44,815 nucleotides of DNA, taken from the IMG/VR virus record IMGVR_UViG_3300050020_000110, positions 1 through 44,815 of that record; one strand, 5' to 3'. A model generated the notes under the pieces. The model worked only from the letters and a program-made list of their open reading frames with translations. It searched no databases and had not been told where the DNA came from. Origin of the DNA: a virus. A program made the position numbers and the translations under genes. This document shows, one piece after another, positions 1 through 44,815 of the stretch (position 1 is its first letter; each line of letters opens with the position of its first letter).

Positions 1-34
1 GCAGACCAAACGATAGAAATTGTTTTTTTGTCAT
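1..34 (-). CDS. N-terminus of a small cassette gene, cut by the window edge
   Basis: An ATG on the minus strand at 34 opens a frame reading MTKKQFLSFGL before the sequence runs off the window. It lies about 60 bases downstream of the GTTAT end of an attC-like inverted repeat, the same arrangement as the other small genes here. The N-terminus resembles short hypothetical proteins of Bacteroidetes phages that begin MTKEQF, but eleven residues do not identify a family. It appears to be the next cassette in an alternative version of the genome, because the circle closes at 215-270 and not through this sequence. Confidence 0.45.
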   Translation of the reverse strand, partial: MTKKQFLSFGL

Positions 35-91
35 AATATGTTATATTTTAGTATTTTATAATTCGATAATCAAAGAAAGAAAGCCCTGATG

Positions 92-222
92 GATAACATC
101 TAACTATGGTCGGTTGTCGGCTTCATCGCATTTAGAAGTAGCATCGCCCGCCCGAACTTCATCGGTTGGTTGCAGCGAAGTACACCGCAAATCTCCAACC
201 ACCATAGTAGCGACCGTTATGG
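92..222 (-). repeat. attC-like imperfect inverted repeat, site 1
   Basis: Read on the minus strand the element starts with CATAAC (222-217), one base after the stop of the 224-562 gene, and ends with GTTATCC (97-91). The arms pair imperfectly: CTATGGTGGTTGG near the start against CAACCGACCATAG near the end. Unpaired bases lie between, and the centre is longer and variable. Conserved ends, mismatched arms, about 130 bases of length and a position directly after a gene are the hallmarks of integron attC sites. The end box GTTATCC departs from the usual GTTRRRY. It contains GCGATGAAGCC, also present in the centre of the site at 44635-44766. Confidence 0.6.
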
Positions 223-270
223 TTCACTGTAAAAAAATACGTGCGATGCTTTTAGCTAAATTTTCAGCGA
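215..270. repeat. 56-base direct repeat, first copy (circle-closing overlap)
   Basis: These 56 bases are identical to the last 56 of the window (44760-44815). The copy begins with the base before GTTATGG and covers the last codons of the gene at 224-562. Upstream of the shared block the two contexts are unrelated. The simplest reading is an assembly overlap that closes a circular genome, with 1-214 as an alternative upstream cassette. Confidence 0.85.
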
Positions 271-562
271 CTGGATTTGAATTGAAAACCATATCAGAAT
301 AAATGCGATGGTTTGTATTATCAGGCTCTGTTGATTGACAGCCCTCTCTATTTAATTCATATTGGAAAGAAAGTTCATTGCACCACTTTAAGCCGCCCCA
401 GCCTTTCCATTCTGAACGTGAAGTTTTCACTTCTAAAATTTCTACTGGTTTAAAATTTGAACAATATTCATTAAACTGTATATTCCATTTTTTGTAAGAA
501 TCTCCAAAAAGCATAGTGAAAATATCACCGTCTTTTGATTTTACTTTAATTTTGACTATCAT
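224..562 (-). CDS. Hypothetical cassette protein, 112 aa
   Basis: The product begins MIVKIKVKSKDGDIF and ends SIARIFLQ. I do not recognise a family. It is a soluble, mixed-composition protein with several Trp residues (EWKGWGGLKW near the middle) and no signal or membrane segment. I chose ATG 562 over an in-frame start at 610 because the longer version would run into the attC-like repeat at 603-680. The stop TGA lies one base from the CATAAC box of the following repeat. The gene is a self-contained unit between two repeats, like an integron cassette. Its 3' end is the segment duplicated at the window end. Confidence 0.7.
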   Translation of the reverse strand: MIVKIKVKSKDGDIFTMLFGDSYKKWNIQFNEYCSNFKPVEILEVKTSRSEWKGWGGLKWCNELSFQYELNREGCQSTEPDNTNHRIYSDMVFNSNPVAENLAKSIARIFLQ

Positions 563-602
563 ATAATTGATTGTTAATTGATTAATTAAGATACAGCGAA
601 AC

Positions 603-680
603 CATAACACAAGTGTATGTGGGATTATCCACCCTGCAAAAAATCAACGCTAAAACCCCACATACACCCTCCGTTATGCC
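603..680 (-). repeat. attC-like inverted repeat, site 2
   Basis: This is the shortest and clearest of the series. On the minus strand it runs from GGCATAAC to GTTATGG. The two arms contain a perfect 11-base complement, GTGTATGTGGG (613-623) and CCCACATACAC (657-667), with about 33 bases between. The ends CATAAC (603-608) and GTTATG (673-678) are themselves inverted. Short asymmetric spacers between end boxes and stem recall the unpaired spacers of attC sites. It lies 22 bases after the stop of the gene at 703 and 41 bases before the start of the gene at 562. Confidence 0.65.
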
Positions 681-702
681 CTACGCAGGAAAATAGCGTA
701 GT

Positions 703-948
703 TTAATCATTTTTTTGAATTTCTTCTTTGACCTTATTCCAAAAAACTATTTCATTATTCCATGATTTAGTTTCTGCAAATGACCCAGAAAACGATAAAT
801 TATTTATAATTAGCTCAACGCAAATTAAAGCGCACGGAATAGCTTTATGTAAATAGCAAACTAATTTTGCATCTTTATCGTGTATTGAGTACATTTGTTG
901 GTGAAACTTCTCAATAATTTCGATTGCTTTTGCTTTTTCTAGTGTCAT
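703..948 (-). CDS. Hypothetical small protein, 81 aa (second gene of a two-gene cassette)
   Basis: Begins MTLEKAKAIEIIEKFHQQMYSI and looks like a small, largely helical protein with a hydrophobic centre (CALICVELIINNLSF). It resembles cassette and phage proteins of unknown function that start with a helix around EIIEKF, but I cannot name a family. It starts six bases after the stop of the gene at 955-1194, so the two are probably translated together. The pair is bounded by attC-like repeats at 603-680 and 1266-1400. Confidence 0.7.
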   Translation of the reverse strand: MTLEKAKAIEIIEKFHQQMYSIHDKDAKLVCYLHKAIPCALICVELIINNLSFSGSFAETKSWNNEIVFWNKVKEEIQKND

Positions 949-954
949 AATATT

Positions 955-1194
955 CTATTCTTGTTTTAAAAATTCGTCAGCATAAGCATAGCATTCAGCC
1001 ATTAAATCAGATTTTGAGATATAATTTACACTCTGGTTAGATAATATACCTTGCATTGCTGCGCATGCAACATAAAATCTTTTTGAAATACCATTCATTT
1101 TCATATCCGGGTATTTCTCTTGTCTATCATACATTTCTTCTGATGATGTAGGGAATGCAGATTCTGTTCCTAATTTTAGTTTTTCATTTTCCAT
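955..1194 (-). CDS. Hypothetical protein, 79 aa (first gene of a two-gene cassette)
   Basis: Begins MENEKLKLGTESAFPTSSEEMY and contains SKRFYVACAAMQGILSN. This pattern (short polar head, then an FxVACAAMQGIL helix, then a tail such as AYADEFLKQE) is common in small hypothetical proteins of Bacteroides and other gut phages. The biochemical role is unknown. The leader between the preceding repeat (ends at 1267) and the ATG is about 70 bases and AT-rich. It includes the CTTTCTTTCTT stretch also found after sites 1 and 4. Confidence 0.7.
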   Translation of the reverse strand: MENEKLKLGTESAFPTSSEEMYDRQEKYPDMKMNGISKRFYVACAAMQGILSNQSVNYISKSDLMAECYAYADEFLKQE

Positions 1195-1265
1195 TTTGAT
1201 AATTTTTAAATTTGTTTTATAATTTATTTCTCGTTTATTTTATTTTGAAAAAGAAAGAAAGCGCA

Positions 1266-1400
1266 GGCATAACAATTGCTATGTTCATAAGCCCGCCTTT
1301 TCGGTTATTGGAAGTTATTTACTCGCTTGAAATTTTGTCTAACGGCTGAAAGCTATGCGCCCGTAATTGGGATTATAATCATAGCAGTTGTCCGTTATGC
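1266..1400 (-). repeat. attC-like inverted repeat, site 3
   Basis: On the minus strand it opens with GCATAAC (1400-1394) six bases after the stop of the gene at 1407 and closes with GTTATGC (1273-1267). The outer arms ACAACTGCTATG and CATAGCAATTGT pair with one mismatch. The centre of about 100 bases is not obviously paired. The length of 135 bases is at the upper end for integron attC sites. Confidence 0.6.
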
Positions 1401-1406
1401 GTAATA

Positions 1407-1670
1407 CTAAGAAATAAGACACGCACCTTTGAGCGCACAACGTACAGCATCTTTGACTTCGTGGAAGTCTTCGTATGTTTTCACGTTAACCATTCCAGTT
1501 TCAATGTCGATTACATCAATCATAAACCGTTTTAAATGGTCATATTTTGGCCCTCCGAATCCGTGATCGGTTGTAATGTTTATTTGTTTGCCTTTATAAG
1601 TAGCTCTAAACTCATTTTCTGTTGAAACTTTAATATTTCGTGGCTGGATAATTGCTCCTGAAATTCTCAT
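1407..1670 (-). CDS. Hypothetical cassette protein, 87 aa
   Basis: The product MRISGAIIQPRNIKVST through KGACLIS is a compact protein with an apparent beta-rich first half and a helical end (FHEVKDAVRCALKGA). No family recognised. The frame is open up to 1748, but that extension would run through the attC-like repeat ending at 1701. I therefore place the start at ATG 1670, 31 bases after the repeat, as in the other cassettes. Between repeat and start lies CTTTCTTTCTTAATTC. The stop is followed after six bases by the next repeat. Confidence 0.65.
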   Translation of the reverse strand: MRISGAIIQPRNIKVSTENEFRATYKGKQINITTDHGFGGPKYDHLKRFMIDVIDIETGMVNVKTYEDFHEVKDAVRCALKGACLIS

Positions 1671-1700
1671 AACTTTTTGAATTAAGAAAGAAAGTACTTC

Positions 1701-1828
1701 GCCTAACACACGCCTATTTTTAAGCGGGGCAGAAGTGATTTCTAACAAGTTTATATTAATAATTAATTTTTGTGATTTCTACTAAATTCAGCTAAAGACC
1801 CGCCTAAATATAGGCTAGGTCGTTATGC
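1701..1828 (-). repeat. attC-like inverted repeat, site 4, with a canonical GTTAGGC core
   Basis: On the minus strand it runs from GCATAAC (1828-1822), two bases after the stop of the gene at 1831, to GTTAGGC (1707-1701). GTTAGGC fits the integron core GTTRRRY exactly. The arms GCCTATATTTAGGCGGG and CCCGCTTAAAAATAGGC match as complements except for two positions. The centre is AT-rich and unpaired. Of the sites in the window this one fits the attC model best. Confidence 0.65.
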
Positions 1829-1830
1829 GC

Positions 1831-2184
1831 TTAAAGCCAACTCGGCACGACATAAACTTTCAAATAAAGCCTTGTAGCAGTTTCAATCATATTCTTACTG
1901 CCTCGACTCTTAAAATCCCAAAAGCAAATAAGCGTGTCTGCATATTCAGCCATTTCTCGGTTTCTAAAAGGCCCTGCCATATTTCCGTAGGTCTTCCACT
2001 TAGCAGGAAATTTAGTCAGTTTGTACCCACGCCCTAAAGCATATCGCTCTCCAAGAAAGTCAGCACCTTTAGCCGTTCCACTTACAATCTCAATATCTGA
2101 TAAACCCTTTAGGATTCTATCACATTCAGACTTTAGAAGCTCGTAGTTGTAGAAGTTTCTACTTCCGGCGATTATGACTTTCAC
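1831..2184 (-). CDS. SLOG-superfamily (DUF2493/YspA-like) nucleotide-binding protein
   Basis: The product starts VKVIIAGSRNF, followed by SGTAKGADFLGERYALG, KFPAKWKTYGNMAGPFRN and MAEYADTLICFWDFKSRGSKNMIETA. These are the conserved blocks of the SLOG Rossmann-fold family (GSR loop, G-A-GAD helix, GP-RN motif, SRG-N motif), which binds nucleotides or nucleotide-derived ligands. I chose GTG 2184 because family members begin at this VKVIIAGSR segment. ATG 2217 is an in-frame alternative but would overlap the preceding small gene. The stop lies two bases from the CATAAC end of site 4. No repeat is seen on its upstream side, so it may be the boundary gene of the array. Confidence 0.85.
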   Translation of the reverse strand: MKVIIAGSRNFYNYELLKSECDRILKGLSDIEIVSGTAKGADFLGERYALGRGYKLTKFPAKWKTYGNMAGPFRNREMAEYADTLICFWDFKSRGSKNMIETATRLYLKVYVVPSWL

Positions 2185-2188
2185 AACT

Positions 2189-2350
2189 TCACATTTCGCA
2201 AAATATCCACATTCCAACAGGGATACAGCATTTGCCGGTCAAAACAAATACAAGACTGTATATTGGTATTTCCACAGGAAGTAGAAATACAGAACCTATG
2301 AGCAGCATAAGCTTTAGGGGTCTTCTAAGAATGCCATACATCTTTTTCAT
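2189..2350 (-). CDS. Small membrane protein, 53 aa
   Basis: Reads MKKMYGILRRPLKLMLLIGS, then a hydrophobic stretch with FLLPVEIPIYSLVFVLTG and GMWIFCEM. One or two membrane segments are likely, with a positively charged N-terminus. Its ATG overlaps the TGA of the exonuclease gene (ATGA), and its stop falls just before the start of the SLOG gene. This tight coupling supports a real gene. Function unknown. Confidence 0.6.
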   Translation of the reverse strand: MKKMYGILRRPLKLMLLIGSVFLLPVEIPIYSLVFVLTGKCCIPVGMWIFCEM

Positions 2351-2913
2351 AATATTTGAAGGGTTTTATATATTTGGCGAGTAAGCTTCACATCGTATAA
2401 AGCTTCGTGAGTAAGTCTCTCATCTACCTTAATACCCAAGTGTCGGGCTACAGCAGTGAGATTAAATTCAGACATACTTGCACGTTCTTCTTTCAATAGG
2501 TCAGAAGAGAGTACAAATACATCGAGAGGGCTGTTCCAAAAGTAAGAACCAAAATAAGGGTCTCCGTTTTGTTCAAACCAAGCACGTAAGAACTGATTAT
2601 CAAAAGCAGCGTTGTTGTATCCGCAAAGGAAAAATCGGTCTTTCTTATCGAACTTGTTTACATACTTTTGCAGAGTTTTAGTGAGTTTTGTATAGACTGC
2701 CTTCATATCGGGATAAGTCTTACAATCGTCAGGAGTTATGCTTTTCATCTTGAAGGCATCAGGTTCGTAAGCAGCTTGGGGGTGAGGGCAGACGTTGAGA
2801 TTTATTTCTTCAACTACTTTTCCATCAATCTCAACTAAGCAAGCAATTTGGTGGATACCGTGCTTCCAGTGTTTTACCCCTGTAGTTTCTAGGTCGAAGT
2901 ATAGGATTTTCAT
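2347..2913 (-). CDS. DEDDh 3'-5' exonuclease (DnaQ/exonuclease I-like)
   Basis: 188 residues. The N-terminus carries YFDLETTG (first Asp and Glu of the DEDD site), the middle has NNAAFDNQFLRAWF (second Asp), and the C-terminal part has HEALYDVKLTRQIY, the HxAxxD of the DEDDh class. It is a single-domain nuclease that would remove nucleotides from 3' ends, either proofreading with the phage polymerase or trimming DNA. It sits in the early operon with replication genes. Its start overlaps the stop of the zinc miniprotein by an ATGA junction. Confidence 0.88.
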   Translation of the reverse strand: MKILYFDLETTGVKHWKHGIHQIACLVEIDGKVVEEINLNVCPHPQAAYEPDAFKMKSITPDDCKTYPDMKAVYTKLTKTLQKYVNKFDKKDRFFLCGYNNAAFDNQFLRAWFEQNGDPYFGSYFWNSPLDVFVLSSDLLKEERASMSEFNLTAVARHLGIKVDERLTHEALYDVKLTRQIYKTLQIL

Positions 2914-3080
2914 TCTTCACGAGTTTTAGCGCATCTATCGCAGCAGTCGTAGTCTATTTGAGTAAACTGATTATATTCCGCTTTACAATCTTCGCAGTAG
3001 GGTTCTCCGCAGCGCTCGCATATTGCTATTGCAGGTTCTCCGCAATGGACGCACATCATAATTGCATTTTCCAATTCCAT
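2910..3080 (-). CDS. Cysteine-rich zinc-binding miniprotein, 56 aa
   Basis: Starts MELENAIMMCVHCGEPAIA and continues with CERCGEPYCEDCKAE and DYDCCDRCAKTREE. Four CxxC pairs suggest two small zinc knuckles of the ribbon or B-box type. Such proteins usually act as nucleic-acid or protein adaptors. Nothing more specific can be said. The TGA overlaps the ATG of the exonuclease gene, so the two are translationally coupled. Confidence 0.7.
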   Translation of the reverse strand: MELENAIMMCVHCGEPAIAICERCGEPYCEDCKAEYNQFTQIDYDCCDRCAKTREE

Positions 3081-3084
3081 AATC

Positions 3085-3240
3085 TTATAAGTATTTAATT
3101 TTCATTTGTTCTTTAGGAACTCCGTGTTGAGCAAATTCCTTTTTTAAATCTTGCAAAATCGCCCAAGGCTGATTGTCTGCAAGTGTTATAGTTTTACCCG
3201 AAGGTAGGGTCTGTACGAGTTTTCCGTGTGTTGGTTTCAT
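3085..3240 (-). CDS. Small hypothetical protein, 51 aa
   Basis: Reads MKPTHGKLVQTLPSGKTITL then DNQPWAILQDLKKEF and ends KEQMKIKYL. The ATG overlaps the stop of the 92-residue gene upstream (ATGA). The next gene begins five bases beyond its TAA. Soluble, basic, no recognised domain. Short proteins with a hydrophobic Trp-containing middle and KxxYxI-like end occur widely in Bacteroidetes phages. Confidence 0.6.
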   Translation of the reverse strand: MKPTHGKLVQTLPSGKTITLADNQPWAILQDLKKEFAQHGVPKEQMKIKYL

Positions 3241-3515
3241 AATACTACGTCTTTAAAAACGTCATCAGAATATCTTCTGACTTCGTAAAGTTCGTGTTTC
3301 AAGATAAACTCCCATGAAGGGAAACTATTCAGTTTTAGTATGTTCAAAATGTGAGAGTCCTCCATACCTTGAACTCTTACTTCTTTACCGTCTTTAGTTT
3401 TCCAGAAGAGGATTTTCAAAAGATAATCTCGATACATCTGATTGAGGTCATACTCGTAAGCATCTTCCCAGCTACCGTCATAATCGCACATGCCATTTTC
3501 TTCTGCCCAGCTCAT
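3237..3515 (-). CDS. Hypothetical protein, 92 aa
   Basis: Begins MSWAEENGMCDYDGSWEDAY. Acidic first third, then LLKILFWKTKDGKEV and a final segment RRYSDDVFKDVVL. No domain recognised, no membrane segment. It is in the same operon as the DUF2815 gene, about 50 bases downstream of it. Confidence 0.65.
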   Translation of the reverse strand: MSWAEENGMCDYDGSWEDAYEYDLNQMYRDYLLKILFWKTKDGKEVRVQGMEDSHILNILKLNSFPSWEFILKHELYEVRRYSDDVFKDVVL

Positions 3516-3568
3516 AACTTTAGTTTTAAAGAGGGCATCGCAAAGTACGATACCCTCAAAATTAAATA

Positions 3569-4168
3569 CTACAAATAGCTTTTGCCTTCTTCTCCGATTT
3601 CTACATCGTCAAATGCTGCACTTGCAGACATACCCGAACCGGCTAATCTTTCACCGTTACCAGCGAATAAGATTTTGTTTAGTGAACATGCGATACCACG
3701 ACCAAACGAGTTGTCGTAAATGTAAATGCTTATTTCAGCATAAGCATAGCAGCCTGAATAAACTACATCAGCACCTACGTTTTCATAAACACCTTTATCA
3801 ACACGTTTTACCACAGAAGGATACTGACCCTCTGACTTGTAAACGCCACCATTAATAAACATGCTACCGACATAAGCTTCATCGCTTGGGCGGTCTTCAT
3901 CACCATCACGCAAAGGCATCGCTTTAGGTTTAGCACCTCTGAACTTTGTTTTGTACATAGCCAAAACAGCAGCCTGAGCTTCCTCAACTTGCTTGATAGC
4001 GACTTTGTCCTTTTCTTTGTCCATCAGCATAGAAACACCATACTTGTACTGCACCTTGCCTTTAGCGTTGGTTACTTTTTCACCATCACCTTCAAACAGT
4101 TTCACATAAGATAAACGAACTTTTCCGATTACCAAGTTCACATTTTCACTTGCTTCCATTTTATTCAT
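3569..4168 (-). CDS. DUF2815 family protein (phage single-stranded DNA-binding-like)
   Basis: 199 residues starting MNKMEASENVNLVIGKVRLS. It shows the family features: an opening beta strand with RLSY, KYGVSMLMDKEKDK, a PLRDGDEDRP segment, and a C-terminal VYSGCYAYAEISIYIYDN with GIACSLNKILFAG. DUF2815 proteins occur next to DUF2800, polA and primase genes in phage replication modules and are predicted OB-fold single-stranded DNA binders. The acidic tail (DDVEIGEEGKSYL) suits such a role. ATG 4159 is a possible alternative start. Confidence 0.85.
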   Translation of the reverse strand: MNKMEASENVNLVIGKVRLSYVKLFEGDGEKVTNAKGKVQYKYGVSMLMDKEKDKVAIKQVEEAQAAVLAMYKTKFRGAKPKAMPLRDGDEDRPSDEAYVGSMFINGGVYKSEGQYPSVVKRVDKGVYENVGADVVYSGCYAYAEISIYIYDNSFGRGIACSLNKILFAGNGERLAGSGMSASAAFDDVEIGEEGKSYL

Positions 4169-4216
4169 TGTTGGATTCTTTAAATACCTTAGTGGTATTA
4201 AGCCGTCCGGCTATTG

Positions 4217-4282
4217 TAGAAGCGAAGGGATTCGAACCCTTATCCCGTATAAATACGATTTTTCCTAGTAAACTACATCTCC
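4217..4282 (-). tRNA. Short tRNA-like structure, anticodon arm not resolvable
   Basis: On the minus strand a perfect T arm is present (AAGGG, loop TTCGAAT, CCCTT). An acceptor pairing GGAGATG with CGCTTCT (one A-C mismatch, three wobbles) and a D arm with GTTT, AGG and AAAT are also possible. Only about 16 bases lie between the D and T arms, where about 21 are needed. CGTATTTATACG there forms a palindrome instead of a normal anticodon arm. The whole is about 66 bases without an encoded CCA. It may be a decayed tRNA or a tRNA mimic. It sits alone in the 156-base gap between the DUF2800 and DUF2815 genes. Confidence 0.4.
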
Positions 4283-4324
4283 GACACCGCAGTACATTTT
4301 TAATTCTCGCAGTGGTTAGCATCT

Positions 4325-5515
4325 TTATTCAATTTCTACATCTTTAAAAGTCTCTGCTGCTGTTTTAGCTAAATCCAAAGCAGGGCGTTTATCGCTTACT
4401 TGTACAAGCGTTGGTTTACCCGAAGGTTTTACGATATACTCGGACAATAACGGATCGAAGTTTTTCTTACCGACTACTTTCTCCAATTCAGTAATGCCAT
4501 AAAGCTCTTTTGGCTTATAAATTTCGACTTCCTGAAATCCGTTTGCGATAAGCTTTTTAGCTGCTGCTTCATCGTCTGAAATAACTCTGTTACTTTTTCC
4601 CTCAACTAATTTGTAGTTCGGCCATACTCTGCCATTATTCACAGCTTGGTCAAGAGCGTATTCGGTCATTAATTTTGCCCAAGAAGCAATATCTTTAGCC
4701 TTTTCAATGATAACTACCATTTCTTCATCAGATAACAAAGCAGGGTCTTTTACGTTGCAAGATTCAAACACCTTTAGGTTTTCCGTTGCAAGAGCTTTGC
4801 ATTCGTTCTTAGCAGGGCAGAATCGACACCAATCACCACAACCAAATTCACCTTTGCCTTCCCAAGCTAATTCAGCTCTGGGGGCGGCAAACTCTTTAGC
4901 CCACAGGAGCAGATTTGCAACAGGCAAATGCCAATCAGAAATGTTCTGCATTCGGGGTTGGTATATGACTGCTTTAATGGTGTCAAACTCATACAGAAAT
5001 CCGTATTTGGTATAAGCTCCTAAAGCATATAACTGCATTTGAGTATTGTTTTCGCATTCTACCTTTACCCCTTTGCCGTATTTCAAGTCGATAATCGTAA
5101 GAACCCCATCGGCAATAATGATTACGTCGCCTGTACCAAATCCGTCTTTAACCCATTTGGAGAAGTCAAGCCTTTGTTCAACTTCTAAAACAGCATCTTT
5201 GGTTTTAAGTTTAGCCTTCTCAAACTCACTAACAACAAAGTCTGAGTAGTCCTCGCAGTATTCTCGCATATCCTCGCAGTAATACTTCTGCTTACGAAAA
5301 TTAACCATGCAATCCTCAAAAGCGGATTGGCCTACCCGACCTACTTTTGTTCGTATCATAAGTTCTCCTAAACTGTGAGCTAAAGTGCCTTCTTCGGCTG
5401 CTTCGCTTGTTGTCTCAGGGAACTTCTCTGCCAACCTTGCCGAAGGTGGACACATCAACCACCGCTTTGAAGCGGAGGCTGATAGTACTGCGTGTTCTTC
5501 GGGGGTTTTATTCAT
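4325..5515 (-). CDS. DUF2800 family PD-(D/E)XK nuclease-like protein
   Basis: 396 residues. HAVLSASASKRWLMCPPSARL at the N-terminus is the usual opening of the family. The middle has GTGDVIIIADG followed by TIIDLKYGKG, the GxxD and D-x-K residues of a PD-(D/E)XK active site as in AddB/RecB- and Cas4-like nucleases. Cysteines in CGDWCRFCPAKNEC could bind an iron-sulfur cluster. Its probable role is processing DNA ends during phage recombination or replication. I chose ATG 5515, giving MNKTPEEH, over GTG 5524. It overlaps the end of the preceding gene by eight bases. Confidence 0.88.
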   Translation of the reverse strand: MNKTPEEHAVLSASASKRWLMCPPSARLAEKFPETTSEAAEEGTLAHSLGELMIRTKVGRVGQSAFEDCMVNFRKQKYYCEDMREYCEDYSDFVVSEFEKAKLKTKDAVLEVEQRLDFSKWVKDGFGTGDVIIIADGVLTIIDLKYGKGVKVECENNTQMQLYALGAYTKYGFLYEFDTIKAVIYQPRMQNISDWHLPVANLLLWAKEFAAPRAELAWEGKGEFGCGDWCRFCPAKNECKALATENLKVFESCNVKDPALLSDEEMVVIIEKAKDIASWAKLMTEYALDQAVNNGRVWPNYKLVEGKSNRVISDDEAAAKKLIANGFQEVEIYKPKELYGITELEKVVGKKNFDPLLSEYIVKPSGKPTLVQVSDKRPALDLAKTAAETFKDVEIE

Positions 5516-6050
5516 CGTCAGCACCAGTTAACGGAGAAACACCAATGAGATAAACATAGTAACGTTTAGCGGCATCTTCGTCTTTTGCAAGGGCTGTCAC
5601 AGAACTGTAACCGAACTCCATAAGTTTAGCAGGAACATCGTCAATTTTCTCACTACGATTGACAGTCATTTTGCGAAGTTTCACCACACTTGGAACGAAG
5701 CCGAGTTCTACTTCTTCGACAATTTGTTCGGTAGCAGTTCCAGTAGAATTTCCCTGCTGACCTTCAGTTTGAACTCCGAAGTCTTCCATGCCGGCAATGG
5801 GTTCTTGCTGAGCTAATTTTTCAACTTCAATTTCTGCTTTTGTTCTGCGTTTCTTTACACTTTCAGGTTGCATCTGTACTGCTTTAACTTCTTCAATCTT
5901 CTCCTCGATGATTGATTCAGTTTCTTTGAAATCCTCGACTGCGGCAGTTGCTTTTTTCGTAGCAGCATTCAGCCCACTAAAAGCGTTAATCACTTTGTCT
6001 ACCAACGCCACCATTTCTTCGGATGGCGTAATAACTAATTTTACTTCCAT
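5508..6050 (-). CDS. Hypothetical protein with helical and charged regions, 180 aa
   Basis: Begins MEVKLVITPSEEMVALVDKV. Residues about 25-90 are rich in Ala, Glu and Lys and look helical or coiled, with a basic SVKKRRTKAEIEVEK. A Gln/Gly/Thr-rich linker follows. The C-terminal third (RKMTVNRSEKIDDVPAKLMEFGY) seems globular. No family recognised. Its position directly upstream of DUF2800, with overlapping stop and start, suggests a partner in the same process. Confidence 0.65.
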   Translation of the reverse strand: MEVKLVITPSEEMVALVDKVINAFSGLNAATKKATAAVEDFKETESIIEEKIEEVKAVQMQPESVKKRRTKAEIEVEKLAQQEPIAGMEDFGVQTEGQQGNSTGTATEQIVEEVELGFVPSVVKLRKMTVNRSEKIDDVPAKLMEFGYSSVTALAKDEDAAKRYYVYLIGVSPLTGADDE

Positions 6051-6073
6051 AATTCTGTTTTGTTTTTAAAAAT

Positions 6074-6601
6074 TTATTTTGATTTTAATAAGTCTAGGAT
6101 TGAGTCAATCGGGATAGCCAAAGCTGCTGAACTTTCAACGCCCAATTCTTCAGCTAAGGCAAAAGCTTCAGGAAAGTTTTCTTTAATACGTTTGAAAGTG
6201 CTAAGTTGAAGCAGTGCATTTTTAATTTGCTGTTTAGCTTCCTGCTCTTTTTGATAAAGACCATATTCCTTGGCAGTAAGCAGGTGTGCCTCTTTTACGA
6301 CATCCGCTGCGACAATGTAACTCGGATTGTATGAGCTAGTGGCAGGGTGGGTTTTACAGTGGCAGTAAACACAGTCTGCTGAGTTTTCGATATTCTCTAA
6401 CCGGGCAGTACTCGAAGTATTGAAATAGTTTGGATTAGCTTTCCAACCTACAATGACTTCAAAAGGTATGTGGTCAAGAATAAAGCTTGTTACATACTCA
6501 GATATTTGGTCTTGCACTTTCTGCCGCTCAACTCCTATCGTGGATTGAACTAAAGCCTCCGCTACTTTTCCAGCGAGGTAATTTGTCATTTTCTTTGCCA
6601 T
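6074..6601 (-). CDS. Hypothetical protein, 175 aa
   Basis: Starts MAKKMTNYLAGKVAEALVQS. A long helical N-terminal half leads to NSADCVYCHCKTHPATSS, where two Cys-x-x-Cys-like positions and a His could hold a metal ion. The C-terminal half is again helical (EQEAKQQIKNALLQLSTFKR). I considered a nucleotide-modification-associated (Nmad5-like) protein from general appearance but cannot support it by motif. It lies between the tRNA genes and the DUF2800 operon. Confidence 0.6.
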   Translation of the reverse strand: MAKKMTNYLAGKVAEALVQSTIGVERQKVQDQISEYVTSFILDHIPFEVIVGWKANPNYFNTSSTARLENIENSADCVYCHCKTHPATSSYNPSYIVAADVVKEAHLLTAKEYGLYQKEQEAKQQIKNALLQLSTFKRIKENFPEAFALAEELGVESSAALAIPIDSILDLLKSK

Positions 6602-6630
6602 AATTTAGTTTTTAAAAATTAATAAATCTG

Positions 6631-6703
6631 TGCTCCCTGAAGGACTCGAACCTCCAAAACCAGACGATCACTCTGTACGGTTATCCATTTACGTCAAGGG
6701 AGC
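6631..6703 (-). tRNA. tRNA, anticodon read as GAU (Ile)
   Basis: On the minus strand the acceptor arms GCTCCCT and AGGGAGC pair perfectly. The T arm is GGAGG, loop TTCGAGT, CCTTC. The anticodon arm is best drawn as CAGA, loop GTGATCG, TCTG, giving anticodon GAT after T33. The total of 73 bases is normal, and CCA is not encoded. The D arm pairs only imperfectly (ACG with CGT) and position 37 is C and not the usual purine, so the identity is less certain than the fold. It lies 29 bases upstream of the gene at 6074-6601. Confidence 0.75.
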
Positions 6704-6846
6704 TTTTTCACGGTTTGCGTCCTTTTCACGCCCTCCACCGTAAGGATGGTTTTTCGATAATTTTAGTTTTTAATCAGCATTTCACTGATAGTGTTTTATG
6801 CGACCAAAGTTGGTCATCTCATGTCAAAAAACGATTTTTGATTTTG
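6704..6846. other. Intergenic spacer between tRNA-like genes, with two palindromes
   Basis: No convincing gene. GACCAA-AG-TTGGTC at 6802-6815 is a compact inverted repeat. TCAAAAA-ACGA-TTTTTGA at 6824-6841 is a perfect 7-base stem that could stop transcription or be a processing hairpin. Confidence 0.35.
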
Positions 6847-6946
6847 TGGAGAGTAAGGGAGTCGAACCCTCTTCGATACAGTTAATGCTTGGCTATCGCA
6901 TCCTATATGTCCGTCTTCAGCAGCAACTACTTTATGCTAACTCTCC
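6847..6946 (-). tRNA. Oversized tRNA-like gene with long central region
   Basis: On the minus strand the acceptor arms GGAGAGT and ACTCTCC pair perfectly, and the T arm is GAGGG, loop TTCGACT, CCCTT. A small D arm GCA/TGC follows the TA linker. About 50 bases separate the D and T arms. They contain a CGATA/TATCG stem with a 15-base loop but no standard 5-7-5 anticodon arm that I can find. At 100 bases it exceeds normal serine, leucine or tyrosine tRNAs. It could be a class II tRNA with an insertion, a decayed copy, or a tRNA-like RNA. Confidence 0.45.
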
Positions 6947-6952
6947 GTGGGA

Positions 6953-7252
6953 TTAGGATACTTTCGAAAGTATATGCCAAGTGAGAAATCCTAGTAGGTA
7001 GCAGATACCTCCGAACAAGAAAAAGGTTGCTGTGGGGTTATTCCGAATCCAATTGTCAAACTCCCAATTGATGTATCTCAAAATAGCACTGAACGGAGGT
7101 CGTATCTCTGACTCAGACTTTTCAAGTATTACGCCTTTCTCGGTGATAACTGCGTAACGAGTTTCTTTCGCATCTTCAAAGATGTCTACGATGTAGACAA
7201 TTACTAAGGTATTTTTCAACCTTACGTTTGTGTTTAGTCGGTACTTTGCCAT
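6953..7252 (-). CDS. Hypothetical protein with C-terminal membrane anchor, 99 aa
   Basis: Starts MAKYRLNTNVRLKNTLVIVY. The first 70 residues look like a small beta-rich domain (TRYAVITEKGVILEKSESEI). A hydrophobic segment near residues 75-95 (FFLFGGICYLLGFLTW) would anchor it in the inner membrane with the N-terminal part in the cytoplasm. Family unknown. Second gene of the early operon, eight bases after the stop of the preceding gene. Confidence 0.6.
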   Translation of the reverse strand: MAKYRLNTNVRLKNTLVIVYIVDIFEDAKETRYAVITEKGVILEKSESEIRPPFSAILRYINWEFDNWIRNNPTATFFLFGGICYLLGFLTWHILSKVS

Positions 7253-7259
7253 AATTGAA

Positions 7260-7496
7260 TTATTTAACTCTTGTTACTCTAGTTCCACCAGGATAGGCTA
7301 CCTCTGATACTTTGAATAGTCTGCCTTTTTCAGCGATATGGTCAACGCCGTAGAGTTCTTCTTCGGCACGATAGATGCGCTGGACTGCTTGTCTTGCTGC
7401 GCTGGCGGTTGTAGTTTCTTTTGAGAGGTCTACCGATTCGCCATCAGGCAGAGCTTCGATAGTAGCTTTTAAGTCGGGAATCATTATAGGATTCAT
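7260..7496 (-). CDS. Hypothetical early protein, 78 aa (first gene of the early operon)
   Basis: Starts MNPIMIPDLKATIEALPDGE and ends GGTRVTRVK. It has an acidic head, an Ala-rich helix (TTTASAARQAVQRIYRAEEE) and a beta C-terminus ending in basic residues (FKVSEVAYPGGTRVTR). This could be a small DNA-binding or adaptor fold, but no family is recognised. I chose ATG 7496 over 7550 because a promoter -7 box lies at 7537-7544. The longer form would start inside or too close to it. Confidence 0.65.
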   Translation of the reverse strand: MNPIMIPDLKATIEALPDGESVDLSKETTTASAARQAVQRIYRAEEELYGVDHIAEKGRLFKVSEVAYPGGTRVTRVK

Positions 7497-7536
7497 ATTG
7501 TTTGTTTTAATAAGTGATACATTGTATAAGACATTG

Positions 7537-7566
7537 CAAATATACGGCAAGGTTTTATATCCACAA
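7537..7566 (-). promoter_or_regulatory. Bacteroidetes-type promoter of the early operon
   Basis: On the minus strand TATATTTG (7544-7537) matches the -7 box TAnnTTTG. A TTG at 7566-7564 lies about 20 bases upstream, as expected for the -33 element. The start of the 78-residue gene follows about 40 bases downstream. Confidence 0.6.
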
Positions 7567-7630
7567 TAGTTTATATGTTAAACTTTCAATTTAATTTGAA
7601 AATAATTATAAACTACTGAAAATCAAGACA

Positions 7631-7659
7631 TAAAAATAGCGGAACTTCACAGCCCCGCT
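7631..7659 (-). terminator. Rho-independent terminator at the end of the lysis operon
   Basis: On the minus strand AGCGG pairs with CCGCT across a loop of about a dozen bases, followed by ATTTTT. It lies about 45 bases after the stop of the spanin-like gene and before the early promoter, separating late from early transcription. Confidence 0.65.
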
Positions 7660-7703
7660 AGTCTCAACCTTAAAACTAAAATTATGAAAAACCACATCCA
7701 AAT

Positions 7704-8150
7704 TTATATTATCTTCCTCCACTTTAAAATGCCGTAAGCTACAGCTAAAGCTAAGAGTATGTAATCGACCCAACCGAGCCATTTTGTTCTATTCACAGTT
7801 TTGTAAACCGTTTCTGTTTTATATGTTGTTTTTACCAACTGTTTTATGTCGCGCACCTTGGTATCTTTGGTAATAACTTTAGACGGGATAAAGCCCTTAT
7901 TCTCTATAGAGTGGTGCAACAGTCCCAATGAATCAATCGAAGCGTAGGAGAAAGCTAAATCGGTAGTCAGGAATGAATACTTCACAGCAATCACGCTTTG
8001 TTTTTGTGGCAAGTACTTTATAAGAGTATCTCTTACGGTTATCCTGACAACGCTGTCGTGCCATCTGTCGACGTATTGTGTATTGTGAATAGGTTTACAC
8101 CCAAACAGTAGAACGAGGGCTAATAAGCCCAACAAATAAGTTTTTTTCAT
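7704..8150 (-). CDS. Probable unimolecular spanin (outer-membrane lipoprotein with C-terminal TM segment)
   Basis: 148 residues. The N-terminus is a lipoprotein signal with lipobox LFGC (Cys18). The C-terminus has a hydrophobic segment near residues 124-143 (WVDYILLALAVAYGILKW) followed by a basic end. A lipid-anchored head plus an inner-membrane tail joined by a periplasmic, charged central region is the defining layout of u-spanins. These fuse the inner and outer membranes in the last step of lysis. It follows the endolysin gene by about 50 bases and precedes a terminator, as expected. No sequence family is recognised; the call rests on topology and position. Confidence 0.7.
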   Translation of the reverse strand: MKKTYLLGLLALVLLFGCKPIHNTQYVDRWHDSVVRITVRDTLIKYLPQKQSVIAVKYSFLTTDLAFSYASIDSLGLLHHSIENKGFIPSKVITKDTKVRDIKQLVKTTYKTETVYKTVNRTKWLGWVDYILLALAVAYGILKWRKII

Positions 8151-8202
8151 ACAAATGCTAAGTTAAACATTAATTGTATCTCTATGATAATTTCTTCGTA
8201 GT

Positions 8203-8769
8203 TCATACTTCATGGTATTTATTAAAGGCTTTCTCCATTGATACGTTGTAGGGTTCACGCCCGTACTTAGCCGCTAAAGCCTTATAGCCTGAACCGTTGT
8301 AGATTGTTGCTACACCATCAAAATCAAGCGATTTTATACAGGATTGCAGTTTTACATCCGTTGCAATAAACTTGCATATCTGCCATATTTGTCGGTCAAG
8401 CCCCTTCTTTGCATCATCCCACATCTCACCTACGGTTTTATAGCCAAGCCGAGCGTAATGGAAGCCCATTATCTGCCCCAACCCTATTGACGTGCTCTCC
8501 ATTGCGGCATTCGGATTTTCCGAGAAAGCATTGTTGAAAGCATCCCACTCTTCGGATTGAACATCGACCTTATTGAGCGACCAAAGCCCCGATGGAGCAT
8601 AGAGGGCTTTCTTTTTGAACCATGCTGGTTCAAACTGGATAATTATCTTTCCGGTTTTGGAATCAAATCCCAGTCCTCCAGTTTCAACAGAAATGAAGGC
8701 TGCAACAGCCGCCCAATCCAAACTGAAAAGAGCTGCAATAGTTTTTATTAAAGGGATAATTATTTTCAT
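8203..8769 (-). CDS. N-acetylmuramidase endolysin (DUF3380 family)
   Basis: 188 residues. AFISVETGGLGFDSKTGK near residues 25-42 carries the presumed catalytic glutamate (E29). IIQFEPAWFKKK, ESTSIGLGQIMGFHYARLGY and a C-terminal IYNGSGYKALAAKYG are the conserved blocks of the DUF3380 N-acetylmuramidase fold. It would cut the glycan strands of peptidoglycan at lysis. There is no signal peptide with a clear cleavage site, but the N-terminus is hydrophobic (MKIIIPLIKTIAALFSL), so a signal-arrest form is conceivable. Start and stop overlap the next gene upstream. Confidence 0.88.
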   Translation of the reverse strand: MKIIIPLIKTIAALFSLDWAAVAAFISVETGGLGFDSKTGKIIIQFEPAWFKKKALYAPSGLWSLNKVDVQSEEWDAFNNAFSENPNAAMESTSIGLGQIMGFHYARLGYKTVGEMWDDAKKGLDRQIWQICKFIATDVKLQSCIKSLDFDGVATIYNGSGYKALAAKYGREPYNVSMEKAFNKYHEV

Positions 8770-9071
8770 GGCTTATGAGATGTGATGAAAGTGTTAGTAG
8801 CATTGATTACTTGCATAGATACCGTATCTAGTTTCTCAAAAAATTTAGAATGATCCTCTCGGTTATCCTTTTTTGTTTCAGCAAGGATATTTTTTATGTC
8901 CGTGAAGGTATCTTTGTTATCCTCTTTGTGCTCTGTTACCTCTTTTTGTAAAGAAATATATCTTTCGTTTATCTCTGCGATTCTTACATTTATAGAGATA
9001 GCAAAAGCGATTAATGCACTGCCATTAAATACAATAATGCCTATAATGGCAATCCATTGAGTAACATCCAT
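8766..9071 (-). CDS. Membrane-anchored coiled-coil protein of the lysis operon, 101 aa
   Basis: A single N-terminal membrane segment (WIAIIGIIVFNGSALIAFAI, about residues 6-25) is followed by a charged helical region with heptad-like spacing (EINERYISLQKEVTEHKEDN). That topology fits a class III-like holin or an inner-membrane spanin. Adjacent genes supply a two-pass holin candidate and a u-spanin, so its exact job is open. The stop overlaps the endolysin start by ATGA. Confidence 0.6.
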   Translation of the reverse strand: MDVTQWIAIIGIIVFNGSALIAFAISINVRIAEINERYISLQKEVTEHKEDNKDTFTDIKNILAETKKDNREDHSKFFEKLDTVSMQVINATNTFITSHKP

Positions 9072-9128
9072 AATTGATAACTTTTTTATTCCGTAAATAT
9101 AAAGATAATTTTCTTTTTAGAAAACTTT

Positions 9129-9452
9129 TTACTGATTATTTTCAGGATTATTTTCTTTTTTGTCAACTTCTACGCTTGTTTCTTTTGTTGTAGTAGTTGA
9201 TTTAGTGCTAGTTGGGAGTTTATTAAAGAACTCTGCCGTAATAGCCCCTAAGCAAAAAAGAATAATAAATAGCAAGTATAGGAGTACGGTTTCATCAATT
9301 TTTCCACCGTTCATGCTGCCTACTATCATTTTATAAAAGAACCAAAGGCATACATATAATGCTATTGCCTTTCTGCTCGCTTCGCCTTTTTGGTCTTGAA
9401 AAAATCCGGCAAACCATTTTATTAGCTTGATAAACCAGTTGTCTTCTTTCAT
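9129..9452 (-). CDS. Two-pass membrane protein, likely holin
   Basis: 107 residues with an amphipathic N-terminus (WFIKLIKWFAGFFQD), two predicted membrane segments (AIALYVCLWFFYKMIVG and LLYLLFIILFCLGAITAEF) and a charged, Thr/Glu/Asn-rich tail. This is the shape of class II holins or Bacteroidetes phage holin-like proteins that open the membrane for lysis. Position directly upstream of the endolysin group supports the call. The start overlaps the stop of the 96-residue gene (ATGA). Confidence 0.65.
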   Translation of the reverse strand: MKEDNWFIKLIKWFAGFFQDQKGEASRKAIALYVCLWFFYKMIVGSMNGGKIDETVLLYLLFIILFCLGAITAEFFNKLPTSTKSTTTTKETSVEVDKKENNPENNQ

Positions 9453-9739
9453 TTTATGCCTCCCAAGATCGATAGTAATTGACCGGATACAATCACACCG
9501 TAGATTTCGGTATTCAATACCGCATCTTCAATCAGTTTAAAGTCGGCATCGTCCACCTCAACAAATGGTTCTGTAAATAATCTTTGAGCCAAGGAAAAGC
9601 ATTTTAGTTTTCCTCCTTCTTTATTTGATAGGACGATGTTTGATAAAGCTTCTCCAATAGTCAGAGATGCGTTATTTTCTGTCTTTAAATCTTCACCTTT
9701 GAAATTAATTAATACTTCTTTTGTCTGAATTGATTTCAT
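9449..9739 (-). CDS. Hypothetical protein, 96 aa, first gene of the lysis operon
   Basis: Starts MKSIQTKEVLINFKGEDLKT. The layout (KGEDLKTENNASLTIGEALSNIVL, then SLAQRLFTEPFVEVDDADFKLIEDAV, then GVIVSGQLLSILGG) matches small proteins that occur beside tail-fibre and lysis genes in many phages, but the role is unknown to me. The upstream start at 9790 is unlikely because the promoter box at 9768-9775 falls in that extension. Confidence 0.65.
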   Translation of the reverse strand: MKSIQTKEVLINFKGEDLKTENNASLTIGEALSNIVLSNKEGGKLKCFSLAQRLFTEPFVEVDDADFKLIEDAVLNTEIYGVIVSGQLLSILGGIK

Positions 9740-9767
9740 ATTTTTATTTTTTAATTGATTAATTCTG

Positions 9768-9775
9768 CAAATATA
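9768..9775 (-). promoter_or_regulatory. Promoter -7 box for the lysis genes
   Basis: On the minus strand TATATTTG (TAnnTTTG) lies 29 bases upstream of the ATG at 9739, between the tail-fibre stop and the lysis operon. The -33 element is less clear. Confidence 0.5.
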
Positions 9776-9790
9776 ATAATTTATTGGCAA

Positions 9791-12700
9791 TTAAGCCACT
9801 TTTTTGAATATAGTTTCAACGTTATAAGTACAGCCTGTAAATGTTCCAGTTGTTGCAATAGTTATTGTTGAACTTGCTTTACATCTAATATGTAATGGTG
9901 TACCCTCATAAGGTACTGCACCATTTGCAAAGTTTACAATAGCTAAATGTGCTCCAGCGAGAGATGAAAATGGCAGGGTTAATGTTCTTGCAGTATTTCC
10001 TTCATCTGTATATGCAACTGTAACTGTAAAGTTTTCAGCACTAGAAGTTGTTACCAGAACATTTGCAGATACTTCGAACGATGCGTCTACCGCACCAAGA
10101 GTGTAGGTTTGAACGGAAGCATTAGCAGCAGTTTGCGCTGTAGCTCTCCCTGTTTGTGACATAACGAATTTCCTACGAACAGCATTTGTAGTTATTGTTC
10201 CGTAATAATCATCAGTAAAAAATTCAATAGCTCCAACTTCTGGCGTTGTTAATAACGCTCCGGATGTAAATTTAAGAGGAGCTGTAGAGGCTGTTGCTGT
10301 ACCTGATTTTAGATGTAGGACTGCTGTCGGAGCGGTTACTCCGATACCCACGTTACCACCTTGTCTAACATACAAACCAACCCCACCAATTGCTACCGAA
10401 TCTCCAGCATTTCCTAACCATAAATAACTATTTGCTGTTGTTGAATTATAGGTATACCCAATAACTCCTGATTCTCCAATACTTGTACTTCTTCCTATTC
10501 CAGTATATATATAGTTTCCACTTGTTAAACTAGGGGCGTATATTTCTGACAATTTAGCTGAAGCTGTACCAGTCGTTCCAACACTAAATAAAGAACCAGG
10601 TGCCGTCGTTCCGATGCCGACGCTGCCGCCCGCAGAGTTTAAACTAAGGGTATTATTAGTGTTAAACTCAATTCTGTTTGAACTTGCATCTAAGGCACTT
10701 CCTACATAATCACCTCCAATTATTAACTTTAATCGAGGCGCTGTACCAAGTCTGTTATTTCCGAAGTTAACAGTATTGGTTGTATTATCTGCAAACCATG
10801 TTGTTCCATTATAGTTTGCACCATCCGCAATATAGTCAGTATTAAATATATCAAACTTTCCAGTAGTTCCCGTAGGAGTCCCTTTTGGCATTATATAAAA
10901 TCTACTCGCATTTGTTGTTGCGGGTTGAACATTTACGATTGCATTAGTGCCACCTGACTGAATGACGATATTATTTGCATATGATGCAATCGTTTGTGTT
11001 GCAATAGCTCCTGAACCTATACCAATACTTGTTCCAAAATATCCTGTTCGTGGGCATGTTGCACCACTTGCTCCGATATCGTAAGTATTGTTTGACGTAA
11101 ATACCATATTACCAGTGAAGCCACTGGTACCATTTACTTCGAGTATGTATGTGGGCGCCGTCGTCCCAATGCCGACCCTATGATTAGCCGAATCCACAAA
11201 GAGAGAATTTGTATCTACAGTAAGTGCTGGAAATGTAAATCTTCCTACAGTTGTCTGTGGGGTTGTTTGGTCTAACTTTAATCTTGCGTCTAATTGAGTC
11301 TGTATTGCACTTGTTACTCCTTTGACATATGAAAGTTCAGTGAGTGAAGGATATGTTGCAACGGCTAATGTACCAATTGCGCTTCCACTTGTCCAATATG
11401 CTAACTCGTTAATTGTACCTGTGCCTGTTACTGGATTGGTTAATGCAGCTTGAAATGTAGTTGATAAGCTTACGCCGGCAACAGTTGGCATGTTGGTAAA
11501 TTCTCCATCTGTTGCCCAAATTTTTGTAAGTCTGCTACCCGTCAGTCCTATTGTTTGACCTACTGTTTGGTCGGTAAGAACTAACCCTGATGGCAAATGA
11601 CTTAATGCTATTGCACGAGTCTTTAAACTTAACGTTGCGGCATCATAATAAGTAAATTGGCTGTCAGTTGGGGTTTCTTGTATGGTTGCAATTTTCAGTT
11701 CGTAACCTACATCACCAACTCTAGCATACCCGTCTTTGTCGAACACTAATCGACCATCATTTACACCGTCATATAATTTGGCTCGTATGCCAACAAAAGC
11801 TCCTGTAGCAAGTCCCGCAACAGCTCCATCACGAAGTATTATTTCATCTTTAGTGGTATAGACTTGTTCTGCATGAGTTTCATAAGAACTACCTACTTGG
11901 GAAATACTCTCGACATGTAATACTCCTGCATTATCTAAATTAATAGACTTTGTAAGGTCTGGACTTTTTAAAGTAGAATCGTTACCAGCAATATGTTTGA
12001 GCGAAATTGCACTAGCTATATCGGTATCGGCTTTTACTGTTGCTAAAGAGACTGCATCACTTGGAGCATGTGCAACTCCTGAATGTGTATAACCCGCCTT
12101 TGCTTGTGCTGCCGTAACTGCATTGGCTCCTCCTGTGTCAAGTCCTTGATCTGTTCCTTGGGTATGCTTCAAATCGACGGCACTTTCTACATTTGATGTA
12201 GTTATTTTGGTAGTCTTAGATAAAAAATCATTCGTTATCCAAGCCCAGGCAGAGCCTGTCCAACTCAAGATGCCCACCGCTTTAGTGATTGAGGCTTCTT
12301 TCAACCCAACGGCTGTGGTTAAGGCATCAAGCGCTGTTTGTAACCCTTGCACTATTGCTATGGCGATCTGTTTACCCAACTTTGGTTTTACGAGATATGC
12401 AGATACAGACTCCCACAGAGTTGTGCCCTCCGGATTTGGTTGCCCCCAGTAATCATTGTTTAAAGTGTTAGATTGAGTGAAAGGAGTTTCGTTCTTTTGT
12501 AAAGCGATCTCATACACTCCTAAACCCATATCAGTAGCTTCTTTCAAATCCACTTTAGCTCCGTTAGCCCTTTTGTAGTTTACTGTTACGGAATTATCAT
12601 CAGTTATGCTGACGTAGCTTAACAAGAAAACAGCATTCGTAAGTTCCCACATCCAAGTCGGGATACCGATATTGTCCCCAATGGTCAACTTCTTTTCAGC

Positions 12701-13258
12701 ATACGGCATTCCGTAAGTTTGATCGTTTGAGAACTGCTGGTCTTGGAAGTCCTGTGTGCTTATTTTACTCTCGAAGCCATCAGGTTTGAATCCACACTCC
12801 ACATCAATGTAGAAAGTAGTCGTAGAGGCATTAAAGAACACCATGTTGAAGTCGTTGCTCTCATTGGTGTAAGCAATTCTTTTTAGGTCTGCCGTGTAAG
12901 CAGGGTTCCTTTCATACTCTACTGATTTAGCTAACTTAGTACTTGCGTACCAAAGCTCAAACCAAACAAAGTCATTTGCTGACCCGATGTTAGTCGTACA
13001 CTCGCAGTAACTGAAATAGGATATTGAGTTTTTAACACACTCAATAGATGAACCTACCTGCCCATTCTGATTGAACATTTTCAGGTATATCTTCGTAGCA
13101 CTGAGAGCGTAGGTATCACTTATCCTAAACTGTATCGGGGTATCTCCGTTCAGTTTAGGGATGTATGCTTGCTGTTGAGGATAAAATCCCACTTCCTCTA
13201 TATCACCGAAGTGAATAGGGCAGAGCGTTGGGATTAGTATTTCTGTTGAGTATATCAT
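9791..13258 (-). CDS. Tail fibre / receptor-binding protein, 1155 aa
   Basis: The first 230 residues form a baseplate-attachment-like domain (NGDTPIQFRISDTYALSATKI, FDVECGF-like strands). The middle is low-complexity, Ala/Thr/Ser-rich, with helical linkers. Toward the C-terminus there are at least four repeats of the form VGIGTTAP (near HRVGIGTTAPTYILEV, GGSVGIGTTAPGSLF, GGNVGIGVTAPTAVLH), typical of trimeric fibre shafts in Bacteroidetes phages. The end (YTLGAVDASFEVSANVLVTT to YNVETIFKKVA) looks like a beta-sandwich tip that could bind the receptor. The start overlaps the stop of the tail-tip gene (ATGA). Confidence 0.82.
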   Translation of the reverse strand: MIYSTEILIPTLCPIHFGDIEEVGFYPQQQAYIPKLNGDTPIQFRISDTYALSATKIYLKMFNQNGQVGSSIECVKNSISYFSYCECTTNIGSANDFVWFELWYASTKLAKSVEYERNPAYTADLKRIAYTNESNDFNMVFFNASTTTFYIDVECGFKPDGFESKISTQDFQDQQFSNDQTYGMPYAEKKLTIGDNIGIPTWMWELTNAVFLLSYVSITDDNSVTVNYKRANGAKVDLKEATDMGLGVYEIALQKNETPFTQSNTLNNDYWGQPNPEGTTLWESVSAYLVKPKLGKQIAIAIVQGLQTALDALTTAVGLKEASITKAVGILSWTGSAWAWITNDFLSKTTKITTSNVESAVDLKHTQGTDQGLDTGGANAVTAAQAKAGYTHSGVAHAPSDAVSLATVKADTDIASAISLKHIAGNDSTLKSPDLTKSINLDNAGVLHVESISQVGSSYETHAEQVYTTKDEIILRDGAVAGLATGAFVGIRAKLYDGVNDGRLVFDKDGYARVGDVGYELKIATIQETPTDSQFTYYDAATLSLKTRAIALSHLPSGLVLTDQTVGQTIGLTGSRLTKIWATDGEFTNMPTVAGVSLSTTFQAALTNPVTGTGTINELAYWTSGSAIGTLAVATYPSLTELSYVKGVTSAIQTQLDARLKLDQTTPQTTVGRFTFPALTVDTNSLFVDSANHRVGIGTTAPTYILEVNGTSGFTGNMVFTSNNTYDIGASGATCPRTGYFGTSIGIGSGAIATQTIASYANNIVIQSGGTNAIVNVQPATTNASRFYIMPKGTPTGTTGKFDIFNTDYIADGANYNGTTWFADNTTNTVNFGNNRLGTAPRLKLIIGGDYVGSALDASSNRIEFNTNNTLSLNSAGGSVGIGTTAPGSLFSVGTTGTASAKLSEIYAPSLTSGNYIYTGIGRSTSIGESGVIGYTYNSTTANSYLWLGNAGDSVAIGGVGLYVRQGGNVGIGVTAPTAVLHLKSGTATASTAPLKFTSGALLTTPEVGAIEFFTDDYYGTITTNAVRRKFVMSQTGRATAQTAANASVQTYTLGAVDASFEVSANVLVTTSSAENFTVTVAYTDEGNTARTLTLPFSSLAGAHLAIVNFANGAVPYEGTPLHIRCKASSTITIATTGTFTGCTYNVETIFKKVA

Positions 13259-16200
13259 AAGTCTTCAATTATTTCGCTAAAAATAGCCGTGTTTGTCCAA
13301 GGTGCTACATCATAGCCGGTCGCGCTTGGTTTAATGTGTAAAATGCCAGTATTATTATTCATAAATGCGCTCACATCGCCAAGCACAGTAGGGGCTGCCA
13401 ATGAATAAAAACTATAATCCGTACAATTTGGACAATTAATAATACCTCCACTACCTATATGTGTTAATTCCTTATTGAAGTTTATTTTTGTTATTAATGG
13501 ACTCCACAGACACCTATATCCTGCATTCTCAGGTGTATAGTCATATGAAATAAGCAGTACGGAACTCGGTATTGTGCAAATGCCCGTAAAACTGTTATTA
13601 ACTATACTTCCATACTCTATATGTTCTAATCGTATAGTCCCGTTATGATGAACATATTTAATGTTGGATAATTGCCCAGTGCCAGCATTCCAACCTAATG
13701 CTACTCTAGTGCAATTTCCAATATATGCCCAGTATGCGGCAAATGTGTTTACCACAATAGCATCGGTGCTTGCGGATGAATTGTTTACAATAACACAGCC
13801 AAATTCAAAAGTCCTTATGTCAAATCCGACAATAGTTGCCTGAATACCATAAGTTGTTGTCGGCATTGTTTGCAATTCACCAATAAAAGAAGTTCCCGTT
13901 TTTGACGTATAGAAAAAACATAGAATATTATTATAACCATTATCAGACCACGTAACACAGCCGCTATCAGGCGCACCATCGGTGGATACTACATCGTAGT
14001 GATTTGCAGTTCCTCCGTTTTGCCCTGTATAAGTAGTTTGAAAATGTGTAATAAGTCTATTTATGCCATCGGAAAGTCCAGTAATAAAATAACTTTCACC
14101 ACCTTCTAGTCGCACATAATTCGCCAAACTTCGCTTAAATCCAAAGGCGTATTTTTTATCCAAGTTGTCGTATCTTTGGAAAGCAGTAGCGATGTCTACA
14201 GGCTCTGTTTTTCTATTAAAATCCAAGGGGGCAACAAAAGCGTACATTCTCGGATCAGGCCACCACTTTTCTATTGATTTCGCTTGTAACTTCCACTGCT
14301 GTTTCTGTAATTCGCCAATATGACAAGCTGCGGTATTCACCCACCCTTTGAAAGATGTTCCTTTCTCAACTACTTCATAGTATCGGTACTTATCAGTTTT
14401 AAGACTGTTTAAGTTATCGAAGTTTATATCGGTGTCAAAGATAATAGAAATTGGCATAAAAACAGCATCCGCGTCAACAGTTGCTAAACTTTCAGATTCT
14501 TTAACTACTGCTGTTTCATATCCTAGTTGACTTTCGAGAGTAGAATTTATGTTAGTTGAGATAAAATCTATCGTTGCGCCACTCTTCCAATTGCTTATGG
14601 CTAAATAATTTTTGAAGCTATTCAGAATACGTTTTGGGCTAAAGGGAAGGTTGTAAGCAGTTGCCACATCACCCTGAAAACCGGCTTTTATTGAGCCTGT
14701 TGTTTTGTACAATTCGTAAGTTACCCCTCCAATCAACTGTAGCGATACATTTAGTTTTGTGATAATAATACTAGGTATAGTGGCGTACCCCAAAATATCA
14801 CCTAACGTAAATCGAAAATACATTGCGTTGCCTTCAAATTTACAATCAAACTCTGTTTCGAGCTGCCTTATATACTCCGTGTTCGTCAGTGTTTGAACAT
14901 CTTTGGATGTGTTTTTATAAGTGATGTAGTTCGGGCTCATGTGGGATACGCTGAAACCAATCCCTGTCGGAAGGAACACTCCCCCCGGAAAAGATATATC
15001 GATGTCAACAACCATCTTGTATGTGCCGAGAGATGGAAATATATAAAATAACACAGAGTCATCAAATAGGAATATCGCAGGAGTGTTTGAAGGGAAGATA
15101 AGGTTAGGCGCAGTTCCTGTGTTCGGACTTCGGCTACCTATTAAGTCTTTATTGATAAACTCTACGTCAGGGTTTGCTATACTTCCAGAGCCGGCTATTG
15201 AGCACAGCCTTAAATTAGTTCCTTGGCTAACTCCCGCAAACACCACCAACTTACTATCATTTTCAGTAGTCATGGTTGTGTCCGCAGTCGTTGATGGTTG
15301 TCTGTCGGATATAAGCTTGTCAATAGAATACATGTCAAGCACGTAAGGGTTTACTAAGTCTAACTCCTTATCTACTGTTGCGTTAGGTAGCGCGAAGTTG
15401 TTCTCACAGTTAAACGCTAGCAGTCCGTTGTCCACAAGATTTGTGGCATTCGATCCTACTTTTATCTTATTGTAGCAATGCTTTTCGTCAAATTCAGTTT
15501 GTACATTTACTGCATTGAGAGTAGCCATCAGATTATCACCAGGAACTACATCTTTCAGATAGAATTTATCCAAATAGTCGATAGTCATTATTTCGCCCGT
15601 GATGTCTATGCCTATCCCACCTTTGGGCGTACTTTCCCCGATACCGCACAATCCGTTTAGTGATTTCAGTGCAGTTTTTAGTGAGGTCTTTATCTTACCC
15701 GCAAATACCAATTGATTTATGTTCTGTATCGCTTGTTGACAAGACAACAGCGGGATTATATTAGTGTGTACTATGTTGTACACTAAAGAGGAGTTGGCAT
15801 CTACTTTAAGCAACAGTTGAGTTATCAGCCATTGGTAGGTAACTACGCAGAGTTTAGCCCCTGTTAGCCCCGCTGCCGCAGATGCTACCTTGATGTAAGT
15901 GCCATCGCACCCATCCATAGATGGTACGTGCGTATAGAAACCATTTATCTGAGACGCATATATCAATGACACGTACCAATCAGAGGCTAGGTCGAAAGTA
16001 TCCGTAAACTCAACCGTATCAAAATAGTCAGCGGTAAACTCCTGCGAGGAGTTTGGAGATACCTCTCTGATGGTCGTAAATGAGCTAAAGTTCGCAGTAT
16101 GTTTAACTAGACTGAAAACCCCACTAGGCGGGTATCCGATAAGGTATTCCATCAATACCCTACATTTTATTTTTGTCTTGACCACAAGTCCCGTGATAGT

Positions 16201-16836
16201 GCTGCCTGCTATGTTGTGAAATAGCATCCCTGTGAAGGGTATCCCACCACCATCTACGAAGCCTATCGTACTTGAATACGCTTTCACTGCTCTTGACCCG
16301 TTAGGTCGATTAAACCTCTTCCCGCCAAAATCTCCACAGTGGTACATAGAACCTACAAGCCCTTGCACCACATTCTGGGATGTGTTGGTCATAGCAGTGT
16401 AGTTCAGAAAGTCTTTATTTGTCGGTAAGTCTATCTCATATTCAGTATCGGCGTTGACTTGTATTTTAGCGTTTAGTCCAGTTTCCAATCCCTCTATGGC
16501 GATGTATTCTAAGTCGTCTTTGTAGGTTTTAAAGTCTAATTTATATTCGTAGAAGTTATCCAACGCCCAATTATTTGCACGTTTGTATATGCGAAGTTTG
16601 GCATTGGAGAAAGACCCGTTTATGTCGAATATGTTTTTGAGAAGTGACCGACCCTCTTTAGCGAAATAGAAAGGTACTGTAAACTCAGCATTCAGCCCAA
16701 AATCTTCTGTCCGTGAGAATGACACCTCCTGCCCATCCCAACCTTTAGGGTCAGTGGTGAGGTAGGTTATGCCATCTTCGTCGTCATTGAAAATGATGGC
16801 ATACGTGAACAGTTTGGGCATTGAATTAACGGACAT
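13255..16836 (-). CDS. Tail tip / baseplate structural protein, 1193 aa
   Basis: Begins MSVNSMPKLFTYAIIFNDDE with YKLDFKTYKDDLEYIAIEG. This N-terminal domain resembles tail-tip proteins of Bacteroides phages that start with an element describing displacement from the tail tube. The rest is long, beta-rich and without enzyme motifs. Its C-terminal 250 residues (TSDGINR, NNNTGILHIKPSATGYDVA) may form a leucine-rich-like or BspA-like surface region. Location between the tape measure and the fibre, in the usual siphovirus order, identifies it as the distal tail or tail-associated protein. Confidence 0.72.
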   Translation of the reverse strand: MSVNSMPKLFTYAIIFNDDEDGITYLTTDPKGWDGQEVSFSRTEDFGLNAEFTVPFYFAKEGRSLLKNIFDINGSFSNAKLRIYKRANNWALDNFYEYKLDFKTYKDDLEYIAIEGLETGLNAKIQVNADTEYEIDLPTNKDFLNYTAMTNTSQNVVQGLVGSMYHCGDFGGKRFNRPNGSRAVKAYSSTIGFVDGGGIPFTGMLFHNIAGSTITGLVVKTKIKCRVLMEYLIGYPPSGVFSLVKHTANFSSFTTIREVSPNSSQEFTADYFDTVEFTDTFDLASDWYVSLIYASQINGFYTHVPSMDGCDGTYIKVASAAAGLTGAKLCVVTYQWLITQLLLKVDANSSLVYNIVHTNIIPLLSCQQAIQNINQLVFAGKIKTSLKTALKSLNGLCGIGESTPKGGIGIDITGEIMTIDYLDKFYLKDVVPGDNLMATLNAVNVQTEFDEKHCYNKIKVGSNATNLVDNGLLAFNCENNFALPNATVDKELDLVNPYVLDMYSIDKLISDRQPSTTADTTMTTENDSKLVVFAGVSQGTNLRLCSIAGSGSIANPDVEFINKDLIGSRSPNTGTAPNLIFPSNTPAIFLFDDSVLFYIFPSLGTYKMVVDIDISFPGGVFLPTGIGFSVSHMSPNYITYKNTSKDVQTLTNTEYIRQLETEFDCKFEGNAMYFRFTLGDILGYATIPSIIITKLNVSLQLIGGVTYELYKTTGSIKAGFQGDVATAYNLPFSPKRILNSFKNYLAISNWKSGATIDFISTNINSTLESQLGYETAVVKESESLATVDADAVFMPISIIFDTDINFDNLNSLKTDKYRYYEVVEKGTSFKGWVNTAACHIGELQKQQWKLQAKSIEKWWPDPRMYAFVAPLDFNRKTEPVDIATAFQRYDNLDKKYAFGFKRSLANYVRLEGGESYFITGLSDGINRLITHFQTTYTGQNGGTANHYDVVSTDGAPDSGCVTWSDNGYNNILCFFYTSKTGTSFIGELQTMPTTTYGIQATIVGFDIRTFEFGCVIVNNSSASTDAIVVNTFAAYWAYIGNCTRVALGWNAGTGQLSNIKYVHHNGTIRLEHIEYGSIVNNSFTGICTIPSSVLLISYDYTPENAGYRCLWSPLITKINFNKELTHIGSGGIINCPNCTDYSFYSLAAPTVLGDVSAFMNNNTGILHIKPSATGYDVAPWTNTAIFSEIIEDL

Positions 16837-16999
16837 TCACTAACTGTATTATGGTGTCGATAATAAACAAAAGAGCTGAAACGACTGCTGCTATGATAAG
16901 TCCTTTCCAAATAGGGATTATCAAAATCAAGCAAAGTATCGTGATAACTATCGCAAGTATCACGAAATAGAAAGCTAATAATCTGAATAGTTTTTTCAT
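16826..16999 (-). CDS. Small two-pass membrane protein, 57 aa
   Basis: Starts MKKLFRLLAFYFVILAIVIT and holds two hydrophobic stretches separated by PIWKG. The stop lies 11 bases inside the next gene. It sits between tape measure and tail tip, a slot where small membrane proteins of unknown role are seen in some phages. ATG 16999 is favoured over 17014 by its MKK start. Confidence 0.5.
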   Translation of the reverse strand: MKKLFRLLAFYFVILAIVITILCLILIIPIWKGLIIAAVVSALLFIIDTIIQLVNVR

Positions 17000-17019
17000 G
17001 CTGCGAATATACAAAAAAT

Positions 17020-20000
17020 TTAATTCATCAAGCCTTTTTTCCGAGCTAAATATTTATCTGACTGATTTAATTGGTCAAAAAGTCGTTGAGTACTTAACTT
17101 TGTAGATTTTTGATTAGCTAAACCTTTTTCGATATTCCGCAAAACATTCTCTACCCGGTACATATCGTAGCTTTTATCCGAAATCTTCGACAAACCAATA
17201 ATACTCATTAAATCTATTTTAGTCAGGTCGGGGTAAATTTTAGTTCCCGCTTCCATATTCATCACCGTAGGAGTATTTGGGGTTACGCCCATATATCCGT
17301 TAGGAGACACCCATAACTCGTGGCGTTTTTCACCTACAAGCACTTTACCATCTTTCTCTACAACACCCCCCTCTTCAAAAGCAGGAATTGTTTGAGCTAA
17401 TACTAAAGCCGTAGATGCTACCGCAAGTCCCGTATAAAGAGGTGTTAGTGCGCCAGCTACGAGTAAATTCTCTATTGACGATACCGCCATAGCATAATTG
17501 ACCCATATCTTTGCTATCGCTATCCCTTGTTCTACTAGAAACTTCGTTTTGTCGGATTCCTTCTTCTTCCGGTCTATTTCGTCCTGCTGCCCTTGCGCCA
17601 TAGCTTCGATACGCGCTTTTTCATCAGCAGCATCCTTTGTAGAAAGTACACCGGCATCTTCTTTAAGCTGAATCTCGCTAAGACGTTCATCAGATATTTT
17701 CTTATCTGTAGCAAGTTGAGCATCTAAACTGTCTGAGTACCTTTTGAAGAAGCCATCCCAAACGGCAGTGAGGGTATCAGCTATTTTGGTAGCCGACTCT
17801 AACTGAATCTGCTCTTTGGTCTTTTCTAACTCAATAGCAGACTGTAGCTCGAATTGGGATTGAGTTTTTATTCGTTCTTTCGATAGTTCATCCCAACGTT
17901 TAGATATTTCAAGCTTACGTGCTCCACTGGTATCAGCTAAATCATATTCTTTTTGGAGAGTATCAATTTCAAGCATAATCTTTGAATCGTTATAACTCTG
18001 TTGGTCTGATAACTGCTGTTGGGTGTTGCTCTTTGAATATCCGGTTACAGCAGATGCTACGATTTCGCCCGTTGACTTACTCGCCGTTTTCGCTTTTTGC
18101 TTAGTGTAGTTTTCTTCTATCAGACGAAGCTTTTCCTCGTTAGAAACTTTCAATGAATCAATCTCCTCTTTGTACCTGTCTTGGCTGATGGTGAAGAGTG
18201 TCTTACTTAGTTTCAAAGCTTCGGATTCCAAAGTCTTGTTGAACTTATCTTCTGCCTGAATAAAATCCGTATCAAAGTTTTCCTTGATGTGCATGGAAGC
18301 AACGGCATACTCTTTGTCCGATTTATCATGCTCTGCTTTGGATATTTTATCAGCCGCAAATAAAGCGTTATTGCGCTTTTTCTTCTGCTCTATGTCTTTG
18401 GTGTCTTTCTCAAAACGATTTATAGCATCGTTATTGGCTTTCTTGTTGTCAACGTCTGCTAGTTTAGCAGCCGTATCAAAATACCATTGGGCTGCTTGCT
18501 CACGTTCCTTGAAAGATATGAGAACTCCGTCAGTCGTAGCTTTCTGAGTACGCAACTCCATATCAGACATCAACTGAACCAACTCTGCTCGTTTTTTATC
18601 GTAGAACTCTTGAGCTACATAGATATCTTGCGCTGTTTGAACGACTTGGGCGTTTGTAGGCTCGTCCTTCGCCTTGTCCAATTGTCCAGGATACAACTCA
18701 GTAGCAGATGCTTTTAAAGATTGCATCTGCGAAGTCTTTACAGTTATATCAGTCAAGTATTTTATAGCAGCTTTCCCTTTCGAGGTGAAATTCTTTATCG
18801 TTTCAGCAGTTTGAGTTTGTTCTATGGAGAGTTGCTTTTTCTGCATATTATACTTCCACTCTTCAGTAGTGATGTCGAGTATGTTCTGGCTCTTAGTCAT
18901 CTTACCACGTTCCATGTCAAAAGCAAATAAGTTATGAGCATCCACCAAAGTGGCATCTCTTTCTTTTTTTGTCAGTTCTCGGTTCAGTTTCTGCTCTTTG
19001 TCGAAGATGGCGGTTCTCTCATAGAGGTCGTATGTATTTTGTAAGAAGATGCTAAAATTCTTTTTATCTGCTTCGGATAAACCGAGGGCTTTAAATTTCA
19101 TTTGGCTATCTTGTCTTTCTGTCATTTTTTGGGCTGCCGCATCCATCTGCAATAGTGATGCTTGCATTTTGATTGTCCAATCTATGAAGTTTTTAGCATT
19201 TTTAGCATAGTTCGCCATCACCTCGTTTATATTATTGAGTTTGCCGTAATGCGTCCCAAGAGTAGTATTGTACTCGTCTACTATGGCTTTTGAACTGCCT
19301 ACCCCTTTTCGATACTTGTCGATAGCCATCCCTAACTCAGATACCTTGGCAGCGTTGGATTGCACTACGCCGTTATGCGCTGTCAGAACTTTTGATAATG
19401 CCTGTTGAGATATGGTCAATTTATCAACATATGCCTGAGTCCCTGCAAGAGCGGTTATCCAAGTACCCACCCACTTTAAAATAGCGGGGCCGTACAACTG
19501 CATTATTACCATTGCGCCGGACATAATACCTGTCACCCCAAAAATAGATTTTGAAATAAGGCTGAACATGGATGGTATTTTACCCGCAGGGCCGAGAGCT
19601 GCTATTTGGGCAGCAGTCATTTCCTTTTGGGCCAATATCATTGCTTTTTGTTCTTTGGAAACAGCTTGGAAAGCTTCGGCCAGCATCGGTAAGTTATTTG
19701 TCAAAGACATAATACCAATACGAGCAGATATGGCAAAGTTAGGCATTTCCTTTAATACTTGGCCTAAGTTGATGCCCAACATTTTAGTAGCGGTAGAGTA
19801 GTGACCGACTTGTCCCGAATAGTTTCCGTAGGCTTGTTGTGCCAAGTCTAATTCAGCTCTTTGCTTCTTTAAGTTTGTCAGCACATCGTTCCCGACAGTT
19901 CCTGCATCACCGTTTTTAGCATTTTTGAACTCAACTTCGTCCAAACGCATGTACGCAAGAGTCAAATCAGCTACGGATTTTTTTAGTTGGTTTAGGTATC

Positions 20001-20328
20001 CGTCCTGTTGATTGTTGGCCGCTTGTCTGTTAGATTTCAGTTCTGTTTCTTTTTGAATAAGCTTATCGTAATCTGCAAGTTGCTGCATACGAAGTTTCTT
20101 ATCAGCAGCAGCAATTTTTTCTATGAGAGCTGCTTCTTCTGACAAAGACGATGCTCTACCACTTCTGCCTGAGCCTCCTGTAGAACTACCACCGCCCGAT
20201 GTAGAACTACTGGCGTTTATCTTAGCCAATAACACAGATGCTTGCTCAAGTTGAGACATGTAAATGTTCAACTCAGCTTTAGCCTCTGGACTAATAAACC
20301 CACCTACTATATCATATTCTTGTGTCAT
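17020..20328 (-). CDS. Tail tape measure protein, 1102 aa
   Basis: The largest helical protein of the tail group. The N-terminus (LEQASVLLAKINASSSTSGG) leads through a Gly/Ser linker to long coiled-coil segments. Hydrophobic stretches near the middle (GVTGIMSGAMVIMQLYGPAILKW) and near residues 955-990 are typical of the membrane-inserting part of tape measure proteins. The C-terminus has GGVVEKDGKVLVGEKRHELW, a conserved end region in this family. It sets tail length and is ejected with the DNA. Confidence 0.88.
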   Translation of the reverse strand: MTQEYDIVGGFISPEAKAELNIYMSQLEQASVLLAKINASSSTSGGGSSTGGSGRSGRASSLSEEAALIEKIAAADKKLRMQQLADYDKLIQKETELKSNRQAANNQQDGYLNQLKKSVADLTLAYMRLDEVEFKNAKNGDAGTVGNDVLTNLKKQRAELDLAQQAYGNYSGQVGHYSTATKMLGINLGQVLKEMPNFAISARIGIMSLTNNLPMLAEAFQAVSKEQKAMILAQKEMTAAQIAALGPAGKIPSMFSLISKSIFGVTGIMSGAMVIMQLYGPAILKWVGTWITALAGTQAYVDKLTISQQALSKVLTAHNGVVQSNAAKVSELGMAIDKYRKGVGSSKAIVDEYNTTLGTHYGKLNNINEVMANYAKNAKNFIDWTIKMQASLLQMDAAAQKMTERQDSQMKFKALGLSEADKKNFSIFLQNTYDLYERTAIFDKEQKLNRELTKKERDATLVDAHNLFAFDMERGKMTKSQNILDITTEEWKYNMQKKQLSIEQTQTAETIKNFTSKGKAAIKYLTDITVKTSQMQSLKASATELYPGQLDKAKDEPTNAQVVQTAQDIYVAQEFYDKKRAELVQLMSDMELRTQKATTDGVLISFKEREQAAQWYFDTAAKLADVDNKKANNDAINRFEKDTKDIEQKKKRNNALFAADKISKAEHDKSDKEYAVASMHIKENFDTDFIQAEDKFNKTLESEALKLSKTLFTISQDRYKEEIDSLKVSNEEKLRLIEENYTKQKAKTASKSTGEIVASAVTGYSKSNTQQQLSDQQSYNDSKIMLEIDTLQKEYDLADTSGARKLEISKRWDELSKERIKTQSQFELQSAIELEKTKEQIQLESATKIADTLTAVWDGFFKRYSDSLDAQLATDKKISDERLSEIQLKEDAGVLSTKDAADEKARIEAMAQGQQDEIDRKKKESDKTKFLVEQGIAIAKIWVNYAMAVSSIENLLVAGALTPLYTGLAVASTALVLAQTIPAFEEGGVVEKDGKVLVGEKRHELWVSPNGYMGVTPNTPTVMNMEAGTKIYPDLTKIDLMSIIGLSKISDKSYDMYRVENVLRNIEKGLANQKSTKLSTQRLFDQLNQSDKYLARKKGLMN

Positions 20329-21062
20329 TATTTCTTAATCTTTAGTTTCTCCAAGTCTTCGTGCTCTTGACGTTGGACGTTTAAAATAATTATGAATCGG
20401 GCTACTGTAGTAGTGTCGTCTATTCGGTGCCCGTTCTTATTAGCTATCACTATTATTTTTTCATAGTCGGCACGAGTAATTTCGCCAGTTTCTTTTTTAT
20501 CCTGCTGACTTTGAGCCGTCATCTGCTTCAACTGGAAAGTCATGTTCTTTAAAGAGGTCTCAACACGTTTGAAAAGCCCTTCCAAATCAGATACTACAAC
20601 TCCGTTATTTTTCAAATACAGGATTGCACCTTCCGCGTGTTCTTCACTGACAACTTTATTCAGAACTGCTGCCAACACTTGCCCGCAAAGCGTGTATCTT
20701 ACTATTTTAGATTGCAAAGTTTCGATCCTGTCTCGCTTAGTCTGTTCAGCAATTACGTCCTTGTTGTCAGAGAGTTTAGCATACTCTTTCATAATATCTC
20801 CGTAAACCTCTTCCAAAAGCCACAGGGGTGCTTTATTTCGGACTTTCTTCAAGGGTTCGAGAGTTTTATCACAAGTGATAGCGATATACGCTGTGAGGGG
20901 CAGCTCATATAAGGTAGTGTATAAACTCCGTGTATAAAACTTCCGTTGTAGCGCAACTAAAGCAGTCTGAAAAGTCCCACGATTTATCAGCCCTTTGGAA
21001 AATAAAAAAGCCCATTTGCGTTTTTTTGCTAAGGGCTTTTGTATTGTTTTTGATCGACTCAT
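20328..21062 (-). CDS. Probable tail assembly chaperone, 244 aa
   Basis: Starts MSRSKTIQKPLAKKRKWAF (ATG 21062; a TTG two codons earlier is possible). A helical protein without enzyme motifs, located immediately before the tape measure, where siphoviruses carry their tail chaperones (G/GT). Its stop overlaps the tape measure start (ATGA-type junction). A second frame starting at 21111 overlaps its first 50 codons, see the separate entry. That geometry also fits a frameshifted chaperone pair. Function is inferred from position alone. Confidence 0.55.
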   Translation of the reverse strand: MSRSKTIQKPLAKKRKWAFLFSKGLINRGTFQTALVALQRKFYTRSLYTTLYELPLTAYIAITCDKTLEPLKKVRNKAPLWLLEEVYGDIMKEYAKLSDNKDVIAEQTKRDRIETLQSKIVRYTLCGQVLAAVLNKVVSEEHAEGAILYLKNNGVVVSDLEGLFKRVETSLKNMTFQLKQMTAQSQQDKKETGEITRADYEKIIVIANKNGHRIDDTTTVARFIIILNVQRQEHEDLEKLKIKK

Positions 21063-21111
21063 ATCCAAGAATAGGTTTAGGTGTTTTTTGACACGATTTG
21101 CATTCAGGCAT
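20905..21111 (-). other. Overlapping frame MPECKSCQK, possible frameshift partner of the chaperone
   Basis: A 68-codon frame starts at ATG 21111, overlapping the stop of the tail-completion gene by eight bases as in a coupled start. It reads MPECKSCQKTPKPILGYESI, with a CxxC pair, before drifting into sequence of non-coding appearance. The main 244-residue frame lies one base further along. A run of seven A on the minus strand (21027-21021) in the overlap could allow slippage of +1 (or -2). It may be the true N-terminus joined by frameshift, a sequencing error in the A run, or chance. Confidence 0.35.
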
Positions 21112-21547
21112 TCTCTAAAAGATTAGTTATTTTCGGCATCAGTATCGAATACAGTCTATCAGCCACTTTAGTCTTCATCTCGTCCTCTGGTATTCCGATT
21201 ATGAATTGTCCGAACTCACGAATTAAAATAGAGTTTTTTCGTTCATCTGCAGCCTCCATTATCAAAGAGCCTCCGATGACATTAGATACAATAGAGTTTC
21301 TGAAAGCCCCTGTGTCTAGCAGATTTATGTCAGGCTGAGTTTTTGGTCTGCCTTTCTGCTCTGCGTAAACGTAGGTTGCGGGTCGGTAAGTACCTAAAAA
21401 ACTCCCTCTCGAATCTTCACCTTTATCCAATTGGTCTTTATTGAGTTGAACTAGAAAATCGTCCATCTCAGCTAGAGAGTCTTCAACTAGCCGGGTCAGA
21501 TTTTGATCCAACGCCCTTAGTTTTCTCAACGCTCGAATTGCTCCCAT
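21104..21547 (-). CDS. Tail completion protein (HK97 gp10-like), 147 aa
   Basis: The product has a helical N-terminus, then a central segment GRPKTQPDINLLDTGAFRNSI with LDTG-x-x-x-x-S, followed by FGQFIIGIPEDEMKTKV. LDTGxxxxSI is the recurrent motif of head-tail or tail-completion proteins in this position. The start at 21547 overlaps the preceding small gene by 65 bases. MDDFL about 28 residues in is an alternative start that would remove most of the overlap. Confidence 0.65.
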   Translation of the reverse strand: MGAIRALRKLRALDQNLTRLVEDSLAEMDDFLVQLNKDQLDKGEDSRGSFLGTYRPATYVYAEQKGRPKTQPDINLLDTGAFRNSIVSNVIGGSLIMEAADERKNSILIREFGQFIIGIPEDEMKTKVADRLYSILMPKITNLLENA

Positions 21548-21701
21548 GCCACAAGTCGGTTAATATCGTTTCAATTTCTTCATCTGATTTGCCGAGAAGC
21601 AAGTCCCTTTTGAAGTCATCGTCAAAAGATGCTAAGAACTTTTTAAGCGACAGTTTCAAAAGGGAGGAGTCAATAGACCCCATCCCGATTTTGATTGACA
21701 T
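21483..21701 (-). CDS. Small hypothetical protein, 72 aa
   Basis: Reads MSIKIGMGSIDSSLLKLSLK followed by an acidic helical section FDDDFKRDLLLGKSDEEIETI. Small helical proteins are common between major tail protein and tape measure. It starts two bases after the tail-tube stop and overlaps the next gene by 65 bases. Either its C-terminus or the next gene's N-terminus is probably shorter than drawn. Confidence 0.5.
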   Translation of the reverse strand: MSIKIGMGSIDSSLLKLSLKKFLASFDDDFKRDLLLGKSDEEIETILTDLWHGSNSSVEKTKGVGSKSDPAS

Positions 21702-21703
21702 AA

Positions 21704-22672
21704 TTAAGCTACAGGAGCATCTACAGTATCACTTTCAAAGCCACTAGTTTCACCACCGCCGATAAACAGCGGAGTTGCAGCTAAAACAGATGGAGTAGCT
21801 AAACTGATTGTAACAGGGTTAGTTTGCGTAGCATAAGCCAACGTAAACGATTTAGTTGCAGGAACAGCAGTTACGCCAGTGACAGTCACCGTAGCTCCTG
21901 TTACAGAGTTCGTAGCAACCCAAGCAGCAGCAGCTCCCAATTGGCTTGATCCGCTGTATTCGTCATACAAACTGATTTTACTGATTTCTTCGGTAACTGT
22001 CACTTTCGCAGATGTTGCAGTGGCAGTTCCGATCAATGCCAAGTTCACGTTCAAGATACCCATAACTTCGTCAGAGATGGTTACCTCATCAGGAATGGCG
22101 ATTGTGCGGATTTTATCTGTAAGAGCTTTAGGGTCTTTCAGAGTAAGAGCTACCGTGTACTTAGTAATGTCGGTTTTATTACCTACTTTTACTTGTTTTG
22201 CAAGCGTTGTGGCTTTATGTCCTACAAAGTCACCATTGCTCAATACTGAGCCGCAAATCACCTCAGGGGTAAGCTCAATAACACGTAAATCTTTACGTCC
22301 GTTGAACTTGCGAAGATTAGCCCACCAAAGATAGCCCATGTCGTCAAGTTCAACATCCCAAGAGTGGGCTTTTTCGATCAAAGCAACGGTGTCGCCAAAA
22401 CCGTTTTTCTTTTCTTCAGGAGCCGGTGTGTTGTCGGTATATCCGCCTACGTTGTGAATAGGAAAGATACGATTGCCCATAGAGGCAAGAGCCGCAGCTT
22501 TCAAGTAAGCCAAAACAGCAGCCCAACCGGATGCAATAGTTGCAGCAGGAATTTTGAAGCTGTCTTCAGTGATAAAGTACCCATTGAAATGGGTAAGTTT
22601 GACTGCACACGATGGAGTTCCAACGTTTCCCACTTGGTCAGTGCAATATGGGTTATCAAGAATTATACTCAT
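21704..22672 (-). CDS. Major tail (tube) protein, 322 aa
   Basis: Starts MSIILDNPYCTDQVGNVGTP. The first 220 residues form a tail-tube-like domain (SWDVELDDMGYLWWANLRKFNGRKDLRV). The C-terminal 100 are Ala/Thr/Val-rich beta strands (VTGATVTVTGVTAVPATKSF) resembling an Ig-like decoration domain often fused to major tail proteins. The ordering before chaperone and tape measure supports the assignment. It would polymerise into the tail tube. Confidence 0.78.
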   Translation of the reverse strand: MSIILDNPYCTDQVGNVGTPSCAVKLTHFNGYFITEDSFKIPAATIASGWAAVLAYLKAAALASMGNRIFPIHNVGGYTDNTPAPEEKKNGFGDTVALIEKAHSWDVELDDMGYLWWANLRKFNGRKDLRVIELTPEVICGSVLSNGDFVGHKATTLAKQVKVGNKTDITKYTVALTLKDPKALTDKIRTIAIPDEVTISDEVMGILNVNLALIGTATATSAKVTVTEEISKISLYDEYSGSSQLGAAAAWVATNSVTGATVTVTGVTAVPATKSFTLAYATQTNPVTISLATPSVLAATPLFIGGGETSGFESDTVDAPVA

Positions 22673-22677
22673 AACGT

Positions 22678-23196
22678 TTATATTTTACAATTATTAAATA
22701 ATCTTATTTGTGTGTTTAAAATCTGTATAGCATCCACGTTATCCGGGAAGTCTGTACCACTGTACCCTTTAATCCCTTTTTTACCGTAGAAGTAGTGAAT
22801 TGTTATGTCTCCTGCTTTCTGCAAAACTGCCCCTTTAATACCTGCTACTAAATCATTAGTGAAGTTTTCGTAGACTGGTAATAAAATAGGCCTTATGCTA
22901 TGAAAATCTCTTTCCGCTGAAAGATATTCGCTTTTAGTTGCAGTCGCTATGATAATCTCAGGTATTGTTACAATTCTATCGAAAATATCGCCTGAGTACT
23001 TAACCCCGATTGAATTGACGTAAAAGAACGGATATTTTTCAAGAACCATTTTCTTATTCAGTTCAATCATCATAGCAGCAAACTCGTCAGGCGCAGAATA
23101 ATAGAACTTAATGTTGTCTAAACATCGACCTCCTACAAATACCTTTTTTCGTACGCGTTCTACTTCTAAACTTAGTATGTCTTGAAGCAGTATCAT
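22678..23196 (-). CDS. Head-tail joining / tail terminator candidate, 172 aa
   Basis: Starts MILLQDILSLEVERVRKKVF, a mixed alpha/beta protein (EFAAMMIELNKKMVLEKYPF, FDRIVTIPEIIIATATKSEYL) with no enzyme motif. In this location, just before the tail tube gene, phages of this layout encode the neck or terminator protein. Overlaps the preceding gene by four bases (ATGA). Confidence 0.55.
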   Translation of the reverse strand: MILLQDILSLEVERVRKKVFVGGRCLDNIKFYYSAPDEFAAMMIELNKKMVLEKYPFFYVNSIGVKYSGDIFDRIVTIPEIIIATATKSEYLSAERDFHSIRPILLPVYENFTNDLVAGIKGAVLQKAGDITIHYFYGKKGIKGYSGTDFPDNVDAIQILNTQIRLFNNCKI

Positions 23197-23711
23197 AGTC
23201 CGGCAGTATTATAGTTGATTTTTAATTCATCCCACTTAGTTTTATCCAAAGCAGCAGTAGAAACTACTGTAGTTGCAGTCAGGTAATCCATCACGGCAAC
23301 TTGCTTTTTCTTCATCTCGTACCAAACATAAACTTGCTTTGGCACTACTGATATGTTGATCGTATTTTCTACTTTAGCCTGTTTGAAGAGTTGACCATCA
23401 TACCTTGCTGAATAATCTGATAGATAGTAAAAGTAAATGTAATGCGCTACCAACGATACTTTGTTGGTAGAATCCCACAAAAGACCTTTCAAAGTAGCCC
23501 ATTTGGAGTCAGCTATCCCTGCTGTAAATTCAGCAGCTAAGCTAACTCCTAAAAGAGTTTCCAAATACTGTTTCTCATAAACATCTATCGCATTTTGGAG
23601 GGCTTCTGTTCTGGCTGCATATACGTCAGAAGGAATCCCATTATTAGCGGCAGGTTGGTCTATAAGAACCGGTTGTTTTTTGAAATAATCTACTGTGGTT
23701 ATTGATGCCAT
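23193..23711 (-). CDS. Head-tail connector (gp6-like) protein, 172 aa
   Basis: Starts MASITTVDYFKKQPVLIDQP. The helical plan with EKQYLETLLGVSLAAEFTAG, then KWATLKGLLWDSTNKV and LVAHYIYFYYLSDYSARY, matches connector or adaptor proteins of Bacteroidetes siphoviruses (DUF6712-type). These sit on the portal ring and join it to the tail. Inference from composition and order; no catalytic motif is expected. Confidence 0.6.
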   Translation of the reverse strand: MASITTVDYFKKQPVLIDQPAANNGIPSDVYAARTEALQNAIDVYEKQYLETLLGVSLAAEFTAGIADSKWATLKGLLWDSTNKVSLVAHYIYFYYLSDYSARYDGQLFKQAKVENTINISVVPKQVYVWYEMKKKQVAVMDYLTATTVVSTAALDKTKWDELKINYNTAGL

Positions 23712-24106
23712 TACAGTTTACTTTTAAAATCGTTCAAAGCTTTTATGAAAGCCGGTTTAGTTGCTCCTTCTGTTTTCAGTTCCAAAGTGCGTACCAAAAC
23801 TCCCATTTCTGGGTAAGGTATTTCTTCCACAACTGAAGCTTTCAGAGTTTCAACCGCTTTAAGGTAAGCCGGAGGAAATACTTCGCTAGTTTCGACCTTT
23901 ATCTCAGGAGTTTCAACTGCAGGGATTTCATCAACTGCAGGGATTTCATCAACTGCAGGGATTTCATCAACTGCAGGAGTTTCTACTACGGGCGGGTACT
24001 TTTCAGCCACACCTTTTTTGATAAGGTAGTTAGCGGTATCTACATCAGTTTCGATGATGTTTCCTGCTGTGTGCCCTGTAAAATCTTCTATATATCGGAC
24101 TTTCAT
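23711..24106 (-). CDS. Hypothetical protein with EIPAVD hexapeptide repeats, 131 aa
   Basis: Two structured parts are joined by a repetitive linker. The N-terminus MKVRYIEDFTGHTAGNIIET is a small beta domain with VDTANYLIKKGVAEKY, similar to the head-domain proteins that often follow capsid genes. The linker repeats PAVDEI about four times. A C-terminal helical domain ends FIKALNDFKSKL. The linker is encoded by an 18-base tandem repeat, so its length may vary between isolates. Possibly a head accessory protein. Confidence 0.6.
   Translation of the reverse strand: MKVRYIEDFTGHTAGNIIETDVDTANYLIKKGVAEKYPPVVETPAVDEIPAVDEIPAVDEIPAVETPEIKVETSEVFPPAYLKAVETLKASVVEEIPYPEMGVLVRTLELKTEGATKPAFIKALNDFKSKL
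23912..23983 (-). repeat. 18-base tandem repeat coding EIPAVD
   Basis: About four consecutive near-identical units of TCAACTGCAGGGATTTCA (plus strand) lie within the gene above. Units in frame keep the reading frame when gained or lost. Confidence 0.85.
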
Positions 24107-24126
24107 AATGGCTTCTTTTTAAATTA

Positions 24127-24588
24127 CTATTCCAACCAGAGTTTCACGTAGTCGTTAGTCAACTCCGTCACCCCTGTGCCAGTACCAGTATTTACAATCT
24201 TAAAGTTCTGATAGTAGACAAAAGTAGCGTTACTAACTGTAAATATCGTATCTTTTGTAGTGCCTTTCCAATTGACAGTAGACCCTATCTGAGTCCAGTC
24301 CCCTTTTAGCGCGGACTTTTGACCGTAAATAGCGACTGCTACGTTAGTATGATTGCCACTTACCGAGTCCAACTGAATGGTGAAGTCCTGCTTAGAACCC
24401 TGGTTCATTGGAGCTTTAAAAAGAATATATCCCGCAGTAGCATTAGTGATCTTATAGATACTAGCCGCTGCTGTAGGGCTTTGAACCATACCCCAAGTGT
24501 TCGGATAAAGAATAGTAGTCGAAGCTACTTGTGCGCTGACAGCAACCATTGAAATCAGCATTACCAACATTAAAATTATTTTTTTCAT
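24127..24588 (-). CDS. Secreted or virion-surface protein with signal peptide, 153 aa
   Basis: The N-terminus MKKIILMLVMLISMVAVSAQ is a classical signal peptide with predicted cleavage near VSA-Q. The rest is beta-rich (TILYPNTWGMVQS, KQDFTIQLDSVSGN, NATFVYYQNFKIVN). It sits immediately after the capsid gene, where a decoration protein is expected, but virion proteins do not normally carry signal peptides. Either it is exported from the infected cell or the hydrophobic N-terminus is retained. No family recognised. Confidence 0.65.
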   Translation of the reverse strand: MKKIILMLVMLISMVAVSAQVASTTILYPNTWGMVQSPTAAASIYKITNATAGYILFKAPMNQGSKQDFTIQLDSVSGNHTNVAVAIYGQKSALKGDWTQIGSTVNWKGTTKDTIFTVSNATFVYYQNFKIVNTGTGTGVTELTNDYVKLWLE

Positions 24589-24628
24589 TGTCGTATTTTT
24601 TATGTTTTTGAATATTTGTTTTGGTAGA

Positions 24629-24652
24629 GGGCTTAGCTTAAAAACTAAGCCC
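24629..24652 (-). terminator. Strong hairpin after the capsid gene
   Basis: GGGCTTAG and CTAAGCCC form a perfect 8-base stem with an 8-base loop, 22 bases after the capsid stop. There is no clear T run, so it may partly attenuate transcription or protect the abundant capsid message. Confidence 0.5.
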
Positions 24653-24674
24653 TTCTTATTGAATACTTAGTAGC

Positions 24675-25979
24675 TTACACTACTGTTTCTCCGGCTACTA
24701 CTAAAGGAGCAGTGATTGCAGATTTGATAGCAGCAATATCATCATAGATGAAAGCTTGCTCGTCCAAATGTTTTACGAATTGGTGGAAACGGGATTCCCC
24801 CAAGATCACAAATTGGTTTTTGATGAAGTCATCATTGATCCAACCTACCTTTACCAAATAGGGCACGTAGTTAGTGATATTATACTTACTCAAATCCGCA
24901 GAGAAAATCTTCCCAACAGGAACTGATTCATCAGGGAAAATCGTAACCCCCCCGATAGTCACTTGATTAGTGATTGAAGCCATTGGATACAACGGATGTC
25001 CCAAAGCGTCTTTAGCAGAAACTACGTTTAAGAAAAAGTCAATTGGGTTAACCAATACGGTGTTGGCGCGGTACGGCGTTTCATCTTCGTAGTTGTGGGT
25101 GGTCGCAATATCAACGATAGTTGCATTCACAACATCCATGAAGTTAGGGGTAGCAACCCCGTGTGTCATAGTTCCGGGAACGAAAGCACGACCATAAAGA
25201 GTTGCGCCCTTAGGTTCTAAACCTTGGTTCGTACCGTAAAGCAAAGCTTTAGCTTTTTTCAAGTCATGTTTCTTACGCAAGAAATCACGAGCTACACTTT
25301 CCAATCCTGCTACATCATTTACTGCTTCTTCAGTCAGTTTAATCCATGCAGCAATCTTTTTAGGAGAAGCCCAACGAGTTACCCACTCAAAGTCAATTTG
25401 AGGTTTTGCAGTTCCTTCAGCCACGAACAAATAGTCACCATCTTTAGGTACAGCTTCAGTGTACGGGTACGCTGAACCATTACTTGTCGCCAAGGTGGTC
25501 ATAAACTGTTCGATGTTGATCTGACGTAAGTTGATATTTCCAAGAGGAGCCAATTGAGTTCCTACGATCACCGGTGCAGCAGAAGGCAGAGTACCACTTC
25601 CTGTAGTAATATCATCTACAACTTTAGTGACATCAATTTCGATAAGGCCTGAACCGGCTTTCAAAGCTGCCATGATTTCGGGTTGCCTTTTAGCGATCTC
25701 TTTCACGATAGCATCTTCAAGGCTGATAGGCATTCCGTTGCTGATTCCTTTTTGCAATTCTGTGATTAAACGTCCTTGTTCTAAAGCAGCATTCTTGAGA
25801 GTTTTCATCTCGGGTGCGTAGTCAGGAGTTTCTTTTTCTTCCAAAGCTTTAATCTGACTCTTGATGGCCGTTACATCACTTGGAGTGACAGCCTTTTCGA
25901 CAGAATCAACAAGCTCATTGAAGTTTTTTGCGTATTCGAGGTTTTGTCCATCCAACCCCTCTAATGACATTTTCTTCAT
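24675..25979 (-). CDS. Major capsid protein (HK97 fold), 434 aa
   Basis: An N-terminal helical, charged delta domain (about residues 1-110, NFNELVDSVEKAVTPSDV, IKALEEKETPDYAPEMK) is probably cleaved by the upstream protease. The capsid domain follows with TGSGTLPSAAPVIVGTQL, FVAEGTAKPQIDFEWVTRWA (the E-loop/spine region) and a C-terminal LGESRFHQFVKHLDEQAF. This is the recognisable HK97-type major capsid arrangement, immediately after portal and protease. Confidence 0.9.
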   Translation of the reverse strand: MKKMSLEGLDGQNLEYAKNFNELVDSVEKAVTPSDVTAIKSQIKALEEKETPDYAPEMKTLKNAALEQGRLITELQKGISNGMPISLEDAIVKEIAKRQPEIMAALKAGSGLIEIDVTKVVDDITTGSGTLPSAAPVIVGTQLAPLGNINLRQINIEQFMTTLATSNGSAYPYTEAVPKDGDYLFVAEGTAKPQIDFEWVTRWASPKKIAAWIKLTEEAVNDVAGLESVARDFLRKKHDLKKAKALLYGTNQGLEPKGATLYGRAFVPGTMTHGVATPNFMDVVNATIVDIATTHNYEDETPYRANTVLVNPIDFFLNVVSAKDALGHPLYPMASITNQVTIGGVTIFPDESVPVGKIFSADLSKYNITNYVPYLVKVGWINDDFIKNQFVILGESRFHQFVKHLDEQAFIYDDIAAIKSAITAPLVVAGETVV

Positions 25980-25996
25980 TGTCGTTTTGTTTTAAA

Positions 25997-26827
25997 TTAA
26001 TTAATAAGTTTAATTCTTGAAAAGTCAATAGTGTCGGGTTGACGGCTATCGTTGATATGCTTTTGAGTGTCGTCAGACGGCTCAGTAATTTCTTGTATTG
26101 ACATGGTTGGGGTGGCACAATTAGAGCCTAGTACTACGGCAGATCCTTCAATATTCTTAGCTTCGGTGACTGCAAAGAAGCATCCACACTCGTCAGCCAT
26201 ATCTTGATTGACTACCATCGGATAATATTTATCCCAATTGGCTTTTTCCTCAGCCCAATATTTTTCTTCTGAGTTTACACACATGTAAACTGTCACGTAT
26301 CGCATCCCAACAGAGTGTTGTCTAACGTAGCCCTTCGTGTATTGGTCATACATGAAAGCGTTTCTGTCAGGTTCTATAGTTGAATCGTAAACTAAGCATT
26401 CGGTCTTACCCGGATAAGGTTGATTCAAATCAGCCCAACTTATGTTTTGAACGCTCACTACTACATCTTCTGCATCAGCGATAACCTTCTCAAACTCCAT
26501 CTCATGCTCTTGCAGCAAAAGATTGTACTTGCTTTCTTTGACGGATTTGTTCCACAACTTAGGAATATGAACATCCATGTGAGAATCCATCAGTAGACAA
26601 GCGTTGATGACCAGTTTTGCTTGAACCGCTTTTGTAGCATCTACGCCCTCAGCCGCCATTGCAGCTTTAGAAGAATACAACTTACCCCCCGCCCCAGATA
26701 GGCCCATAAAACCTGAAATAGCGTCAGCTTTCTTAAAAGAAGCTTTCTTTTCAGTCATTACGAGCTTTTTGTTATCTCTGAGATAGGCTAAACGCTCCTC
26801 TTTTGTAGCAAACGAGTATAGGTTCAT
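25997..26827 (-). CDS. Prohead maturation protease, 276 aa
   Basis: Central motifs LLMDSHMDVHIPKLWNKSV and LLLQEHEMEFEKV supply the His of the S78-like protease site. YVRQHSVGMRYVTVYMCVN supplies the nucleophilic Ser in the SxGM context. The protein would cleave the capsid delta domain during head maturation. Located between portal and capsid genes as in HK97. The start overlaps the stop of a 27-codon gene by ATGA. Confidence 0.83.
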   Translation of the reverse strand: MNLYSFATKEERLAYLRDNKKLVMTEKKASFKKADAISGFMGLSGAGGKLYSSKAAMAAEGVDATKAVQAKLVINACLLMDSHMDVHIPKLWNKSVKESKYNLLLQEHEMEFEKVIADAEDVVVSVQNISWADLNQPYPGKTECLVYDSTIEPDRNAFMYDQYTKGYVRQHSVGMRYVTVYMCVNSEEKYWAEEKANWDKYYPMVVNQDMADECGCFFAVTEAKNIEGSAVVLGSNCATPTMSIQEITEPSDDTQKHINDSRQPDTIDFSRIKLIN

Positions 26828-26907
26828 TTCTTTATAACTTTTTGTTGTTTTATGGCGGCAGCTTTGTCGTCTTTCAACTGTCTCAAGTCTTTGTTGTTCA
26901 AATCCAT
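26824..26907 (-). CDS. 27-residue miniprotein between portal and protease
   Basis: Reads MDLNNKDLRQLKDDKAAAIK then QQKVIKK. Very short, charged and helical. It fills the gap between portal stop (26914) and protease start, and its TGA overlaps the protease ATG. A role as translational coupler or small head factor is possible; it may also be non-coding. Confidence 0.35.
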   Translation of the reverse strand: MDLNNKDLRQLKDDKAAAIKQQKVIKK

Positions 26908-26913
26908 ATTTTT

Positions 26914-28107
26914 CTATTCTAAGTAAGGTTCGATAAAAGCTCTAGCTTCTGAATTGGTGACTATCTTAGCCTCCAATAGTATTTTTACTGCCGATGATGC
27001 TTGATTCAGAGCGACCGCTGCTTGACTCTGACTTTCTTGGAAAAAATCCATGTGTGCGAAGTCAGGCATGTATTTCCATGGTCTGTCTGGTATTCCTCTT
27101 AGCTTAGCCAACTGCGGAAACCGTATATTGGCTTCGGGTATAACTGATGCTGTGTAAGATTCTTTTCTGCCCTCTGGCATCGTTTTAAATCTTGGCTCTT
27201 TGGTAGCAAATATACTTGGTATCCCATATCTGTCTAGAATTTGAATTGTAGCGTTTAAAGCTAGTCCGGTCAAATCCATATCGACTATCTTAGAAGTCAA
27301 CGGGATGTAGTTTGCTGCATTTTTAGTAACGATGTACTTGAATTGTTGCTGTAATCCTCCGTATTGCTTCAAAGACTCTTGCATTGCTTTTTTATCAGCT
27401 TCCATGAAAGGGGCTGATAGCATATCAATGTCTTTTGCGCCCATCGCGATAATTCCTCTTGCCCCACCATCAGCTATGAGTTGTGTGCTCATTTCACCAA
27501 TAGCTAAAAGAGCTGAGATTGGTTCGGCTAAAGCTATTAAGCGGCTTTCTCCTAAGCCATATCCCAAAAGCCCAAAACAATTATCGTATATTTGGACAAC
27601 CTCGCTTGGTTGTAGAGTTAAAGTCCCTTGACCGATACTTACATGATATTCTGTAACTTTTCGTTGAAAAAATGAATCCGATGCAGAGCTGTATTGTGGC
27701 TGAATAAGGTTATTCGGTATGCAATAGCAGTCAAAGTCATTCGGAAATCCCGCTATCGGAGATTTATAAACGTAGCAAGTACCAAAAATGGAACAATACG
27801 CTTCAACTTGATTATTAAATACCTGAAAAGATTGGTAAGGGTTAAAACTCTCCAGTTTAGCTAAATCCGCTTTCACTGTAGGGTTTATAATCTTTTTACC
27901 TAAGTCATCTTTCGCCCAAATTCGTAAATTACCAAAGGCATTTACCCTTCGTGTCACTGCGGACTGTACTGCCGAACTCCTTCGGAAAGCATCCACTTGA
28001 CCATAAACGGTATGGGTTTGTACGAGAATCCGCTGAGAAGCTGCTAGGCTGTTTGCGATGTCCGTATCTGATTCGGTAATACCGTTTAAGTTTATGAAGA
28101 AGCCCAT
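26914..28107 (-). CDS. Portal protein, 397 aa
   Basis: Opens MGFFINLNGITESDTDIANS, with AVQSAVTRRVNAFGNLRIWA, the conserved entry helix of HK97-type portals. Further conserved segments are EAYCSIFGTCYVYKSPIAGF and LALNATIQILDRYGIPS. The ring forms the DNA channel at the head vertex. It heads the structural transcript from its own promoter at 28125-28158. Confidence 0.85.
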   Translation of the reverse strand: MGFFINLNGITESDTDIANSLAASQRILVQTHTVYGQVDAFRRSSAVQSAVTRRVNAFGNLRIWAKDDLGKKIINPTVKADLAKLESFNPYQSFQVFNNQVEAYCSIFGTCYVYKSPIAGFPNDFDCYCIPNNLIQPQYSSASDSFFQRKVTEYHVSIGQGTLTLQPSEVVQIYDNCFGLLGYGLGESRLIALAEPISALLAIGEMSTQLIADGGARGIIAMGAKDIDMLSAPFMEADKKAMQESLKQYGGLQQQFKYIVTKNAANYIPLTSKIVDMDLTGLALNATIQILDRYGIPSIFATKEPRFKTMPEGRKESYTASVIPEANIRFPQLAKLRGIPDRPWKYMPDFAHMDFFQESQSQAAVALNQASSAVKILLEAKIVTNSEARAFIEPYLE

Positions 28108-28124
28108 ACTTGATAATTATTTTG

Positions 28125-28158
28125 CAAATATATAGTTTTTTTCAATACTTCTGCTCAA
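28125..28158 (-). promoter_or_regulatory. Bacteroidetes-type promoter of portal and head genes
   Basis: TATATTTG on the minus strand (28132-28125) with TTG about 23 bases upstream (28158-28156). It starts 18 bases before the portal ATG. Confidence 0.55.
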
Positions 28159-28162
28159 CATA

Positions 28163-28243
28163 CAGATAAAATCTATACTTTAACAAAGTTTAACTTATAG
28201 ATTTTTTCTATATCTTTTGGGTTTTTGATAGAAAAAATCTATT
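28163..28243. promoter_or_regulatory. Cluster of TATAGA/TCTATA operator-like palindromes
   Basis: TATAGATTTTTTCTATA at 28196-28212 is a palindrome with a T6 centre. Its complement ATAGAAAAAATCTAT recurs in opposite orientation at 28229-28243, giving a 15-base inverted repeat with a 17-base spacer. A half match (GATAAAATCTATA) lies at 28165-28177. The same palindrome occurs in the small-terminase promoter (31618-31634). Confidence 0.55.
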
Positions 28244-28469
28244 TACGAAGGTATTTTAGTGATAAAAGATACTCGGTTTTAGCTTTCAGTACTTTTGCCT
28301 TAGCATCTTCTTTTTTAGCTAAAATATCCAAATCATAGCCTAAAACCCGTATTCTAGTCCATTTTATGCCTAAAAAGCACATATCAACGAACACAAAACG
28401 TGATATTTTCACGGCAAACACTCCGGGCAATACCTCTGAGAAACTGAAAAGTTTATTTATGTTTTTCAT
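28239..28469 (-). CDS. Hypothetical protein, 76 aa
   Basis: Starts MKNINKLFSFSEVLPGVFAV and ends with a basic helix (KKEDAKAKVLKAKTEYLLSL). No recognised family. It lies one base from the large-terminase stop and overlaps an operator palindrome at its 3' end. It may be a small DNA-packaging accessory or a head protein. Confidence 0.55.
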   Translation of the reverse strand: MKNINKLFSFSEVLPGVFAVKISRFVFVDMCFLGIKWTRIRVLGYDLDILAKKEDAKAKVLKAKTEYLLSLKYLRK

Positions 28470-28470
28470 C

Positions 28471-29931
28471 CTATAAATTTATTACCCACCGATAAAAATA
28501 AATCACACCATATCCGAGAGAATCCCAGAAGTGGTTGAATTTATCGACAGGTATGTTAGTTTTATTTCCTTCAATTACTTGGTACACGTAGTTCTGTGCT
28601 TCTCTCTCAGTTTCTTCACAAGCCACTACAAATAGTTTGAAACGTTTCATTATCGAAATCCTAACCGTAATGCTCGGCTTCTTTACTTTCACAAATTGCC
28701 AGACTAAACCCCGCTGCATAACAATTGAGTTCAAATCCCTGACAAACTCTAGATCCCGGTACTTATCAGCACTGTCGCAAGCCACAACTATTGGAGCATA
28801 CTCTACTCCTTTAAATTCATTACCCTTGCTATCCCAACGCCAACCAGCTTCAACCTTACGTCTGACCTCCTCTGCTTGGATATGCGGGAAGATAAGTTCA
28901 AAAAGGGTATCTACATCAGGCGTGTTGGAGTAAGTCTTTTTCTCGGCATACAGCTCTTTGTTTCCAACATTGACACCATGGCGTACCAAAACGCTTGGGT
29001 CGGATGTGTAACCGAAGTCCAACGAAAGGTTAACGTGGTCTAATCCTGTTTCGGGAAACTCTTTAATCCAAATCGGGTCAAAAATAGCACCCTCTTTAGG
29101 AGCGGGAGTTCCTTCACCGTAGACAAGCCAATACCACTTATCAATCGTTTTAGCTTCTTTGTTCGGTATGTTTTCCCTGCGATATAAATGATAATCTGCC
29201 GGAGAGCAATTGTCGGGTCTTTCAGGTTTCTTCCAAATCCGCTTTTTAAACCCGAACTCGTCAGTTATAATTTTACTATCATCAAAATCCCAAGGGCATT
29301 TCTCCTCAATACTCGAAACGACATTATCTGTCAAGTGGGCATTATCCAAATAGCAAGTCCGGGTAAAAAGCACGTTGTATTCTTTCTCCATGTCGAAAAT
29401 CCAGTGGCTTGTATAGCTAGGGTTCCAATCGGAGATAAATAATTTCTCACAACGCATTATCCAACCTTGAACAGCTTGTCGGGTATTGACAGAGATTATT
29501 TCATTCACAAAACAAATGTCGGTACGTGGGGCTTCATTGTTTCCACCTGTAGACTTTTGTTCTGCCAATCCCATAAACTCAATCGTATTCCCGTAAATCT
29601 TTATCCGGGGATTGGGGTATTCGGTTATGGTGCAACGATCCATAACTCCCATTTTGGTAAAGCACTCAATAAAATCTTTGTAGGTAAACTTGCGACAATC
29701 CACCAAAGTTTCACGAAGGACGGCAATGTACAATCCCTTGTTCACATTCTTATTACAGAAAGTGTAAATCAATTGGATGGTAGCATAAGTCTTACCTGAA
29801 CGTGAACTTCCCTGATTAGCTATCTTGACCAAAGCCTTTCTGCCCGTAGCGGGATTAACTGCCCCTTTGTTATTGGAGTAGAAAGAGGCCATCTGCATAA
29901 ACAGATTATTTGGTTTAAAGTCAAATGCCAT
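28471..29931 (-). CDS. Terminase large subunit, 486 aa
   Basis: Walker A GSSRSGKT at about residues 41-48, a Walker B-like TDICFVNEI, and a nuclease domain with LSLDFGYTSDPS, VACDSADKY and HFWDSLGYGV give the ATPase-nuclease pair expected of a packaging motor. The preceding genes (DUF6527, RepL-like) separate it from the small terminase by about 1.2 kb. It pumps DNA into proheads and cuts concatemers. Confidence 0.92.
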   Translation of the reverse strand: MAFDFKPNNLFMQMASFYSNNKGAVNPATGRKALVKIANQGSSRSGKTYATIQLIYTFCNKNVNKGLYIAVLRETLVDCRKFTYKDFIECFTKMGVMDRCTITEYPNPRIKIYGNTIEFMGLAEQKSTGGNNEAPRTDICFVNEIISVNTRQAVQGWIMRCEKLFISDWNPSYTSHWIFDMEKEYNVLFTRTCYLDNAHLTDNVVSSIEEKCPWDFDDSKIITDEFGFKKRIWKKPERPDNCSPADYHLYRRENIPNKEAKTIDKWYWLVYGEGTPAPKEGAIFDPIWIKEFPETGLDHVNLSLDFGYTSDPSVLVRHGVNVGNKELYAEKKTYSNTPDVDTLFELIFPHIQAEEVRRKVEAGWRWDSKGNEFKGVEYAPIVVACDSADKYRDLEFVRDLNSIVMQRGLVWQFVKVKKPSITVRISIMKRFKLFVVACEETEREAQNYVYQVIEGNKTNIPVDKFNHFWDSLGYGVIYFYRWVINL

Positions 29932-29932
29932 G

Positions 29933-30217
29933 TTACACGAAGTTAGCTATGTTTTTGGTTATGATGTAATGCGACCTATTAGGGCAATTCATATTTAGGA
30001 CTGACGGAGTAAAAGATATTTTTCCGTCAGTTTCTTTTATAAGTTTCCACCCGTCACTATCCAGCGGCATTGCTGCCATTTCACCACAACCACATAAGCA
30101 TAGGTGCATAGATAGCTCAAAATCCTCTGAAATATAAATAATTCCCTGCTTCAACTCCTTCGGCATATATCCGCAGAACTCAACTTGCTCAATCTCCACT
30201 TTTCGGATAGTTCTCAT
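29933..30217 (-). CDS. DUF6527 family protein, 94 aa
   Basis: Carries HLCLCGCGEMAAMPL, then DGKISFTPSVLNMNCPNRSH. The CGCG pair and the CPNRSHY end are diagnostic of DUF6527. Known members occur next to ThiF/E2-like genes in bacterial ubiquitin-like conjugation and defence loci and also in phages. Here no such partner is encoded. The Cys and His suggest zinc binding. The gene overlaps the RepL-like gene by four bases (ATGA) and the large terminase follows directly. Confidence 0.75.
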   Translation of the reverse strand: MRTIRKVEIEQVEFCGYMPKELKQGIIYISEDFELSMHLCLCGCGEMAAMPLDSDGWKLIKETDGKISFTPSVLNMNCPNRSHYIITKNIANFV

Positions 30218-30651
30218 AAGTTCTTAATTTTATCTTTTAAATATTCGTATTTCCTAATTCGTTCTCTCACATCATGTGTGGAACACCTGAACATATGAGC
30301 AGGATTTACCACAAAATCATTATTCCCTAATTTCAGTAAACAGTCCTTACTCAACAATCCACGGATAATAGCTGAAAGCATATCGGTCTTAATATCCAAT
30401 TTCTTACAAAGTAATTCTTTCTGCCAAACAGCTAAGCTCAAACGCCCTTCACTAGATTCAGACCATTGGTGCAAAAGCAACACGACTTTAAACTCGTTAG
30501 CAGTTAAAGCAAAAACCCAATCCAGACTTTCCGTAGTTCTAAGCATAATGAAAGATTCAGTGAATTTGTTAGAATAGACTGCTTGACGACTCAGAACTTC
30601 TCCTGATATTTCGTCTACAACGGTTACTTCTTTTATCTGCTTTTTGGACAT
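30214..30651 (-). CDS. RepL-like winged-helix protein, 145 aa
   Basis: The centre FALTANEFKVVLLLHQWSESS looks like a helix-turn-helix, followed by KKLDIKTDMLSAIIRGLLSKD as a second helix pair. The end NDFVVNPAHMFRCSTHDVRER fits the closing part of RepL-type plasmid replication initiators (VNPxxxFRG). It could bind DNA as an initiator or as a regulator near the repeat-bearing intergenic region just upstream (31039-31130). Confidence 0.6.
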   Translation of the reverse strand: MSKKQIKEVTVVDEISGEVLSRQAVYSNKFTESFIMLRTTESLDWVFALTANEFKVVLLLHQWSESSEGRLSLAVWQKELLCKKLDIKTDMLSAIIRGLLSKDCLLKLGNNDFVVNPAHMFRCSTHDVRERIRKYEYLKDKIKNL

Positions 30652-30741
30652 TTCTCATATTTTAGTAGTAGAAAAGTGGGATTAAATTAAAACCGCTACG
30701 AAATTTTAAACCAATGTGTTAATGTTAAACTCTCTAAAAAT

Positions 30742-30764
30742 GAGCGAGTTACAAAACTTCGCTC
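30742..30764 (-). terminator. Terminator-like hairpin
   Basis: GAGCGA and TCGCTC pair with an 11-base loop, followed on the minus strand by ATTTTTAG. It lies between the small-terminase region and the RepL-like gene, so it could separate or attenuate the transcript. Confidence 0.5.
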
Positions 30765-30806
30765 TTTATAATATTAATCACGTATCGTACTTTTCAGGTA
30801 TGAAAC

Positions 30807-30893
30807 TTATCGTGCCTGTGATGCTAAAAAGTGTGTCACGAAAATAGGTTGTCCTAAAATGTCAACTCCGATTTGATAAGTAGCTTTATCCAT
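30807..30893 (-). CDS. Possible 28-residue miniprotein
   Basis: An ATG at 30893 opens MDKATYQIGVDILGQPIFVT and ends LASQAR. The composition looks protein-like, but there is no further support. May be non-coding. Confidence 0.25.
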   Translation of the reverse strand: MDKATYQIGVDILGQPIFVTHFLASQAR

Positions 30894-31038
30894 AATTGTT
30901 AAAAAGTGATTTAGTGAAATTGGGTTTAATTACTATTTTGGAGGGAGGGGCGATGCCGGTTCTATCTGCGCCAAATGCCGTACCCCTATGGACATAATGT
31001 CCTGCTTTTTCTATTATACATAATGCAAATTATAGGCT

Positions 31039-31130
31039 TTAATGTTTGTTAGTACTTTAGTTTGTTGATACTCAACACTTTAGTAGGATTATACATTTTA
31101 GTACACATTTGGAGTACTAACAAACATTAA
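31039..31130. repeat. 18-base inverted repeat flanking CACTTTAGTA-like direct repeats
   Basis: TTAATGTTTGTTAGTACT (31039-31056) is the exact complement of AGTACTAACAAACATTAA (31113-31130). Between and across the arms lie related short repeats: GTACTTTAGTT, ACACTTTAGTA, ACATTTTAGTA and ACATTTGGAGTA, about 12-23 bases apart. It sits just downstream of the small-terminase stop, so it may be a replication origin with iterons or the site recognised by terminase. Confidence 0.7.
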
Positions 31131-31143
31131 TTTATAGTTAAAC

Positions 31144-31578
31144 TTAAGTTAAGTCTAAATCTTTGCCCTGGATTGTGATGTTTATTACTTCTTTTGATCC
31201 TGTTAGTTCTATTTCACTTGCATCCTTCAAACTATTGAGCCTAGAGACTATGTTGCTGTTGTAGTGCCCCGCTATCGCGCCGGCTATCTGTGAGTCCTGT
31301 ATGTATTCTCTTACATGTACGGAAGTTTCCAATAATTCTTTATCAGTTTGTACCTCTATATTACAGTATGTGTTAAATGTTTGCACACTTATATTCGCAA
31401 ATAAACAAAAGCCTGCTATTGTAAGAGGCTTATATATAGGCACATCCACTATAGATCCGGCTGCCTCCCCTGACTTAATTAGTTCAGGTTTATAAAACGA
31501 TTGATCTTTAATTTGTGCGATCCATTCATTAAATGTAAATTCAAGATCTTTTGCTGTATAATTTTTGGGCCGTGCCAT
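31144..31578 (-). CDS. Terminase small subunit, 144 aa
   Basis: The N-terminus MARPKNYTAKDLEFTFNEWI carries a basic DNA-binding start. The middle FLFANISVQTFNTY-like helix-turn-helix and the C-terminal DASEIELTGSKEVINITIQG match small terminases of Bacteroidetes phages. It recognises the packaging start and recruits the large subunit. It is the first gene of the late transcript, with promoter and operator at 31612-31643. Confidence 0.75.
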   Translation of the reverse strand: MARPKNYTAKDLEFTFNEWIAQIKDQSFYKPELIKSGEAAGSIVDVPIYKPLTIAGFCLFANISVQTFNTYCNIEVQTDKELLETSVHVREYIQDSQIAGAIAGHYNSNIVSRLNSLKDASEIELTGSKEVINITIQGKDLDLT

Positions 31579-31611
31579 TATGTATGAATTAGTTAATGTT
31601 TATAAGAGTTG

Positions 31612-31643
31612 CAAATATATAGATTATTTCTATACTGTGCAAA
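31612..31643 (-). promoter_or_regulatory. Small-terminase promoter with operator palindrome in the spacer
   Basis: On the minus strand TTTG (31643-31640), a 20-base spacer and TATATTTG (31619-31612) match the Bacteroidetes -33/-7 pattern. The spacer contains TATAGAAATAATCTATA (complement at 31618-31634), so a bound regulator would block RNA polymerase. Confidence 0.65.
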
Positions 31644-31697
31644 TAGACTGTTAAAAGATTGATTAATGTTGTTCTTTTAACACAATTACTGCATGAG

Positions 31698-31721
31698 TAT
31701 AGAAAAATATACCTATTTTTG
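31698..31721 (+). promoter_or_regulatory. Rightward promoter of the small-gene island with half operator
   Basis: TATTTTTG at 31714-31721 fits TAnnTTTG, 23 bases before ATG 31744. TATAGAAAAATATA at 31698-31711 resembles the operator. No clear -33 element. Confidence 0.4.
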
Positions 31722-31743
31722 AATATCAATTTAAAACAGCATT

Positions 31744-31938
31744 ATGAAAACAACATTTACCAGGACTTTGACTTTTAAACAGAAGTTGCTCCAAAGATTT
31801 TGCGAATTACTTTGGATTTACAAAGCTTATAGATCTTTTATCCCTTTTGTACTTGTGCTTTTGGCTTTGATCTTTGCAGCCGTGTGTTTTTGGCTGAACT
31901 TTGACTCGATTAAATTTAATGAAATAGGAACTTTTTAA
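31744..31938 (+). CDS. Small membrane protein, 64 aa
   Basis: Starts MKTTFTRTLTFKQKLLQRFC. A basic head is followed by a membrane segment near residues 33-52 (FVLVLLALIFAAVCFWLN). No family recognised. First gene of the rightward operon, so possibly an early-expressed membrane factor such as an exclusion or host-modifying protein, but this is only position-based. Confidence 0.55.
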   Translation: MKTTFTRTLTFKQKLLQRFCELLWIYKAYRSFIPFVLVLLALIFAAVCFWLNFDSIKFNEIGTF

Positions 31939-31949
31939 AAATAACTGAA

Positions 31950-32174
31950 ATGAAACTAACTACTTTACTCAAACAATATCAGTGTAATTCTGATATGCAA
32001 TACTTTGACATTATTTTGCAAAGTGTTGAGAATGGAAACAGGAACCAGGCAATAGGCCAATTTAGATCTTTGCCAAAACAGAATCAAAAAGACTTCATTG
32101 TTTACATTGCAACCACTTTTGAGAAAATGCCTGTATCACAACAACAATTTACTTTATTTATTCAAAACTTATAA
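31950..32174 (+). CDS. Hypothetical helical protein, 74 aa
   Basis: Starts MKLTTLLKQYQCNSDMQYFD. It is helical with NGNRNQAIGQFRSLPKQNQK and ends FTLFIQNL. Similar short genes are frequent in the accessory regions of Bacteroidetes phages and plasmids, without known function. Located 11 bases after the previous gene. Confidence 0.6.
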   Translation: MKLTTLLKQYQCNSDMQYFDIILQSVENGNRNQAIGQFRSLPKQNQKDFIVYIATTFEKMPVSQQQFTLFIQNL

Positions 32175-32186
32175 AATTAAAATCTT

Positions 32187-33062
32187 ATGAAAACAAATTC
32201 ATTAATTTACAAATGCAATAAAATTGCACCGAACGGCGAACAGTGGGAAATTTCAATCAGGTTAAACGATGACTGTAAAAACGGACACCAGGACTTTAGT
32301 ATTACGGGCACGTCCTATGAAAAAGGAAAAGCCAAAACAGAAAAAAATATGATACATGGTGGGGCGTGTGGCGATGAAATTGCAACCCTTTGGCCTGAGT
32401 TTGAAATATTCAACCGGTTGCATTTATGCGACTGCAAAGGTCGACCAATGTACGCGGCCGAAAATGGTCGTTATCATTTCAATAACACAGCCTTTGAAGT
32501 TGGCCGCGACTACCTGAGGTTAACCGCTGAAGAGGCAAAAGAATTAATACCTTACTGTTCCGAAGCGTTGGGCTTTGCTTTTCAACTTCACAAAATGAAA
32601 ATAATAGAACGTTGGGAAAGTGAAGCAAATGAAGCTATTAAATTACTCGAAATTTTGACAGGGAATGAATTTGTTAACGATTCAAAACGTTATCAGTACG
32701 AAACAATTACACCCGAACAAGAAAAAGAATTTTTAGCACTTGAAAAAGCCGGACATTTTACAACCGCTTCAGTAGCGCAGCGAAAAATTGATAAAATAAA
32801 CGAAGCGAACAAAAAACGTTTTGATGATGAGATGGCCCAAATTGAGAAAACAAAAAAGTCTGCAGCCGCAAAAGAAAAAGCGTTAAAAGCTATTTTGTCC
32901 GCCGGGCTACCTCTTCAAAACTGTATTTTTTACGACCATTCAAGCAGTTGCAACTTTAATTGGAAAAGCTACGATATTTTGATAACTGAAGAACAGTTTA
33001 CCGTTTTTGTTAAAAATAACAAAATCGACGGCTTTACTTTTGAATTGGAAACTAAAAAGTAA
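32187..33062 (+). CDS. Hypothetical protein, 291 aa
   Basis: The first 120 residues contain IAPNGEQWEISIRLNDDCKN and MIHGGACGDEIATLWPEFEI, with Cys and His at HLCDCKGRPMYA, a pattern that occurs in uncharacterised proteins of Bacteroidetes mobile elements. The middle (RKIDKINEANKKRFDDEMAQ) is coiled coil. The C-terminus has NCIFYDHSSSCNFNWKSYDI. No catalytic family recognised. The largest gene of the island. Confidence 0.65.
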   Translation: MKTNSLIYKCNKIAPNGEQWEISIRLNDDCKNGHQDFSITGTSYEKGKAKTEKNMIHGGACGDEIATLWPEFEIFNRLHLCDCKGRPMYAAENGRYHFNNTAFEVGRDYLRLTAEEAKELIPYCSEALGFAFQLHKMKIIERWESEANEAIKLLEILTGNEFVNDSKRYQYETITPEQEKEFLALEKAGHFTTASVAQRKIDKINEANKKRFDDEMAQIEKTKKSAAAKEKALKAILSAGLPLQNCIFYDHSSSCNFNWKSYDILITEEQFTVFVKNNKIDGFTFELETKK

Positions 33063-33069
33063 CCCAATA

Positions 33070-33171
33070 ATGCCGGCATATATTGAAACGTTAACCGGCT
33101 ACAACTGCAATAATGCAGAGAATTTTAAAAAATCAAATCAGAATGAAAAAGCAAAAATTGTCAATCAGTAA
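33070..33171 (+). CDS. Possible miniprotein, 33 aa
   Basis: Reads MPAYIETLTGYNCNNAENFK, ending KAKIVNQ. It begins seven bases after the previous stop and overlaps the next gene by 29 bases. Short, helical, unknown; the overlap leaves doubt that it is used. Confidence 0.35.
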   Translation: MPAYIETLTGYNCNNAENFKKSNQNEKAKIVNQ

Positions 33172-33349
33172 TTTTACATTTGAGTTTTCCGGGTATGGTC
33201 ATTATAAAGTGACTTTCTACAGTACGTTAACACATAAGAGTTGGTCGACTGTCACTCATGATATGCCGCTTATCGATGCAACTAAAAACTCAGATAGTCC
33301 GAAACAAGTTGATTTAATCAGATTAAAAAATATCTGTAAACACTTGTAG
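33143..33349 (+). CDS. Hypothetical protein, 68 aa
   Basis: Starting at ATG 33143, the product MKKQKLSISNFTFEFSGYGH continues YKVTFYSTLTHKSWSTVTHD, an apparent beta-sheet domain seen in small proteins of Bacteroidetes plasmids and phages. An in-frame ATG at 33113 gives ten more residues, but the MKK start is more typical. Function unknown. Confidence 0.6.
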   Translation: MKKQKLSISNFTFEFSGYGHYKVTFYSTLTHKSWSTVTHDMPLIDATKNSDSPKQVDLIRLKNICKHL

Positions 33350-33488
33350 TTCTGAAAATAATAATCTTTCACCCGTCGAAACATATCTTCTTAGCATGAA
33401 TATGTACTTATCGATCGAACGGACTGAAAAACCCTGCAACCATTGAACCGGAAGCAGGGAACTAAATACTAATTTAAAAATTTACAAG

Positions 33489-33929
33489 ATGGAAAAGCCG
33501 ATCGAATACTCAATTTTTAAAGATCACAAATTTTTATTAGAAACGGATCATCCTAACAATTATTTAGGCAAACAATATCAACACTTCATTGATACCAGGT
33601 ACAAAGCTAAATTAAGACTATACAACTATATGACTAAAAAAGAAAAAGCCGCTATAAAAGCGCGGTTAACTGAAATGTTAACCTATCAGATTGAAAAGTT
33701 AGTTAAAAGCACTAATTTTGAACTGGACGAAATATTTGATATATTTCAAAACGCCATAAAACAACGCGGTAGTTATCATTCTGAATCTGAATTTTTGACT
33801 GAATGTAATAAGGTCTCACTTGATGGTATGGCTTATCTGGTCCCGGATGTTGATATGGTTCAGGATCGCGAACTAACGGATTTTTGCAAGGAAAAAGGAA
33901 TAAAACTATTAACACAATGGGACGTATGA
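33489..33929 (+). CDS. Hypothetical protein, 146 aa
   Basis: Starts MEKPIEYSIFKDHKFLLETD, a helical protein with KLRLYNYMTKKEKAAIKARL and KSTNFELDEIFDIFQNAIKQR. No recognised domain. Preceded at 33432-33459 by a CCCTGC/GCAGGG hairpin in the leader, which could control its expression. The stop overlaps the next small gene by ATGA. Confidence 0.6.
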   Translation: MEKPIEYSIFKDHKFLLETDHPNNYLGKQYQHFIDTRYKAKLRLYNYMTKKEKAAIKARLTEMLTYQIEKLVKSTNFELDEIFDIFQNAIKQRGSYHSESEFLTECNKVSLDGMAYLVPDVDMVQDRELTDFCKEKGIKLLTQWDV

Positions 33930-34024
33930 GCTTAACTGATGTATTTTTGGCAATTGTATTTATTTGTGCCGTTAGTGTTGTGATTTACATACCGATTTGG
34001 CAAGTTAAACAAAATAAAAAATAG
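33926..34024 (+). CDS. Single-pass membrane miniprotein, 32 aa
   Basis: Reads MSLTDVFLAIVFICAVSVVI then YIPIWQVKQNKK. One membrane helix and a basic cytoplasmic tail. The ATG overlaps the preceding TGA and the next gene follows after four bases, so it fits the operon. Function unknown. Confidence 0.55.
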   Translation: MSLTDVFLAIVFICAVSVVIYIPIWQVKQNKK

Positions 34025-34028
34025 TGAT

Positions 34029-34364
34029 ATGGACACAAAACGAATAAATTTAAGACTCTCTTTGGTGCATTTCTCCGACGCTTGTAAAAACGCCGGACAA
34101 AGCGGGCTGATTTCGTGTGGAATTTCCCAGGAAATTAGAGAAACACAAACGGACGATGTGACATTTTGGACAATTGAAAATCTGATTGATAGGCTAGAAA
34201 TTACTGATTTTGACAAATTAAAGGTATTTTCTGACCTTTGCAGCAAAAAATTAGCTGAGCAGTTGGATAACTTTACGATTAAAGAAACGGATCACAAAAA
34301 AGCGTCCGTTTTGGGTAGAATTGATTTTTATCAGGCAAACAGACAAATACAGGAAATAAAATAA
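34029..34364 (+). CDS. Hypothetical protein, 111 aa
   Basis: Starts MDTKRINLRLSLVHFSDACK and continues GQSGLISCGISQEIRETQTD. The layout suggests a small alpha/beta protein; the C-terminus is helical (IDFYQANRQIQEIK). No domain recognised. Member of the plus-strand operon. Confidence 0.6.
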   Translation: MDTKRINLRLSLVHFSDACKNAGQSGLISCGISQEIRETQTDDVTFWTIENLIDRLEITDFDKLKVFSDLCSKKLAEQLDNFTIKETDHKKASVLGRIDFYQANRQIQEIK

Positions 34365-34385
34365 ACCACATAAAACAACATTATT

Positions 34386-34532
34386 ATGACCGAAATACGC
34401 TGCAATACCTGTAAAAAACTTTTGGTCATACAAACGGGCAAAAAGTTTGAAATTAAAATAAATTCGTGTCAATATACGATTTTAGGATCAATTGAAATAA
34501 CTTGTAAATGTGGAACAATTAAACAAATTTAA
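34386..34532 (+). CDS. Com-like zinc-ribbon protein, 48 aa
   Basis: MTEIRCNTCKKLLVIQTGKK followed by IEITCKCGTIKQI gives CxxC and CxC pairs. The opening EIRCxxCxKLL matches the small Com-type zinc proteins of phage Mu, which act on the translation of a neighbouring methyltransferase gene. Here no such gene is adjacent, so only the fold is claimed. Too short for ordinary gene callers at 60-residue cut-offs. Confidence 0.65.
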   Translation: MTEIRCNTCKKLLVIQTGKKFEIKINSCQYTILGSIEITCKCGTIKQI

Positions 34533-34537
34533 GAATT

Positions 34538-34738
34538 ATGAAATCAGTTTACCAATGTGCAAAAAGCACTCTAAAAATTGTCGCACTGGATGTGAAAGTA
34601 AGACACCGACCCGATAAGCCGATGATACGGCAAATCATCAATGATACATGCGATGGTATTTGCAAAGATTTAAAATTGTCTGACTATCATCGGGGTTTGT
34701 TAGAAAAATATTCATGCACTTTGCACCCTGAAGACTAA
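34538..34738 (+). CDS. Hypothetical protein, 66 aa
   Basis: Reads MKSVYQCAKSTLKIVALDVK and ends HRGLLEKYSCTLHPED. The middle VRHRPDKPMIRQIINDTCDG suggests a helical protein that may bind nucleic acid. Last gene before the strong terminator at 34764. Family unknown. Confidence 0.55.
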   Translation: MKSVYQCAKSTLKIVALDVKVRHRPDKPMIRQIINDTCDGICKDLKLSDYHRGLLEKYSCTLHPED

Positions 34739-34763
34739 CCCGCATTTTAAAATTAGAGCCCCC

Positions 34764-34805
34764 GAGGCCAATTGAACCGTTAACCCGGTTTAGTTGGCCT
34801 CTTTT
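34764..34805 (+). terminator. Strong rho-independent terminator
   Basis: GAGGCCAATTGAACCG pairs with CGGTTTAGTTGGCCTC across a short loop, followed by TTTT. It ends the rightward operon starting at 31744. Confidence 0.88.
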
Positions 34806-34830
34806 CATTTACATTAAAAATCAAAATATT

Positions 34831-35034
34831 ATGATGAAAAACATTAAAAACAAGTATGCACGAATACACGCGCCGTTAGTTCCTGGAGTTTATCCGCTTG
34901 ACCGGGATTTTGTAGTTTATGTTCGGAGTTCAAAACACGGATCATATGGCAAAATATGTGCAGATAGAAAGTTTAAAACTAAAGAAGGCGCACAAATATA
35001 CTTTGATGGCCTACAACCTGAACAAAGAATATAA
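34831..35034 (+). CDS. Hypothetical protein, 67 aa
   Basis: Starts MMKNIKNKYARIHAPLVPGV and ends FKTKEGAQIYFDGLQPEQRI. A compact basic protein with VVYVRSSKHGSYGKICADRK. No family recognised. It lies downstream of the terminator, so it probably has its own promoter or relies on read-through. Confidence 0.5.
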   Translation: MMKNIKNKYARIHAPLVPGVYPLDRDFVVYVRSSKHGSYGKICADRKFKTKEGAQIYFDGLQPEQRI

Positions 35035-35121
35035 TCGAATTAACGTGTTTCCTTGCCCGTTGTACAACTTTAATGCTAAAATAGTACTATCTATCAAACC
35101 CTATAAAAATAGTCGCTTAGA

Positions 35122-35280
35122 ATGAAAGAAATAGTAATTAACATATTGTCAAAAATGTACCAAAGGAGGTATGAAGTTTTGAAGGGAGAAACCCCCTCAG
35201 ACAAAAATCTAACGGGGGATTTATCCCCTCCAAACAAAAATTCGTATGAACAACGCAAAGAAAATACTACAAGAGATTGA
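35122..35280 (+). CDS. Possible small protein, 52 aa, overlapping the HTH gene
   Basis: An ATG at 35122 opens MKEIVINILSKMYQRRYEVL, continues through ETPSDKNLTGDLSPPNKNSY and ends TTRD. It spans both upstream copies of the CCCCTCC repeat and overlaps the start of the HTH gene by 35 bases. The repetitive DNA inside it makes a regulatory leader more likely than a protein, or both. Confidence 0.35.
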   Translation: MKEIVINILSKMYQRRYEVLKGETPSDKNLTGDLSPPNKNSYEQRKENTTRD

Positions 35281-35550
35281 GAAAGTCCGGGCTTATGTCG
35301 GGGTAACTCAATACGAAATTATACAAAACACAAGCCTGACAAAAATGACCGTACACGGAATAAAACACGTTGAAATATCACCCACGTTAGGAGTGTTGTG
35401 CGAGTACTGCAACTACCTGGGGCTGGATATTAAGATCGTTCCGAGGCAGGAACTAGTGGCCACAGAGAAACCGATGTTGTCAAAGAAGACAGACTTCACC
35501 ATGTGACCCCATCCAAACAAAAATCCTACTACCCCCTCCAAACAAAAAGT
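35192..35550 (+). repeat. Four direct repeats CCCCTCCAAACAAAAA around the HTH gene
   Basis: Copies lie at 35192-35209 (CCCCCTCAGACAAAAATC), 35225-35241, 35507-35524 and 35532-35550. Two precede the regulator gene start (35246) and two follow its stop (35506). They could be operators for autoregulation or boundary repeats of a moved gene. Confidence 0.65.
35246..35506 (+). CDS. XRE-like helix-turn-helix regulator, 86 aa
   Basis: The core GVTQYEIIQNTSLTKMTVHG with KHVEISPTLGVLCEYCNYLG is an XRE-type helix-turn-helix as in small phage repressors or Cro-like proteins. A short tail follows. It would bind operator DNA as a dimer. Possible targets in this genome are the flanking repeats or the TATAGA/TCTATA palindromes, but nothing here shows which. 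No integrase or lysogeny module accompanies it. Confidence 0.75.
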   Translation: MNNAKKILQEIEKVRAYVGVTQYEIIQNTSLTKMTVHGIKHVEISPTLGVLCEYCNYLGLDIKIVPRQELVATEKPMLSKKTDFTM

Positions 35551-35578
35551 CCAAAACCAATTAAGGCTTTGGACTTTT
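35544..35578. terminator. Bidirectional terminator between converging genes
   Basis: AGTCCAAA and TTTGGACT pair with A5 before and T4 after the stem, so it can stop transcripts from both strands. It overlaps the stop codon of the SNF2 gene and follows the HTH gene. Confidence 0.75.
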
Positions 35579-36949
35579 GTACTCTTTACGAAGTTCTGCT
35601 AGATACTTCGTGGCGGTCATAAGACCATCTTGCTCTTCTGCTTTGTCAAGTAGATTTTGCATTAAAGCCTCTTCGATTGTGCCTACTGCAATCAGGCTGT
35701 TTCGGATTACACTTTCAGTTTGTCCCTGCCGTGCTAGTCTTGCACAAGCCTGTTGATAAGCCTCCAGTGATTCAGGATAACCAAACCATATCTCAAAATG
35801 TCCACCTTTTTGGATATTCACTCCATGCCCCATCCCTGCGGGTTGTGCTAAAAGAAGTCTAATCTTCCCTGCATTCCAGTCGAGTTGGTCTTGATAGGTG
35901 TCCATCCTTCGGGGTTTGTGCTTCTTGAATTTCTCCATCAGTCGATCGTATGTGTGCTTGTACCAGTAGAAAATAATTACCGGTTCCTCGTACACGTCCA
36001 GAATTTCTTCAACCGCATCGATCTTAGCTTCCGATACTGTAAACGCTTCTCTGTTAGCTCCGTAGACTGCCCCACTGGTGTATTGAATGAGTTTGTTTCT
36101 AAGAACTCCCGCATTCATAGCCGTGATTTCACCCTCCGGGAGTTCAAGCACCAAATGTTTCTCAAAATCCTTGTATGCTCCCATTTCTTTTTCAGATAAA
36201 TGGACTTTGATCGCTCTTGGGATTACCGGCGGTAAGTCCAAATAATCCTCAGCTTTCATGCTGATGCAAATGTCCGAAATCAAATCGTGAATTTGTTCTT
36301 TAGCTCCTTCCTTCAAAACTCGTTTTGGGTAGGTGCTATAAGCCGTACTCGGGTCGAGAGTGAAAAACCGATCTCTGAAATGCGTTACGAACTTTCCTAG
36401 TCGTTCACCCCCATCCAGCAGAAACATTTGTGCCCATAGGTCTTCGTATCCGTTAGGGGCTGGCGTTCCCGTCAGGATAACAACTCGTTTTACTTGTCCC
36501 GTCCATTTCTTCAACGCTTTGAACCGCTGTGCTGAAGGAGATTTGAAGCTAGAACTTTCATCTACCACAATCATGTCAAACGGACATTTACTGCCATACA
36601 GGTTTGTCAGCCAAACCACGTTCTCCCGGTTGATGGTGTAAATATCTGCCTTAGCTTGAAGAGCCACCTTACGTTGGTTGTCAGAGCCTATACAGACCGA
36701 CAGTTTCAGGTGCTTTACATGTGACCACGCTTTGACTTCATCCATCCATGTGTCCCTCGCAACCCTCTTCGGGGCTATTATCAAAACCTTCTTCACCTCG
36801 AAGCTGTCAAACAGGAGTTTGTCAATGGCCGTGAGAGTCGAAATTGTTTTCCCTAAACCCATGTCCAGGAACAACCCACAAAATGAATTTTTAAGGATGT
36901 GTTCTGTGGAATGAGTTTGGTACTTGTGTAGGTTAGTTTCGTCTAGCAT
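35561..36949 (-). CDS. SNF2-family helicase/ATPase, 462 aa
   Basis: Walker A DMGLGKT (residues 29-35), a DExx box DESSSF, LTGTPAPNG (motif III) and the C-terminal helicase part with QLDWNAGKIRLLLAQPAGMGHG and QQACARLARQGQTE mark an SNF2-type DNA translocase. In phage replication modules it accompanies VRR-NUC, VirE-type primase and polA. The start overlaps the VRR-NUC stop by seven bases. Likely role: remodelling or unwinding during replication or recombination. Confidence 0.9.
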   Translation of the reverse strand: MLDETNLHKYQTHSTEHILKNSFCGLFLDMGLGKTISTLTAIDKLLFDSFEVKKVLIIAPKRVARDTWMDEVKAWSHVKHLKLSVCIGSDNQRKVALQAKADIYTINRENVVWLTNLYGSKCPFDMIVVDESSSFKSPSAQRFKALKKWTGQVKRVVILTGTPAPNGYEDLWAQMFLLDGGERLGKFVTHFRDRFFTLDPSTAYSTYPKRVLKEGAKEQIHDLISDICISMKAEDYLDLPPVIPRAIKVHLSEKEMGAYKDFEKHLVLELPEGEITAMNAGVLRNKLIQYTSGAVYGANREAFTVSEAKIDAVEEILDVYEEPVIIFYWYKHTYDRLMEKFKKHKPRRMDTYQDQLDWNAGKIRLLLAQPAGMGHGVNIQKGGHFEIWFGYPESLEAYQQACARLARQGQTESVIRNSLIAVGTIEEALMQNLLDKAEEQDGLMTATKYLAELRKEYKSPKP

Positions 36950-37230
36950 GGCACTTCGATAAAAGTAAGAAAATTATAAAGTTTTTCCATTGTGTCTAAT
37001 CTTTCACAGTAAAATCCCAAATATCTCAATCGTCTTTGCCAAATCTTCTGTAGCTTGCCGAGGCTCTTACCCTCAGACTTCAATTCTACAAAATAGATTT
37101 TAGCGGAAGGCATCAGCACAATTCTGTCAGGGAATCCCGAAACTGATATGCAGTGAAACTTCAAAGCCCACCCACCTAAAATCTGCACTTTAGATTGAAG
37201 AGTTTTTTCAATTAATTTTTCTGAATCCAT
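36943..37230 (-). CDS. VRR-NUC domain nuclease, 95 aa
   Basis: SGFPDRIVLMPSAKIYFVEL followed by KSEGKSLGKLQKIWQRRL is the PD-(D/E)XK core of stand-alone VRR-NUC proteins (GxPD, ExK with later Q). These are Holliday-junction or flap-type nucleases in phages. It precedes the SNF2 helicase and follows the origin-like region, a familiar order. Confidence 0.9.
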   Translation of the reverse strand: MDSEKLIEKTLQSKVQILGGWALKFHCISVSGFPDRIVLMPSAKIYFVELKSEGKSLGKLQKIWQRRLRYLGFYCERLDTMEKLYNFLTFIEVPC

Positions 37231-37488
37231 AATCTTAATTTTTAACGGTTACAAGTTACGCACACATACACGTATAGAGTGTATTTGCGTTTAGCCGATA
37301 TTGTTAATGATATATTGTTAATATATTAGGTTAATAATAATATATAAGTTTTATAATAAATATAGTAACTCTGTAACTTAACATAAATTTATACTGACTA
37401 TCAATACTTTAACAGGTTACAAAAATTTGTAACCAAAAGTAACTGTGTAATTTTAACGGTTACAAAGTTCAAAAGGTTTCATCTTCCG
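37231..37488. other. AT-rich origin-like region with many GTTAC/GTAAC repeats
   Basis: This 258-base gap contains about nine copies of GTTAC or its complement. TTAACGGTTACAA occurs near both ends (37240 and 37455), and GGTTACAAA-AA-TTTGTAACC forms a perfect 9-base palindrome around 37415. Between them is an almost pure A/T stretch with TATTGTTAATATATTAGG. Repeats that an initiator could bind next to an easily melted segment, directly beside the primase-helicase gene, are typical of a phage replication origin. No coding frame. Confidence 0.6.
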
Positions 37489-39894
37489 TTACAGGTGAAA
37501 ATTGGACTTTCGCATATAACCTCTTACTGTGACCCCTGATATTTTGATAGGTTTGGCCTCCCAATTATCTAAAAGTGACATTATGTATCGAATATCTTTA
37601 GCTGAAGCTTTATTCAAATCGGCAGGGTCTCTCTTAAATACCAACGTCCAAATATATTCCGGCGTTACTTTTTCGATAGGTTTACCAACATATTTTCCTG
37701 CATTGATATAGTCTAATCTCTCGAAGTGTTCCATATCTGACCATTCAGCAGGTACGGGCATATCGAGTATTTTATTCACCATTCGCGATCTATCATCCTT
37801 CATAACGTGTGCTTGCTGCATATCCGCAGCAAAAGTAGATAACTCTGTAGATAGATATAAAGGTTCATGTTCTTCAAAACGAACTTTAGCCTCAGCCCAG
37901 ATTTGGTCTACTTCGTTAGATAAATCATCGAAAATACTCTTCTTTGCGTTCTCTATCTTGCACGGACACACCCAATACCTACGATTACCAGTGGGGTCTT
38001 CCAACGGGTCTTCTTCATTTGTAGTAGGTATGAATATACACTGCCTAGGGAAGTTCTCAGTACGCTTACCATAGGCTACTCTATATCGGTCATCCCGCTT
38101 AGATATGAAGTGCTTTATCTGTTCCTTTTCAGCTTTCTTCATACCCGCCATTTCAGCCATCTCCACTATCCAAACACCTTGAATAGCTTCGTAGGCTTCT
38201 TTGCCCTGTATGGTTCCAAAACTATCAGAATACCACTCACCCCCAAGCTTTGCCACAAAAGTACTCTTACCCATTCCTTGACTACCGATAAGCGTGACAA
38301 CGTTGTCGAACTTACAACCAGGGGTATAAATCCGTGCTACCGCAGCAGTACACATTTTACGTGCAATTGCTTTTGTATAAGCATTATCGTCAGCCCCTAA
38401 GTAGTCAATGAAAAGATTATTCAACCTTTCAGTACCATCCCAAACAAGAGTATCTATATATTCTTTGACCGGGTGGAAACTGTTCTCCTCACAGATCAGG
38501 GTCATACCATCCTGAATAGCCTGTTTGCTTGTCAACTTGTACCTAGTTTCAACGTAGTGCCGAACCTGTACATCGTCTGAGTCAGCTAAATACTTTGTGT
38601 TCCGATTTATCTTACGCCATGGTAAATGCTTAGTAGCTACCTCGCGCTTCTCGAACTTATCCAAAGCAAAAGCACCTCTGAGGTATTTATCATTCCGAAG
38701 TACAAGCACAGCATTGTTGATAGTAGCCATACAGTTTCCCTGCTTATCCGTTTCAAGCTCACCTAGCCATTTATCGTCATAAGGCGTATCGACTTCAAGT
38801 TCTTCGTCAAACTCTATGTCATCGAATTTAGCTTTAGCATCTTCCAAACGCTCTAGTGCCAAACGCTTACGCACTCTAGGCTCTTTCGACACCAACTCTG
38901 ACATGGCAGAGAACGAAGGTAGCTTAGAGGTATTTGTACCATCTCTAGCGTCTTTGTCTTTTAACCCGAACTTGTGTATTCTAACCAAATCCCAAGCGTT
39001 TACGCACAAGCCCCCCGCAGGATCAGTCCCGTGATGGGAAAAAGCAAACTTATCCTCGTAGACCACCACGCCACCGGCGGTAGAACCTAGGGTGTAGGTG
39101 TACCTCTTATCATCATTCGCTACCGGTTCGTAGATACCTTCGAGGTAAAGTTCGATAGCTTCTGAGATGGCAAACTCCCGACAAAAAGCACCGATAAGCC
39201 CTGTTTTCTCTAACGGGTCGCCCTGCTTTTTAATATCAGACGTAATAATGTCTTTCACTCTGTCCGATGTCGGCCATTGAGAAATGTCGTGCCAATCTTT
39301 GTACTGCGCCAAAACTTCGTCAGCATCCAACCATTCACCATCAGAGACATGAAACTCATACTCACCATCAGCCGAAGTAGATGGCCAATACATAAGCCGC
39401 GAAGGCTCAAAAGTAGTATCGTCAAAATCGTTGATACCTAACGAACTTGCAATCTTACGAGCTATCGCAGTGTATTCGTCCGTGTAAACAGGACGGTTAA
39501 GAGGAATAACTAATCGTAGTCTTGGGCTTTTAGCAGTGTGTTTATGGGTTGAGTAGACCAAAGCAGCGCAGTCGTACAACACTGAGAAATTGTTCCAAAA
39601 GCCAGGTTTAGCAAAATCCAAGTCAAGCGTTAAAGCAGAACGTGAAGTAATACTATCAGCTTTTCTTCTACCTCCGTGAATGCTTCCTGCCACAAAGCCC
39701 CCCACGTCTTTCAGTTCAGCTTGTCTTGCAACAGTAGCAGCTTTGTATTCTGCTACTGTTTCAACAGTTCTGTGTGTCTGCGATAGCTTTTCCACTAAAG
39801 CGGACCACGTAGTCGTAGTGTTTTTCCAACTGGTTTCTTTCCGGCTCTTGCCGATAGCGATTTCCAGTTCTCCATCAAATTTTAGTTGTTGCAT
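37489..39894 (-). CDS. Primase-helicase (AEP primase with VirE/D5-type helicase), 801 aa
   Basis: The N-terminal part has ALTLDLDF and SPRLRLVIPLNRP, the metal-binding and template-contact motifs of archaeo-eukaryotic primases. The C-terminal half has Walker A GSQGMGKST, Walker B-like WIVEMAEM and TTNEEDPLEDPTGNRRYW, as in virulence-associated E helicases. One protein therefore primes and unwinds at the origin located immediately upstream on its 3' side. It is the main replication initiator candidate. Confidence 0.9.
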   Translation of the reverse strand: MQQLKFDGELEIAIGKSRKETSWKNTTTTWSALVEKLSQTHRTVETVAEYKAATVARQAELKDVGGFVAGSIHGGRRKADSITSRSALTLDLDFAKPGFWNNFSVLYDCAALVYSTHKHTAKSPRLRLVIPLNRPVYTDEYTAIARKIASSLGINDFDDTTFEPSRLMYWPSTSADGEYEFHVSDGEWLDADEVLAQYKDWHDISQWPTSDRVKDIITSDIKKQGDPLEKTGLIGAFCREFAISEAIELYLEGIYEPVANDDKRYTYTLGSTAGGVVVYEDKFAFSHHGTDPAGGLCVNAWDLVRIHKFGLKDKDARDGTNTSKLPSFSAMSELVSKEPRVRKRLALERLEDAKAKFDDIEFDEELEVDTPYDDKWLGELETDKQGNCMATINNAVLVLRNDKYLRGAFALDKFEKREVATKHLPWRKINRNTKYLADSDDVQVRHYVETRYKLTSKQAIQDGMTLICEENSFHPVKEYIDTLVWDGTERLNNLFIDYLGADDNAYTKAIARKMCTAAVARIYTPGCKFDNVVTLIGSQGMGKSTFVAKLGGEWYSDSFGTIQGKEAYEAIQGVWIVEMAEMAGMKKAEKEQIKHFISKRDDRYRVAYGKRTENFPRQCIFIPTTNEEDPLEDPTGNRRYWVCPCKIENAKKSIFDDLSNEVDQIWAEAKVRFEEHEPLYLSTELSTFAADMQQAHVMKDDRSRMVNKILDMPVPAEWSDMEHFERLDYINAGKYVGKPIEKVTPEYIWTLVFKRDPADLNKASAKDIRYIMSLLDNWEAKPIKISGVTVRGYMRKSNFHL

Positions 39895-39952
39895 ATCTTA
39901 CTTTTTAGAGATATTAGACCAGAAATCAAAACCCTCAACGGAATTTTTCCAG

Positions 39953-40234
39953 CTAAAAAGACACGGATATAAATCCGCAGAAAGACCAAGACTTATAATG
40001 ATCGGTTTCGTGTTCTCCTAGACCTTGCTTTTCCCAATTAGCATCCCACTGCTCTTTCACCCCAAGCTCAATAAGTTTATCATCAAACGGGGTTTTGTAC
40101 TTGTACCCTTTTGGTTCGTGAGATTCAAACTCTAATGCCTCTTCATAAGCAGCATTCTGCCTGCCAACACCTCGCATAAACGCAAATCTGAAAATCACAA
40201 AAACGACTGCTAAAATAATAATTGCTGTCCACAT
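39953..40234 (-). CDS. Small membrane-anchored protein, 93 aa
   Basis: An N-terminal hydrophobic segment (TAIIILAVVFVIFRFAFM) is followed by an acidic, soluble domain with YKTPFDDKLIELGVKEQWDA. It probably sits in the inner membrane with the C-terminal part in the cytoplasm. No family recognised. Lies between the primase and the lipoprotein gene group. Confidence 0.55.
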   Translation of the reverse strand: MWTAIIILAVVFVIFRFAFMRGVGRQNAAYEEALEFESHEPKGYKYKTPFDDKLIELGVKEQWDANWEKQGLGEHETDHYKSWSFCGFISVSF

Positions 40235-40239
40235 AATTT

Positions 40240-40542
40240 CTAAGTTTTAAAAGGATATTTATAAAATACTGGTCTCCAAGCAGTGATGTCTTTAGCTCGC
40301 ACTCTTTCTTCAGGAGGCGCTAAATCAGGATAAAACATGTCTGTGTCTGTGGTAACCTTCAGTTTACCGTAGTAAACGTTTACTCTCGTTTGGATTAAAA
40401 TATCCTCGTCATAAGGCGGGTACTCTTCTGTTACAGGAATAAACGTTTGGGCTTCTGTAAAACCTGCTGCGTAGCCTTTTGCCTGTACACAACTGCACAC
40501 TTTTTTCTGATAGGCTTTTGCCTTTTCTGCTATCCTATCCAT
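40240..40542 (-). CDS. Hypothetical protein, 100 aa
   Basis: ATG 40542 gives MDRIAEKAKAYQKKVCSCVQ. The next part, AAGFTEAQTFIPVTEEYPPY, matches the DUF551-like pattern (PVTEEYPPYDEDILI, then ITAWRPV) of small phage proteins. Start chosen because it falls two bases after the stop of the lipoprotein gene. A longer frame starting at 40620 would overlap that gene. Confidence 0.7.
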   Translation of the reverse strand: MDRIAEKAKAYQKKVCSCVQAKGYAAGFTEAQTFIPVTEEYPPYDEDILIQTRVNVYYGKLKVTTDTDMFYPDLAPPEERVRAKDITAWRPVFYKYPFKT

Positions 40543-40543
40543 G

Positions 40544-40702
40544 CTATTCTCCAACTTTAAAGATATGACCATTTTGGTCATAATAGGTTCTATACATTTC
40601 TTTTGGGAACTCCCTGTCATACGAATGCCGTCCGGGAGAGTTTAGTAGTGCACAACTTGAAAACAAGAGGGCTACTAAAATGAGGGTTAAGTACTTTTTC
40701 AT
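40544..40702 (-). CDS. Small lipoprotein, 52 aa
   Basis: The signal MKKYLTLILVALLFSSCALL has lipobox FSSC (Cys17), followed by a short mature part ending NGHIFKVGE. It would be exported and lipid-anchored on the periplasmic side. An early-region lipoprotein of this kind could protect the infected cell from other phages, but that is inference. Too short for a 60-residue cut-off. Confidence 0.65.
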   Translation of the reverse strand: MKKYLTLILVALLFSSCALLNSPGRHSYDREFPKEMYRTYYDQNGHIFKVGE

Positions 40703-40703
40703 A

Positions 40704-41132
40704 CTAAAAATTATTATTTTGAGGTTGTAAAACTACTATTCCTAAACTCCTGAATGTTCTGACAATACCATTGTGGTCGTCAAACATTATCGCTATTTTA
40801 CTCAATTTGCTACGAAGCAATTCAAGTTTTATCTCTACTGAACTGCGTTGGTCAAACAGTGGTCGCATAAGTACGTTTTTGTTCTCGTAAGGGATTTCAT
40901 GCTTGTCAAACCAATTAAGCGTTTTTACCCTCGCACGTTCTGACCTTGCAGTGCAATAAACTACTTCGTACTTTCGGTGAAGATGCTTCACGAGGTCTAT
41001 CATCTCTTTAATCGGCTCATCGTCAAAACTGTCAGCGTAAAAAGCTTCCCAATCTACGTGAGCATGTTTCATCCTTTCAGGATTTGGCACGGATAAAGTG
41101 CCATCGATGTCTACTATTACGAATTTTTTCAT
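40704..41132 (-). CDS. HAD-family phosphatase (polynucleotide 3'-phosphatase-like), 142 aa
   Basis: VDIDGTL at residues 7-13 is the HAD nucleophile motif DxDGT. VYCTARSERARVKTLNWF is motif II. KLSKIAIMFDDHNGIVRTF carries the motif IV acidic pair. The short cap and ARVKTLNWFD pattern resemble the C-terminal phosphatase of phage T4 PseT-like polynucleotide kinases and dNMP phosphatases. Its role could be repair of DNA or RNA 3' ends. The neighbour upstream is a DNA methyltransferase. Confidence 0.82.
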   Translation of the reverse strand: MKKFVIVDIDGTLSVPNPERMKHAHVDWEAFYADSFDDEPIKEMIDLVKHLHRKYEVVYCTARSERARVKTLNWFDKHEIPYENKNVLMRPLFDQRSSVEIKLELLRSKLSKIAIMFDDHNGIVRTFRSLGIVVLQPQNNNF

Positions 41133-41135
41133 TTA

Positions 41136-41864
41136 TTATAAATAAGGGTGTAAAATCCTGCTTTCTGCTATTTGGAATATAAGAGGGTCTAATTCCATCC
41201 CAATAAAATTGCGTTTTAGATTTATGCACGCCTCCCCGGTGGTACCTGAACCCATTGTATTATCCAGGACTATATCACCTTCGTTCGAAAAAGTTTTTAT
41301 GAGTTCTTCAATAAGTTTAAGAGGCTTCTGCGTTGAATGTAATGCACTTTTCTGTTTGTCCGTTGCGAACTTCCATACACTTTTTGGGTAGCGTTCAGTA
41401 CTATCGTATGAGGTTAGCTCATGCTTTCCGTAGTTCTCCGTTTCCGTACAGTTCCGTTTATGCGTTGAGGAACTTACTTTTCGCTCATGCCCTGTTGTTT
41501 TTTGAGGATTGTACGTTGGCAATTTACTGTAAAAAACAAGAATATCTTCGTGATTTCTGAGGGGCATTCTTTTTGCGTTAAGATGCCCCGTAGGAGTTGT
41601 CTTTTCCCAGATTATCGTATACCTATACATTTTCTCATTCGATAATATCAGTTTTGCGCTGAAAACCCCTTGCCCGAATAAAATTATAATGCCACTGTCC
41701 TTAATTATTCTTTTGTATTGCGCCCAAAGTAAATCTAACGGAAGCATTTTATCCCACGGGTTTTGTGTTTGTGCGTACGGTAAATCCGCCAAGATAACAT
41801 CTACAGATTTATCAGGAATGCCCGACATTTCAACAAGGCATTCGCCCTTGATTAAATTTATCAT
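41136..41864 (-). CDS. DNA methyltransferase (beta-class, DLPY motif), 242 aa
   Basis: Motif IV ADLPYAQTQNPWD is near residue 30 and motif I DNTMGSGTTGEACINL in the C-terminal third, so the order is that of the beta class. DLPY is a variant of DPPY seen in phage orphan enzymes. Probable product is N6-methyladenine or N4-methylcytosine in a short recognition site, which would protect phage DNA from restriction. No cognate restriction enzyme is encoded. The stop of the polymerase gene overlaps its start by four bases. Confidence 0.88.
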   Translation of the reverse strand: MINLIKGECLVEMSGIPDKSVDVILADLPYAQTQNPWDKMLPLDLLWAQYKRIIKDSGIIILFGQGVFSAKLILSNEKMYRYTIIWEKTTPTGHLNAKRMPLRNHEDILVFYSKLPTYNPQKTTGHERKVSSSTHKRNCTETENYGKHELTSYDSTERYPKSVWKFATDKQKSALHSTQKPLKLIEELIKTFSNEGDIVLDNTMGSGTTGEACINLKRNFIGMELDPLIFQIAESRILHPYL

Positions 41865-43816
41865 TGTTTTAAATAATAATCAGTTAAATAACCTTCAGCG
41901 TTCAAAGGTAAACCCTTCGCCCACTCTATCTCTTTCCCCATTATGGCGCATATCGACTCTAGTTCGTCTTTAGCACTGTCCGTAGGGCATTCTATGATAA
42001 CTTCATCATGTACGTGTACGCAGATGTCGTACTCTTCTTCATCAAGACGAAGCATCGTCTCAGCTAAGCAGTCACGGGCTATCGCCTGAACAATATTTTC
42101 AGTTAATTTCCCCCCGTATGTGTCCACAAGCCCCCACTGCTTAGTTTCCTGATTAGTTCCCCAGTATTGAAGGGCATCGCCGTAAGCACCTTGGATAATT
42201 CGAGGTCGAACATAACTTAATCGCCTACCTGACGGTAATTCGATAAAAAGCATATTACGTCCACCAATGAACTTTATCCCTTTAGCGATAGTGACGACTG
42301 AACCATCTCGTACAGCCTTTAAAGCTGCTTTCTGTGCGGCATACCAAAGTTGAACGATTTTAGGATTAGCTTGCCTCCAGGCATCAACTATGCCCTGCTT
42401 TTCTTCATCAGGTATTGAGTTTGAAGTGTCCATTCGAGAAAGAGCTCCGACACCTCCTTGGAAACCGAGGGCTAAGGTAGCAACTTTTCCTTTAGAACGC
42501 AACTCTTTGTCAACATCTTCTAAAGCAACGTGAAACATTTGTGCTGCTGAGGCTTCATAGATTTTACCGTGAGTACGGAATACCTCAAGCACCCATTCTT
42601 CACCCGCAAGCCAAGCGATCACACGGGCTTCAATAGCCGAGAAGTCAGCTACAGCAAAGGTATGATCTTCTTTAGCCACGAAAGCGGTACGGATAAGCTC
42701 TGATAAAACCATTGGTATTTCTCCGAAGCAGGATTGCAGCATTTCAGCATTATCATCAAGCACTAAGTTCCTTGCTAAATCCAGGTCTTTCAAGTAGTTT
42801 CTCGGTAAGTTGTGCAATTGTACAATCCTGCCCGCCCACCTGCCGGTTCTATTAGCCCCGTAAAACTGTAAAAGCCCCCGTACTCGATTATCTGAACAAA
42901 CAGCACTCTCAATAGAGGCATATTTTTTTACAGATGTTTTGCCCATTTCCTGTCTGAGTTTCAAGACTTCGAGTATGAGAGGGTCTTTTACAGTATTTAG
43001 TAAAATTGTGACAGACTCTTTATCCAAAGACTTAACCTCACGCTTAATTTTACTCTCTATCCAACCGATTAACTGAATAGGAGAGTTTGGATTATCGAGT
43101 CCTGTGAGCCTTTTAGCTTCAACAGTAAGCTGTTCGCGATTAATCGCATCAATCTCAATGGCATTGTTCACCAACTGCATATTGACTTCAACACCACGTT
43201 TATTTATTTGTTGGTCTAAAGCCCAAAGCCTACGTTCTTTTTCAGTGTATTTTACAAAGCCTAGTTTATCTTTAATCGACATTTCAGTAACAACATCTTG
43301 GGCGCAGTAGGATTTAAAGGTTTCCCACTTTTCAGGGTCGTGGTAAGGTAGATTTCTTGTTCTGCCACCGTTCACTTTTGTTGGTTTACAAGGCTCACAG
43401 AAATACTTGATCAAAGCCTTTCCAGCTGCCATTTTCTGTTCTTCCTGACCAATCGCCTTAACACATTGAGAAAGCCCAAGAGGAAGTCCCGCATAAGCTG
43501 CTTTGACCATTGTACACTCCCACTGACTAGGGTCAAGTTCGATACCGAAATATTTTGAGATACATGTTATCTCAAAAGCGGCGTTCCATGCTGTTTTTAG
43601 AACATCTACATCAGACAGATATGGTTTTAAAAACTCTAGTTCCGACCTTTTATGCATATCCAGATTTTTTAAATCTAAAACTTTTGTATTGCCCCCGTCA
43701 AACGAATAAGCAAAAAGCAGTATCTCAAATGCAGGGTCTTCTACATACTTGTAAACCCCTGAGCTACTCAGGTCTGTACCAGAGTAGGTTTCTATGTCTA
43801 TGCTTAGTGTGGTCAT
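41861..43816 (-). CDS. Family A DNA polymerase with exonuclease domain, 651 aa
   Basis: The N-terminal exonuclease begins TTLSIDIETYSG with DIE as metal ligands. The polymerase part has VADFSAIEARVIAWLAGEEW (motif A), KVATLALGFQGGVGAL (motif B region) and CVHVHDEVIIECP (motif C, HDE). This is the replicative enzyme of the phage. I chose ATG 43816 over an earlier ATG 43852 because it overlaps the stop of the preceding small gene in an ATGA junction. Confidence 0.93.
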   Translation of the reverse strand: MTTLSIDIETYSGTDLSSSGVYKYVEDPAFEILLFAYSFDGGNTKVLDLKNLDMHKRSELEFLKPYLSDVDVLKTAWNAAFEITCISKYFGIELDPSQWECTMVKAAYAGLPLGLSQCVKAIGQEEQKMAAGKALIKYFCEPCKPTKVNGGRTRNLPYHDPEKWETFKSYCAQDVVTEMSIKDKLGFVKYTEKERRLWALDQQINKRGVEVNMQLVNNAIEIDAINREQLTVEAKRLTGLDNPNSPIQLIGWIESKIKREVKSLDKESVTILLNTVKDPLILEVLKLRQEMGKTSVKKYASIESAVCSDNRVRGLLQFYGANRTGRWAGRIVQLHNLPRNYLKDLDLARNLVLDDNAEMLQSCFGEIPMVLSELIRTAFVAKEDHTFAVADFSAIEARVIAWLAGEEWVLEVFRTHGKIYEASAAQMFHVALEDVDKELRSKGKVATLALGFQGGVGALSRMDTSNSIPDEEKQGIVDAWRQANPKIVQLWYAAQKAALKAVRDGSVVTIAKGIKFIGGRNMLFIELPSGRRLSYVRPRIIQGAYGDALQYWGTNQETKQWGLVDTYGGKLTENIVQAIARDCLAETMLRLDEEEYDICVHVHDEVIIECPTDSAKDELESICAIMGKEIEWAKGLPLNAEGYLTDYYLKQ

Positions 43817-43965
43817 AGAAAATAGGCTATGAGTAGACCAGTAATTAGCCACGTGATAGCATCAACCAAATGCTTTAACTTCGGAGTTTGGTATCTTTCT
43901 TTTAAATAAAGCCAGATACTGAAGGACATGTTGACAACAGCTAATATAAAAATGATGTGTTTCAT
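43813..43965 (-). CDS. Small membrane protein, 50 aa
   Basis: MKHIIFILAVVNMSFSIWLY has one membrane segment; a second follows in LVDAITWLITGLLIAYFL. Its TGA overlaps the polymerase ATG. The close coupling favours a real gene. Function unknown. Confidence 0.6.
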   Translation of the reverse strand: MKHIIFILAVVNMSFSIWLYLKERYQTPKLKHLVDAITWLITGLLIAYFL

Positions 43966-43971
43966 AATAAT

Positions 43972-44181
43972 TTAAAAATAAAATAGTTTGTGACCACAAA
44001 ATTCAAACCCTTTCACTTCAGGAGTTCCGAACTTTGCATAAATTGTTCTCTTAGGCATTTTAGTAATATCGTGGTATTCGTCAGCCGTCATAAATTCGTC
44101 TGCACACTCGTGCAAGATTTCGATTTTATCTTCGGTGCTGAGTTTGCGGATATTTTGCTTTTGAAGTTCTGTAAGTGCCAT
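43972..44181 (-). CDS. Helix-turn-helix (excisionase-like) protein, 69 aa
   Basis: The core FMTADEYHDITKMPKRTIYA is a MerR/excisionase-type winged helix. KFGTPEVKGFEFCGHKLFYF completes it. Such proteins bind DNA as small regulators or architectural factors. I placed the start at ATG 44181 (MALTELQKQNI), since the earlier ATG lacks a typical context. It lies just outside the cassette-like array. Confidence 0.7.
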   Translation of the reverse strand: MALTELQKQNIRKLSTEDKIEILHECADEFMTADEYHDITKMPKRTIYAKFGTPEVKGFEFCGHKLFYF

Positions 44182-44199
44182 AGTTTCACGGTTTTGCAC

Positions 44200-44244
44200 A
44201 AGTGTGCAGATTTAACAGTGGACATATTTACTTGTTATGTGGCA
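44200..44244. repeat. CCACATAAC boundary, inverted relative to the next site
   Basis: The plus strand reads TTGTTATGTGGCATTATA at 44233-44250. On the minus strand, just after site A (44646-44632), the matching GTTATGTGG then TCGTTATA is found. The gene at 44245-44595 is therefore framed by inverted GTTATGTGG boxes, as a cassette would be, though no stem-loop of site size follows here. Confidence 0.4.
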
Positions 44245-44595
44245 TTATAAAAAAAGATGCGCTTCACGGGTTTTTAGCGTTTCGATAACCCCATTAGCTT
44301 TAATGACACATTCGTTTAATTCCTCATAATTATGACCGTCATAGTTTTTTGTATGCAGCAAATATTCAGTTGCCCATTTTAATTTTTCTAATACAACCTC
44401 CAAATTATAAGGATTATAATGACCTATAATTTTAATTGCAATCAGAGTATTTTTTATAAGATTTGATTCACATACAGTAAATCTATTATCTTGCATTTTT
44501 TCAAGTAATTGCCATTGAGAAATTCCAAGCAGTTCAGCTAATCGCTGTTGAGTGTATAACTCTAAAATTTCGTCTATTTGTTTTTGTAATTCCAT
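44245..44595 (-). CDS. Helix-turn-helix cassette protein, 116 aa
   Basis: Starts MELQKQIDEILELYTQQRLA. The segment TQQRLAELLGISQWQLLEKM is a helix-turn-helix. The rest is helical (NTLIAIKIIGHYNPYNLEVV). It may act as a small transcription factor or as an antitoxin. No toxin gene sits beside it. Located 40 bases after site A, with its 3' end at a CATAAC box, so it is the last unit of the cassette array before the replication genes. Confidence 0.7.
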   Translation of the reverse strand: MELQKQIDEILELYTQQRLAELLGISQWQLLEKMQDNRFTVCESNLIKNTLIAIKIIGHYNPYNLEVVLEKLKWATEYLLHTKNYDGHNYEELNECVIKANGVIETLKTREAHLFL

Positions 44596-44634
44596 TTTGA
44601 TGTGTTTTTTGATTGAAAATTAAGATATAACGAC

Positions 44635-44766
44635 CACATAACATGCACCCATAATCAGTGGCGAGGGTATCGCATTTCGGAGGTTCGCCACCCGCATTGG
44701 CTTCATCGCTTCGCTGACAAATCAGCTCCCGCAATTCGCCACATGCTCATGGCTGTATGCGTTATG
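44635..44766 (-). repeat. attC-like imperfect inverted repeat, site A
   Basis: On the minus strand it runs from CATAAC (44766-44761) to GTTATG (44642-44637). Arms of the type CATaCAgCCATgagcatGTGG and TCGCCACTGATTATGGGTGC pair with bulges, and TGGCGA/TCGCCA is perfect. The centre contains GCGATGAAGCC, shared with site 1. After the core GTTATGG the plus strand is identical to 216 onward, so this site and site 1 are two different upstream partners of the same gene. Confidence 0.6.
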
Positions 44767-44815
44767 GTTCACTGTAAAAAAATACGTGCGATGCTTTTAG
44801 CTAAATTTTCAGCGA
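44760..44815. repeat. 56-base direct repeat, second copy (contig end)
   Basis: Identical to 215-270 and ending with the window. It carries the 3' end of the gene at 224-562, so the genome should continue from 44815 into 271. The identity starts at the base before the GTTATGG core of two unrelated attC-like sites. Confidence 0.85.

Follow-up and report, generated by a model that had tools for sequence, protein, structure and literature searches.

The window analysed here, an entire IMG/VR virus record of 44,815 nucleotides, carries one short block both near its start and at its very end, and the question is whether this repeat records the movement of gene cassettes, as a sequence-only reading had proposed. 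Positions 215–270 and 44760–44815 were identical in 56 of 56 bases, and the identity set in at C215 and C44760, one base 5' of GTTATGG, both in agreement with that reading. As it had also stated, no extended similarity was found upstream of either copy: the last 60 bases matched at 18 of 60 positions without gaps. The two sites lying there had in common the words GGCTTCATCGC (11 nt, E 0.003) and ATCGCATTT (9 nt) and a few 7–8-mers. The 44,815-nt window contained no further long terminal repeat, and end repeats are not listed for the record. Since the second copy is the suffix of the contig, its right edge was set by the assembly and the left edge alone is biological. A length of 56 is near a common assembly k-mer size; that the block marks the edge of a repeat in a k=55 assembly graph was considered and not used as evidence. 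Merging the two copies as one place gave a circle of 44,545 bp, with positions 1–214 as a second incoming branch. On this circle all genes around the array are carried by the minus strand, and the shared block therefore forms the 3' end of gene 562–224, comprising the core CGTTATGG and the final 14 codons.

The two branches differ in what they bring to this gene end. One consists of an attC-like element, site 1 (92–222, plus strand), followed by a gene start, MTKKQFLSFGL. This gene was indeed present where it had been placed, but as a minus-strand fragment (1–33) that starts at position 33 and is truncated by the contig end. The other branch carries a second attC-like element, site A (44636–44767, plus strand), supported by structure and, weakly, by the position model described below, and behind it an HTH-like open reading frame (44245–44595, minus strand) with no Pfam match. 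Integron enzymes cut the R' core at G|TT, which on the plus strand predicts a cut between positions 216 and 217. The branches diverge two bases to the left of it, and the C and G that precede the cut are common to every site of the array (..CGTTAY). Since no site differs at C215 and G216, a cut at G216|T217 would fit the observed divergence, and the proposal that the branches part at the predicted cut of the R' core stood. For a break placed at random, the probability of falling so near a core is about 7e-4 (about six sites times five positions in 44.5 kb). That figure bears on the explanation that a chimera formed in the library or the assembly, or non-specific recombination, produced the junction and met the core by chance. 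Such an artifact would fit a single contig without coverage figures, and hairpins are able to halt assembly and sequencing. It would have to do without upstream homology to promote homologous recombination, and it would leave aside both the sister phages, whose breakpoints fall at comparable places, and the fixed polarity of such arrays on chromosomes, where they adjoin intI or a related recombinase. We regard it as very unlikely.

Five attC-like sites lie between the terminal genes. On the plus strand, each intergenic element followed roughly the pattern NNTAACA ... CGTTAY, enclosing an inner stem and a dissimilar center. Besides sites 1 and A, these elements occupy 602–679 (between the genes 948–703 and 562–224), 1267–1400 (between 1670–1407 and 1194–955) and 1702–1828 (between 2217–1831 and 1670–1407), all on the plus strand. 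Inverted R''/R' boxes, an inner stem, a variable center and repetition between cassette genes mark the elements as attC-like. A structural scan of the window gave seven matches, five of them with the A..C signature, whereas 40 dinucleotide shuffles gave on average 0.3 matches, and 0.025 with the signature, per shuffled window. Site 1 has the A..C signature on the plus strand and fell below the R-box rule of the scan. A doubtful element over the stop of a VapE-like gene (37405–37496, plus strand) was a structure match only, with position-model scores near or below zero. As single-stranded DNA, 602–679 folded far better than its shuffles (z −5.6, minus strand); the longer elements did so weakly or not at all. 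No tyrosine recombinase was found in the record by a PF00589 search, so that the intI of a complete integron is not present, and 602–679, 1267–1400, 1702–1828 and sites 1 and A, lying close together without an integron integrase in the record, make up a CALIN. All genes flanking the elements lie opposite to the attC strand, which is not the canonical cassette arrangement, where a gene shares the strand of its attC and R'' follows the stop codon. We file the array with the CALINs already known from phages (PMC9892861), as a variant with opposite genes and an exchange junction. In three cassettes a CTTTCTTTCTTT-like stretch was also observed on the gene strand between site and start codon, at about 1225–1261, 1675–1700 and 60–85.

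The argument that the cut lies at this end of the gene depends on the sites pointing opposite to the genes. To read their direction, attC-like sites were gathered around 40 intI genes of Bacteroidota, and a position model was built from the 48 sites located 5' of intI, read away from intI. Among these, an A after AAC together with a C before GTT occurred in 26 of 48, the C in 41 of 48, and the model found the expected strand in 44 of 48 when the entire locus was left out. Under this IntI model the plus strand was preferred for five of six window elements, strongly for two: 1702–1828 scored 28.6 (plus) against 3.4 (minus) and 1267–1400 scored 23.6 against 5.8, values like those of genuine intI-linked attC sites. 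The scores were 12.6 against 6.3 for 602–679 and 5.3 against 3.8 for site A, while site 1 gave 3.7 against 8.9 and preferred the plus strand under a second, REC-type model. The intI-like core bases and strand asymmetry are thus clear in 1702–1828 and 1267–1400, moderate in 602–679, weak in site A and mixed in site 1. According to the model, the array overall appears to point along the plus strand, against its genes; sites 1 and A taken alone would not prove this. From plus polarity it follows that the cleavable R' core would be CG|TTATGG at 215–222, adjoining the stop of gene 562–224. The earlier cassette reading was right about the attC-like sites and the break at the core, and had overlooked the opposite polarity of the genes. 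Sites running with the genes, with R' at the far end, were ruled out by the intI-linked model and by breakpoints on the stop side. In the same scan, the open reading frames flanking sites in intI loci lay on the attC strand in 50 cases and opposite in 9, whereas those flanking phage sites were on the attC strand in none and opposite in 20. The Fisher p of 4e-12 for this contrast is too low, since the flank counts are not mutually independent. The orientation of phage attC sites opposite to genes (0:20 versus 50:9 near intI) is apparently new.

The cassettes at the contig start carry small minus-strand genes. The gene joined to both sites (224–562) belongs to phrog_32581 and has relatives in phage PVJ1 and in another phage contig. 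It is followed by two genes of one unit without assigned function (703–948, phrog_21441, and 955–1194) and by a phrog_33371 gene (1407–1670), the start of which we shifted from 1748 to 1670 on account of the attC-like site in between. Two tRNA genes on the minus strand were each called by one program, that at 4217–4282 and that at 6630–6703 (one by Rfam only, one, a tRNA-Ile, by ARAGORN only), Rfam giving nothing beyond one tRNA in the window, and an 18-base short tandem repeat (TCAACTGCAGGGATTTCA) was seen at 23913–24002 within the open reading frame 23711–24106. No near relatives of the phage were found: positions 1–1900 had no nucleotide match among phage records, the DNA polymerase had relatives of about 50% in other phage types, those of the terminase reached at most 37%, and relatives of terminase and VapE came from phages of Bacteroidota and of other phyla. 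Exact patterns for the shared block, either junction or either site retrieved no second contig from IMG/VR.

These searches bear on the origin of positions 1–214. They could derive from a separate replicon with this cassette, such as an array of the host or some other phage, in which case the contig would combine sequence from both. A bridge between replicons is what a shared cassette would be expected to form, and a 64% relative of gene 562–224 also lies between attC-like sites in the phage contig L040. The gene itself, however, had no exact match in other IMG/VR contigs and was not found in 396 Bacteroidota genomes, in a search without a positive control. We consider such a mixture quite unlikely. 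L040, a 4.4-kb IMG/VR contig, is a further phage cassette array, in which this relative and a DNA methyltransferase are set among three or more attC-like sites. Alternatively, one genome could contain two copies of the cassette of gene 562–224, one behind each of sites 1 and A, with the assembly interrupted at the repeat. Repeats are common in integron arrays, and the resulting contig would be indistinguishable from the one observed. The contig stops after 56 bases, however, rather than after a whole repeated cassette, and a simple circle requires one copy only. A duplicated cassette therefore seems improbable; it would still amount to cassette movement, within one genome instead of between two variants of a population.

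The reading of cassette exchange makes it relevant how closely related phages differ, and isolated sister phages provided this comparison. Over their aligned parts the Polaribacter phages P12002L and P12002S reach 99% identity, yet whole genes differ between them, and the Flavobacterium Muminviruses likewise differ by whole genes. In the compared regions of the Muminviruses and P12002L/S, 13 of 15 distinct breakpoints lay at most 8 nt from a core, against 11–13% of background positions. For the predicted recombination by an integron integrase at G|TT of R', these breakpoints are indirect evidence. A one-gene cassette was present in mumin6-1, mumin6-2 and filifjonk and missing in mumin6-3, mumin6-4, tooticki and mymlan; it was bordered by TAACGTT on both edges, and a single TAACGTT was found at the empty site. 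Between mumin6-1 and mymlan6-1, one methyltransferase 3' end plus GCTAACG leads into a different site in each phage, and between P12002L and P12002S another methyltransferase end is likewise joined to two different sites. The junction in the window has the same anatomy as these exchanges in cultured phages of other groups. Swapped whole cassettes of methyltransferases and small genes, exchanged at attC-like cores, were seen in L044–L050 (Muminvirus, ~1.6–5 kb) and in L041/L042 (~28–42 kb).

As the record is without a tyrosine recombinase, the enzyme would act in trans. Of 396 genomes from the phylum, sampled as that of a Lacinutrix MAG and taken to be Bacteroidota, 105 had IntI (TIGR02249) above cut-off. 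In the class it was found in 1 of 198, and in the order Flavobacteriales, in a run without its own positive control, in 0 of 198. The supply of IntI by the hosts of the Flavobacterium phages was therefore unsupported at the level of order (0/198) and class (1/198), despite the 105/396 in the phylum. attC-like arrays are nevertheless present on Flavobacteriales chromosomes, and beside them we found a tyrosine recombinase, REC, mostly of 344–355 aa, which is without the IntI insert, retains a KSPxD end like that of IntI and has NCBIfam NF040815 as its best match. REC scores below the IntI cut-off and would be missed by a search that depends on IntI. REC and IntI fell into separate clades (support 98/99 and 100/100). 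REC stands directly before the array and in its orientation in L121 (9788–10849, minus), L140 (16591–17658, minus), L141 (9586–10620, plus), L142 (6691–7752, minus) and their relatives; for close REC relatives, 14 sites of uniform polarity were counted in 72 kb downstream and none in 104 kb upstream. The Muminvirus sites of L047 reached 30–33 bits on the REC-type model, and the two best window sites were of IntI type (30.4 on the IntI-type against 4.0 on the REC-type model, and 23.2 against 4.1). Such array platforms in Flavobacteriales, paired with a tyrosine recombinase other than IntI, are apparently new.

Taken together, the contig end is probably a point where the assembly branched within a cassette array of the phage, as a result of cassette movement at the core, and cassette exchange is the best-supported interpretation of the junction. 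This interpretation is favored by the exact core junction, the number of sites beyond chance, the plus-strand model, the sister phages, the presence of IntI in the phylum and the activity of phage attC sites; it is weakened by the single contig, the failure to find another, the strand conflict at site 1 and the absence of a recombinase from the record. The units would each consist of an attC-like site and a gene, with sites read on the plus and genes on the minus strand, and an integron-type site-specific recombinase supplied in trans would cut at G216|T217 beside the stop of gene 562–224. Read along the gene strand, the unit that comes next would in one arrangement be site A with the gene starting at 44595, and the circle closes; in the other it would be site 1 with the MTKKQ gene. 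Most likely, a cassette was inserted, lost or exchanged at the core next to gene 562–224. We infer that both arrangements occurred within the sampled population, the second being represented by 214 bases of one contig, and that a host enzyme of integron type made them.

The window junction and, above all, the near-identical isolated phages are evidence of cassette movement in natural phages. DNA methyltransferases are often encoded by the phage cassettes, and plating efficiency in the same Flavobacterium phages has been connected with their methyltransferase content (PMC7077304), so that cassette exchange may alter the hosts that can be infected. We tentatively propose, at somewhat less than even confidence, a cassette economy common to Bacteroidota and their lytic phages. 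In it, phage arrays would be reversed, with attC against the genes and the cut on the stop side, cassettes would move between phages in infected cells, and a separate tyrosine recombinase, XerA-like, without the IntI-specific insert and located directly before the array, would operate the Flavobacteriales platform (IntI 0/198).

CALINs, clusters of attC sites without intI, are known from virulent phages, among them Polaribacter P12002L and Tetrasphaera TJE1, and phage attC sites were recombined by IntI1 in an assay (Qi et al. 2023, PMC9892861). These phage CALINs resemble the window in having attC-like sites between cassette genes in a phage without its own IntI, and P12002L shares with the window the gene-strand pattern AACG..TGTTA; the portions consulted contain no sister-phage exchange and no contig-level junction. 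According to the paper, the arrays of TJE1 and PH101 run in one direction and the attC sites of P12002L are divergent (PMC9892861), whereas the genes of the window all run against attC. The arrays of Flavobacteriales that adjoin REC are like the window in their attC-like sites of ~124 nt between cassette genes and unlike it in that the two best sites of the window are of IntI type. The chromosomal integrons of Bacteroidota (TIGR02249) differ from the window in having intI and in 50 of 59 flanks on the attC strand; the two strongest sites of the window score like theirs (28.6 and 23.6).

Follow-up and report, generated by a model that had tools for sequence, protein, structure and literature searches.

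The bacterial regulator OxyR acts as a repressor on the phage gene mom. Control of mom by host OxyR, together with Dam, is described in PMC2909390, where the gtr operon of phage P22 is also described as repressed by OxyR from a site that overlaps the promoter and activated from another site. In Pseudomonas, a single OxyR box, ATAGTCTTGCTCTAT, lies over the -10 element of the xisF4 promoter of phage Pf4, as shown by gel shift (PMC12395586).

The locus described here resembles mom in that host OxyR controls a phage gene (PMC2909390), which in our case is a prediction, and differs from it in that mom is a DNA-modification gene with involvement of Dam methylation, whereas the present boxes stand at packaging and head genes. 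With P22 gtr (same paper) it would share an OxyR site overlapping a promoter, the putative box of the small terminase (TerS) gene also lying within its promoter; gtr, however, is a phage-borne LPS-modification operon of Salmonella that undergoes phase variation with Dam. The excisionase gene xisF4 belongs to a filamentous prophage and is activated (PMC12395586), whereas our boxes precede the TerS and portal genes of a tailed phage. Similar in geometry is the promoter of oxyR in a Bacteroidales MAG (L196; TATAGATATTATCTATATATTTG), whose box is centred 7 bases ahead of its -7 element, like that of TerS; a further box follows 21 bp upstream there, while the TerS promoter has one box in all. Among the matches listed for the PMC literature, which mostly leaves out subscription papers, there is no mention of OxyR boxes in the promoters of terminase or portal genes.

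Results

The window, meaning the whole stretch of DNA analysed, is the 44.8-kb phage record IMGVR_UViG_3300050020_000110, with presumed host bacteria of Bacteroidota type. Comparison with PHROGs upheld the naming of TerS, the large terminase subunit (TerL), the portal and the major head protein in a preliminary description of this DNA. The -7 elements are presumably those listed in Table 1, an assignment that follows the Bacteroidota promoter consensus.

Table 1 Features of the packaging and portal region of the window; bit scores are from the host oxyR matrix.
Feature	Position	Strand	Details
TerS, small terminase subunit	31144..31578	-	phrog_606 9e-14, Pfam GP3_package 1e-9
TerL, large terminase subunit	28471..29931	-	phrog_2 5e-14, Pfam Terminase_3 4e-8
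Portal protein	26914..28107	-	phrog_12 4e-18, Pfam Phage_portal 9e-14
Presumed -7 element TATATTTG of TerS promoter	31612..31619	-	TTTG 20 bases upstream
Presumed -7 element TATATTTG of portal promoter	28125..28132	-	-33 element poor
Putative OxyR-type box TATAGAAATAATCTATA, TerS promoter spacer	31618..31634	-	exact palindrome; 18.1 bits
Portal box 4, GATAGAAAAAATCTATT	28227..28243	-	18.2 bits; 2 mismatches
Portal box 3	28196..28212	-	exact palindrome; 18.1 bits
Portal box 2, TACAGATAAAATCTATA, ACAGA variant	28161..28177	-	18.4 bits, top site of window; 1 mismatch
Portal box 1, weak, in portal promoter	28131..28147	-	9.6 bits; 2 mismatches

The preliminary description had pointed to a palindrome, TATAGA-N5-TCTATA, shared by the TerS and portal promoters. 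Both exact copies are confirmed, and they are the only two in the record (31618-31634 and 28196-28212). The observation is real, and understated: the boxes at 28161-28177 and, more weakly, 28131-28147 had been overlooked, and the portal promoter has four boxes (at 28131, 28161, 28196 and 28227). The further portal copy that had been reported is present, with an extent of 28227-28243 and not 28229-28243; its two mismatches fall in the outermost bases, leaving the inner 15 bases intact. With up to two mismatches the palindrome occurs at 9 places against 3.06 expected (sd 1.84), a number reached in 1 of 100 shuffles, and 4 of the 9 are found inside one 113-bp stretch upstream of the portal gene. 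In these promoter regions the core ATAG-N7-CTAT is exact at 31618, 28196 and 28227 and begins with ACAG at 28161. A half match previously placed at a divergent promoter (31698-31711) finds no backing, as it does not rank among the window's top 14 sites for the OxyR matrix.

ATAG-N7-CTAT is the box seen at Bacteroidales oxyR promoters, and the phage palindrome fits it. Host oxyR genes have paired ATAGA-N5-TCTAT-like boxes with a spacing of about 21 bp: with two mismatches allowed, 99 genomes contain the tandem pattern at 15 places, of which 10 lie directly upstream of oxyR, and the backward pattern, used as control, at 8. An exact ATAG-N7-CTAT within 100 bp was found at 8 of 22 oxyR loci compared with 0.04 in shuffles, a count that leaves out L211 because this locus came through the phage pattern. 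Both redox cysteines are kept in all 23 oxyR-like proteins, and the protein of L196 matches solved OxyR structures and has matches at E<=1e-50 in 20 of the 99 genomes of its order.

The main matrix was built from 20 host oxyR boxes only, taken from ten promoters that had been chosen by a pattern drafted in knowledge of both the phage box and the sequences at oxyR. With this matrix of Bacteroidales boxes, the five boxes of the window rank 1-5, four of them at 18.1-18.4 bits and the next at 9.6; host oxyR boxes scored leave-one-out range from 7.6 to 19.8 bits and span the values of the four. The same four sites lead when the L196 genome is left out, and again with a second, less strict matrix (19 sites) that lessens the bias of pattern-picked promoters (16.9-18.8 bits), while portal box 1 moves from fifth to sixth place. 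In 400 second-order Markov copies of the window the mean was 0.01 sites of at least 18 bits and the maximum 1, with only 4 copies having any such site; the real window has 4. The likeness extends to individual sequences: the inner 15 bases of the TerS box are those of a box at a host oxyR gene (L222), and several host oxyR promoters have the ACAGA variant of portal box 2 as well, in their first box.

The exact strict box showed no excess in four host genomes (5 places against 11 for the backward control), the 5 places falling in 2 genomes and two of them at oxyR. Five genomes picked for having the exact box have 1 place each, with 0-1 in the control. As exact boxes do not exceed their backward control, these counts give no evidence for a wide regulon built on them in the host.

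The TerS box and portal box 1 have the same distance to TATATTTG, and the box centre is 7 bases before the -7 element at both, as it is in L147 and at the L196 oxyR promoter; among the phages this distance differs. The portal boxes are spaced 30, 35 and 31 bp apart, unlike the 21 bp of oxyR and outside a 21-22 bp range, and the TerS promoter has one box with no partner. In L279, by contrast, the boxes form a 21-bp tandem as at oxyR itself. The classic OxyR form, with its inner bases, is ATAGnTnnnAnCTAT. PMC2909390 prints the site as ATAGxTxxxAxCATAT, and by eye one of the two classic inner bases is present at 31618, 28196 and 28227 and both at 28161. OxyR is described there as binding as a dimer of dimers, and for such a binder the lone TerS box would count against an OxyR reading; the portal spacing also speaks against it.

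Copies with 0-1 mismatch precede the portal gene in L020, L037 and L147, which are distant kin by protein similarity, and in L119 and L279, contigs picked by DNA pattern and not by gene. The portal-upstream boxes of L037 and L020 are the two top matrix sites in 1.25 Mb of kin. The box of L147, a record not chosen by motif, scores 12.4 bits; L303, chosen by portal, has a 16.3-bit box before portal, and L282, chosen by motif, has it before TerS. Conservation in relatives, on which the preliminary description let its claim depend, is partial: the box is found in some distant kin, and an exact copy is missing in 69 of 72 portal upstream regions of kin, 5 of the 72 being incomplete. Sites of at least 14 bits occur in 4 of these 72, a box by portal in one of 12 public phages in the stretches scanned, and none was found before the portal gene of L148 (21% identity).

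Searches of wider collections gave few further cases. The TerS protein found zero relatives in viral contigs, and a portal profile found three there (L147, L119, L148) and none in genome contigs. A box fused to the -7 element was present in four contigs, between genes in L119 and L121 and inside genes in L118 and L120, the last two being set aside as chance. A box with a more distant -7 element was present in 15 contigs, of which only L020 has it at portal (blast with window and kin proteins, by eye). Looser pattern scans (38 viral contigs and 23 genome contigs) added 57 loci, 25 between and 32 inside genes, and by eye only that of L161, which is the contig of L147, precedes portal. A 17.6-bit box in L305 lies upstream of a hypothetical gene, neither TerS nor portal, and was rejected. 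When 395 genomes were surveyed for prophages with the portal of L279, 4 gave distant matches (25-28% identity), and no site scored more than 10.1 bits in the sequence of these loci that was examined.

Discussion

We consider it probable, from the agreement of their sequences with host boxes, that the palindromes are OxyR-type boxes (ATAG-N7-CTAT) read by OxyR of the bacterial host. The earlier proposal of one regulator for packaging and head genes stands as far as the shared operator is concerned, which is backed by the sequence itself, the chance controls, the recurrence before portal and the TerS case of L282. Its attribution to a phage-encoded regulator fared less well: the box fits the Bacteroidales oxyR box, and a search of the window and of 11 other phage records, many of which are fragments, turned up no LysR-type domain.

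Phages usually control their late genes themselves, and a phage protein such as those of 30214-30651, 35246-35506 (a weak match to a CII-like regulator family, E 0.003) or 43972-44199 could bind the box and time the late genes, the likeness to oxyR being convergence. Several box-bearing records are fragments, so such a regulator may be encoded elsewhere. The portal promoter of L020, however, has this box too, and among window ORFs of at least 45 amino acids only TerS and TerL have relatives in the L020 record (blastp E<0.01). None of the three candidates does, and this comparison of two box-sharing phages yields no common regulator, though a strongly diverged one might be missed. Convergence on the full host matrix, ACAGA variant included, also seems unlikely, and on balance we regard a phage regulator as rather unlikely.

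That the copies arise by chance or as a by-product of AT-rich promoter DNA appears very improbable, with four sites of at least 18 bits against 0.01 expected, the two top sites in 1.25 Mb of kin both directly upstream of portal, and recurrence in L147 and L303, neither chosen by motif. This holds even though the half-sites and TATATTTG have letters in common, many pattern-scan matches are intragenic and chance-like (32 of 57), and many kin are without a box. The pair 28196/28227 might instead act in RNA, as a hairpin or terminator that separates the terminase unit from the portal unit: its opposite-sense copies fold into a 15-bp stem on the minus strand (-12.9 kcal/mol, z -6.3), located where the 28239-28469 ORF has its stop codon. 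Palindromes in opposite sense fold by construction, however, and no U run follows the stem as in an intrinsic terminator. A hairpin also leaves unexplained the boxes at 28161 and 31618 as well as the strong boxes that occur singly in L119, L147 and L020, and we regard it as very unlikely.

Under control by host OxyR, this LysR-type peroxide sensor would read the boxes at both the TerS and the portal promoter. At TerS, where the box fills the gap between -33 and -7, bound OxyR would most likely block RNA polymerase; we infer repression from the placement of the box, which is the one seen in an oxyR promoter. At the portal promoter, where a weak box stands in the TerS register with three strong boxes further upstream, OxyR on the upstream boxes might stabilise repression or, in its oxidised form, assist polymerase. 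Expression of the late packaging and head genes would remain low until OxyR switches state or is spread over many replicated phage genomes, and the phage may thus monitor its host's condition and time particle production accordingly. Going further, it is possible, if doubtful, that several Bacteroidota phage lineages each wired their packaging and head promoters to host OxyR, which would serve as a late switch or copy-number timer: assembly would begin only on exposure to oxygen or peroxide, or on titration of the cell's few OxyR molecules by replicated phage DNA.

To our knowledge, the switching on of late genes in gut and environmental Bacteroidota phages has been little studied, and this reading, if true, would provide a named protein and a named DNA site for it. 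If host OxyR reads the boxes, late expression would be linked to oxygen, a sign, for anaerobic hosts, of exit from the gut, of inflammation or of damage to the cell. The known control of phage promoters by host OxyR, so far at accessory genes (mom, gtr, xisF4), would then reach the core of virion assembly.

The box at the TerS and portal promoters

The palindrome TATAGA-N5-TCTATA, which the preliminary description had placed at the promoters of the small terminase subunit (TerS) and the portal gene, is confirmed there, and exact copies occur at these two places only in the whole 44,815-base virus record (see table). With up to two mismatches allowed, three further boxes appear, all upstream of the portal gene, along with four scattered matches elsewhere in the window. 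The portal promoter comprises four boxes, with spacings of 30, 35 and 31 bp, and the TerS promoter one. Both share the -7 element TATATTTG, and in both a box, strong at TerS and weak at the portal, is centred 7 bases ahead of its first base. The Bacteroidota promoter consensus is TTTG/TAnnTTTG; the TTTG 20 bases 5' of the -7 element is good at TerS and poor at the portal.

Portal boxes 3 and 4 (28190-28250) are opposite in sense, and RNA of the minus strand could fold there into a strong hairpin (z -6.3), located at the end of a 76-aa ORF (28239-28469). Between TerS and the large terminase subunit (TerL), a 145-aa ORF (30214-30651), which by eye we take to resemble a RepL-type winged-helix protein, matched nothing in PHROGs or Pfam at E<=0.01 and nothing in NCBIfam close to a cut-off.

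Genes and boxes in the window, with the score of each box in the main matrix
Feature	Position	Strand	Basis	Score (bits)
TerS	31144-31578	-	PHROGs + Pfam	
TerL	28471-29931	-	PHROGs + Pfam	
Portal	26914-28107	-	PHROGs + Pfam	
Major head protein	24675-25979	-	PHROGs	
TerS box	31618-31634		exact	18.1
Portal box 1	28131-28147		<=2 mismatches	9.6
Portal box 2	28161-28177		<=2 mismatches	18.4
Portal box 3	28196-28212		exact	18.1
Portal box 4	28227-28243		<=2 mismatches	18.2

The box at host oxyR promoters

A DNA scan of viral contigs for the box fused to TATATTTG returned four contigs, and a genome scan with a looser form of this pattern returned 23. One of the 23, L196, a contig of a Bacteroidales MAG, carries the box at the promoter of a LysR-type gene that runs divergently from a peroxiredoxin gene (genes named by eye). 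The product of the LysR-type gene matches OxyR proteins of known structure, including 3ho7. The usual OxyR box has the form ATAGnTnnnAnCTAT. Relatives of the L196 OxyR at E<=1e-50 occur in 20 of 99 genomes of the same order, giving 23 loci, and every one of the 23 proteins keeps both redox cysteines, at a separation of 9 residues.

Upstream of many of these loci lie paired boxes, for example AACAGATATTTTCTATC and TATAGATAAAATCTATT, about 21 bp apart. The tandem pattern, with two mismatches allowed, occurs at 15 places in the 99 genomes, 10 of them just upstream of oxyR by coordinate comparison, and at 8 places when read backwards. Leaving out the L196 locus itself, the exact core ATAG-N7-CTAT stands within 100 bp at 8 of 22 oxyR loci, where shuffled sequences gave 0.04 (never more than 1 in any of 300 rounds); with one mismatch the count is 13 of 22, where they gave 1.5 (never more than 5). 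At another host oxyR locus, L222, the inner 15 bases of the box are identical to those of the window's TerS box. Across four host genomes the strict box was counted 5 times, twice at oxyR, and its backward control 11 times; these counts speak against a wide regulon in the host.

Ten host oxyR promoters, selected with a pattern composed with the phage box in view, supplied 20 boxes for a scoring matrix. The matrix ranks the TerS box and portal boxes 2 to 4 highest in the window, portal box 1 fifth and the sixth site at 8.8 bits, the host boxes scoring 7.6 to 19.8 bits when left out one at a time. The same four sites lead without the L196 genome, and also when the matrix uses only the first or only the second boxes. 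A looser matrix, made from every site no more than one mismatch away from ATAG-N7-CTAT (19 sites, found at 13 of the 22 other oxyR loci), likewise places them first (16.9-18.8 bits), followed by 44471 (10.1) and portal box 1 (9.9). Four sites of at least 18 bits in the window compare with a mean of 0.01 in 400 second-order Markov copies, four of which held one such site and none two.

Boxes before the portal gene in related phages

Protein searches gave 35 kin loci through TerL and the best 80 of 88 through the head protein (115 loci, 1.25 Mb). They contain just two exact copies of the palindrome, at L020:6903 and L037:468, each lying no more than 80 bp from the start of a portal gene, as identified by PHROGs. 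Nine sites in these loci reach at least 14 bits. The portal sites of L037 and L020 take the top two places, the third best, L020:8269, is inside the portal gene, and that of L112 (14.1 bits) is about 40 bp ahead of its portal. In L119, one of the four fused-box contigs, the box lies between TerL and a portal that shares 50% identity with that of the window; its register to the -7 element was set by the search pattern, its gene context was not. A portal profile search of viral contigs returned L119, L148 and L147. L147, which was not selected by motif, has a portal 51% identical and carries TATAGAAAATTCCTATA in the same register to the -7 element, and L148 (21% identity) has no box before its portal.

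Conservation in relatives, on which the preliminary description made its operator depend, is mixed: it holds before the portals of L020, L037, L119 and L147, but 69 of 72 kin portal upstream regions (up to 400 bp read, 5 shorter) have no exact copy, and the three that do include L119, itself found by motif. L119 also has a 14.7-bit box (973-989) across the start of a 75-aa ORF directly before its TerL region (1216-3697), which by eye is apparently split by an intein-like stretch that carries an HNH-like insert.

Recurrence and spacing of paired boxes

Scanning viral contigs for two neighbouring boxes returned 48 contigs. L279 repeats the 21-bp spacing seen at oxyR, its boxes standing immediately before the portal gene, with a small ORF and TerL lying upstream of it; a 13.9-bit box also precedes the ORF before TerL, which is in the TerS position and whose PHROGs families have no known function. 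In L282 three boxes (17.4-19.0 bits) lie before or across the TerS start. Twelve public phages, picked for similarity in terminase or portal, were covered in stretches, 7 of them as whole records. The human faecal phage L303 (MT835681) has a 16.3-bit box between TerL and portal, and ten have no box of at least 14 bits in the stretches covered. The remaining one, Rhodobacteraceae phage LS06-2018-MD05 (L305), has a TerL with 33% identity to that of the window and a 17.6-bit box (17140-17156) before a gene of unknown function.

The 48 contigs (L249-L296) yielded 44 distinct pairs, of which 10 are spaced 21-23 bp and 23 are spaced 30-33 bp, within an allowed range of 21-51 bp and with some contigs related, so that not all pairs are independent. 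Such clusters are as expected for proteins on one helix face, and the portal spacings of 30 and 31 bp in the window belong to the second. In E. coli, reduced OxyR is said to span one helical turn more than the oxidised form.

Other arrangements were also seen. L121 (record 3300012942_000106, Mu-like by eye) has a 19.4-bit box (8392-8408) in the same register to TATATTTG and a weaker 11.3-bit box 30 bp upstream, preceding a 68-aa ORF oriented against the late genes; in the Bacteroidales contigs L198 and L203, small ORFs whose C-termini look similar by eye come after the box. L262 (3403-3451), L288 (2181-2229) and L289 (5260-5308), contigs whose flanking proteins are similar, each carry two boxes of 18.9-19.5 bits, 32 bp apart, between two divergent genes.

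Host OxyR as the probable reader of the box

The preliminary description proposed a phage-encoded regulator acting on one operator common to packaging and head genes. A search for the LysR domain (PF00126), whose control was positive in 13 of 14 genomes, found none in the window, and none turned up in 11 phage records that bear the box or are related, though many of these are fragments. The L020 record contains relatives of just two of the window's ORFs, TerS and TerL. No shared phage regulator is thus visible, and a host protein is the simpler reader; the shared control stands, while its assignment to a phage protein is probably wrong. We consider it rather probable that host OxyR reads the phage boxes. 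Host OxyR at phage genes has precedents at Mu mom and P22 gtr (PMC2909390) and at Pf4 xisF4, where one OxyR box lies over the -10 (PMC12395586).

The box of the L196 oxyR promoter has the same register to the -7 element as the TerS box; this register was fixed by the search pattern for L196, L119 and L121, and not for TerS, portal box 1 and L147. Since oxyR genes are also commonly autorepressed, the most likely effect of OxyR at the TerS promoter would be repression. Portal box 2 and the L020 box lie 37 and 38 bases ahead of the -7 element, and on the peroxiredoxin side of L196, where activation by OxyR would be expected, the boxes lie 31 and 52 bases ahead; from these positions, either repression or activation would be possible at the portal promoter. 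With less confidence in sign and trigger than in OxyR as the reader, we suggest that the switch may respond to redox state or to dilution of OxyR over replicated DNA.
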